Source of the DNA: an uncultured Thermogutta sp.
Lineage (GTDB): Bacteria; Planctomycetota; Planctomycetia; Pirellulales; Thermoguttaceae
Length of the DNA: 39,551 nt
Assembly (NCBI GenBank): GCA_937128505.1
Contig: CAKZMM010000076.1
Location: 1 to 39,551 of the forward strand
Direction: 5' to 3'
The translations under genes were made by a program, and so were the position numbers. This document shows, in pieces, positions 1-39,551 of the stretch. Under the pieces are notes generated by a model, which was given only the letters and a program-made list of their open reading frames with translations, did not search any database and was not told where the DNA came from. Each line of letters opens with the position of its first letter. Positions within the stretch are counted from its first letter, which is position 1.

Positions 1-125
1 TCGCTGTGCTTCGTTTTATTTTTCTCTGCGCTTCCGCTTTTTTTAATTCTGTGTGCTTCGACTTTCTCTGTGCTTCGACTTTCTCTGTGCTTCGGCTGTC
101 TCTGAGCTTCGTTCTGTGTGCGTCG
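1..125. repeat. 17-bp tandem repeat, degenerate
   Basis: The core GTGCTTCG recurs at 53, 70 and 87, and as GAGCTTCG at 104, giving an exact 17-bp period. The linker ACTTTCTCT is mostly conserved. Weaker copies lie at 4-13, 26-35 and about 116-125. The array may start before the window. Open frames across it translate to Leu/Ser/Phe/Cys-rich repeats and are not considered genes. Confidence 0.85.
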
Positions 126-897
126 GCCTTCCTTGTAATACGGTTTTTGGGTTTCGGCATCGCGGTGTACATCTGGTTGATACAGGCGACGACAAAAGGT
201 TTTCTTCCCGCTCGGTTACCACGCGTAATGAAGATGCCCACCGTAGAGTTCTATTTGGGTAACTGATCCATCAAACCATCATTTCGTAATCATGTGTATT
301 TCTATCACCTTTATCTACTTTTTGTCTGCTTGTCATTGGGGGAGAGATCACTCCCGATCGAAGACGTCCGGGTGAAAGTCGGGGTAAGCCGCTTCTTTGG
401 ATCCTGTTCCCAACGGCAATTTTGGAAGCGCGGAATCTTCGGTTTTCCTTCACGCGAAGCCAAGAAATTACTCATTTTTTTCTCTTCAATCGCATTATTC
501 CGGGGATGTGCGAAACCCATAGCCTTTCCCCCTCCCGCTTTTCCACCGGGAAGTTCTGCATGGTTTTTCGTGCTCAAGTCGGTGTCCGAAGCAAAAGCGA
601 GCTGTCACCGGGGCGAATCGTTCCCCATTTCCCCGCAGCCCACCACCCGTATAATGCTCAGATACACCGGATACCAGTTATATACACCAGGCCGAGAGAT
701 CCCCGAAAAAAACATCCGTTTAGCATGATATGACGTAAGTCTTTTCCATTTAGATGGTTACGTCATTTAAGCCAGAGTGTAGTCTGGGGATCATTTGCCC
801 AACTTCTCGGAATTATTGACCCAGCTTATTGAAGCACTCCTTGCTGGAACGATCCGTGTTGCCTGCCACCGCGCCTTATCCCGCACCAGCACAGTTT

Positions 898-932
898 CCT
901 TAAGTCTTTTCTAGATAAGACTTTAAGGTTTC
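898..932. terminator. Hairpin followed by short T run, terminator-like
   Basis: CCTTAAGTCTT (898-908) pairs with AAGACTTTAAGG (917-928) with a single bulged base and an 8-nt loop, followed by TTT. It may end a transcript entering from the left of the window. The stem is AT-rich and the T tract is short, so it could equally be an operator-like inverted repeat. Confidence 0.3.
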
Positions 933-1233
933 CCCACCATCATACCACTTCTCCATGCTTCCAAGCCATTTGATTTTGGCACAAGTTTTGGTGCATCCGA
1001 GACTTGGTCTAGACCAGCATTGGCCCGGGCAAATCCGGGAACGCTAGCGCGGCCCTCGGTAGCCTTACAGTTTGTGCAAGACCGGAGCAAAATGAAATCG
1101 GAAAAATCGCCGGCTACAGCTCGGTAAGAGCCGCTTAAGGAGTTCCCGAAGTCAAAGTCCGTGAGAGCCTAAGATCAGGCAAGTGGGGTGGTTCTCAAGC
1201 CAAGCAGCCTGCCCGCCAAAAAGGAGCCAAATC

Positions 1234-2814
1234 ATGTCTCAGAAACGCCGATTGCTGGTCGTTGACGACGAACAAGTGATCTGCCAGGCCTGCCGGAGAA
1301 TTTTTACTCGGCAAGGATTTGAAGTTGAGGAAAGCACTGATCCCCGACGCGGCCTCACGATGGCCCGCGAGGGTCATTACGACATCATCCTGCTGGATAT
1401 CAAGATGCCGGTGATGGACGGCATCGAATTTTTGGAAAAACTCCGCGAGACCAAGCCGGACCTACCCGTGCTCATTATGACCGGCTACCCGAGCATTCCC
1501 AATGCCGCGGCAGCTATCCGGTTGGGTGCCTCGGACTACATTACGAAGCCTTTCAGCCCTGAAGAGATTACCCAAGCGGTGCAACGGGTTTTGACTCAGC
1601 GGGGTCAGGCTGCGGCGGAGCCTGAGGTAGCACCGGCGGAAGAGGGAACACTGGCCGCGGAGCCTTTCTGGTTCTATGACCAGGCATGGTTCCAGCTCGA
1701 GCCGGACGGTTCGGCGTGCCTCGGGGTTTTAATGCCGGGCTTGAAAGCAGAAAACTTGCGGTCCGTGCAGCTTCCCAAAATCGGCGAGGTTGTATACCAG
1801 GGGCTTCCCTTGGCAGCGATCCACACTTCGGATGGGCCGCCGCGGATGGTGCTTGCGCCACTTTCCGGGGTGGTGGCGGCCATCAATGAAAATCTGCTGA
1901 AGGATCCAACGCTCGTGGCAAGCGATCCGTGCAACAGCGGCTGGTTGACTTGCCTGTGCACGACCCGATTCGAGGAAGAGTTGAGTCATTGTCGCCGGCA
2001 TCGGGTGCTGCTATTGAATCCGAACGAGTCGGTCGCTCAACAGCAGGCGGAAAAACTCACGCGTCTGGGTTGCGAAGTGCGCGTCAGTCGCTGTTTGGAG
2101 GAGCTTTCCTGGGCCGGGGAAAGACCGGAAGAGACCATCGTCATGCTCGATGCCGCTGCCTTTGGTGCGGCGGGTTCCTCGACGGTCGGCCAGATCAATC
2201 TCGCGGCTCCGCAGCTTCGCGTTGTGGTGGTCGCGCCGGCTAGTGGGCCGTGGGAGTCGGAGTACCGAAAACACCGCATTTTCTACTACGCGGTGGCACC
2301 CTTCGCGGATAACGAAATCGTGGAAATCCTCGATGCGGCCTTCCGCCACGTCGAGCCTCATGTGCGGCCCACCGAGAAATTCAAAAAAGTTCCGTCCGAG
2401 CCTCTGGCAGGGATCTCGATCACCAACCGCAACGGCCATAAGGTCTATTTGATGGCGGCTCCGGGCCTGCTGCGCCGCGATGAGGGCCTGGGAGGGCTCA
2501 TCCGACAGAAACTCATCGACATGATGTTCCCCATTGTGGCCACCCCCGGCAATGTGCCGATCACCCCTTCGAATCTCCTCAAAGCCGCCAGCAAATACGA
2601 CCGGTTGATGGTGCTGGTGGCCAAGGATATCGGTCGACTGCCGGGCAGCCTGGCGCGCGATACCAAGGCGGAAATTTCTGCCCCCGGCGAAGGTTCGGCC
2701 AAGATCACCACTCTGGAAGTGCAGCCGGATGCGATCGGCGGTTTGGACGGATTGGATCATCGGGTAACGCAGGCTTTAGCCGAGCATATCGTCCGCGAGA
2801 TGGCCTCGTACTAA
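1234..2814 (+). CDS. Receiver / GcvH-like / receiver-like fusion protein
   Basis: A 526-residue protein of unusual architecture. Residues 5-120 are a receiver domain with the acidic pair D11-D12, phospho-acceptor D55, T83 and K105 in TKP, so it is probably phosphorylatable. Residues about 148-248 match the glycine cleavage H protein fold (PKIGEVVYQG, then APLSGVVAAINENLL, then a NSGW-type end). The lipoyl-lysine site is gone, however: the segment before APLSG reads HTSDGPPRMVL, with no lysine. Residues about 256-372 look like a second, degenerate receiver, and 385-526 is a domain I do not recognise. There is no DNA-binding output domain and no kinase gene nearby. The start was chosen at ATG 1234 because GGAG lies 7-8 nt upstream; an in-frame GTG at 1183 has no such site. 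Position just ahead of hdrC suggests a role with the Hdr complex (inference). The last codons and the stop lie in a 22-bp duplication. Confidence 0.85.
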   Translation: MSQKRRLLVVDDEQVICQACRRIFTRQGFEVEESTDPRRGLTMAREGHYDIILLDIKMPVMDGIEFLEKLRETKPDLPVLIMTGYPSIPNAAAAIRLGASDYITKPFSPEEITQAVQRVLTQRGQAAAEPEVAPAEEGTLAAEPFWFYDQAWFQLEPDGSACLGVLMPGLKAENLRSVQLPKIGEVVYQGLPLAAIHTSDGPPRMVLAPLSGVVAAINENLLKDPTLVASDPCNSGWLTCLCTTRFEEELSHCRRHRVLLLNPNESVAQQQAEKLTRLGCEVRVSRCLEELSWAGERPEETIVMLDAAAFGAAGSSTVGQINLAAPQLRVVVVAPASGPWESEYRKHRIFYYAVAPFADNEIVEILDAAFRHVEPHVRPTEKFKKVPSEPLAGISITNRNGHKVYLMAAPGLLRRDEGLGGLIRQKLIDMMFPIVATPGNVPITPSNLLKAASKYDRLMVLVAKDIGRLPGSLARDTKAEISAPGEGSAKITTLEVQPDAIGGLDGLDHRVTQALAEHIVREMASY

Positions 2815-2837
2815 GCGCGAGATGGCCTTGCATGAGG
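2794..2837. repeat. 22-bp tandem duplication across a stop codon
   Basis: Copy 1 (2794-2815) contains the final codons and TAA stop of the receiver/GcvH-like gene. Copy 2 (2816-2837) follows immediately in the spacer. The first 13 bases, CGCGAGATGGCCT, are identical and the remainder has diverged. Confidence 0.7.
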
Positions 2838-3018
2838 AGGTAAGCCACGTACCAAAAAAAGGAAGCAGTTCAAGAGCGATTCGGTAAATTTTAGCATCAG
2901 TTCGGGTCAATTAGGTTCATCGGCGGTAACAGGAAAAAGTCCGCTGGAGCCTGAAATGCCCACGGGAACGGGAAGGCCCCTGCTGAAATACTTAGCCGCA
3001 AACGAGTGAAAGATTTTT

Positions 3019-3052
3019 CGCACGCCCCTGGGCTGCAAGCCCAAGGGTGCGC
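3019..3052. promoter_or_regulatory. Strong hairpin in the hdrC leader
   Basis: CCCCTGGGCT (3025-3034) pairs with AGCCCAAGGG (3038-3047) with one internal mismatch and a 3-nt loop; flanking GCAC/GTGC bases can extend it past two bulged bases. It ends about 33 nt before the hdrC start and lacks a T run, so it is not a classical terminator. It could be an mRNA-processing or attenuation element, or a REP-like palindrome. Confidence 0.35.
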
Positions 3053-3084
3053 CCGCTTTGGAAAGCCACGGGAGTAACTCAGGC

Positions 3085-3654
3085 ATGATTCAGTTTTCGA
3101 CCGATCGTCGACCCAGTTTCCTGAAGGAAGTCATCGAGCATACGCCCCGCGGTGAACGACTGGTGCACTGCATTCAATGCGGCAGTTGCGGCGGTTCGTG
3201 CCCCAACGGAGCCGATATGCAATACTCACCCAGGGCCCTCTTTGCCCTTATTCAGGCGGACCAGCGTGATACGGTGCTTTCGGCCAACACGATGTGGTGC
3301 TGTGTTTCGTGCTACTACTGCACGACGCGGTGCCCACAACAGATCCCCATCACGGAGATCATGTACACGCTCAAGCGGCTGGCCATCCGCGAAGGTTCCG
3401 CTCGAAACACCGACGCACCCGCCTTGGCCCAAACGTTTACCCGTTATCTCGACGCGTATGGCCGAAGTTTCGAGTTCGGGTTGGCCAGCCGCTTTTACTT
3501 GTTCAACAAGCCTTTGGCGATGCTCAAGATGGGACCGCTGGGACTTTCGCTTTTCACGCGGGGTCGAATGTCCCTACGACCCACCCGCATCAAAAACATT
3601 CAGCAGCTTCAGGCGATCATTCAAAAAGCCAAACAGTTGGGAGATGAACCGTGA
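3085..3654 (+). CDS. hdrC: Heterodisulfide reductase subunit C-like ferredoxin protein
   Basis: A 189-residue HdrC-type protein carrying two cubane [4Fe-4S] cluster motifs, C29-x2-C32-x2-C35-x3-C39-P and C73-x2-C76-x2-C79-x3-C83-P. In HdrABC complexes HdrC relays electrons between HdrA and the catalytic HdrB. ATG 3085 is preferred, with GGAG 10 nt upstream, over an in-frame TTG at 3058. The stop overlaps the GTG start of hdrB by four bases (GTGA), so the two are translationally coupled. Cytoplasmic; no membrane segment is visible, so this is not the membrane HdrE/DsrM type. Confidence 0.9.
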   Translation: MIQFSTDRRPSFLKEVIEHTPRGERLVHCIQCGSCGGSCPNGADMQYSPRALFALIQADQRDTVLSANTMWCCVSCYYCTTRCPQQIPITEIMYTLKRLAIREGSARNTDAPALAQTFTRYLDAYGRSFEFGLASRFYLFNKPLAMLKMGPLGLSLFTRGRMSLRPTRIKNIQQLQAIIQKAKQLGDEP

Positions 3655-4535
3655 GATACGCCTACTATCCTGGCTGCTCGTTGGAGTGTAGCAGCGCGGC
3701 GTACGATATGTCGATTCGCGCCGTGTGCGATTTGCTTGGTATACAACTCGAAGAGATTGACGATTGGAATTGCTGTGGGGCGACCGAGTATCACTCCCTC
3801 CACAAATTGACGGCCTGCGCCGTGATCGCGCGGAATTTGGCTCTGGTGGATTCGCGCCTCAACCAGGTGGTAGCTCCCTGCGCTGCCTGCTATCTGAATC
3901 TGAAGAAAGTGGATCGGCAAATGGCGGAAAACCCACGACTGGCCGAGAAAATCAACGAAGCCCTGGCGGCCGGCGGCCTCCATTACGATGGAGGTCGGGT
4001 TCGCGTTCGCCATCTGGTGGATGTGCTCCACACCGATCTGGGTGAAAAAGCCATCCGCGACAAGGTGGTCCGCCCCTTAAAGGGCCTCAAGGTAGCCCCG
4101 TACTACGGCTGCCAAGTCGTCCGCCCTTATAACGACTTCGACAATACCGAGTACCCCATGAAACTCGATGAGTTGGTTTCCTGGCTCGGGGCGGAGCCGG
4201 TCCCCTACCCCCTAAAAGCCGCCTGCTGTGGGGGGCACATGACCCAAATTAGCGAGGCACAAGCCTTCGAATTGATTCGCCGGCTCTTGCAATCCGCGGT
4301 GGATAGCTATGCGGACTTAATCCTCTGCATGTGCCCGATGTGTCAACTGAACCTCGATGCCTATCAGAGTCAGGTCAACAGTTACTTCGGCCTTAGTTTC
4401 CGGATGCCGATCCTGTTCTTCACCCAGATCGTCGGTCTAGCGTTTGGGTTGGAACCCAACGCCCTGGGGATCGGCAAGGAAATTGTTTCCGCCCAACCGG
4501 TTCTTCAGCGCCGCTTGGCGGCCGTCACGCAATAG
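3651..4535 (+). CDS. hdrB: Heterodisulfide reductase subunit B-like, CCG domains
   Basis: A 294-residue protein with two cysteine-rich CCG domains. The first carries YPGCSLE near the N-terminus, then CCGATEY and CAACYLNL; the second carries YYGCQV, ACCGGHM and CMCPMCQLNL. In characterised HdrB these cysteines hold noncubane [4Fe-4S] clusters that reduce a disulfide substrate. The actual substrate here is unknown, because planctomycetes do not make CoM-S-S-CoB. Start is GTG 3651, overlapping the hdrC stop, with GGGAG about 8 nt upstream inside hdrC. Length and cysteine spacing are normal for the family. Confidence 0.92.
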   Translation: MRYAYYPGCSLECSSAAYDMSIRAVCDLLGIQLEEIDDWNCCGATEYHSLHKLTACAVIARNLALVDSRLNQVVAPCAACYLNLKKVDRQMAENPRLAEKINEALAAGGLHYDGGRVRVRHLVDVLHTDLGEKAIRDKVVRPLKGLKVAPYYGCQVVRPYNDFDNTEYPMKLDELVSWLGAEPVPYPLKAACCGGHMTQISEAQAFELIRRLLQSAVDSYADLILCMCPMCQLNLDAYQSQVNSYFGLSFRMPILFFTQIVGLAFGLEPNALGIGKEIVSAQPVLQRRLAAVTQ

Positions 4536-4791
4536 GCAACCGGCCCACACCGCGTTGGGTGGCCCAGAAAGCGGCTGTTTTATGGCGGCTCGCGGCGCGG
4601 GCTCCTCAGCCATCGATGAATAAGGCAGCCGCCACAACCGTTAGCCCCTCCCTAGTTCCATTAAGGGGAACGCGTTTTGGTCCTGAACAGAGGTCCTTTT
4701 TTAAGAGCTTGAGGATCGAGAATTGTTTATGAAGAGAGCTTTGGCTTCCCGAGCGAACCAAGAGCTTACTTTGTCGTTTTTAATCCGTTAA

Positions 4792-4853
4792 TCAAACATT
4801 GAACCAATAAGCTGAACAATCCTCAAACATTCAGCCAATAAGCTGAACAATCC
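4792..4853. repeat. 31-bp tandem duplication
   Basis: Units at 4792-4822 and 4823-4853 differ at two positions. The shared core is CCAATAAGCTGAACAATCC. Confidence 0.9.
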
Positions 4854-4860
4854 TCAGATC

Positions 4861-4902
4861 GAATCACAGAGGATTCAGAGCGAATAACAGAAGATTCAGT
4901 CG
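4861..4902. repeat. 21-bp tandem duplication
   Basis: Units at 4861-4881 and 4882-4902 share GAATnACAGAnGATTCAG. The pair is unrelated to the 31-bp duplication ending eight bases upstream and stops 42 bases before hdrA. Confidence 0.75.
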
Positions 4903-4944
4903 GGCCCGCTGGGCGGCAAAAGGCAAGATAGAGGGAGGCATCCT

Positions 4945-6993
4945 ATGGCCGAGAGAATCGGCGTGTACATTTGCCACTGCGGTAGCAACATCGCCGGCAC
5001 GATCGACGTGGCGGAAGTGGCCCGCTGGGCCGGCGAAAACCTGGAAGATGTCGTCGTCGCGAAGGACTACAAATTCATGTGCTCTTCCTCGGGCCAACAG
5101 ATGATCGAGGAAGACATCAAGAAGGAGAATTTGACCCGTGTCGTCGTGGCGGCGTGCTCGCCCCAACTCCATGAGAAGACTTTCCGCTGGGCTTGCGAAA
5201 ATGCAGGCCTCAATCGCTACCTTTTCCAAATGGCCAATATCCGCGAGCACATCTCCTGGGTCACGAGCGACAAACTGGCAGCCACGCGGAAAGCTAAGGC
5301 GATGGTGGCCGCGGCCGTGCAGCGCGTCCGGTGGCAAAAACCGCTGAAACCTCTTCCCGTGGAGGTCAACCCCCGCACGCTGGTGGTCGGTGGTGGTATC
5401 GCCGGTTTGCAGGCCACGTTGGAACTGGCGGATGCCGGCTTCCCAGTGATCCTCGTGGAGCGGGAACCTTCTATCGGTGGCCACATGGCACAATTCGACA
5501 AGACCTTTCCCACGCTCGATTGCTCCGCATGCATCCTCACGCCGAAGATGAGCGAAGTCGGTCAGCACGAGAACGTCACCCTGTTGAGTTATTCGGAATT
5601 AGAAGAGGTCAGCGGCTCGGTCGGCAACTTCAAGGTAAAGATCCGCAAACGCGCGCGTTATGTCCGCGAAGACCGCTGCACCGGCTGCGGGATTTGCGTG
5701 GAAAAGTGCCCCACGAAGGTGGTCGACGACGTTTTCGAGGCCGGCTTGGGCAAGCGCAAAGGCATTTATATCCCCTTCGCCCAAGCGGTCCCACGGATCC
5801 CGGTAATCGATACCGATAATTGCATCTGGTTCCGCCGCGGCAAATGCCAGGTCTGTAGCAAGGTCTGCCCGACCGATGCCATCGACTACGATCAGCAGGA
5901 TCAAATCCTGGAATTCACGGTGGGCAACATCATCTTGGCCACCGGGTGGAAGATGTTCGATGCTCGGCGAATACCGCAATATGGCTACGGCCGGCTTCCG
6001 AACGTCTTTACCGCCTTGGAATTCGAGCGGATGTGCAACGCTGCCGGACCGACGGGCGGCCGCATCGTCCTGCGCGACGGCAAGACCGAGCCGCGATCGA
6101 TCGGCATCATTCACTGCGTGGGTAGTCGCGACGTCAATTTCAACGAATACTGCTCCGGTATCTGCTGCATGGCCGCCCTGAAATTCGGCCATCTGGTGCT
6201 GGAAAAGACGAATGCCGAAGTCTACTCATTTTATATCGACATGCGGACCAACCAAAAGGGCTATGAGGAGTTCTATCAACGCCTCCTGCACGAGGGGATG
6301 AAGTTTATCCGCGGTAAGGTCGCCGAAGTCACGAATGCCGACCGCACCGAAGCGGAGCAGGGGCGGCTGATCGTCCAAGTTGAAGACACCCTCCTTGGCC
6401 GCCAGCGGCGAATCCCCGTCGATATGGTCATTCTCATGGGTGCCCTGGAACCCCAGGAAGATGCCAAGGAAACCGCCCGAAAATGCGGCATTTCGTGCTC
6501 TTTGGCCGGTTGGTTCACGGAACGACACCCGAAGCTTGACCCCGTAGCCACCATGACCGAAGGGGTCTTTGTGGCCGGGGCTTGCCAGGGGCCGAAAGAC
6601 ATCCCGGCTGCCGTGGCTCAAGGTGCCGCGGCTGCTGCGCGGGTGGCCGGCATGATCAGCAAAGGCACCGTCTGGATCGAGCCGATCGTCGCCTCCATTG
6701 ATGAAGCGGCTTGCTCCGGGTGCCGCATCTGTAACAATCTCTGCCCGTTCAATGCGATCGAATTCCTCGCAGATAAGAACTTAAGCCGCATTATTACGGC
6801 CCTTTGCAAAGGTTGCGGTACTTGTGTGGCAGCTTGCCCGGCCGGGGCGATCACCGGGGCTCACTTCACCAACCAACAGATTCTTGCCGAGCTGGAAGGT
6901 GCCCTTTGGGACGCCCAATGCGAGGGGATTGCCGGCGAAGTCCAGCCGGCCGAACTCCCGATTTTACCGCGCCGGCAAGCCATCCCGGCCTAA
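4945..6993 (+). CDS. hdrA: Heterodisulfide reductase subunit A, FAD/iron-sulfur
   Basis: A 682-residue HdrA, the flavin subunit where electron bifurcation occurs in HdrABC complexes. The N-terminal region has ICHCGSNI (C10, C12) and FMCSSSGQ. A Rossmann FAD motif, VVGGGIAGLQA, lies near residue 148. An inserted ferredoxin pair follows: C245-TGCGICVEKCP, and a second with C293 and CQVCSKVCP. A C-terminal pair begins at C590 (CSGCRICNNLCP) and C621 (CKGCGTCVAACP). All the cluster cysteines expected for a full-length HdrA are present as cysteine, with no in-frame TGA. ATG 4945 follows GGGAGG with 7-8 nt spacing. Likely partners are the adjacent HdrB, HdrC and MvhD-like proteins. No hydrogenase, formate dehydrogenase or Flox subunits are encoded in the window. 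Confidence 0.95.
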   Translation: MAERIGVYICHCGSNIAGTIDVAEVARWAGENLEDVVVAKDYKFMCSSSGQQMIEEDIKKENLTRVVVAACSPQLHEKTFRWACENAGLNRYLFQMANIREHISWVTSDKLAATRKAKAMVAAAVQRVRWQKPLKPLPVEVNPRTLVVGGGIAGLQATLELADAGFPVILVEREPSIGGHMAQFDKTFPTLDCSACILTPKMSEVGQHENVTLLSYSELEEVSGSVGNFKVKIRKRARYVREDRCTGCGICVEKCPTKVVDDVFEAGLGKRKGIYIPFAQAVPRIPVIDTDNCIWFRRGKCQVCSKVCPTDAIDYDQQDQILEFTVGNIILATGWKMFDARRIPQYGYGRLPNVFTALEFERMCNAAGPTGGRIVLRDGKTEPRSIGIIHCVGSRDVNFNEYCSGICCMAALKFGHLVLEKTNAEVYSFYIDMRTNQKGYEEFYQRLLHEGMKFIRGKVAEVTNADRTEAEQGRLIVQVEDTLLGRQRRIPVDMVILMGALEPQEDAKETARKCGISCSLAGWFTERHPKLDPVATMTEGVFVAGACQGPKDIPAAVAQGAAAAARVAGMISKGTVWIEPIVASIDEAACSGCRICNNLCPFNAIEFLADKNLSRIITALCKGCGTCVAACPAGAITGAHFTNQQILAELEGALWDAQCEGIAGEVQPAELPILPRRQAIPA

Positions 6994-7033
6994 CCACAAT
7001 CGCCCCGCGACTCCCCACCGTAGAAGCAACACC

Positions 7034-7099
7034 TTCCACGTAGGAATACGTATCGATCATCGCGTGGAAAGATCCCCCTCCTCGACTTGCCAGGAGGGG
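7034..7099. promoter_or_regulatory. Two hairpins between hdrA and mvhD
   Basis: TTCCACG (7034-7040) can pair with CGTGGAA (7063-7069). CCCCTCCT (7075-7082) pairs perfectly with AGGAGGGG (7092-7099) across a 9-nt loop. The second arm is an anti-Shine-Dalgarno-like sequence facing an SD-like one. This could be an mRNA processing or stability element in the 267-bp spacer; function is inferred only. Confidence 0.35.
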
Positions 7100-7260
7100 A
7101 ATGCCTACTTCCGAAGAAGGGATCCGTTTCGTTTTACAAAATCGAGGCCACGTAAAACACAAACGGTTGGGACTTACTGCAAAAAAAACCAATCGCCTTT
7201 TGATAAATGAAACCGATGAGCATTTGATCGCGTTTGCGGAGGGAAGCGGAGCAAACCTCG

Positions 7261-7758
7261 ATGAGTAATGACGCCCATTTCGAGCCGCGTATCGTCGGAT
7301 TTTTTTGCAACTGGTGCTCTTACCGCGCTGCCGATCTGGCAGGCACGGCGCGGATTAAGCACGCCACAAGTGTCCGGATCATCCGCGCCATGTGCAGCGG
7401 TCGCATCGACCCGATGTTCGTCCTGAAAGCTTTCGCCTTGGGCGCCGATGGGGTGATGATCGCCGGGTGTCATCCAGGGGATTGTCACTACCTGGAACAA
7501 AACTATAAAACCATGCGGCGCTATGCCCTACTCAAGTACACGCTCGCCGAGTTGGGGATCGAAGAGGACCGCCTGCGGCTGGTTTGGGCTTCGGCGGCCG
7601 AAGGGCCACAACTTGCCCAAGCCATCGACCATTTTGTGGAGTGGGTCCGCCAGTTGGGGCCGCTCCGTTGGTCGCGCAATTGGGAAGAACGCCAGCGGGA
7701 AAAGGCCATCGAGCAAATCGCGCACGAGCACGCCGAAGCCCTCGAAGTCCCCGTGTAA
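7261..7758 (+). CDS. mvhD: MvhD/FlpD-type [2Fe-2S] electron-transfer subunit
   Basis: A 165-residue protein of the methyl-viologen-reducing hydrogenase delta subunit family. Conserved cysteines are seen in FFCNWCSYRAAD, CSGRIDP and GCHPGDCHY, the set that binds the [2Fe-2S] cluster in MvhD/FlpD. In methanogen complexes this subunit carries electrons from a hydrogenase or formate dehydrogenase to HdrA. Here it is encoded 267 bp after hdrA but without a recognisable donor enzyme. ATG 7261 was chosen because GGAG lies 9 nt upstream; a GTG at 7234 is the alternative. Confidence 0.9.
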   Translation: MSNDAHFEPRIVGFFCNWCSYRAADLAGTARIKHATSVRIIRAMCSGRIDPMFVLKAFALGADGVMIAGCHPGDCHYLEQNYKTMRRYALLKYTLAELGIEEDRLRLVWASAAEGPQLAQAIDHFVEWVRQLGPLRWSRNWEERQREKAIEQIAHEHAEALEVPV

Positions 7759-8420
7759 ACCCGGTTCAAAACGCGCAATTGCTCCTTTCGTGCAAACGGA
7801 GTGCGAGGCGAGATTCCTTCCGAACGTATGCGCCCACAAGTCGCAAGATATTTGCAACAGCTACCACCTTGCACAACAATTCGGTCTTTATACTTAACCA
7901 GAACAACAAACTAACCGAACAATACGCCTTAGACGGGCGTTCTCGGGCTCCATCGACCTGCTTCTTCGTCCGCTTTATTCGAATTTCTTGTCCATTTTCA
8001 TCTCATTTCGTTATTTGCACCACTTCCTCTCGATCAACTGAAAATGTTTATCACATTAATGCAGATTTTGGCGCTTTTCCGGAAATCTTAGTTGGCCCGA
8101 TTTGGCGGCTTTTCTAAAATCCCCCGCCAGCACGCGGCCGGTTAGGTGCTTGTGGAAAGCCGCCTCGTTCCCTTTTTGAGGGCCACCGAATTCGCCAACC
8201 GCGCGGACGCATGGGCCTGATGCCCCCCGGTTAGGACCGCGTGCCCCGGGCGAGCACCGCCGCTGATTGCGAAGCACAGTCCGGTCTTTGGTTTGCCACT
8301 TTAAGACGCTTGTTGCAAAGCGCCTCATGTACCGGGCAAAAGCCGGTTTTCCGCTTCGTCGGTTTACCTGAATCATTGGGCTATTCACCGGAGCGACTGG
8401 CTCCAGGTACCCCGAACGCT
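7759..8420. other. 662-bp gap, no gene recognised
   Basis: The first 340 bases are AT-richer and the last 200 GC-richer. An open frame from 8241 runs in phase into the following lipoprotein, but codes for nothing signal-like and is treated as leader. I see no RNA gene and no terminator with a clear T run. Confidence 0.5.
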
Positions 8421-9683
8421 ATGGGACAGAACTCGATCGGCGTCAAACCGAAATACCCTTGGCTTTTGGCAGCGCTGCTCGTTTCGGTGGCTGCTTGCGG
8501 ATGTGGTACCTCCAAATGGACCGACACCTCGCGGACCGCCATGGAGCAACTGCTGATCTCGGATACCATGGACCGCGCCGTGAGCCAAATGGATTTGCGA
8601 GCCCTTGCTGGGAAAACCGTGTTTCTTGATGACACACCAATCCGCGGCATGACCGATGCCGCCTACCTCGCCAGCTCGGTGCGTCAACACGTATTGGCCA
8701 GTGGGGGGATCCTTCGCGAATCGAAAAACGAGGCAGACTACGTGTTAGAAATTCGGGCCGGTGCCATTGGCACCGATCGCCACGATGTCACGTACGGTCT
8801 GCCGGCGGTCAACTTCCCGTCCCTCTTTCCGATCAATACCCTCGGAATCCCCGCGCACTTACCCGAGATGCCGATCGCGAAGCGCACCTATCAACGGGCG
8901 GTGACGAAGATCGCCCTTTTCGCCTACAATCGCCGCACGGGCCGACCGATTTGGCAATCGGGCTCCATCCCGGTGGAAAGTGACGTTCGGGCACTTTGGG
9001 TGTTTGGAGCCGGTCCCTTCTTGCGCGGCCAAATCCTGCGGGGAACCAACTTCGCAGGCGACGAGATCAAAATCCCCCTCGTGGACTTCTTCAATAGCGA
9101 GGTCGCATCCTATCCGCGGCTTTCCATCACCCAGGAAGCGTTTTTTGCCGAAGCCAGTCCGCCGTCTGATGAGCCGAAAACAACCTCTGCGGAAACTCCT
9201 CCCTTCTCACCGCCCGAACCCCAAGTCGCTCAAACCCCGGAAGCTGCGGCCAACCAGGCAATCGCCGCCCCCGCATCCCCCCAGGCGTCGGCATCCTCTG
9301 GGGCAAGCCCTACTGTGACCGAAAATCCTTCCCCCTCAGCGGGCCAAATTCAGCAGACGGTAGCCAAGGGTGATGACCCGCAAACGCAAGCAAACCTTGC
9401 AGAGGCCCCTAGGGGCGAGAATTCCGAAAGGACGTCTGCGGGCTTTGCGGACGGTTCGCCGGCCGACGGTGCCCCTCCCCCACCAGCACCCGCCGAGGCA
9501 GCCGGCATGTCCCCGCCCGAGCCCCCCGCGGACGAATCCAGGCTAAATCACCCGGCAATTTGGACGAACAAAATTTGGGATGATCCCTTCTGGGAAACCG
9601 GCACTCCCTTACCGGCACCCTTGCCGGAGTCTCTTCCCCTGGACACACTGCCGCGTCTGCGGGCAGGCGGTTCGGGGCCGTAA
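8421..9683 (+). CDS. Predicted lipoprotein, DUF6655-like, Pro/Ala-rich tail
   Basis: A 420-residue protein. The N-terminus has a lysine-containing segment, a hydrophobic stretch (WLLAALLVSVAA) and a lipobox VAAC, with a second cysteine two residues on, so it should be exported and lipidated. Residues about 30-250 form the conserved part, including TAMEQLLISDTMDRAV, VFLDDTPIRG and ALFAYNRRTGRPIWQSG. This resembles a planctomycete lipoprotein family I remember as DUF6655; the family name is from memory. From residue about 250 the protein is a proline/alanine/serine-rich low-complexity region, ending in a short hydrophobic-aromatic tail. ATG 8421 is chosen because the signal sequence starts there, although its SD is weak. 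Function unknown; an envelope role is inferred. Confidence 0.75.
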   Translation: MGQNSIGVKPKYPWLLAALLVSVAACGCGTSKWTDTSRTAMEQLLISDTMDRAVSQMDLRALAGKTVFLDDTPIRGMTDAAYLASSVRQHVLASGGILRESKNEADYVLEIRAGAIGTDRHDVTYGLPAVNFPSLFPINTLGIPAHLPEMPIAKRTYQRAVTKIALFAYNRRTGRPIWQSGSIPVESDVRALWVFGAGPFLRGQILRGTNFAGDEIKIPLVDFFNSEVASYPRLSITQEAFFAEASPPSDEPKTTSAETPPFSPPEPQVAQTPEAAANQAIAAPASPQASASSGASPTVTENPSPSAGQIQQTVAKGDDPQTQANLAEAPRGENSERTSAGFADGSPADGAPPPPAPAEAAGMSPPEPPADESRLNHPAIWTNKIWDDPFWETGTPLPAPLPESLPLDTLPRLRAGGSGP

Positions 9684-10285
9684 AGCCTCCGTTAAGTCAA
9701 ACACCAACGACGTCCGTACCCGCCTTGGCACACGTCTCATTCTCATGGTTCCACAACTGTTCGCATTTCAGCATGTGCCGCCGCCTTGGCGCAGGTCTCA
9801 AAAGAACACAAGCAACAACCGACTAACTTCAGCATGCCCCCCTTGCCGGAATTGCCTAAATGTTTACGTCGTCCGCGTTGCTTAATGACGGCTCACCTCC
9901 CTTAGGGTACGTGTCAAAAGAAGACAAGCAAAAACGGTACAGAGTAATCGAACAACTTCAGCGTGCGCGCCCGCCTTACGAAATTGTGGGATTTGCCGTC
10001 ACAGCTCTAACGCATCGCGAAGTGCCCCAAAATGGCGGAAGCTTTCGGGGCCATCCCGGCAAAGATATTCCTTGGGTTCGTTGATACTCTTTGTATTCAA
10101 TGATACTCGCCGATATTCTCCGCGATATTTCTTGATTTTCCGCGATTGTTTTTCCTACAAGCTCTCTGGGTTTTTACCCTACAAGGGACCCATCGCCCAC
10201 AGAAAACCACCGGTTGATCCCCTCACGAATTCGCCAGTAAACCAAGCGGCGATTAACCGCCTTCGCCCAAGGCGACTTGCCCGGC
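9684..10285. other. Convergent-gene gap with degenerate ~61-bp repeats
   Basis: The space between two converging genes contains no credible ORF. TCAGCATG occurs at 9768 and 9829, and CCGCCTTGGC at 9720 and 9781, giving a 61-bp period over about four degraded copies (9707-9980). Further right (10082-10150) is an irregular cluster of GATATT/GATACT motifs. No clean rho-independent terminator was found. Confidence 0.6.
9707..9980. repeat. Degenerate ~61-bp direct repeat array
   Basis: Paired landmarks at 61-bp spacing are CCGCCTTGGC (9720, 9781) and TCAGCATG (9768, 9829). TCAAAAGAAnACAAGCAA recurs at about 9798 and 9914, with insertions between. The last partial copy, TCAGCGTG, starts at 9958. 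Confidence 0.6.
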
Positions 10286-11026
10286 TCAACTACTCACCTT
10301 CCGTTTGATTGTGTAATTTTCCGGCAGATAAAGCAGCCGGCCACAGGCCCGGCACGTCGTCGGTTCCCCTCGCAACATCTCGTTAATCTTGTTGATGGGA
10401 ACCAGTTGATGGCAGCCCGTGCAATGATCGGTCTCCACCGGGGCCAAGGCATCCTCCCCTTTCACACGAACCGTTCTTTCATAGATTTCCCGCCATTCAT
10501 AAGAAAGCTCTTTGACGGCTTCTTCCCGCTCCTTTTGCACGCGAAGTATTTCGGCTTTCAGTTGCGGCTCCTCGACCGCTACCTGTTTTTTAACGGCCTC
10601 CAATTCCTCCGCCGCCTTAGCTACCAAAGCTTTGGCCTCTTCGATCTCCACCTTGTAGCGATCGAGCCGATCGAAATCCTCGAGGATCTCATCGGTGCGA
10701 GTCGAGTTGGCCACCTCATCGGCCTGAATCTGCTCCAAGAGCAATTGGTACTCCCGCGTATCCTTCGCCTGCATGAGCTGGCCACGACGTTTACGGATGT
10801 TTTCCTCCGTAGTCTTTAACAATAACTGCTTTTCATCCACCGCGATCTGTAGCCGTCGGGCTTCTTCTTGGAGTTGAGCCAGTCGCGCCTTTGCCTGAGT
10901 GAGGGCCTGCTCCCGAATGCGGATCAGCCGTGGCCCCCGCGCCAAGCGTTCTTCCAGGTCCGTGAGCTGCCGATGAATCCTGTGTAATACCCGAAATACG
11001 TGAAGGGAGTTTGTTTCCTGAGCCAT
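10286..11026 (-). CDS. Coiled-coil protein with C4 zinc ribbon (CT398/DUF164 type)
   Basis: A 246-residue protein. Residues about 10-185 are almost continuous heptad-like coiled coil rich in Glu, Arg, Leu and Ala. The C-terminus carries two CxxC pairs, CTGCHQLVP and CRACGRLLY, of the zf-RING_7/C4 zinc-ribbon family. Relatives such as chlamydial CT398 are reported to interact with sigma-54 or with trafficking proteins, but the general function is unsettled. ATG 11026 has GAGGA 7-8 nt upstream. It lies downstream of rpoD on the same strand, beyond a terminator, so it is probably a separate transcript. Confidence 0.85.
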   Translation of the reverse strand: MAQETNSLHVFRVLHRIHRQLTDLEERLARGPRLIRIREQALTQAKARLAQLQEEARRLQIAVDEKQLLLKTTEENIRKRRGQLMQAKDTREYQLLLEQIQADEVANSTRTDEILEDFDRLDRYKVEIEEAKALVAKAAEELEAVKKQVAVEEPQLKAEILRVQKEREEAVKELSYEWREIYERTVRVKGEDALAPVETDHCTGCHQLVPINKINEMLRGEPTTCRACGRLLYLPENYTIKRKVSS

Positions 11027-11221
11027 CTTAGTTCCTCACGCATTGACGAATGCCGCTACTGGATTGCCAAGCCCAGCCGAGCGCAAAGATCGCCCATCCA
11101 GTAGCCTATCAAGCAATTGCACTAAGCTAGATTGCACTGACCTACCGCTCAATTCCGCGTAAGTCACTTGTCCGCAAAGCCGGGGAAATTCCGTGTGTTA
11201 TGGCGGGAAATTTCCCCCAAC

Positions 11222-11256
11222 AAAAAAGCCGCCTGACCCACGACGGTCGGCGGCTT
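11222..11256 (-). terminator. Rho-independent terminator after rpoD
   Basis: Read on the - strand, AAGCCGCC (11256-11249) pairs with GGCGGCTT (11233-11226). The adjacent GAC/GTC triplets can also pair across one bulged base. The stem runs into a run of six T (11227-11222). It sits about 190 nt beyond the rpoD stop. Confidence 0.8.
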
Positions 11257-11384
11257 CACCACGGGCTTTCCCGCGGTTTCCACGCCCAAAAAGCTGAAGT
11301 TTCGTATCCCGATTTTTCGTCTCCTCACACCTCGTGAGTGCACGTCGGCAATTGGTTTGCCCCACCCCGAGCCATCGCACCTTG

Positions 11385-11432
11385 TGCCACTTTGAGTTCA
11401 ACGACTTCTGCCACTTTGAGTTCAACGAATTA
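11385..11432. repeat. 24-bp tandem duplication
   Basis: Units at 11385-11408 and 11409-11432 share TGCCACTTTGAGTTCAACGA perfectly. Only the last four bases differ. Confidence 0.9.
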
Positions 11433-11444
11433 TAAGGCGAGCTC

Positions 11445-13106
11445 TTATCCGGCAAGCCGGCGGACAAATCCATGCAACTGTTTTGAGCGAACGGGATGCT
11501 GAAGCTTCCGGACCGCTTTGGCCTCGATTTGCCGGACCCTTTCCCGGGTAACCCGGAAGATCCGTCCCACCTCCTCAAGCGTGTAGAAGAACCCGTCGGA
11601 CAATCCATAGCGGAGCCGAATAATTTCCCGTTCCCGATACGTTAGCGTTTTTAGCAACTTTTCAATCTGCTCGCGGAGGATCCCGGCGTGGGCACCTTTG
11701 TCCGGTCGTGCCGAATTAGCGTCTTCCAGCAGGTCGCCGAAGGCCGTATCTTCATCATCCCCCATGGGGCGATCCAAGCTGGTCGGCTGGCGACCCATCC
11801 GAAATACCCGCTGGACCTCCTCGGCAGGCACGCCCGTTTGCTCCGCCAGTTCCTCTGGGGTCGGTTCCCGCCCGTATTCGTGCAGGAGCCGCCGACCTGC
11901 CTGTTTAAGTTTACCATAGGTGTCGATCATCGTCACGGGGATGCGGATAACCCGCGACTGTTCGGCAATGGCTCGGGTGATCGCCTGCCGGATCCACCAG
12001 GTGGCATAGGTCGAGAACTTGTATCCCCGCCGATACTCGTATTTATCTACGGCGCGCATCAGCCCGGTGTTACCTTCTTGAATCAAATCCAAAAAGCTCA
12101 GCCCGCGATTGCGGTACTTTTTGGCGATCGAGACCACCAACCGAAGATTGCTGGCCGAAAGTTCCCGTTTGGCCTGCTCATAATCGCGATAATGATGCCG
12201 AATGATCTCCAACCGTTTTTGGAGCGAGCGGGGCGTTTCATGGGTCTGAAGCACCAGGATCCGGAGTTGCCGTTGCAGCCGCTCGATTTCCTCCGCTTTA
12301 CCGGCCAAGGGGGCGAGGTATTCCAGCCGCTGACTGACCCGACTCATCCGCTCGTATATCTCTTCCAACTGCCGCATCATCGCTTGCACGCGCCGGGTGC
12401 GGATACTGAGTTCTTCCACTAAATTGAGGGACCGTCGCCGTCGCCGAATGTAGCGCTCGCGCAGTTGCTCCTTTTCTTCAGGCGGGGTGTGCCGACTAAA
12501 AATTCGCAAAAAATCCTGTCGCAGCGCGCGTAGGAGCTTTTCGAGGCTGCTCAAATTATGAGGCATCCGAGCGCGGATCTGCTCCTTGGTCAGCCGCTCG
12601 GTCAAAGAGACTTTGATCGTCCGATCAAACGGCAATGCCCCCTGATGAACTTTGGCCAAGGTGTGCACCGTTTGACGCATCGCTAACCAGCAGGACAATA
12701 CTGCCCGGCGGAATCGCTTCCGCGTCATCTCGATCTTTTTGGCCAAAGAGATTTCTTGCTCCCGCGTTAGGAGTGGAACTTCGGATATCTGGGCCAGATA
12801 CAGCCGAATGGGATCGCTACTGGCTCGGATAGGCTCCGGGGCCTCCGCCCCTGCGGAAGTGCCGGAGCCCATCCCGCCGGTTTCCCCCGCCTCTACCCCC
12901 TCACCCTTCCTGTCTGCTCCGCCTTCCGGCAGGGCATCATTCACCAATTCAATTCGCAATTCCTCCAATTGAACTAAAAGATTGTCCAGCTTTTCCGGAT
13001 CGAGGGCATTATCCGGCAAATACTTAGCCACCTCATCATAAGTCAGATAACCCTGGGCCTTCCCCTTGGCCAACAGCTCCTGTAATTCCGGGTCGAAATG
13101 GTCCAC
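11445..13106 (-). CDS. rpoD: Primary sigma factor RpoD
   Basis: A 553-residue housekeeping sigma-70. The N-terminal 60 residues resemble region 1.1, followed by a Gly/Glu-rich linker. Region 1.2 begins [13 protein letters not shown] non-conserved helical insert with an RRRRR stretch comes next. Regions 2.1-2.4 are well conserved ([20 protein letters not shown], then [17 protein letters not shown]), as is region 4.2 ([20 protein letters not shown]). I set the start at GTG 13106 because AAGGAGG sits 7 nt upstream of it. A longer reading to 13160 adds 18 residues but has no such site. It follows dnaG on the same strand with a 227-bp gap, recalling the macromolecular-synthesis operon, though rpsU is absent. 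Confidence 0.95.
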
Positions 13107-13333
13107 GGCAATACCTCCTTGAGCGTGGTCCCCTGGAAAGAAATCCGCCAGCAAGAACATCGCACCTGAATCGGGCCGGCTGGCAGGGGGCGAAAACTGG
13201 CTCCGTCTTCATTGCAAGACCCCGGGATGAACGAGCGGGTACCCCGTACACCGTTGAGCGGGTTTTTCGAGGGCGATCCCTGCGCCTCGTGCCGACACAA
13301 CCACCCGCACTACCGTTCGGAGACCCCCGAGAT

Positions 13334-15322
13334 TTAGGCTGGAAGCTCGTGGTTTGGGCCTTCGCCCAAGTTTTGAAGCTGACGACGGATCTGAACCATC
13401 CGCTGTAAGATTTCCAGTTGCTCGGCCTCCGCCAAGTCCTCCTGGTGTAACCGGGCTGCCTCCTGCGGTAACTGGGCCTCCACCTGCCGCTGCCGGTATA
13501 CGGCCAAAAAGCTGGCCAATGCCTCCTCCGGTGACGCCAGCCGTTTTTCCGTTACGGCCTGGTCCAATTCCACGAGCACGGCGTGCACCGAGGGGTCATC
13601 AGAATAAACCATAAGGCGATCCAAACCAAGATCACTTTCCGCGGCCCACAGGTCACACATCGCCTCATAGATGCGGCGGTGAACCTCCGAAGAAAATTCC
13701 TCAGGACGAATATGCTGCGCCGCCACGGACACCAATCGTGGGGCCGCTAAAAGAATCTCCAAAAGCTCCTGTTGCCACCGCCAATTCCAAGCCGCCGAAT
13801 GGCCCGAAGTGCCCCCGGTGGTTAAACCGCCAGCTTTTCGCCCGGCAAAATTTGCAGCTTTCGCCGGCGAAGCCGCGGCAGTTCCCGGCACACCCCCCAT
13901 CCCCGATGCCCCGGAGCCGACTCGCCCCTTCCCCCCCGACCGCTCCCGCAATAGCGCAAGCTGTTGCCGAAGTACCGTTTCGGCGACATTAAACTCGGCG
14001 GCAAGCCGCTGCAAAATCAGTGCCTCGCGAAGCGGAGATGAGATCGCGGAAAGCACGGGCGCTTTCGCCATCGTACGCAAGATGCGTTCCAATGCCCGGC
14101 TGGATGCATGCACTCCTTCGCGGGCTTCCTCCGCCGCGAATATCCGCCGTGCATATTCGTAGGCATCCGCCGAGGTTTCGACGATGAGTTTCCCGAGCGC
14201 TTGACCGCCGTGTTTCACCAGGTAATCGGCCGGGTCATATCCCGCAGGCAGAGTCACCACCCGCAAATCGACATCTTGCGACACAAAAAGCTCCAGCAAT
14301 TCCGCCGCCCGGCGTCGGCCGGCCTCATCCCCGTCCAGGAGCAAGTAAATGCGATCGGTATATCGTCGGAGTAATTGAATGTGGTTTGGCCCAAGCGCCG
14401 TCCCCAAAACTGCTACCACATCGGTCAGGCCAGCTTGATGGGCGAGAATGCAGTCCGTGTAGCCCTCGACCACGATCACCCTCCCTGTTTGCCGGATCGC
14501 GTGCCGCGCAAGATCCAGGCCATAAACCAGCGAGCTTTTCGTGAACAGCCGTGTTTCAGGCGTGTTGATGTATTTGGCCTTATTGCTCCCGGAAATCGGG
14601 GGAATGACGCCGTAATTTTCCGGCAGAATCCGCGCCCCGAAGCCCACCGGTCGATCCAACGGGTCGCGGATGGGAAAAACGACTCGCCCGCAAAATCGAT
14701 CGTAATTTCCCCCGAGGGGTCGGCTCGCAAGCACGCCGATTGCCACCAGCAATGCCGGCGAGATTCCTTGGTTCCGCGCCTGGTGCAGAATCCAATCCGA
14801 CTGGGTAGGCGAAAAGCCGACCTGAAATTTCTCGATGCTTGCCCATTCGATTCCCCGGTCCGCCAGGTACCGCCGAGCCGGCTCGGCCGCGGCCGCCTGG
14901 GCCAGGAACCGATGATAGCGATCCGCCACCCATTGCGCGGCTTGAAAAAGCGCAGTCTTGGTGAATCCGCCCGCCGTGCCACCGGCAGTCTTTCCCCGAA
15001 CCGGTTTTCCCGATTGGGAAGGCGGACGGAGCGAAATCCCCGCGCGCTCGGCAAGAAGCTGGAGGGCTTCGCCGAACTCAATCCCTTCTATTCTCATCAA
15101 AAAACTAAAAATATCTCCCCCGATGTTGCACACCCAACACCGGAAGAGCTGCCGCTCCGGATTGACCTGAAGGCTCGGGTGGGTATCGTCATGCCAGGGA
15201 CACAGACCCACGAAAAGCCGCCCTTGGCGACGCAGAGGGATGTACCGGCCGACAAGATCGACAATATCGATCGAGTCCTTGATCCGCCGCTTGACATCCT
15301 GGAAATACCCGCCGGAGGACAC
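13334..15322 (-). CDS. dnaG: DNA primase DnaG
   Basis: A 662-residue primase that lays RNA primers at the fork. The CHC2 zinc motif is seen as CPWH followed 17 residues later by CWVC. The TOPRIM core has VIVVEGYTDC and LLLDGDEAGR, supplying the metal-binding acidic residues. A Gly/Ser/Ala-rich linker around residues 460-510 separates the core from the C-terminal DnaB-binding domain. Start: GTG 15322 has GGGGG six bases upstream. An in-frame TTG at 15343 is a weaker alternative adding seven residues. Probable co-expression with rpoD. Confidence 0.95.
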   Translation of the reverse strand: MSSGGYFQDVKRRIKDSIDIVDLVGRYIPLRRQGRLFVGLCPWHDDTHPSLQVNPERQLFRCWVCNIGGDIFSFLMRIEGIEFGEALQLLAERAGISLRPPSQSGKPVRGKTAGGTAGGFTKTALFQAAQWVADRYHRFLAQAAAAEPARRYLADRGIEWASIEKFQVGFSPTQSDWILHQARNQGISPALLVAIGVLASRPLGGNYDRFCGRVVFPIRDPLDRPVGFGARILPENYGVIPPISGSNKAKYINTPETRLFTKSSLVYGLDLARHAIRQTGRVIVVEGYTDCILAHQAGLTDVVAVLGTALGPNHIQLLRRYTDRIYLLLDGDEAGRRRAAELLELFVSQDVDLRVVTLPAGYDPADYLVKHGGQALGKLIVETSADAYEYARRIFAAEEAREGVHASSRALERILRTMAKAPVLSAISSPLREALILQRLAAEFNVAETVLRQQLALLRERSGGKGRVGSGASGMGGVPGTAAASPAKAANFAGRKAGGLTTGGTSGHSAAWNWRWQQELLEILLAAPRLVSVAAQHIRPEEFSSEVHRRIYEAMCDLWAAESDLGLDRLMVYSDDPSVHAVLVELDQAVTEKRLASPEEALASFLAVYRQRQVEAQLPQEAARLHQEDLAEAEQLEILQRMVQIRRQLQNLGEGPNHELPA

Positions 15323-15814
15323 TGGTTTCCCCCTACCACCCAAGCGTTAGGCGAAAGATGGATCAATTTCTACGGCGAAAGATGAACCAAGTGCTTCGAT
15401 ATTCGCCGGTTGGGTTCGCCAATAAGGATCCCCGGTTGCACGGACCCCTCTGATTCCGAGGCCGCAACCCCGCTGGCACGAACTAGGGCCCCCGGTTTGA
15501 AGGAACCTCGGACCCCGCCGGTAACCGGGGCCTTGCTCAAAAAGTTGCTCCGCCCAATTCTCAAAAAGCCGCACTGGCTTAAAAGTCGCACCGGGAGGTT
15601 ACGACGGGCAAAAATCCTAGGGAAACCGCCCGATCATAAGCTTTTTTGTGCCGGCCTACGCGTCGCGACTCTTCGGAGCGTCCCGCCTCCTACTCGGCCC
15701 CGTATGCTTCCGATTATACCCCTTTTACTGGAAACTCATACAATCAAATGAAAAGCCGCAAACACTTGCAACTCCATCTATTTAGTGGAGATCAACGAAT
15801 TCGCGGGACGAAAT

Positions 15815-15874
15815 TCTGAATTTCGGTGCTGATCGATAAGAACCTCTGAATTTTGGTGCCGATCCATAAGAACC
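15815..15874. repeat. 30-bp tandem duplication
   Basis: Units at 15815-15844 and 15845-15874 differ at only three positions. The shared sequence runs from TCTGAATTT to ATAAGAACC. Confidence 0.9.
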
Positions 15875-16105
15875 AGAATCTGTTTACGGCATCCCGGGCA
15901 AATTCCCGCGTCATAAATCGGGTTTTCCGGCGGCAAATGCACGACCTGCATAAAGCGATTCATTGAGTGCTCAAAGCACGGTCCATTAGCACTCCTAGCA
16001 GGTTTGTCGCATTTTGAGTCCCATTTCCAGTTGATTCATCAAGGATTTCTCAATTCTCATTGTCTCACAATTCGTTAACAATCGTGTCAACCATCCGTGG
16101 CCCCA

Positions 16106-16190
16106 TTGATTCATTTGATGGTAGCGCACTTGATTCAGTTGACCGTAGCCCAGTGGATCCAGTTGATCGTAGCCGGCTTGATCCGGTTTA
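16106..16190. repeat. 24-bp tandem repeat, about 3.5 copies
   Basis: Units begin at 16106, 16130, 16154 and 16178. The consensus is TTGATTCAGTTGATCGTAGC plus four variable bases. Divergence rises from copy to copy. Confidence 0.85.
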
Positions 16191-16280
16191 TTTCTCGCAC
16201 AGTTCTAGCTTGCTGAGGGTGCCGAGCCTCGGGGTGCCGGCGCCGATCTTTGCCCGCCGGACCGCGCTTATTGCTGCCGT

Positions 16281-16308
16281 ACTATCTCGCGCTTACTATC
16301 TCGCGGGG
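16281..16308. repeat. 14-bp tandem duplication
   Basis: ACTATCTCGCGCTT (16281-16294) is followed by ACTATCTCGCGGGG (16295-16308). Confidence 0.7.
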
Positions 16309-16625
16309 CCGCCGCATCGGTTTTGTTCGGCCGATGAATTTCGTCCGGCCGATCCATTGCGTGGAGATTCGCCCCAGGATATTGTCCCGATATCTTCGAT
16401 AGCCGATTTTTTTGCCGACATCTTCGATATCTTCCGTCTTTGGTCGAATAACCCGTTAAATGGCGAACTAGATTGGTCAACTCGAAAAAGCTATGGTTCC
16501 ACGCTAAAAAATTATCAGAAATTTAAGGAATTTCCGCGCTACGGCGGCGAAAATACTTACGGTCAAATAACTTCGGTCAAAATTTCGAAGGGTCGATCAT
16601 TACCCCGGGGCAGGAGGGCCGAAAC

Positions 16626-17219
16626 ATGAAATCGAACGGTTTTCCGAGAATAAGCGTTGCCGTGCCGATCGCAATTTGCTGTGTGGCAGCATTTGCTGGT
16701 TGTGCAGGGCCCAAGTCGTCGCCGGAGACGACGTTTAAGAGCCTTCAGACGGCCGCGGCCAACCGACGTTGGAACGACGTGCTGGCGGCCTTTACGCCGG
16801 GCGGCCGGGAAAAGTTCCTTTCCATTCATTTGGCCGTCATGGCCATGGCGGGTCTGCTGGACAAAGAGGCCTCCGATATCCTCAGCAAGCACGGCGTATC
16901 GGTGCTGGGACTAGCGGGGCAAATTTTCGGCGAATCCCTTCAGAAAAAGCAGGACCTCAACGCTGTGGCCACGGAGGCCTTCCGGCAACAAATCGCGGGA
17001 ATTAAAGATCAGGCCGCTTTCCTCGGCGATGTGCAAGGATGGCTCGAACAAAAGGGTTTAGGGGACCGGACTTTTGTCCACAAGTTACCGCAGCTTCAAT
17101 TGGTGCGCGTGGAATATGTGCAAGATCGGGCCATCGGGCATTTGTCCGAGAATATCGCGCCGGGGGTCTCGAGTCTTCAGTTCCACCGCATCGGCACCCA
17201 GTGGTTGATCGAGCTATGA
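16626..17219 (+). CDS. Predicted lipoprotein of unknown function
   Basis: A 197-residue protein. The N-terminus MKSNGFPRIS is followed by a hydrophobic stretch and the lipobox AFAGC, so it is likely a lipoprotein. The mature part starts TTFKSLQTAAANRRWNDVLAAF, a pattern common in small exported proteins with an NTF2-like or DUF4878-like fold; that assignment is tentative. No catalytic motif is visible. ATG 16626 has GGAGG about 8 nt upstream. It stands alone between the divergent dnaG gap and the convergent alcohol dehydrogenase gene. Confidence 0.7.
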   Translation: MKSNGFPRISVAVPIAICCVAAFAGCAGPKSSPETTFKSLQTAAANRRWNDVLAAFTPGGREKFLSIHLAVMAMAGLLDKEASDILSKHGVSVLGLAGQIFGESLQKKQDLNAVATEAFRQQIAGIKDQAAFLGDVQGWLEQKGLGDRTFVHKLPQLQLVRVEYVQDRAIGHLSENIAPGVSSLQFHRIGTQWLIEL

Positions 17220-17566
17220 GGCTCGCCCACAGCCTACCGGATGCCCACCGTGTGCAAGCGAAGCCGATCCCTACCGCTGCTGCCCAACGGCGTGTCGATC
17301 CGACTACTTTCCCTAAGCACACGAATTTCCCTAAGCACACGAACAAGCTCTCAGGACCGACGGCGTCGATTTCTGGCCTGAACTGCCTCCGGCAATCGCA
17401 TGGACACTCCCCTGCGAGGATGTATTTTCGGTCGAGCTCAAACCTTGGATCCGTAAGTGCACGGCAAATAGGGCCAAAATCACAGAGACTGGATCGGTAT
17501 ATACCGTCCGTTAGCGCACGAGCAATCGACGGTTGATTCGTTAATCAAGCGCAAGACCGCAAGACC
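17220..17566. other. Convergent gap with perfect 18-bp duplication
   Basis: No gene is seen. The only structure I can support is the perfect tandem duplication at 17308-17343. No rho-independent terminator was identified for either converging gene. Confidence 0.6.
17308..17343. repeat. Perfect 18-bp tandem duplication
   Basis: TTTCCCTAAGCACACGAA occurs at 17308-17325 and again at 17326-17343 without mismatch. Confidence 0.95.
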
Positions 17567-18919
17567 TCAAGTTATGTCCGGACTCTGAACGCTGGTCAGC
17601 ACTTCGCGGAAGAGCTCGGCCAGATTCTCGCGGGTGACCCGCCGGGGATTCAGCCGCAATCCCAGAACGCTACTCACTTCAGTGCTCTGTACGAGGCGAT
17701 CGATCAGCTCCGGCGTAATCGGCTGAGCTATTTCGACACAGGCAAGCTTGGCGGCTTGGCGCCAAACACCCGCGATTTCCTCGACGAATCCCTCCGGGCT
17801 TTCGCCGGCGGGCTCAGGTGGCTTCAAGGCCGGGGTCGCACGGTTGCCTGAACTCGAAGCTCGGTGGCCCCAACCGGCGCGGTCTCTGAGCTCGAGAATC
17901 CGCGACGCATTTGCCGCGGCATTCCACCGCAAGCAGACCGGACTGGCCACCGCCACGGCCGCCGCATGGGGCCACCCCAGCACCGCTCCCAGTCCATGAG
18001 CCATCGCATGAGCCACGGTGACCCCCGCACCATTGAGTGCCAGTCCCGCCAGCATGGCCGCTAGGGACAATTTTTCGAATACCGAGTTTTCCACTACCGC
18101 CCGCTGGTCCCCCGCTCCGCTCCTTGCGGTTTGCAGGGCCGGAAGGCTTTCCCCAATCAGGCGGACCGCCTCCGCCGCAAAGAGGTTGGTAAGGTCGCCT
18201 GCCGCGCGGCTCAAATATGCTTCAATGGCTTGCGCCAACGCATCGGCAACCCCCCGCCATAAAAGTTCGGGAGAAGCACGATCCAAGACGCTCGGGTCGA
18301 TCACCGCCAAAGCCGGGCGCAAACCCGGGTGACTCACCGTCCATTTTACAGGCAACTGCTTCTCGGTGTCCTGACCTTCCGAGGCGGTTATTGAACATCT
18401 GATCACTGCCACCTCGGTGACTTCGCTCCCGCTGCCGGCTGTTGTGGGCACGGCCACCACGGGAAGCGAAGGGCTTTTTGCCGGCGAAAAACACTCTTCA
18501 CCCGATCGCTCGCGCCCTTGTTGGCGGAGTTTCGCCTCGGCTATATTTTGCGGCACCAGTGCCGAAGCAGGCTTCTGTGATGCGGTTAACCAGCCGATGA
18601 GTTTTGCAGTATCCAGCACGCTTCCGCCACCGAGCCCGAGCACCCAATCGGCGCGAAAAGCCCGTAGCCTCTCCATCGCCTCTGCGATCTTCAGTACATC
18701 CGGCTCATCGGAAAGCCCGCCAAAACACGTGCTTTCCAAGCCCAGTACCTTTAGCTGCCGGGTGAGATGGTCCACCAAATCCTCTAGCGGATTCGGAGGT
18801 TGGTAGCTCACGATGAGCCCGCGGCGACCCAAACGAGCCAATTCCTCAGCTAACCGGGAAAAACTTCCGCGGCCAAAAACGATCCGCGTGGGTAAAGCGT
18901 ATTGCCAGCTCGAAGCCAT
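17567..18919 (-). CDS. Iron-type alcohol dehydrogenase with altered metal site
   Basis: A 450-residue member of the group III (iron-activated) alcohol dehydrogenases, NAD(P)-dependent oxidoreductases for alcohols or aldehydes. The nucleotide-binding GGGSVLDTAKL (residues 97-107) and PTTAGSGSEVT (159-169) are intact. The metal site normally uses one Asp and three His, as in FucO D196, H200, H263 and H277. Here D226, H308 and H318 are present, but the first histidine is replaced by glutamine (DALAQAIEAY, Q230). There are also extra segments around residues 120-150 and 355-375. Activity or metal preference may therefore differ. Substrate unknown. ATG 18919 has only a weak SD. Confidence 0.88.
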   Translation of the reverse strand: MASSWQYALPTRIVFGRGSFSRLAEELARLGRRGLIVSYQPPNPLEDLVDHLTRQLKVLGLESTCFGGLSDEPDVLKIAEAMERLRAFRADWVLGLGGGSVLDTAKLIGWLTASQKPASALVPQNIAEAKLRQQGRERSGEECFSPAKSPSLPVVAVPTTAGSGSEVTEVAVIRCSITASEGQDTEKQLPVKWTVSHPGLRPALAVIDPSVLDRASPELLWRGVADALAQAIEAYLSRAAGDLTNLFAAEAVRLIGESLPALQTARSGAGDQRAVVENSVFEKLSLAAMLAGLALNGAGVTVAHAMAHGLGAVLGWPHAAAVAVASPVCLRWNAAANASRILELRDRAGWGHRASSSGNRATPALKPPEPAGESPEGFVEEIAGVWRQAAKLACVEIAQPITPELIDRLVQSTEVSSVLGLRLNPRRVTRENLAELFREVLTSVQSPDIT

Positions 18920-19171
18920 TTGAGGATCTACCGCTTTGTGATTGCCGCGCCGGTCAAGCTTGGCGTCTTGCTCGAAATGGCCCGCGGGGCAAAGCCGTGT
19001 GGCTCAAGCGCCGCTCGGGTGAGCATTCCCCACGATTCCGCGGCGGTTAAGATCCATTCCCCATCGGTTCTTTTCGCCTTAACGACCTTGGCCAAGAGTT
19101 CCCGTCCGGGGCCGTTTGCCGCCGAGCTACGCCGAGATACCTAGCGGCGGAAAGTCCCTTCCTTCCCCCGA

Positions 19172-20749
19172 TCAATTTTGCCACAAGCGCCGCCATTGGA
19201 GTACTTCCGGATCTTCGTCGAACACCGTCCAAACAGGTGTTTGACGCCGCAGCTCTCCCAGATAATTGCGGATGCGATTGCGACGCTCCTCTTCGAGAAT
19301 TTTACGCCGGATCTCCGCCTGCGCTTGTTCGAAGGGGGTCCGCTGCGCCTCTTGGCGCTCAAGCACCCGCACGATGTAAAATCGCTGATTCACGCGGATG
19401 ATTTGGCTCATGGCGCCCACGGGAAGACCGAATATGACCCTTTCCAATTCCGGATCCACCAACATCGAGCCTTGAGCGATCCAATCACGCCTTTCGGTTT
19501 GACAGAGAGGCTCCTCCGGGGATTGCCGGGCCACTGCCTCCGCGAAAGACATCCCCTCCAGGACCCAGTTTCCTAGTTGAGCCAATTTTCGGCGCGCCTC
19601 TTCCCCGTCGCTATACCGGGGAATCTGAACCGACAATTCTTCCCAGCAGGCCCGCGCCGGTGTTTCAAAATCCTTCAGATGTTCATAGTAATAGCGGAGC
19701 AACTGCTCGGGATCCGGCTCAGGAATGGTGCCGATCTGTTGCTGGAGCCATTGACTGGCCACAGCCCGTTGAAAGTACAGCCGCCTTTCGCGCTCCAGCG
19801 AGCTTCCCAGCGCCTGAAGCCTCGCTTGGTAGGCGGCAACATCCGCGAGCTTCGCCTCTCGGAGCCGGCGGGGTAATTCTTCCTGCTCAAAATGCTCATG
19901 AACCCGCCGCTCTAATTCCGGGAGCCTTTCTTTAGGGATCTTCAGCCGGGCAGCCAAAAACAGTAATCGCACCTCGATTAATTGGTCGAGGACTCGAGCG
20001 GTAGTCATCTTCTCCAAGGTGCGAAGTTCGTCGGGGCTCAGCTTGAACTGCGACTGTCGCTCCGTGAGGATTTCTTGCACGCCCGGTCTGACGTCGCTTG
20101 CCAAGATCCAACTACTTCCCACCTGAGCGAGGATTTCGGCGGGTTCGAAGTGGCGAAATTCCGCGACCTCGGCAGGATTCAAATAGTGTTCCGCACCCTG
20201 CGGAAGCATGGGAACAGGCCAACCGGCCGCCGGCGATTCTCCCGGCAAGCCGCCCATCCGCGGCGCGAAATTTCCCGGCTGCGCTACGTCGGGGATGCCC
20301 GCCGGCCACGAATTGGTCGCCCCACCTTCCGCTGGCGGGACCCATTTTTCCGCCGGACCCATAACCCACTCGGTCGGAGAAGCTTCCCCCGCCTGCGAAA
20401 AGAGTCCATGTGGCGATGTCGCCCCATCCGCGGAAGCAAATCCTGCCTCATTTTGCGGGGAAGCCCCGATCGGTCCTGAGGGGAGTATCGGCTCAAATGG
20501 AGTGGTTGCCCCGGCGGAGGTCGTAGGATTTGGCGGGGGCAGCACCCCAGCGAGCGTAGAAGCTTCAGGAGTGACTCCCGCACCTAATGTTGAAAAGTCG
20601 GATGATGAGATGCCGGATGAATTCGATGACCAGGAATCGGACGGACGATCGGCCGCGATTGCGGCAAAAGTCAGCACAAAAACGGCCGTATATCCCCCCA
20701 CTACACTTGCAGTATGGCGGTGGGTCTTGCGCGAAAAAGGGAGGCCCAT
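19172..20749 (-). CDS. PpiC/SurA-type peptidyl-prolyl isomerase, exported
   Basis: About 525 residues. A basic N-region (SRKTHRH) and hydrophobic segment (TAVFVLTFAAIAA) form a signal peptide or anchor. Next is a 150-residue Gly/Pro/Ser-rich linker. A SurA-N-like helical domain follows (ILAQVGSSWILASDVRPGV onward), then a parvulin-like domain whose conserved strands include AMSQIIRVNQRFYIVRVLE. Proteins of this type chaperone outer-membrane or periplasmic clients. Start codon is uncertain: ATG 20749 best fits the signal peptide, while ATG 20773 and an upstream codon at 20839 are in frame. None has a clear SD. Two genes downstream from mfd on the same strand, with long spacers. Confidence 0.8.
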   Translation of the reverse strand: MGLPFSRKTHRHTASVVGGYTAVFVLTFAAIAADRPSDSWSSNSSGISSSDFSTLGAGVTPEASTLAGVLPPPNPTTSAGATTPFEPILPSGPIGASPQNEAGFASADGATSPHGLFSQAGEASPTEWVMGPAEKWVPPAEGGATNSWPAGIPDVAQPGNFAPRMGGLPGESPAAGWPVPMLPQGAEHYLNPAEVAEFRHFEPAEILAQVGSSWILASDVRPGVQEILTERQSQFKLSPDELRTLEKMTTARVLDQLIEVRLLFLAARLKIPKERLPELERRVHEHFEQEELPRRLREAKLADVAAYQARLQALGSSLERERRLYFQRAVASQWLQQQIGTIPEPDPEQLLRYYYEHLKDFETPARACWEELSVQIPRYSDGEEARRKLAQLGNWVLEGMSFAEAVARQSPEEPLCQTERRDWIAQGSMLVDPELERVIFGLPVGAMSQIIRVNQRFYIVRVLERQEAQRTPFEQAQAEIRRKILEEERRNRIRNYLGELRRQTPVWTVFDEDPEVLQWRRLWQN

Positions 20750-21176
20750 AGGTTCTGGATAGAAGCATTTCATTCTGGAATGCAAGAGAGGCTTTCCGAG
20801 GGCTATCCCGTCAGGAGCCGAGCTCCTGCAACGAGACATCTTTTTCGGGTTTTATTCCCCGCCATTACAGGTCGAGCCTTGTTTTCCAAACTACCCTTTA
20901 GCCCAAGAGGAAGCGGTGCCACGCTCATCAATAACATTACTATCTATACCGCCTTAGGGGACAAAAGATCCAAGCTCGAGAATTGAATGCCTAATGGGAA
21001 CGCTTTGTCCATAAAACGATGGCCGTTCCTCCCATTAAAGTTGCATATCTGCACCGATTCCCCCGGCGACCACACTTTTCCTTAAAGTTTATAAAGCTCA
21101 TGTACAAAGTGATTAAACTTACTGGGTGAAGTACACTTGTCGGGACCAATGTTGCATAAATTACCAACCCACATCA

Positions 21177-21216
21177 CTGGCTGGACGCAATATACCCTGG
21201 CTGGACGCAATATACC
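21177..21216. repeat. Perfect 20-bp tandem duplication
   Basis: CTGGCTGGACGCAATATACC occurs at 21177-21196 and 21197-21216 without mismatch. Confidence 0.95.
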
Positions 21217-21350
21217 GGGGAACCAAGACCCTAATAACCCGGTCTTAATGAGCCCAGGATCTCAGTGAAATGACGAGATCCGAATGAAGCTCGGACACTC
21301 GCGGCGTTATCCGGGCGGAAATTCGGTAGAAATTCGTCCGTATTTGAACT

Positions 21351-21396
21351 CGATAAGATTCGCTAAACGTTTTCGATAAGGTTCACTAAAAGTCAA
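21351..21396. repeat. 23-bp tandem duplication, diverged
   Basis: CGATAAGATTCGCTAAACG at 21351 is echoed by CGATAAGGTTCACTAAAAG at 21374. Confidence 0.75.
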
Positions 21397-21446
21397 CGAA
21401 ACCGGCGAAAGGCTTCCAGTCCGCCGGCGGGATTTTATCCCCGAAT

Positions 21447-24400
21447 TCAGGCGCACTGCAACAGCGATTTGAGTTCTCGGATCAACCGCTCGGGTTGATT
21501 ACGATCGGAAACGATGGCCAAGTAAGCCGATCGGTTATCGACGATTCGCAGCCTACCGCGACTGATCCGACGCAATTTGTCCATTAACCCGAGGATCATA
21601 TAGTTGAACACTACGTCCTTATCCTCCAGTCGGATGCTGCGGATTGCCCAACGAGAAGCGGCCAAGCGAAGCTCGGCCAATTCCAGGAGGTTTTCCGCTT
21701 CCGGAGGCAGGGGTCCAAATCGGTCGCGAAGCTCCGCGCGAAAACCATCCAGCTCCTCCCGGGTGTTCACCCGGACTAAACGGCGGTAGAGATCAATTTT
21801 GGCTCGAAAATCGGGGACGTATTGGTTTGGGAAATAGGCGGCACACGGCAGGTTGATCTCGACCTCAATCACCTCCTTCGGCGGAAGCCGCTTGAGCCGC
21901 CGCACGGCTTGCTCCAAAAGCTGGCAATAAAGCTCGTAACCGACCATGGCGATGTGCCCACTCTGCTGCGGGCCCAAGATGTTCCCGGCACCGCGAATCT
22001 CAAGATCGCGCACGGCCAAAGCAAAACCCGCCCCCAGTTGACAATATTCTTCGATGGCCCGCAGTCGCCGCTGCGCATTTGGTGTGACGACCTTATTAGG
22101 ATCAACCAGTAGGTAGCAGTACGCACGGTGTTTGTAGCGGCCTACCCGCCCCCGTAGTTGATGTAGGTCCGCCAGGCCGAACCGGTCCGCTTCATTAATG
22201 AAGATGGTGTTCGCGTTAGGAATGTCGAGCCCATTTTCGATGATCGTCGTGCACAGCAACAGATCGAATCGATGCCGTACAAAGTCGATCATCACCTTCT
22301 CCAATTGATCCTCGGGCATCTGACCGTGCCCAATCCGCAGGCGTGCCTCGGGGACGATCCGTTGCAGTAAACAGGCCATATCCTCGATATCTTTCACGCG
22401 ATTGTGAACGAAAAATATCTGCCCCTGGCGACTCAGCTCCCGCAGGATCGCGTGCCGGATCAAAGCCGGATCAAATCGTCCCACATAGGTTTCCACCGCC
22501 AAACGGTCTTGGATCGGTGCTTCGAGATTGGAAATATCCCTCAGACCCAGTAAGGCCATGTGCAGCGTGCGGGGAATCGGCGTGGCGGTCATTGTGAGCA
22601 CGTCCACGGAATGGCGGAGGGCTTTGAATCGCTCCTTCATCTGGACCCCAAATCGCTGCTCTTCGTCGATAATGACTAGTCCCAGGTTGTGAAAGCGCAC
22701 ATCGCCGGAAAGGAGTCGGTGTGTGCCGATGATGATATCGATCCGCCCGTCGGCCAAATCCTCAAGAAGGGGTTTCTGTTCTTTGGGACTCACGAATCGC
22801 GAGAGCATGGCCACCCGAATCGGAAAGGCGGCCATTCGACTCAGAAAGGTGCGGTAATGTTGCTCCGCCAGGACGGTGGTAGGCACGAGGACGGCGACTT
22901 GATAGCCGGCTTCCACCGCCTTGAAGCAAGCCCGCATAGCCACTTCCGTTTTGCCGAAGCCCACATCTCCGCACAGCAACCGATCCATGGGCCGCGGACG
23001 GATCATGTCCTGTTTGACCGCTTCAATGGCCACCAGTTGGTCCTCGGTCTCCTGATAAGGGAAAGAAGCATCGAAAAGCTGTTGCCATTGACTATCCGGG
23101 GGAAAGGCGATCCCAGGGAGGGTATTACGAGCCGCCTGAATTTCCAGGAGTTCTGCCGCCAAGTCGCTTACGGCTTGCTCGACGAGCCTCTTCTGCCTCG
23201 CCCAGCGGCGACTTCCCAACTTCGCTAAATGCGGGCGCGACTTGGCGCCGCCCACATATTTCTGCACCAGGTAGATTTTCGAGCTGGGCACATAAAGCCG
23301 TACCCGCTCGGCAAACTCCAGAATTAAATGGTCTTCGAGCGCCCCTTGCTTTTCCAGGAGCGTAGTCCCGCGATAACGAGCGATTCCATGGGCGACATGG
23401 ACCACCAGATCCCCTTCGCGGAGATCCAAGAAGCTATCGATAACCTGGGCCAAAGGCCGACGAGGGGGTCGGCGGAGATCTTGCCGCGAAAAAAGTTCGC
23501 TCGCGCTCAACACGCAAATCCGCTGAGGAGGGAGGCGAAACCCGCGGCTTAGCTTCCCCACTACCCAATGCAGCTTCCCGGAGGCAATAAAGCCACTAAG
23601 CCGAGTCGATGCGAAAAGATCGCCCAAACGGGCGACCTCCGCCTCTGTTTCGCAGACCAGGTAAACCTCGTCTTCAGCGACGATCTCATCGAGCTCTGCC
23701 GCCACTCGGTCCATTACCCCGCTGAGTCGCTCCACAGACTGCACGGGTAGGCGGCAGGCCAAATCACTTCCGGCAGGCGCTAATCCGTAAACGGCTACTC
23801 GCGCAAACCGGGCTACGCGCTCGAAGACCGCGTGAGCACTAAACAAACCGACGGGGCTTTCCAATCGCTCCAAATACTGCCGGGCTTCCGCGAGCAATTG
23901 CGCCGGCTCCACTAGAAGGATCACCGTGGTTGGAGCCAGATAATCCAGAAACGCACCCTGAAGCGGCACCGCCGGCACAATGGCGGTCAAGCCCACCTCC
24001 CGCGCCTGAGTTATGCTCCGCTGGGTGGCCACATCGAACCAGCGAAGCGATTCAATCCATTCATCGAAAAGTTCGATCCTAAGGGCCTGGGCACTATCCG
24101 GCGGGAAAACATCCACCAAACACCCACGGCGGGCATATTCCCCCGGCAACTGGACACCGGGCGTAGCCACAAATCCTCTCTCCGCCAACCATTGGCAAAA
24201 TTGGTCCACGCCCAAAAGATCACCGACCCGCAGAAGCCGCGTCGCCGCCGCCAGCTCCGCGACCCCCGGAATCGGCTGCATCAGTGCCATGATGGAGGTG
24301 ACCAAAAACCTCGGCGATTCCCCGGCCGAAAGAGCTTTCAAAACGCGAAGACGTTGTCCGAAAAGCTCGTCCCTTAGGTCCACTTCGGTGGCGGAGCGCT

Positions 24401-24740
24401 CCTGAGCGGGAAAAAGTGCGGCTGATTCCACGGTGAAAAGCGACAGATCTTCGAGCAGCTCCTCTGCCTGCTCGGCCGTGGGAGCCACGATCAAGATCGA
24501 GCCCGGTACCTTCTGCCCCAAAGCCGCCGCCACAAGCCCACAGGCGGCACCCCAGACTCCATCGATCACCCCCTCCCGCGGGGTGCCCGCGCGCAGCATC
24601 TCCCCCAGCCGCGCGAGCTCGGGCCATCGGGCCAATTGCTCGGCCAACTCGTGTAAAGACCGATTGAGGCTCCCGGGCAGCTTGCCCGCCGAATCCGGTC
24701 GCTCGGAAATCGCGCCACCCGTCGCTGGCGGAGAGTTCAA
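21447..24740 (-). CDS. mfd: Transcription-repair coupling factor Mfd
   Basis: About 1097 residues, full length for Mfd, the ATPase that displaces RNA polymerase stalled at lesions and recruits UvrA. A UvrB-homology region occupies the N-terminal third. A CarD/TRCF RNA-polymerase-interaction domain follows (LREGDLVVHVAHGIARYRG). The helicase core has CGDVGFGKTE (Walker A), IIDEEQRFGV (Walker B) and LRGRVGRYKHRAY (motif VI). The TRCF C-terminal domain includes YVPDFRAKIDLYRRLV. Start: TTG 24740 has AGGGAG six bases upstream. A longer reading from TTG 24767 has AAAGGAG abutting it with no spacing and is less likely. Confidence 0.95.
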   Translation of the reverse strand: MNSPPATGGAISERPDSAGKLPGSLNRSLHELAEQLARWPELARLGEMLRAGTPREGVIDGVWGAACGLVAAALGQKVPGSILIVAPTAEQAEELLEDLSLFTVESAALFPAQERSATEVDLRDELFGQRLRVLKALSAGESPRFLVTSIMALMQPIPGVAELAAATRLLRVGDLLGVDQFCQWLAERGFVATPGVQLPGEYARRGCLVDVFPPDSAQALRIELFDEWIESLRWFDVATQRSITQAREVGLTAIVPAVPLQGAFLDYLAPTTVILLVEPAQLLAEARQYLERLESPVGLFSAHAVFERVARFARVAVYGLAPAGSDLACRLPVQSVERLSGVMDRVAAELDEIVAEDEVYLVCETEAEVARLGDLFASTRLSGFIASGKLHWVVGKLSRGFRLPPQRICVLSASELFSRQDLRRPPRRPLAQVIDSFLDLREGDLVVHVAHGIARYRGTTLLEKQGALEDHLILEFAERVRLYVPSSKIYLVQKYVGGAKSRPHLAKLGSRRWARQKRLVEQAVSDLAAELLEIQAARNTLPGIAFPPDSQWQQLFDASFPYQETEDQLVAIEAVKQDMIRPRPMDRLLCGDVGFGKTEVAMRACFKAVEAGYQVAVLVPTTVLAEQHYRTFLSRMAAFPIRVAMLSRFVSPKEQKPLLEDLADGRIDIIIGTHRLLSGDVRFHNLGLVIIDEEQRFGVQMKERFKALRHSVDVLTMTATPIPRTLHMALLGLRDISNLEAPIQDRLAVETYVGRFDPALIRHAILRELSRQGQIFFVHNRVKDIEDMACLLQRIVPEARLRIGHGQMPEDQLEKVMIDFVRHRFDLLLCTTIIENGLDIPNANTIFINEADRFGLADLHQLRGRVGRYKHRAYCYLLVDPNKVVTPNAQRRLRAIEEYCQLGAGFALAVRDLEIRGAGNILGPQQSGHIAMVGYELYCQLLEQAVRRLKRLPPKEVIEVEINLPCAAYFPNQYVPDFRAKIDLYRRLVRVNTREELDGFRAELRDRFGPLPPEAENLLELAELRLAASRWAIRSIRLEDKDVVFNYMILGLMDKLRRISRGRLRIVDNRSAYLAIVSDRNQPERLIRELKSLLQCA

Positions 24741-24851
24741 CGAACACTCCCTAAAACTTGCCCGCAACTCCTTTAATTTCCCCGAAGGGCAAACGCATGT
24801 CTCCTCTTAACGGATGATATCCGCGATTGCTGCAAAAATCTTTTCTTCTAT

Positions 24852-24909
24852 GTGCTTTCAATCAATTACGTGTTTTCAATCAATGCCAATGCTTTCAATC
24901 ACTGCCAAT
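24852..24909. repeat. 18-20-bp tandem repeat, three copies
   Basis: Units starting at 24852, 24870 and 24890 share TGnTTTCAATCAnT. A weaker fourth copy, CTGAATCAATGCC, lies near 24917. Confidence 0.8.
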
Positions 24910-25050
24910 ATGTACGCTGAATCAATGCCGGGTATCAAGATCACATGACACTGCATGAATTTCCAGAAATTAGCTGAACATCCTGCCGATAAGCCCTCAG
25001 TTTGCAGCCTTTGTGAATTGTAGAACACCCCCGGAGCTGTAGCGCGGACT

Positions 25051-25074
25051 TCGGAAAATCAATCGGAAAATCAA
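25051..25074. repeat. Perfect 12-bp tandem duplication
   Basis: TCGGAAAATCAA occurs twice in succession without mismatch. Confidence 0.8.
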
Positions 25075-25105
25075 ATGGAAGCACCGTGTAATCGCAATCG
25101 CTTTT

Positions 25106-25135
25106 CTGGCAGCAGAAAAACTGGCAGCACAAAGC
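25106..25135. repeat. 15-bp tandem duplication
   Basis: CTGGCAGCAGAAAAA (25106-25120) is followed by CTGGCAGCACAAAGC (25121-25135). Confidence 0.7.
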
Positions 25136-25221
25136 GTATGGTAAATGTAGAACCTATCGATACGGCGTCTAACGCCTGAATTGCGGCGCTTTGCCTGCAC
25201 GGTTGGCCGAGTTTAGGACTC

Positions 25222-26166
25222 CTATTTGACGGCGGTATGATCCGCAAAGCTCGAACCCGCGATCATTTGCCGAGCATGGTAGCTGGAACGAACAAAGGGT
25301 CCGCTTGCTACCTGCTGGAATCCTACTCGTCGAGCCAGTTCGCCCAAATACTCAAATTCTTCCGGCGGCACATATCGGGCCACCCGCAAATGAGCCGGGC
25401 TAGGCTGCAAATACTGCCCGAGGGTGAGCATTTGGCAACCCGCAGCAGCCAACTCCGCAAGCCACTCGATCAGTTCCTCGATGGTCTCGCCCAAACCGAG
25501 CATCATGCCGGTCTTCGTCTTAATTCGAGGATTAAGTCGCCGGATTTGCCGAAACATTTCCAGCGTCCAACGATAATCGGCCTTCCGACCTCGTACTTGA
25601 CGATAAAGCCGGGGCACGGTTTCCGTGTTATGGTTATAGACTTCTGGGCACGCATCGACGAGGCGAGCCACCGCGGCCGGATTTCCCCCGAAATCCGAGG
25701 GCAATACCTCCACCGTGGCCCCAGTCAATTCGCGGACCGCCGCCACCGTCCGGCAGAAATGTTCGGCACCCCCATCCGGCAAATCATCCCGCGTAACCGC
25801 CGTGATCACCACATGAGCCAAACCAAGGCGCCGTGCAGCCTCCGCAACACGCCGCGGTTCATCCGGATCGAGCGGCCGCGGCTTCCCCTTCTTCACGGCG
25901 CAGAATCCGCAACGCCGCGTACAGATGTCGCCGAGAATCATGAAGGTTGCCGTCCGCTCGGCAAAGCACTCCATTCGATTCGGGCAAAGGGCCTCCTCGC
26001 AAACAGTGTTCAAGCGAAGTTGCCGAAGCAAGTCCGCCGTTTGCAACGGCGTTTTGCCTTTCGGGATATTTCGTTTTAGCCACCGCGGAAGCCGCCCACA
26101 CCCACCGCTAGAAGCCGCCGGCCCTGACGGAGACAGCGATTGACCTAAAACCGGAAGTTCTACCAC
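25222..26166 (-). CDS. lipA: Lipoyl synthase LipA
   Basis: A 314-residue radical-SAM enzyme that inserts two sulfurs into protein-bound octanoyl groups. The auxiliary cluster ligands C56, C61 and C67 form CEEALCPNRMEC. The radical-SAM cluster is C82-x3-C86-x2-C89 (CTRRCGFC). The conserved C-terminal RSSYHA supplies the serine ligand to the auxiliary cluster. Length is normal apart from a Ser/Gly/Pro-rich N-terminus of about 25 residues. Start is GTG 26166, with GAGG about 12 nt upstream. No lipB or lipoylated enzyme is encoded nearby; the GcvH-like domain at 1.2-2.8 kb lacks the acceptor lysine. Confidence 0.96.
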   Translation of the reverse strand: MVELPVLGQSLSPSGPAASSGGCGRLPRWLKRNIPKGKTPLQTADLLRQLRLNTVCEEALCPNRMECFAERTATFMILGDICTRRCGFCAVKKGKPRPLDPDEPRRVAEAARRLGLAHVVITAVTRDDLPDGGAEHFCRTVAAVRELTGATVEVLPSDFGGNPAAVARLVDACPEVYNHNTETVPRLYRQVRGRKADYRWTLEMFRQIRRLNPRIKTKTGMMLGLGETIEELIEWLAELAAAGCQMLTLGQYLQPSPAHLRVARYVPPEEFEYLGELARRVGFQQVASGPFVRSSYHARQMIAGSSFADHTAVK

Positions 26167-26320
26167 GACTGATCCAGCCTCATGAAACCTAATCGGTTCT
26201 GTTACTTTTTGCGAGTTGATTCCTTTCAGCTCCGCTCAGCTCCCCAGCACGCTCGCAGCCCCGGAAGCGGAACCCTTATCCCTCAACCATTTTAGGCAGC
26301 ACACAGCCGGGAAATCGCAC

Positions 26321-26340
26321 GAATATGCAAGAATATGCCG
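26321..26340. repeat. 10-bp tandem duplication
   Basis: GAATATGCAA is followed directly by GAATATGCCG in the 212-bp gap between gyrB and lipA. Confidence 0.6.
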
Positions 26341-26378
26341 GAAAAGCGGATCCGTCCTTTCTTTAGACAGGCAGCCGC

Positions 26379-29027
<2,649 letters not shown>

Positions 29028-29213
29028 TCACTCCTCACAAATCCTTCAGAACCCTTCTTCTAACCCTAAAGAACTCTTCCTACCAAATCCCAGCCCATTA
29101 TGCGAAAACTGCGCCGCGGGACTACGGGCGGATCTGCCTTCCTCAGCCGGCGGCTTCCATACACACCGCTCAAGATACCAACCGACGCCCGGTGGTCTGT
29201 GAACGCTACCTCC

Positions 29214-29534
29214 TTAGCCTAAGCTACCCACCCGAAAGCGCACATCCTTCAGCGGCTGCTCCGGCATCAAGGAGGCTAACCGCCGGAGAATCTCCGCCTT
29301 TCGAAACTGCAACTCATGAAGCACCGCCGAGTTGGCCACCAAGACCGTCAAGACACCTCGGCGCGGAAGGCTCACTTGCGACTTTGCCGCAATCGTCTCA
29401 CCCACCACCTGTCGCCAGGCCGCCTCCCAACGGGCTACGGCGAACGTTCGGGCAAAACTGCTGCTGGCGGCCAGCTCAGCGAGGACTTCGCCGATCGGCC
29501 TTGCCGTCCTTTGGCCAGCCCGACGTTTTTCCAT
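29214..29534 (-). CDS. dciA: DciA-like (DUF721) helicase-loading factor
   Basis: A 106-residue DUF721 protein. The core is visible in WEAAWRQVVGETIAAKSQVSLPRRGVLTVLVANSAVLHELQFRKAEILRRL paraphrased by its landmarks: the WRQVVG turn, the GVLTV strand and the helix starting at LHELQF. DciA is the ancestral replicative-helicase operator in bacteria lacking DnaC/DnaI. Its place between dnaN and gyrB is the classical one. ATG 29534 has AAGGAG upstream at a rather long 12-nt spacing. It lies 66 bp after dnaN and is probably co-transcribed with it. Confidence 0.88.
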   Translation of the reverse strand: MEKRRAGQRTARPIGEVLAELAASSSFARTFAVARWEAAWRQVVGETIAAKSQVSLPRRGVLTVLVANSAVLHELQFRKAEILRRLASLMPEQPLKDVRFRVGSLG

Positions 29535-29577
29535 CGCTGCGAACCACTCCTTGTTATTCCTACGCTGCCAGCTACTC

Positions 29578-29615
29578 GTTTTCGTTCCAAGGCCATCAGC
29601 TTATTCCAAAGCCAT
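29578..29615. repeat. 19-bp tandem duplication across the dnaN stop
   Basis: On the - strand, ATGGCTTTGGAA (29615-29604) encodes the last residues of DnaN just before TAA. It is repeated as ATGGCCTTGGAA (29596-29585) in the spacer, 19 bp on, with one mismatch in twelve. Confidence 0.75.
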
Positions 29616-30707
29616 CGGCATGACCAAGTGCGTATACCCGTCCGTGGTAGCGAAAAGCATGGCCTTCCCCGGCCCCCGACCTTCAACCGTCACCATGCTG
29701 TCGCCATCCAGCACGCCCAAAAAATCCAGGAGGTACCGCGGGTTAAGCTTCACGACGAACTCTGGCCCATCGTAATCAAGCGGCAGCCGGATGCGACTTT
29801 CTCCTGCCTCCCGGCTTCGCGCCATCACCAGCAGACTCCCCGGCGCCAAACTGAGGATTACCCCCGGGTACTCGCGATCCGCCACAATCTGGGCCTGCCG
29901 AACGGCCGACTCCAGGATGTCGACCGAGATTTCGAATCGCGCCGCAGGGGCATCCCGGGGAACCACATCCCGCCAATTGGGGAATCGCCCCTGGATGAGC
30001 CGCGATATTACCTTTACTGAATCGGTCCAGAGCTCGAACGTGGTTTCCGTAGCCCAAATCGCTACCTCCGACTCAACATTCCCCAAGGCCCGATCCACCA
30101 ACCGTAGACAACTCGGCGGTACCAAAGCCGAAGGCGCCGAGGAGTTGCCCAACAGTCGCGCCGGCACCGCCTGGCTTGCCAGACGTCGGCCATCGGTGGC
30201 AACCGCCACCACACTTTCGGGCTCGAATTCCAGATGGATGCCCCCCAAAGCGTAGTGGACACTCTCCGGGTCAGTGGCAAAGATGGTTCGCCGAACCAAA
30301 TCGCGAAATGCCCGGCAGCCCACCGCATGATAGTGCTCGCGTTCTTCCACGGCCACCGGCGGATAATCCAACGGATCGGCCGTCGCGAGATTGAATTCCG
30401 CGCTTTCGCCCCGCACCATTACCTGATCGCCCGCGGACTCCAAAAAGATAGTTTCATCCCGAAGTTCCCGAAGAATGGCCAAAAGTTTCGAGCTCGGCAG
30501 CAGGGTCTCGCCCTCCTGTTCCACATCCGCCCCGGAGGCGATGACCTGAAGACCTACTTCCAGGTCTGTACTCGAGAGTATCGCCCGATCCTCCACGAGC
30601 TCCATTCGGACATTTTCGAGAATCGGCTTCGGAGTTCTGGAAGGCACAATGGCGGCCGCAATCTGAAAAGCCTGAAGCAACTTTTCTCGCTGAAACGTCG
30701 CCTTCAT
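29601..30707 (-). CDS. dnaN: DNA polymerase III beta sliding clamp
   Basis: A 368-residue clamp of normal length built from three homologous domains. Landmarks include AIVPSRTPKPILENVRM at the N-terminus, ATDGRRLA in domain 2 and NPRYLLDFL and LVMPMALE at the C-terminus. It tethers DNA polymerase III and many repair proteins. ATG 30707 has GAGG about 11 nt upstream. It lies 462 bp after dnaA; recF, usually next to dnaN, is absent and dciA follows directly. The 3' end is duplicated in the spacer (separate entry). Confidence 0.96.
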   Translation of the reverse strand: MKATFQREKLLQAFQIAAAIVPSRTPKPILENVRMELVEDRAILSSTDLEVGLQVIASGADVEQEGETLLPSSKLLAILRELRDETIFLESAGDQVMVRGESAEFNLATADPLDYPPVAVEEREHYHAVGCRAFRDLVRRTIFATDPESVHYALGGIHLEFEPESVVAVATDGRRLASQAVPARLLGNSSAPSALVPPSCLRLVDRALGNVESEVAIWATETTFELWTDSVKVISRLIQGRFPNWRDVVPRDAPAARFEISVDILESAVRQAQIVADREYPGVILSLAPGSLLVMARSREAGESRIRLPLDYDGPEFVVKLNPRYLLDFLGVLDGDSMVTVEGRGPGKAMLFATTDGYTHLVMPMALE

Positions 30708-31169
30708 TTCGCACTTAACCTCGTGGCTTTGCGCAAAGAGTCATGTCACCTGTTTTCCGTGTAGCGCCATGGTTTATACCCGACAACTGGGCCCCACAAT
30801 TGGCTGCCTATGATTTTTCAACCGCGGGACGACTATTCCTGATTGATCAGGCCGATTTAATCACCCGGAATCCCTAACCTAATGCCGCAAGGCTGTGGAA
30901 ACCACCGTTGATCCGCTCCCGCAGCTCGAAGTAAAAGTCCCACTTCGAAAGCAATTTTGTTCTTAGTAACTTCTTGTTAAAAGCATTGGGACCTTGCTGA
31001 ATAAAACCACCGGGCCTCTCCGCCGTAAGTCCATTTGGATTCGAGTCTTACGGATAATCATTCCCCCTGTGGCATGCAGGGAAAACCTGATGCTCGGCTG
31101 TTGCTTTCGTTGCGATTGGCGGGTTAACGCTGTGTGTGTTTGTCGCTAGAAACCAGCCGGTGAAACCTG
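30708..31169. other. 462-bp gap between dnaA and dnaN
   Basis: No gene is seen, and no TTATCCACA-type DnaA box was found by eye on either strand. A small palindrome, CCTGATTGATCAGG, lies near 30838-30851. The gap is long enough for an independent dnaN promoter or for part of an origin, but nothing definite supports either. Confidence 0.5.
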
Positions 31170-32528
31170 CTACGAACCTCCCTCGTCAAAGGCGAACAAA
31201 GTATCAACGACTTTTCCACTTTTTTCATCTCTGTCCAGTTGGTCCTCTGTCCAATGGAGCCGCTTGCTTTGATGGCCCCGTTTTCGGGCTCGGCCGAGGT
31301 GCTTCGTACGAGCCTCGCCGTAGCGCAGCGACTCCGCAAGAGTGACGAGTATTTCCGCCGTCGGGCGATCGCTCCGGCATAGCGCCGCCACTTTCCGACA
31401 AGCATGAAGGATCGTTGCGTGATCCCGCCCGCCGAAAAAGGCCCCAATCTCTACAAGTGAATAACTGAACTCCACTCGGGCCAAATACATGGCCAAGTGC
31501 CGGGCCATGGCCGTGGCGCGATGCCGCCGAGGGCCGCGAAGCTCCTTGGCTCGCAGGTCAAATTGCGCCGCCGTCAGCTTGGCGATTTCCTGAAGCGAAG
31601 GCCGCTGCCCAAGGTCGCTCCCGCACCCAGACTCCGCGAACGTGCTCGGATCGCTTCCGAATGCCTGCGCGGCAAGCGACGCCCCTGGTGTACCTCTGAC
31701 TAGAGCGGCCGCTCCCTTACTCCGAATGCCCTGCCTTCGCGTAAAGCCCTCTGTGCCGAAAAGCCCGGCGGGAGACCCTGCCGGTGAATGCTCCGGCTTA
31801 GACCGGGAGACCATCCCCGCTTCCAGCCAGCGAATCAGTTCGGCCCATTCCGCCTGGCTCAGGAAGCACACCATGCCCTCCTTTAACCGGCTTTGCAACT
31901 CCGGCAAAAGGCCGGTCAGCTCGGCCAGCGGCTTTCCGATCGTTACAACAAGCGGCACCCCGCGCTCCTGGAGCGAGTCGAAGAGCCTTACCACGTAACG
32001 CTGCGCGCCCATGCGACCTGCCAGTAGGTCCGCGCCTTCAAGCACGAGCAGACCCGCCCGGGAGTACGGCCGCAGGAATTCTGGGAGACGCTTCGTTTGG
32101 GAAGCGTCGGCGAACTCCTGAGCGAAGGTTTGTCCTGTGATGGAGAGCACAGGGCTTAGGGCCGAATGCTTGGCCGCAATTCGCGCCAAAAGCCCTCCCA
32201 AAGGCCGCAGGGCCCGCCCCGAGGCGCAGGCCCCCGAACGGCACAATACCAGGGGCGTGAACCGCCGCAATCCCGAGAAAATTTCAGCCAGGGCTAGACT
32301 GGCCAGCTCAAGTTCGCCAAGCGGCTGGGTTTCAAGTACGCAGCGGGATTCGCTCACATCCATCCGCTCAATTTCCCGGGCTTTGCGATCCGTTTCGGGA
32401 AGCTTATCAGCTAGGTTTTTCCCTGACCGGTCCGGAGCTGTTTCTGCCGTCCGTGTCAGGACCCCATAAACCATGTAGTCTACCAGAAAAGACCTCGCTG
32501 AACGAGGGCAAACTGGCCGGTTAGGCAC
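31170..32528 (-). CDS. dnaA: DnaA-like initiator with degenerate ATPase domain
   Basis: A 452-residue protein next to dnaN. The C-terminal DNA-binding domain (residues about 311-382) is clearly DnaA domain IV, with SYSLVEIGAFFGGRDHATILHACRKV landmarks reduced here to FGGRDHATILHA. The AAA+ region (about 85-240) can be aligned but is altered. In place of GGxGxGKT it has RSGACASGRA, with no lysine. In place of LLIDDIQFLAGK it has LLVLEGADLLAGR, losing both aspartates. Sensor I TSDRPP is replaced by TIGKPL. The lid is replaced by a Ser/Gly/Ala-rich stretch, and domain I is not recognisable. In domain IV the usual HTT is HAT. Location argues for the ancestral dnaA, sequence for loss of ATP binding. 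Start is uncertain: GTG 32528 or ATG 32474. Confidence 0.8.
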   Translation of the reverse strand: MPNRPVCPRSARSFLVDYMVYGVLTRTAETAPDRSGKNLADKLPETDRKAREIERMDVSESRCVLETQPLGELELASLALAEIFSGLRRFTPLVLCRSGACASGRALRPLGGLLARIAAKHSALSPVLSITGQTFAQEFADASQTKRLPEFLRPYSRAGLLVLEGADLLAGRMGAQRYVVRLFDSLQERGVPLVVTIGKPLAELTGLLPELQSRLKEGMVCFLSQAEWAELIRWLEAGMVSRSKPEHSPAGSPAGLFGTEGFTRRQGIRSKGAAALVRGTPGASLAAQAFGSDPSTFAESGCGSDLGQRPSLQEIAKLTAAQFDLRAKELRGPRRHRATAMARHLAMYLARVEFSYSLVEIGAFFGGRDHATILHACRKVAALCRSDRPTAEILVTLAESLRYGEARTKHLGRARKRGHQSKRLHWTEDQLDRDEKSGKVVDTLFAFDEGGS

Positions 32529-32540
32529 CGGTTACCCGGT

Positions 32541-32564
32541 CGGAGGGCCAAACGGAGGGCCGGT
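32541..32564. repeat. 12-bp tandem duplication just upstream of dnaA
   Basis: CGGAGGGCCAAA (32541-32552) is followed by CGGAGGGCCGGT (32553-32564). A second short pair, CCGGTTAGGCA / CCGGTTACCCG, covers 32517-32538 and overlaps the possible GTG start of dnaA. Confidence 0.7.
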
Positions 32565-33272
32565 GCATCTGCCGGTATTTCCTACCGTCAACGCGGCGAA
32601 AAGATAATCATTCTTCACTAGATTGTGTATCAATTTCGTTTCGGAGAGGAAACTGGCTCCAAAGATTTCTGGTTAGGATACAGCTCCGCAGTTCACTAGT
32701 TTGATAAACTAATGAAAGCTTGCTTAAAAATCGTAAAGTATATTGCACATCAATATTCAAATCCGTCAATGGTTTACTGGTCATTATTGAAAGGGTCCCG
32801 CTGCTCAACTTGTTTCGTCTCGCGCAAGGGAGTCAATCACTTGCCGCTTTTTGCTCCCCCTTTTGAGCGGGATTTTCAGTCGCGTAGTGGGGATCCTAAA
32901 GCCCTTTGGCTGGCAATCCCCGGAAGCCGGTAGCTGGGCCCATAGCCGGGCATACCTGAGCTCAACGGTCTGGGAATCGGGCAGATTGCAGGGAGTGACC
33001 AAAATCCCCACCTCTCACCCGTAAGCTATTTTGGATAAGAGCGGAGTAAGCGGTTTGATTGGGGACGCCGCGTACGAGGCCAGCTAACTTGACAGCATCT
33101 TTATGTGATGAAATTTAATCTAGGCAGTTTGAGTAAAAGAAATCGGGTTATTAAAATCGATGGGGTGATTCTGACCGCGTAGCTCGGCGGGCTGAGCATT
33201 CAGAGCTGCCGGCCGACCTCATTTGATCATTCAGTGCGCAGATCAAAGGTCCCGAATGCCTCTTGGGTAATA

Positions 33273-33316
33273 CTGACGTGGGGGATTGGTAAGATTGACG
33301 TGGGTCGGAAGGTCCG
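33273..33316. repeat. 22-bp duplication in the leader of the SHD1 gene
   Basis: TGACGTGGGGGATTGG at 33274 is echoed by TGACGTGGGTCGGAAGG at 33296. Core identity is about nine bases, so this is a weaker case. Confidence 0.5.
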
Positions 33317-33375
33317 GGTTTTCACCTCGTCTCCTGACGAGAGAGAAGTGCACCTTTTAATCGGAGGTTGTGAGC

Positions 33376-34353
33376 ATGCGTCGCAAAGTAATTTGGTTGA
33401 TGCTGTCATTGGCCCTGACGCTGGGCCTAGTGCAAGCGGCTTCGGCATGCGGCCTGTTGGGCGGGCTGCTTGGCCGCTGCCGTGTCGTGCGACTGCCGCG
33501 TTTGTGCTGCCGCTGGGTACCTTGCGTGCGATGCCAGGTCTGTTGCCCTTGTGATTGCTGCGCGCCTTGTGCTGTGAGTCCGGAAGTTTCCGCCCCGGAG
33601 GTTCCCGAAGCACCGGAGGCACCCATAACCGAGCAGCCTGCCGAGCCGACGGAGGCACCGGTAACCCCGCCGGCGGCTGAAGCCCCCGCTGCTCCTTTGC
33701 CGGAAGCCCCGCCTGCACCGGAGGCTCCCGCTGCGGAAGCTCCGGCAGCAGAAGCCCCGGCAGTTCCAGAGGCTCCTGCGGCAGAGCAGCCTGCTGAGAT
33801 GGCACCGGAGGCTGCTCCTGCTCCTGAAGCCCCGGCGGCACCCCCAGCCGACCAACCTGCTGTGGAAGCTCCGGCGGCACCGGAGGCTCCCGCTGCGGAA
33901 GCTCCGGCAGCAGAGACCCCGGCAGCTCCAGAGGCTCCTGCGGCAGAGCAGCCTGCTGAGACGGCACCGGAGGTTGCTCCTGCTCCTGAAGCCCCGGCGG
34001 CACCGCCAGCTGAGCAACCTGCTGCGGAAGCTCCAGCGGCACCGGAGGCTGCTCCCGCTACGGAAACTCAGCCGGCAGCCCCACCAGCCCAGGAAGCCCC
34101 CGCTGAGGCGCCCGCTGCGCCCAGCGGTGAGCAGAGCGCACGTTTCGGAAATCCTGCGCGGCTTCTTGGCTCGGACTCAGGGTTTCGCACTTGGACGGAC
34201 TCAAGCGGACGTTTCCGTGTCGAAGCCCGGTTCGTAAGCTGGCTTCCCGGGGGCGAAGTGCGGCTCCTTCGGTCCGATGGCCGGTATGTGCGGGTGGAGT
34301 GGTCTCGGCTTAGCGCGGTTGACCAGCAGGTTGCCCTGGCTTTTGGGCGGTAG
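33376..34353 (+). CDS. Exported Cys-rich, Pro/Ala/Glu-repeat protein with SHD1 domain
   Basis: A 325-residue protein. A signal peptide (KVIWLMLSLALTLGLVQAASA) precedes a segment of about 40 residues holding some 14 cysteines. Residues about 65-255 are Pro/Ala/Glu-rich, including a 54-residue unit repeated about 2.3 times. The C-terminal 60 residues match the SLA1-homology SHD1 domain (FRTWTDSSGRFRVEARFVSW, then DGRYVRVEWSRLSAVDQQ), a module very common in planctomycete proteins. ATG 33376 has GGAGG eight bases upstream; GTG 33370 is too close to it. The repeat region probably makes a flexible spacer between a disulfide-linked or metal-binding head and SHD1. Molecular role unknown. Confidence 0.85.
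   Translation: MRRKVIWLMLSLALTLGLVQAASACGLLGGLLGRCRVVRLPRLCCRWVPCVRCQVCCPCDCCAPCAVSPEVSAPEVPEAPEAPITEQPAEPTEAPVTPPAAEAPAAPLPEAPPAPEAPAAEAPAAEAPAVPEAPAAEQPAEMAPEAAPAPEAPAAPPADQPAVEAPAAPEAPAAEAPAAETPAAPEAPAAEQPAETAPEVAPAPEAPAAPPAEQPAAEAPAAPEAAPATETQPAAPPAQEAPAEAPAAPSGEQSARFGNPARLLGSDSGFRTWTDSSGRFRVEARFVSWLPGGEVRLLRSDGRYVRVEWSRLSAVDQQVALAFGR
33721..34060. repeat. 162-bp in-frame coding repeat, about 2.1-2.3 copies
   Basis: GAGGCTCCCGCTGCGGAAGC begins at 33721 and recurs at 33883. GAGGCTGCTCCCGCT begins a third, partial copy at 34045. The period is exactly 162 bp (54 codons), and copies 1 and 2 differ at only a small number of positions. Confidence 0.9.
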
Positions 34354-34992
34354 GCTTTTCCGAGGGGCATGTGGCCACGGAGGAGGCGCCGGTGCTGGTG
34401 AGGAGACATCGGAAAATTCAGACTTTTAAACGCCCGGCATCACTTTCGGAACGCTTAGCTAGATGAGATCAGCCAAGGTCCAAAGCCCTCAACCTCGTGG
34501 TTGGGGGCTTTTTCTTTTATGCGGGCTGGGCTTTTTTTGCGGCTTGAGCCGGTAAACCGGCTGCCGCTCCGTTTGCCTAGAACCGCCCTCCACCCCCGCG
34601 GCCCCCTTTTTTGCTCCTTCGGGCTTCACCCGCCGCCTGCTTTTAGTCCTCGACAGGTCTAGCGGCCGGCGTACATGGGCAGATCGCGCCGGAGTATCCG
34701 CTAAGTTTTGTCTTGCCGGGATAAGCGGCGCAATCGTCAGGCGTCGGATACTTACCGCCTTTTTGCGTTCGCTTTATTGCTTTGACACCGGGCGTAACGG
34801 ATTTGACAGCGGATGCCCGTCGTATGCGATCTGCGTCATTTTAGTTTTCTCACGCGCGCATGTATTCGGTCGGAAAATAAGCCGATAGCAGTACAGAAAT
34901 CGGCGGAAATCGGCTTTGCGGTCGGTGGCTCGGCCTCAAACGGGTGAGATGGATATTCACCCTGTAAAACGACCAAGGAAGGAGTGGCAAGC
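34354..34992. other. Gap with terminator and upstream region of the porin gene
   Basis: A rho-independent terminator lies at 34483-34518. AGCCGGT-AA-ACCGGCT is a palindrome at about 34547-34562. Two TTGACA hexamers (34782-34787 and 34803-34808) are candidate -35 boxes for the porin gene, but neither has a good -10 at 16-18 bp. No gene is visible. Confidence 0.6.
34483..34518 (+). terminator. Rho-independent terminator after the SHD1 gene
   Basis: AAGCCCTCAACC (34483-34494) pairs with GGTTGGGGGCTT (34499-34510) with one G-T wobble and a 4-nt loop. The sequence then runs TTTCTTTT. It lies about 130 bp after the SHD1 gene stop. Confidence 0.85.
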
Positions 34993-36849
34993 ATGTGGAG
35001 GAGGACAAGTCTTACCCTAATTGGGCTTTTGACCTGTGGTGGTGTTGCCGTGTGCTTGAGTGCGGTCACGAGCCTGCATCACGGAGAAGTGGGTGACTCG
35101 CAGCAGATCGCTGCCGCACAAGCAAGCGGACTGCGAAGCGAGTTTACCTGGACAAATGCGGCCGATACTCCCTCTCGTTCTTCACTGCCTCAAGAGGGGA
35201 GCCAGGCGGCGGATGCGGCGGTGCCCCGCTCCGGGGAGGAAGCAGGGAGCAGCGCGTCGGGAATTCGCCTGTTGCCACCGCTTCCGGTCTTCGATGCGAC
35301 GCAGGCCGCGGCGGTGACGCCGCAGAGGAGTTTGACGCGTTTGCCGGCGGTTCAGGTGACCTCTGCGCCGGCGCCGGCGGTAGCCATTGCGACTTACGAG
35401 ACTTTGGATGAGTTCCCCGCCTGGCCGGAATTGTCCACCAATCCGGTCGATCCCGAATATCGCTCTTCGGCAGACTCCCGGGGGGTAATTCTGCCGGCCG
35501 AACCGGTCGCCGCACTCCCTGCGGATTGGAGTGCTATCGGTGAGCTTTATGCTGTCGAGAGTGGGGCTGCGGAGCTCCCGTCGGTACAAACGTCTGTGCA
35601 AAGCGATCCAGCGGCTCAATCGATGCCCGCGATGTTACTCTCGGGCGGTAGCGGGGCGGCCGTTGAGACGACCGTCAGCTCCGTGGCTCAAAGCCCGGCT
35701 GCCTCCGCAGGGATTACTCTCGAGCAAGTGCGGGAAGAGGCCAAAAAGTTCGCTTGGACGAAGGGAGATTTCAAAATCGTTCCGTATGGCTCCTTGTGGT
35801 TTAATTCCGTTTATGAGACCCAGCGGACCCTCGACGGGGATTATACGCTTTTTGTCTATTCGCCGAGCGTTCGGGATTACGACGCGTTTCATGTCAATGC
35901 GCGGGCGACGCGGCTAGGAATCGACGTCTCCGGTCCCAATATCCCACTGCTTTATGATGCCCCGAGCGGCGGCAAGGTGGAAATCGACTTTTTCGGGGCT
36001 TTTCCCACATCAGAGAACCGGGCCAGTGTCTTGCTGAGGCACGCCTACTGGGAGGTGAAAAACGAGGAGTTCCGGCTGCTGGCGGGTCAGACATGGGACC
36101 TGATGTCGCCGCTATTACCTGGTACGTTGATGTATACCGTGGGTTGGGATGCGGGGAATTTGGGATATCGCCGCCCGCAGTTGCGACTCGAACGGTACTT
36201 CCCCGTAAGCGACTCGTTGCTCCTGACGCTTTCAGGGGCGCTAGCCTGCAATATTGCGTGCGAGTTGCCGGGTTTGGCGGGCGATCATGAAGGTTGGCCG
36301 GTGATCCAGACTCGGGCGGCGGTCACGCTAGGGCCGCGAGGCAAGGATTGTCGGCCGGTAACCCTCGGTTTCTCCGGCCATGTAGGCGAGCAGTTTTATG
36401 AGCGGAACGCCAACATCGACTCCGACGACGAGAAAGAGCAAACCTGGTCATTCAACGTCGACCTCCATATGCCGATTACACCTTATTTCGGGCTACAAGG
36501 CGAGGGGTTCATCGGCTCGAACCTCGGCCCGTATCTTGCCGGGATTGGTCAGGGGGTTAACCCCATCACGGGCCAGGCCATCCGCGCTTGCGGCGGTTGG
36601 TTAGAATTGTGGTACGATTGGAGCGATCGATTGCACAGCCGAGTCGGATACGGAATCGATGACCCGATCAACCGCGATGTCTTCTCCGGTGGCCGCTCCT
36701 ACAACAACTTCATCTATACGAATGTCAGTTATGATCTGACCAAGAAGTTTGTCGTCGGCGTGGAGTATTCACACTGGAAGACCCATTACATCGATTTAGA
36801 ACCCGGCGAATCGGACCGCATTGAATTCATGGCAAAATACAACTTCTGA
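34993..36849 (+). CDS. DcaP-like outer-membrane porin with long N-terminal linker
   Basis: A 618-residue protein. A basic start (MWRRTS) and hydrophobic stretch form a signal peptide. Residues about 30-240 are Ala/Ser/Pro-rich and lack predicted structure. A short helix (ITLEQVREEAKKFAW) precedes a beta-barrel of about 360 residues. Within it, NARATRLGIDVSGP, then LLRHAYWEV and LLAGQTWDLMSP match the DcaP-like trimeric porin family, and the protein ends in the terminal aromatic NF expected for outer-membrane barrels. ATG 34993 has GGAG eight bases upstream; GTG 34984 overlaps that SD. The last codons are repeated downstream of the stop. Transported substrate unknown. Confidence 0.85.
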   Translation: MWRRTSLTLIGLLTCGGVAVCLSAVTSLHHGEVGDSQQIAAAQASGLRSEFTWTNAADTPSRSSLPQEGSQAADAAVPRSGEEAGSSASGIRLLPPLPVFDATQAAAVTPQRSLTRLPAVQVTSAPAPAVAIATYETLDEFPAWPELSTNPVDPEYRSSADSRGVILPAEPVAALPADWSAIGELYAVESGAAELPSVQTSVQSDPAAQSMPAMLLSGGSGAAVETTVSSVAQSPAASAGITLEQVREEAKKFAWTKGDFKIVPYGSLWFNSVYETQRTLDGDYTLFVYSPSVRDYDAFHVNARATRLGIDVSGPNIPLLYDAPSGGKVEIDFFGAFPTSENRASVLLRHAYWEVKNEEFRLLAGQTWDLMSPLLPGTLMYTVGWDAGNLGYRRPQLRLERYFPVSDSLLLTLSGALACNIACELPGLAGDHEGWPVIQTRAAVTLGPRGKDCRPVTLGFSGHVGEQFYERNANIDSDDEKEQTWSFNVDLHMPITPYFGLQGEGFIGSNLGPYLAGIGQGVNPITGQAIRACGGWLELWYDWSDRLHSRVGYGIDDPINRDVFSGGRSYNNFIYTNVSYDLTKKFVVGVEYSHWKTHYIDLEPGESDRIEFMAKYNF

Positions 36850-36866
36850 GCAAAACTTCTGAGCTT
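36841..36866. repeat. 13-bp tandem duplication across the porin stop codon
   Basis: AACTTCTGAGCAA (36841-36853) includes the final Asn-Phe-stop codons. It is followed at once by AACTTCTGAGCTT (36854-36866). Confidence 0.75.
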
Positions 36867-37295
36867 CATACCGATGCCACACGCTTCGATGGGAGATGGA
36901 GGGCCCGGCTGCCGCCGCCACACGGGTTGCTAGCTATTTAATCCAACAGTCGCCTAAGTGGGGGACATGTTGCCGACCCCAAACCGGTTTGCGGCAAAAT
37001 CGCAGCCGAGCAACGAAGGTGGAATTCGGTGGATCACGACCGAAGTTTTCAAGCCCCTGCGGCGGGGTAAGCCTTTCGCAGTCTCCGCCGTCGGGTGGCC
37101 AAACCGAAGGTGTGATCCACCGCACCGCTTTTGGGCCATTCGGAGGTGATTAGGCAGAAGACAGATGGGCGACTTTTGCGCCTTCGCAACGGAGGAAGCT
37201 AGTGCTTGGGCAACACGATATCCGAAGCAGTCGGTTCTGCCTCCGCAGCCCGGGGGCAGCTTAGCGGCGGGATTCCGGCCCCATCATCGGCGATT
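36850..37295. other. Convergent gap between porin gene and pgi
   Basis: No gene. It holds the second copy of the porin-end duplication and the 96-bp inverted-repeat-bounded element at 37027-37122. No T-run terminator was identified for either gene. Confidence 0.6.
37027..37122. repeat. 96-bp element bounded by perfect 11-bp inverted repeats
   Basis: CGGTGGATCAC (37027-37037) is the exact reverse complement of GTGATCCACCG (37112-37122). Between them lies a further small stem (CCCC-TGCGG-CGGGG, about 37053-37068) and a GC-rich region. The layout is that of a REP/BIME-like or miniature mobile element, or a structured RNA. No second copy was seen in this window. Confidence 0.6.
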
Positions 37296-39041
37296 CTAGC
37301 GACGCTTGCGCAACCACATGAGGAGCCGCTGCGTGGAACTGCACAAGCTTGGTATGGGGGTTTGTGGGTTTTCCACGGCGGGCAGTAATTTGGAGGCCAA
37401 CTGCTTCCCCAGCTCTACCCCCCATTGGTCGAAACTATTTGTGTCCCAGATCACTCCCTGCACAAAGATCTTGTGCTCGTACAGGGCGATGAGTTTGCCG
37501 AGGTTGGCTGGGTCGAGCTTTTCAGCAAGGATCGTATTCGAAGGCCGATTGCCCGGGAATAGCCGATGAGGCAGGAGTTCCTCGAGGGACATGCCAGAGC
37601 CCTCCGAACCGGCCTTGCTCAATTCGGCCGCTAATTCTTCGCGCGTTTTGCCGAAGGCCAAGGCTTCGGTTTGGGCCAGCAAATTGGCCAGAAGCTTGCT
37701 GTGGTGATCATTCAGCCGGTAATGGCTTTGAGCAAAGCCGATAAAATCGGCCGGGACAATCTTCGTTCCTTGATGGAGTAATTGGAAGAAGGCATGCTGC
37801 CCGTTGGTGCCCGGTTCACCCCAGAGGATCGGGCCCGTTTGCCAGTCGACAAATTCTGCGCCAGGCGTAGGCCGCAAGCGTGCCGATTTGCCGTTGGACT
37901 CCATATCTAATTGCTGGAGATAAGCGGTGAATCGAGCCAGCGATTGATCGTAGGGCAAGACGGCGTAGCTCGGCCAGCCGAAGAAGTTGTTATACCAGAT
38001 TCCCAAGAGTGCCAGGATCACGGGCATATTCTGGGCAAAAGGCCGCGTGCGGAAGTGCTCATCCATGGCGTGAAAGCCTTGGAGCAGTTGTTGGAAATTC
38101 TGCGGGCCGATTGCCACTGCCAAGGCGAGGCCCACCGCGGAGCAGAGGCTGTATCGGCCGCCGACCCAATCCCAAAATCCGAACATGTTTCGCGACGCAT
38201 CGATGCCGAATGCGGCCACCTGCTCGGCATTGGTGGAGACGGCCACGAAATGTCGAGCGATGGCCTGTTGAGCAGCTTCCTCGGTTTTGGGGGATGCTGC
38301 GTTCAAAAGCCACTGTCGGGCGGATTGGGCATTTGTGATCGTTTCCAACGTGGTGAAGGTCTTGCTCACGATGATGAATAGGGTTTCTGCCGGATCAAGA
38401 CCATGAAGGGCCTCCGACAGATGAGCCCCGTCGATATTGGAGACAAAACGAACGGTCAGACGGCGGTCCGTGTAAGGTTTGAGGGCTTCGAAAGCCATGG
38501 CCGGCCCGAGGTCCGATCCACCGATTCCGATATTGATCACGTTGCGAATCGGTTTGCCGGAGTAACCGAGCCATAGTCCGGCCCGGACCCGGTGGGCAAA
38601 CTCGAAAATTTGGTCCAGCACCGGCCAAACCCCTGGGCCGCCCTCGGCTTGTTCCATCAGATCCTCACCTTCGACGAGCAAAGGCCGCGTGCGTGGGTTG
38701 CGGAGGGCGACGTGTAAGACGGCGCGATTTTCCGTCCGATTGATCCTTTTGCCTGCGAACATCGCGCCGATCCAGTCGCGCAGACCGATCGTCGGAGTTT
38801 CGGCCAGCGCAAGCAGGAGCCGCAGCGTTTCGTCGGTGATTCGGTTCTTGGAGTAGTCGAGCACCAGTCCAAGGTCCTCAATCCAGAACCGCTGGGCCCG
38901 CTGAGGATCAACGGCGAAAAGCTGGCGGAGGTGCAAACGTTTCACCTCGGCATAATGAGCCTGCAAACGCCGCCACTCGGGCAGCTCCGTTAGTTTGGGA
39001 CGGGGAGCAAAGAGCGCTTGGTTGTGTAGCGAGGGTTCCAT
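37296..39041 (-). CDS. pgi: Glucose-6-phosphate isomerase
   Basis: A 581-residue PGI, interconverting glucose 6-phosphate and fructose 6-phosphate. Family landmarks are seen in order: [61 protein letters not shown] and [17 protein letters not shown]. Together these include the sugar-phosphate-binding Ser/Thr residues and the catalytic Glu, His and Lys. The length is of the long (eukaryote/proteobacterial) type. ATG 39041 has no strong SD. It stands alone on the - strand, convergent with the porin gene. Confidence 0.96.
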
Positions 39042-39140
39042 CGTTCTTTAGTGCTTGACCGATAGCAATGGTGCTTGGTTAACCGCCGGATATCAATTCT
39101 TACTGGATACTTCGTGTATCGCGATCTCTAGGTATCTTGA

Positions 39141-39260
39141 GATCAGTTGTGCATCTAAACCCTGAGTGGTGCATCTAAATCTCAGTTGTGGATTTAAAAC
39201 TCACTTATGCTTTTGAAAACTCAGTTGTCCTTTTTAAACGGAGTTGTGCATTTAAAACCG
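39141..39260. repeat. 20-bp-period degenerate tandem array, six copies
   Basis: The consensus is about CTCAGTTGTGCATTTAAAAC. Units begin near 39142, 39162, 39182, 39201, 39220 and 39240. Copies show substitutions scattered through the unit. Confidence 0.85.
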
Positions 39261-39301
39261 AGTACGGATGATCCTCGGCTGAAGAAATCGGAGGCGTGAG
39301 A

Positions 39302-39420
39302 CCCGCCCCCCCACTAGGAACCGTCCAGCGAAAAGTTTGGCGGACGGAGTCGACGCTTTCAAGGGCGGGGGAAAGCCAGATTTTTCCCCGCGTAGTCGGG
39401 GAGGAGAGTTTTGGAACTCT
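39302..39420. other. Hairpin-rich segment, possible structured RNA
   Basis: CCGTCC (39321-39326) pairs with GGACGG (39342-39347), enclosed by CCCGCCC (39302-39308) with GGGCGGG (39363-39369). CCCCG/CGGGG (39386-39390/39397-39401) and AGAGTT/AACTCT (39405-39410/39415-39420) follow. Alternative helices GCTTTC/GAAAGC (39355-39360/39371-39376) and GGGGAAA/TTTCCCC (39368-39374/39383-39389) would compete with these. Such mutually exclusive stems resemble an attenuator, but this is by eye only. Confidence 0.35.
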
Positions 39421-39467
39421 AACCGGCACGCAGCAATAACTATCTTCCAGATAGCTGCTCCCCAAGA

Positions 39468-39551
39468 CTTGCAAATATCTTGTAAAAAGGCTTGCAAATA
39501 TCTTGTAAAAAGACTTGTAAATATCGCGTAACTAATCTTGTAAATATCTTG
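39468..39551. repeat. 23-bp tandem array, cut by the window end
   Basis: Units begin at 39468, 39491, 39514 and 39537, all starting CTTGnAAATATC. Units 1 and 2 differ only in the last base; unit 3 is more diverged; unit 4 is truncated by the window. There are no spacers between units. Confidence 0.9.

Follow-up and report, generated by a model that had tools for sequence, protein, structure and literature searches.

The bacterial protein that we denote RGR combines, within 526 amino acids, a receiver, a GcvH-like domain, a degenerate second receiver and a domain with a HycI-like predicted fold, and we estimate with a probability of about 0.58 that it is a receiver-controlled accessory subunit of electron-bifurcating complexes, namely HdrCBA-MvhD in the window (the whole 39,551-nucleotide contig of an uncultured Thermogutta sp. 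analyzed here) and also HydABC in relatives. The basis for this reading is the domain make-up, the degeneracy of the domains, the linkage to Hdr and Hyd genes, the gene fusions, the NtrC neighbors and the sigma-54-like sites, from which we infer phosphorylation of RGR by a kinase, binding to HdrC or HydC and an effect on electron flow. The relevant features of the window are listed in Table 1.

Table 1. Coordinates of RGR, its parts and the adjacent features in the window.
Feature	Positions	Strand	Residues	Evidence
Sigma-54-like site, weak	977..992	+		TGGCAC-N5-TTGGT; 257 bases before ATG; score 24 of 28.5, shuffle p 0.04
Four-part gene RGR	1234..2814	+	526 aa	Receiver / GcvH-like / degenerate receiver / HycI-like
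Receiver 1	1240..1608	+	aa 3-125	PF00072 1.2e-33; D11, D12, D55, T83, K105
GcvH-like domain	1666..2007	+	aa 145-258	PF01597 2e-9; ESxK lipoylation motif absent
Receiver 2, degenerate	1999..2349	+	aa 256-372	hhalign to receiver 1
Domain 4	2389..2811	+	aa 386-526	Predicted fold nearest HycI/HybD
hdrC	3085..3654	+		TIGR03290 1.6e-22, below its cut-off
hdrB	3651..4535	+		TIGR03288 3.5e-59, below its cut-off
hdrA (HdrA2 type)	4945..6993	+		NF040770 4.3e-247, below its cut-off
mvhD	7261..7758	+		First ATG 7261, ORF from TTG at 7234; PF02662 2.6e-49 (ORF 7234-7758)

The open reading frame of RGR extends from a GTG at position 1183, and the ATG at 1234 is preceded by a Shine-Dalgarno-like AAGGAG at 1221-1226, so the gene bounds proposed in an earlier note on this DNA are correct. 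By eye, no convincing gene is apparent up to position 1182, and the contig starts with repeated CTGTGCTTCG-like units (positions 1-130). The Pfam and hhalign comparisons confirmed the architecture that this note had proposed, a receiver followed by a GcvH-like domain, a receiver-like domain and an additional domain, and this architecture is not a chance occurrence because it is represented by 19 further full-length or near-full-length rows, at 31-61% identity. Past GCV_H, the window protein has no Pfam match above the cut-off, and neither a DNA-binding nor an AAA+ output domain of the NtrC or OmpR kinds was detected by Pfam at E values up to 1, in agreement with the absence of a DNA-binding output noted previously. 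The AlphaFold model of the full-length protein has a pLDDT of 85.1; the fold search with this model was filled by receiver matches and thereby probed the receivers rather than the other parts. The PHROGs matches comprised six families of unknown function, all on the receiver stretch, and among the at least 5000 records listed in a plasmid search, none covered 80% of the query.

Receiver 1 possesses all the features by which a receiver is recognized (the PF00072 profile, with a Response_reg match above the Pfam cut-off, the acidic pair, the phospho-Asp, the Thr/Ser and the Lys), and its structural match in VIA has a Z score of 22.9 (3crn). The active residues are conserved across the family (D11 in 20/20 rows, D12, D55 and T83 in 20/21 each, and K105 in 21/22), in counts that include the row of locus L062, which has no receiver, is represented by upstream residues from outside the gene with two stops as X, and is presumably the odd row. 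These residues are consistent with the phosphorylatable receiver postulated at the outset. Receiver 2, previously described only as receiver-like, is a true but degenerate receiver: hhalign of receiver 1 against receiver 2 yields an E value of 8.5e-9 with a probability of 96%, and 0/60 column shuffles score as high. In receiver 2, the acidic pair is altered and the Lys is lost; D306 is invariant (24/24), and residue 355, which precedes the invariant Pro356 and occupies the place of the Lys, is E in 18 of the 24 copies.

The middle domain matches the GCV_H profile with 37.8 bits against a cut-off of 22.2, consistent with its initial assignment to the GcvH fold. In the window protein, the column of the lipoyl lysine contains G, and the ESxK motif is missing in all 22 RGR orthologs compared, 11 of which still carry a lysine in this column; in canonical GcvH, used as a yardstick, the lipoyl lysine is present in 8/8. 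The earlier statement that the domain cannot be lipoylated is therefore safe for the window protein, with its G and lack of ESxK, but does not extend to the whole family.

Domain 4 was originally described as an unknown domain, and indeed, Pfam assigns no family to the window copy and, over 24 copies, yields nothing beyond weak matches to individual members (best E 0.016), but its predicted fold is nearest to HycI/HybD. Modeled alone (AlphaFold pLDDT 92.9, pTM 0.88), it gives HycI of Thermococcus (5zby) as the Foldseek match of rank 1 (probability 0.98, E 3.6e-3, TM 0.46, rmsd 7.1), with more HycI/HybD entries at ranks 6, 8, 10, 12 and 16, PIH1 domains at ranks 2-5 (TM 0.21-0.27), and none of the matches reaching E 0.001. 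In VIA, where Z scores below 8 may reflect merely a common arrangement, HycI/HybD (Z 6.5 to 5ttx and 6.2 to 1cfz) ties with N-acetylmuramoyl amidases (6.7) and peptidyl-tRNA hydrolase (Pth; 6.0), so the model makes HycI/HybD the likeliest family, not a proven one. At the sequence level, the hhalign comparison with HycI from relatives (13 sequences) gives an E value of 0.021 with a probability of 2%, a score reached in 1/150 column shuffles, and hmmsearch against the PDB gives a best E value of 0.2, to unrelated proteins. With such weak sequence and fold statistics, the HycI assignment draws on the Foldseek ranking and on a motif resemblance spotted by eye before the fold search. Domain 4 may resemble the HycI/HybD [NiFe]-hydrogenase maturation endopeptidases (PF01750) in its predicted fold and in this motif, and differs from them in the lack of a significant sequence match and in the position of D62, which we take to be a metal ligand of HycI/HybD. 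The D62-type aspartate is invariant in the 13 HycI family members of relatives, whereas its equivalent in domain 4, as placed by a weak alignment, is L, M, T, V, K or Q in 24/24 copies.

RGR is found in 28 distinct loci, 27 of them in the phylum of the window and one in an Oligoflexia bin. Of these, 24 come from a set of 60 relatives together with a scan of genome contigs, and four (L171, L172, L174 and L175) from a survey of the order. Copies, full or partial, that extend past the receiver are present in 13 of the 60 relatives, including the genome of the window. The contig scan recovered 21 loci, 19 planctomycete, one labeled Nealsonbacteria and one from the Oligoflexia bin; the Nealsonbacteria-labeled contig is identical to that of a relative (G018), and the 10 scan loci that duplicate contigs of the 60 relatives were counted once. 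In the order survey, 25 of the 396 genomes match at E 1e-60, including one (G004) over the receiver only and another (G776) from a different family; by coordinates, seven of these genomes duplicate scan loci, and L173 is the same as L062. Across 392 genomes of the phylum, the profile from GcvH to the end matches over its full length in two (that of the window and G024), and the receiver-GcvH pair is found at E 1e-55 in seven.

In the window, hdrC, hdrB, hdrA and mvhD follow RGR on the same strand, as was originally noted, with NCBIfam matches for the three hdr genes that are strong yet under the curated cut-offs. The next gene read past mvhD encodes a DUF6655 protein, there is no match to a [NiFe] subunit in the window, and the same genome has a second hdr-mvh locus on another contig (C29). 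In 15 of the 28 loci, RGR is followed on the same strand, at a distance of no more than 10 kb, by an Hdr or [FeFe]-hydrogenase (Hyd) gene. These are 13 of the first 24 (11 Hdr, 2 Hyd) and two of the four added by the order survey, L171 and L175, both with hdrCBA-mvhD. Of the other two, L172 lacks such a gene and L174 is truncated by the end of its contig. Setting aside four loci with less than 1 kb downstream and no match (L041, L043, L051 and L174) leaves 15 of 24. The expectation by chance, calculated simply from 2-3 hdr loci per approximately 5 Mb, is roughly 1%, and the orthologs are far above it (11/24 loci, plus L171 and L175), which answers the question of whether orthologs are scattered irrespective of hdr. 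Nevertheless, nine of the 24 informative loci (L034, L035, L038, L040, L042, L050, L052, L057 and L172) lack a co-directional Hdr or Hyd gene in the 7.4-11.6 kb downstream. Two of these, L034 and L050, are the nearest kin of the window in the tree; another, L038, has HydC- and Fe-hydrogenase-like matches upstream on the opposite strand.

In L037, L058, L060, L062 and L063, the partner genes are separated from RGR by 18-99 bp. The partner HdrAs are 77-78%, 55-58% or about 46% identical to that of the window, and in L039, the partner is hydC-hydB-hydA instead of Hdr. On a tree of 25 RGR copies (L042, L045 and L174 excluded; the long branches of L069, L039 and L040 not trusted), the four classes of partners require 5 changes, compared to a minimum of 3 and a mean of 7.8 after shuffling; the linkage therefore reappears with different kinds of enzyme, even though related rows group together. 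Hdr and Hyd can also occur in one locus: in L171 (contig C237 of G504), RGR is followed by hdrCBA-mvhD, and the region upstream of NtrC contains divergently oriented hydC- and hydB-like genes. At the level of genomes, an HdrA at least 70% identical to that of the window is encoded in 12/13 genomes with RGR versus 6/24 without it (Fisher p 1e-4, kinship ignored), whereas for any HdrA, the counts are 12/13 and 18/24 (p 0.38, not significant, kinship likewise ignored); the one RGR-bearing genome without an HdrA match, G018, is 81% complete. The first of these correlations supports an accessory subunit, whereas the any-HdrA test does not.

An NtrC-type gene is located within 5 kb upstream of RGR in 17 of the 28 loci (on the opposite strand in L058), and 14 of the 17 also show an upstream kinase match; in L034, the kinase consists of Cache, HAMP, HisKA and HATPase domains. 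Given that the window is the entire contig (C76), the region upstream of RGR is known for 1.2 kb, and no kinase or NtrC gene is found in this stretch, up to the contig end; orthologs of the kinase (59%) and of NtrC (65%) are encoded on two other contigs of the same genome, C82 and C144, respectively. Sigma-54-like sites scoring at least 25 of 28.5 precede RGR in 20 of the 24 loci scanned (17/21 and 3/3), a set without L042, L044 and L045, in which the gene start is missing, and without L174; the lower scores are those of L036, L040, L062 and the window. Among 1632 control stretches of 400 bp from 18 of the sources, with both strands scanned and the positives included, this score was reached in 62. 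Together, the upstream NtrC genes and sigma-54-like sites suggest that the RGR protein is normally an output of the NtrC/sigma-54 system rather than its DNA-binding regulator. A histidine kinase is encoded in L039 (5290-7392, minus strand; homolog in L038/L066), divergently from the NtrC-RGR pair and, by eye, near an nqrA-like gene. It joins an [FeFe]-hydrogenase-like sensor part with 4Fe-4S motifs (PF02906 8e-49) to HisKA/HATPase and is likely a cytoplasmic redox or H2 sensor.

Two gene fusions connect this kind of module with Fe-S subunits. In the Oligoflexia locus L069, a 757-aa in-frame ORF contains the four RGR parts followed by a HydC-like [2Fe-2S] domain (PF01257 2.5e-45, residues 589-732); a HydB-like gene begins 4 bases further on and is succeeded by genes for an [FeFe]-hydrogenase (PF02906 4.2e-98) and, at a greater distance, a radical-SAM protein. 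In G098, a distant member of the phylum of the window, a 455-aa ORF combines a receiver and GcvH with an HdrC-like ferredoxin (PF01597 7.9e-24, Fer4_8 1.3e-10), within the gene order kinase, NtrC, receiver-GcvH, fusion, HdrA-like, MvhD-like and a gene product that, by eye, is a formate dehydrogenase. Each fusion comes from one assembly, where an in-frame reading could conceal a lost stop; with the same kind of module attached to Fe-S subunits of two bifurcating enzymes, the fusions are the strongest hint of a role at the protein level, and for this reason we favor the receiver-controlled accessory subunit. The original proposal, a protein-level regulator or scaffold of an Hdr complex, is accordingly supported in part, by the hdr linkage and the HdrC-like and HydC fusions; full support is withheld because of the nine informative loci without Hdr or Hyd, including the nearest kin. 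The partner, moreover, is not Hdr alone, given the HydABC-type [FeFe]-hydrogenase genes in L039 and L069.

Under this reading, a sensor histidine kinase that responds to an outside cue or to redox would phosphorylate both the NtrC-type activator and the receiver of RGR, and phosphorylated NtrC would switch on the operon through sigma-54. The GcvH-like domain, receiver 2 and the HycI-like domain, apparently devoid of their original chemistry, would act together as a docking module for HdrC or HydC, the Fe-S subunit that transfers electrons, and phosphorylation would alter this contact and thereby change the electron flow through the complex or its assembly. Bifurcating enzymes may thus be switched directly by phosphorylation in cells. 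A bolder version, which we put forward tentatively and consider somewhat doubtful, is phospho-gating of electron flow within seconds, whereby the RGR family, composed of inactive copies of a lipoyl carrier, receiver and hydrogenase maturation protease, docks to HdrC or HydC of different bifurcating enzymes and NtrC sets the amount of the enzyme.

Some of the same evidence fits a role as a phosphate sink or connector, in which the receiver would draw phosphoryl groups off the kinase and thereby tune NtrC, with the remaining domains serving solely to stabilize the receiver and the hdr linkage reflecting the target operon of NtrC. Such a role is possible if unlikely: it agrees with the NtrC and kinase neighbors, with the intact residues of receiver 1 and with two receiver-only homologs outside the 28 loci, one of which (L046, with a stop after the receiver) precedes hdrCBA-mvhD and the other (L047) a NiFe hydrogenase set, but leaves unexplained the HydC fusion and the HdrC-like fusion of the two-part relative, the three further conserved domains, and L062, where the receiver is missing and the remaining parts are kept before hdrCBA-mvhDGA.

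RGR could also be an assembly or maturation factor, its HycI-like and GcvH-like domains chaperoning Fe-S or hydrogenase subunits in a phosphorylation-gated manner, a possibility to which we give little weight. The predicted fold of domain 4 points in this direction, as does the hycI homolog that adjoins hdr-mvh clusters in L169 and L170; against it are the lack of a NiFe subunit match in the window, the separate HycI kept in the same genome, the non-acidic D62 equivalent, and the ties of the fold match with other families. Less of a possibility than either the sink or the assembly factor, and in our view highly improbable, is a redox or sulfur carrier, as LbpA is thought to be, that brings electrons or sulfur to Hdr via cysteines. 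C233, C240, C242 and C253 of the GcvH-like domain are Cys in 15-19 of 23 rows and C17 and C20 of receiver helix 1 in 18 and 20 of 21 (with the L062 row included), and the lysine at the hairpin tip persists in 11 of the 22 orthologs compared. Yet C240, C242 and C253 are absent from the full-length L039, L040 and L069, and ESxK is lost in all 22, whereas the LbpA lysine is strictly kept (PMC6067878).

The genes of the HdrABC-MvhD(AG) and HydABC complexes lie directly downstream of RGR, and HydC and HdrC-like parts occur as fusion partners, the latter in the two-part relative. We know of no subunit with the make-up of RGR described for either complex, and to our knowledge, the control and steering of electron-bifurcating Hdr and Hyd complexes is a largely open question. 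A protein co-encoded with bifurcating enzymes and fused to HydC or HdrC-like parts in two assemblies offers a direct handle on the control of bifurcation, and if the bolder version above is true, two-component phosphorylation would be wired straight to flavin-based electron bifurcation. RGR also suggests that a docking module can be built by combining carrier, receiver and protease domains after the loss of their original chemistry. A practical caution is that a GcvH annotation next to hdr genes does not by itself imply a lipoyl carrier.

In the open-access literature (subscription papers being outside the scope), we found no description of the RGR architecture. The lipoate-binding proteins LbpA of the Hdr-like sulfur-oxidation pathway resemble RGR in that they are GcvH-like and encoded with hdr-type genes; RGR differs in the attached receiver and the absent ESxK (PMC6067878). 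LbpA is further defined by two conserved cysteines, one near each terminus. DVU2394 of Desulfovibrio vulgaris, a response regulator of an adh-hdr operon (PMC3333781), similarly places hdr genes under two-component control but acts at the DNA level, on the operon, in contrast to the protein-level partner proposed here. The hdr-mvhD loci of sulfate reducers are described in PMC2702500 and PMC5109826, and the locus descriptions in the excerpts of these papers include no RGR-type protein.

Simpler proteins with the same beginning exist as well. The two-part receiver-GcvH proteins (PF00072 and PF01597; G098, G182, G197, G226 and G280) resemble RGR in the succession of the receiver and GcvH-like domain and differ, in the copies read, in the lack of the second receiver and of domain 4; in the four aligned copies, the lysine column is not K, as in the window protein. 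In G182, G226, G197 and G280, a kinase adjoins the gene and there is no hdr match, in a region that in G280 spans only 3.9 kb. G098 further encodes a GcvH-like protein whose hairpin lysine is, by eye, retained (L104, 1837-2337, minus strand), with hdrA- and mvhD-like genes a few genes away, and a protein combining a receiver with a flavoprotein (L103, 2558-4375, plus strand; PF07992 3.9e-69) next to a receiver-GcvH gene and a kinase. The latter was considered as an E3-like enzyme and rejected, being NADH-oxidase/CoA-disulfide-reductase-like by eye, and interpretation of these genes as a lipoyl system was therefore dropped. Other GcvH-like proteins, in L077, L088 and L098 (G397, G280 and G358, respectively), carry a hydrophobic stretch at the N terminus and, as judged by eye, lack the hairpin lysine, and kinase and NtrC matches are found near those of G397 and G280 (L105 and L106, which cover L077 and L088).
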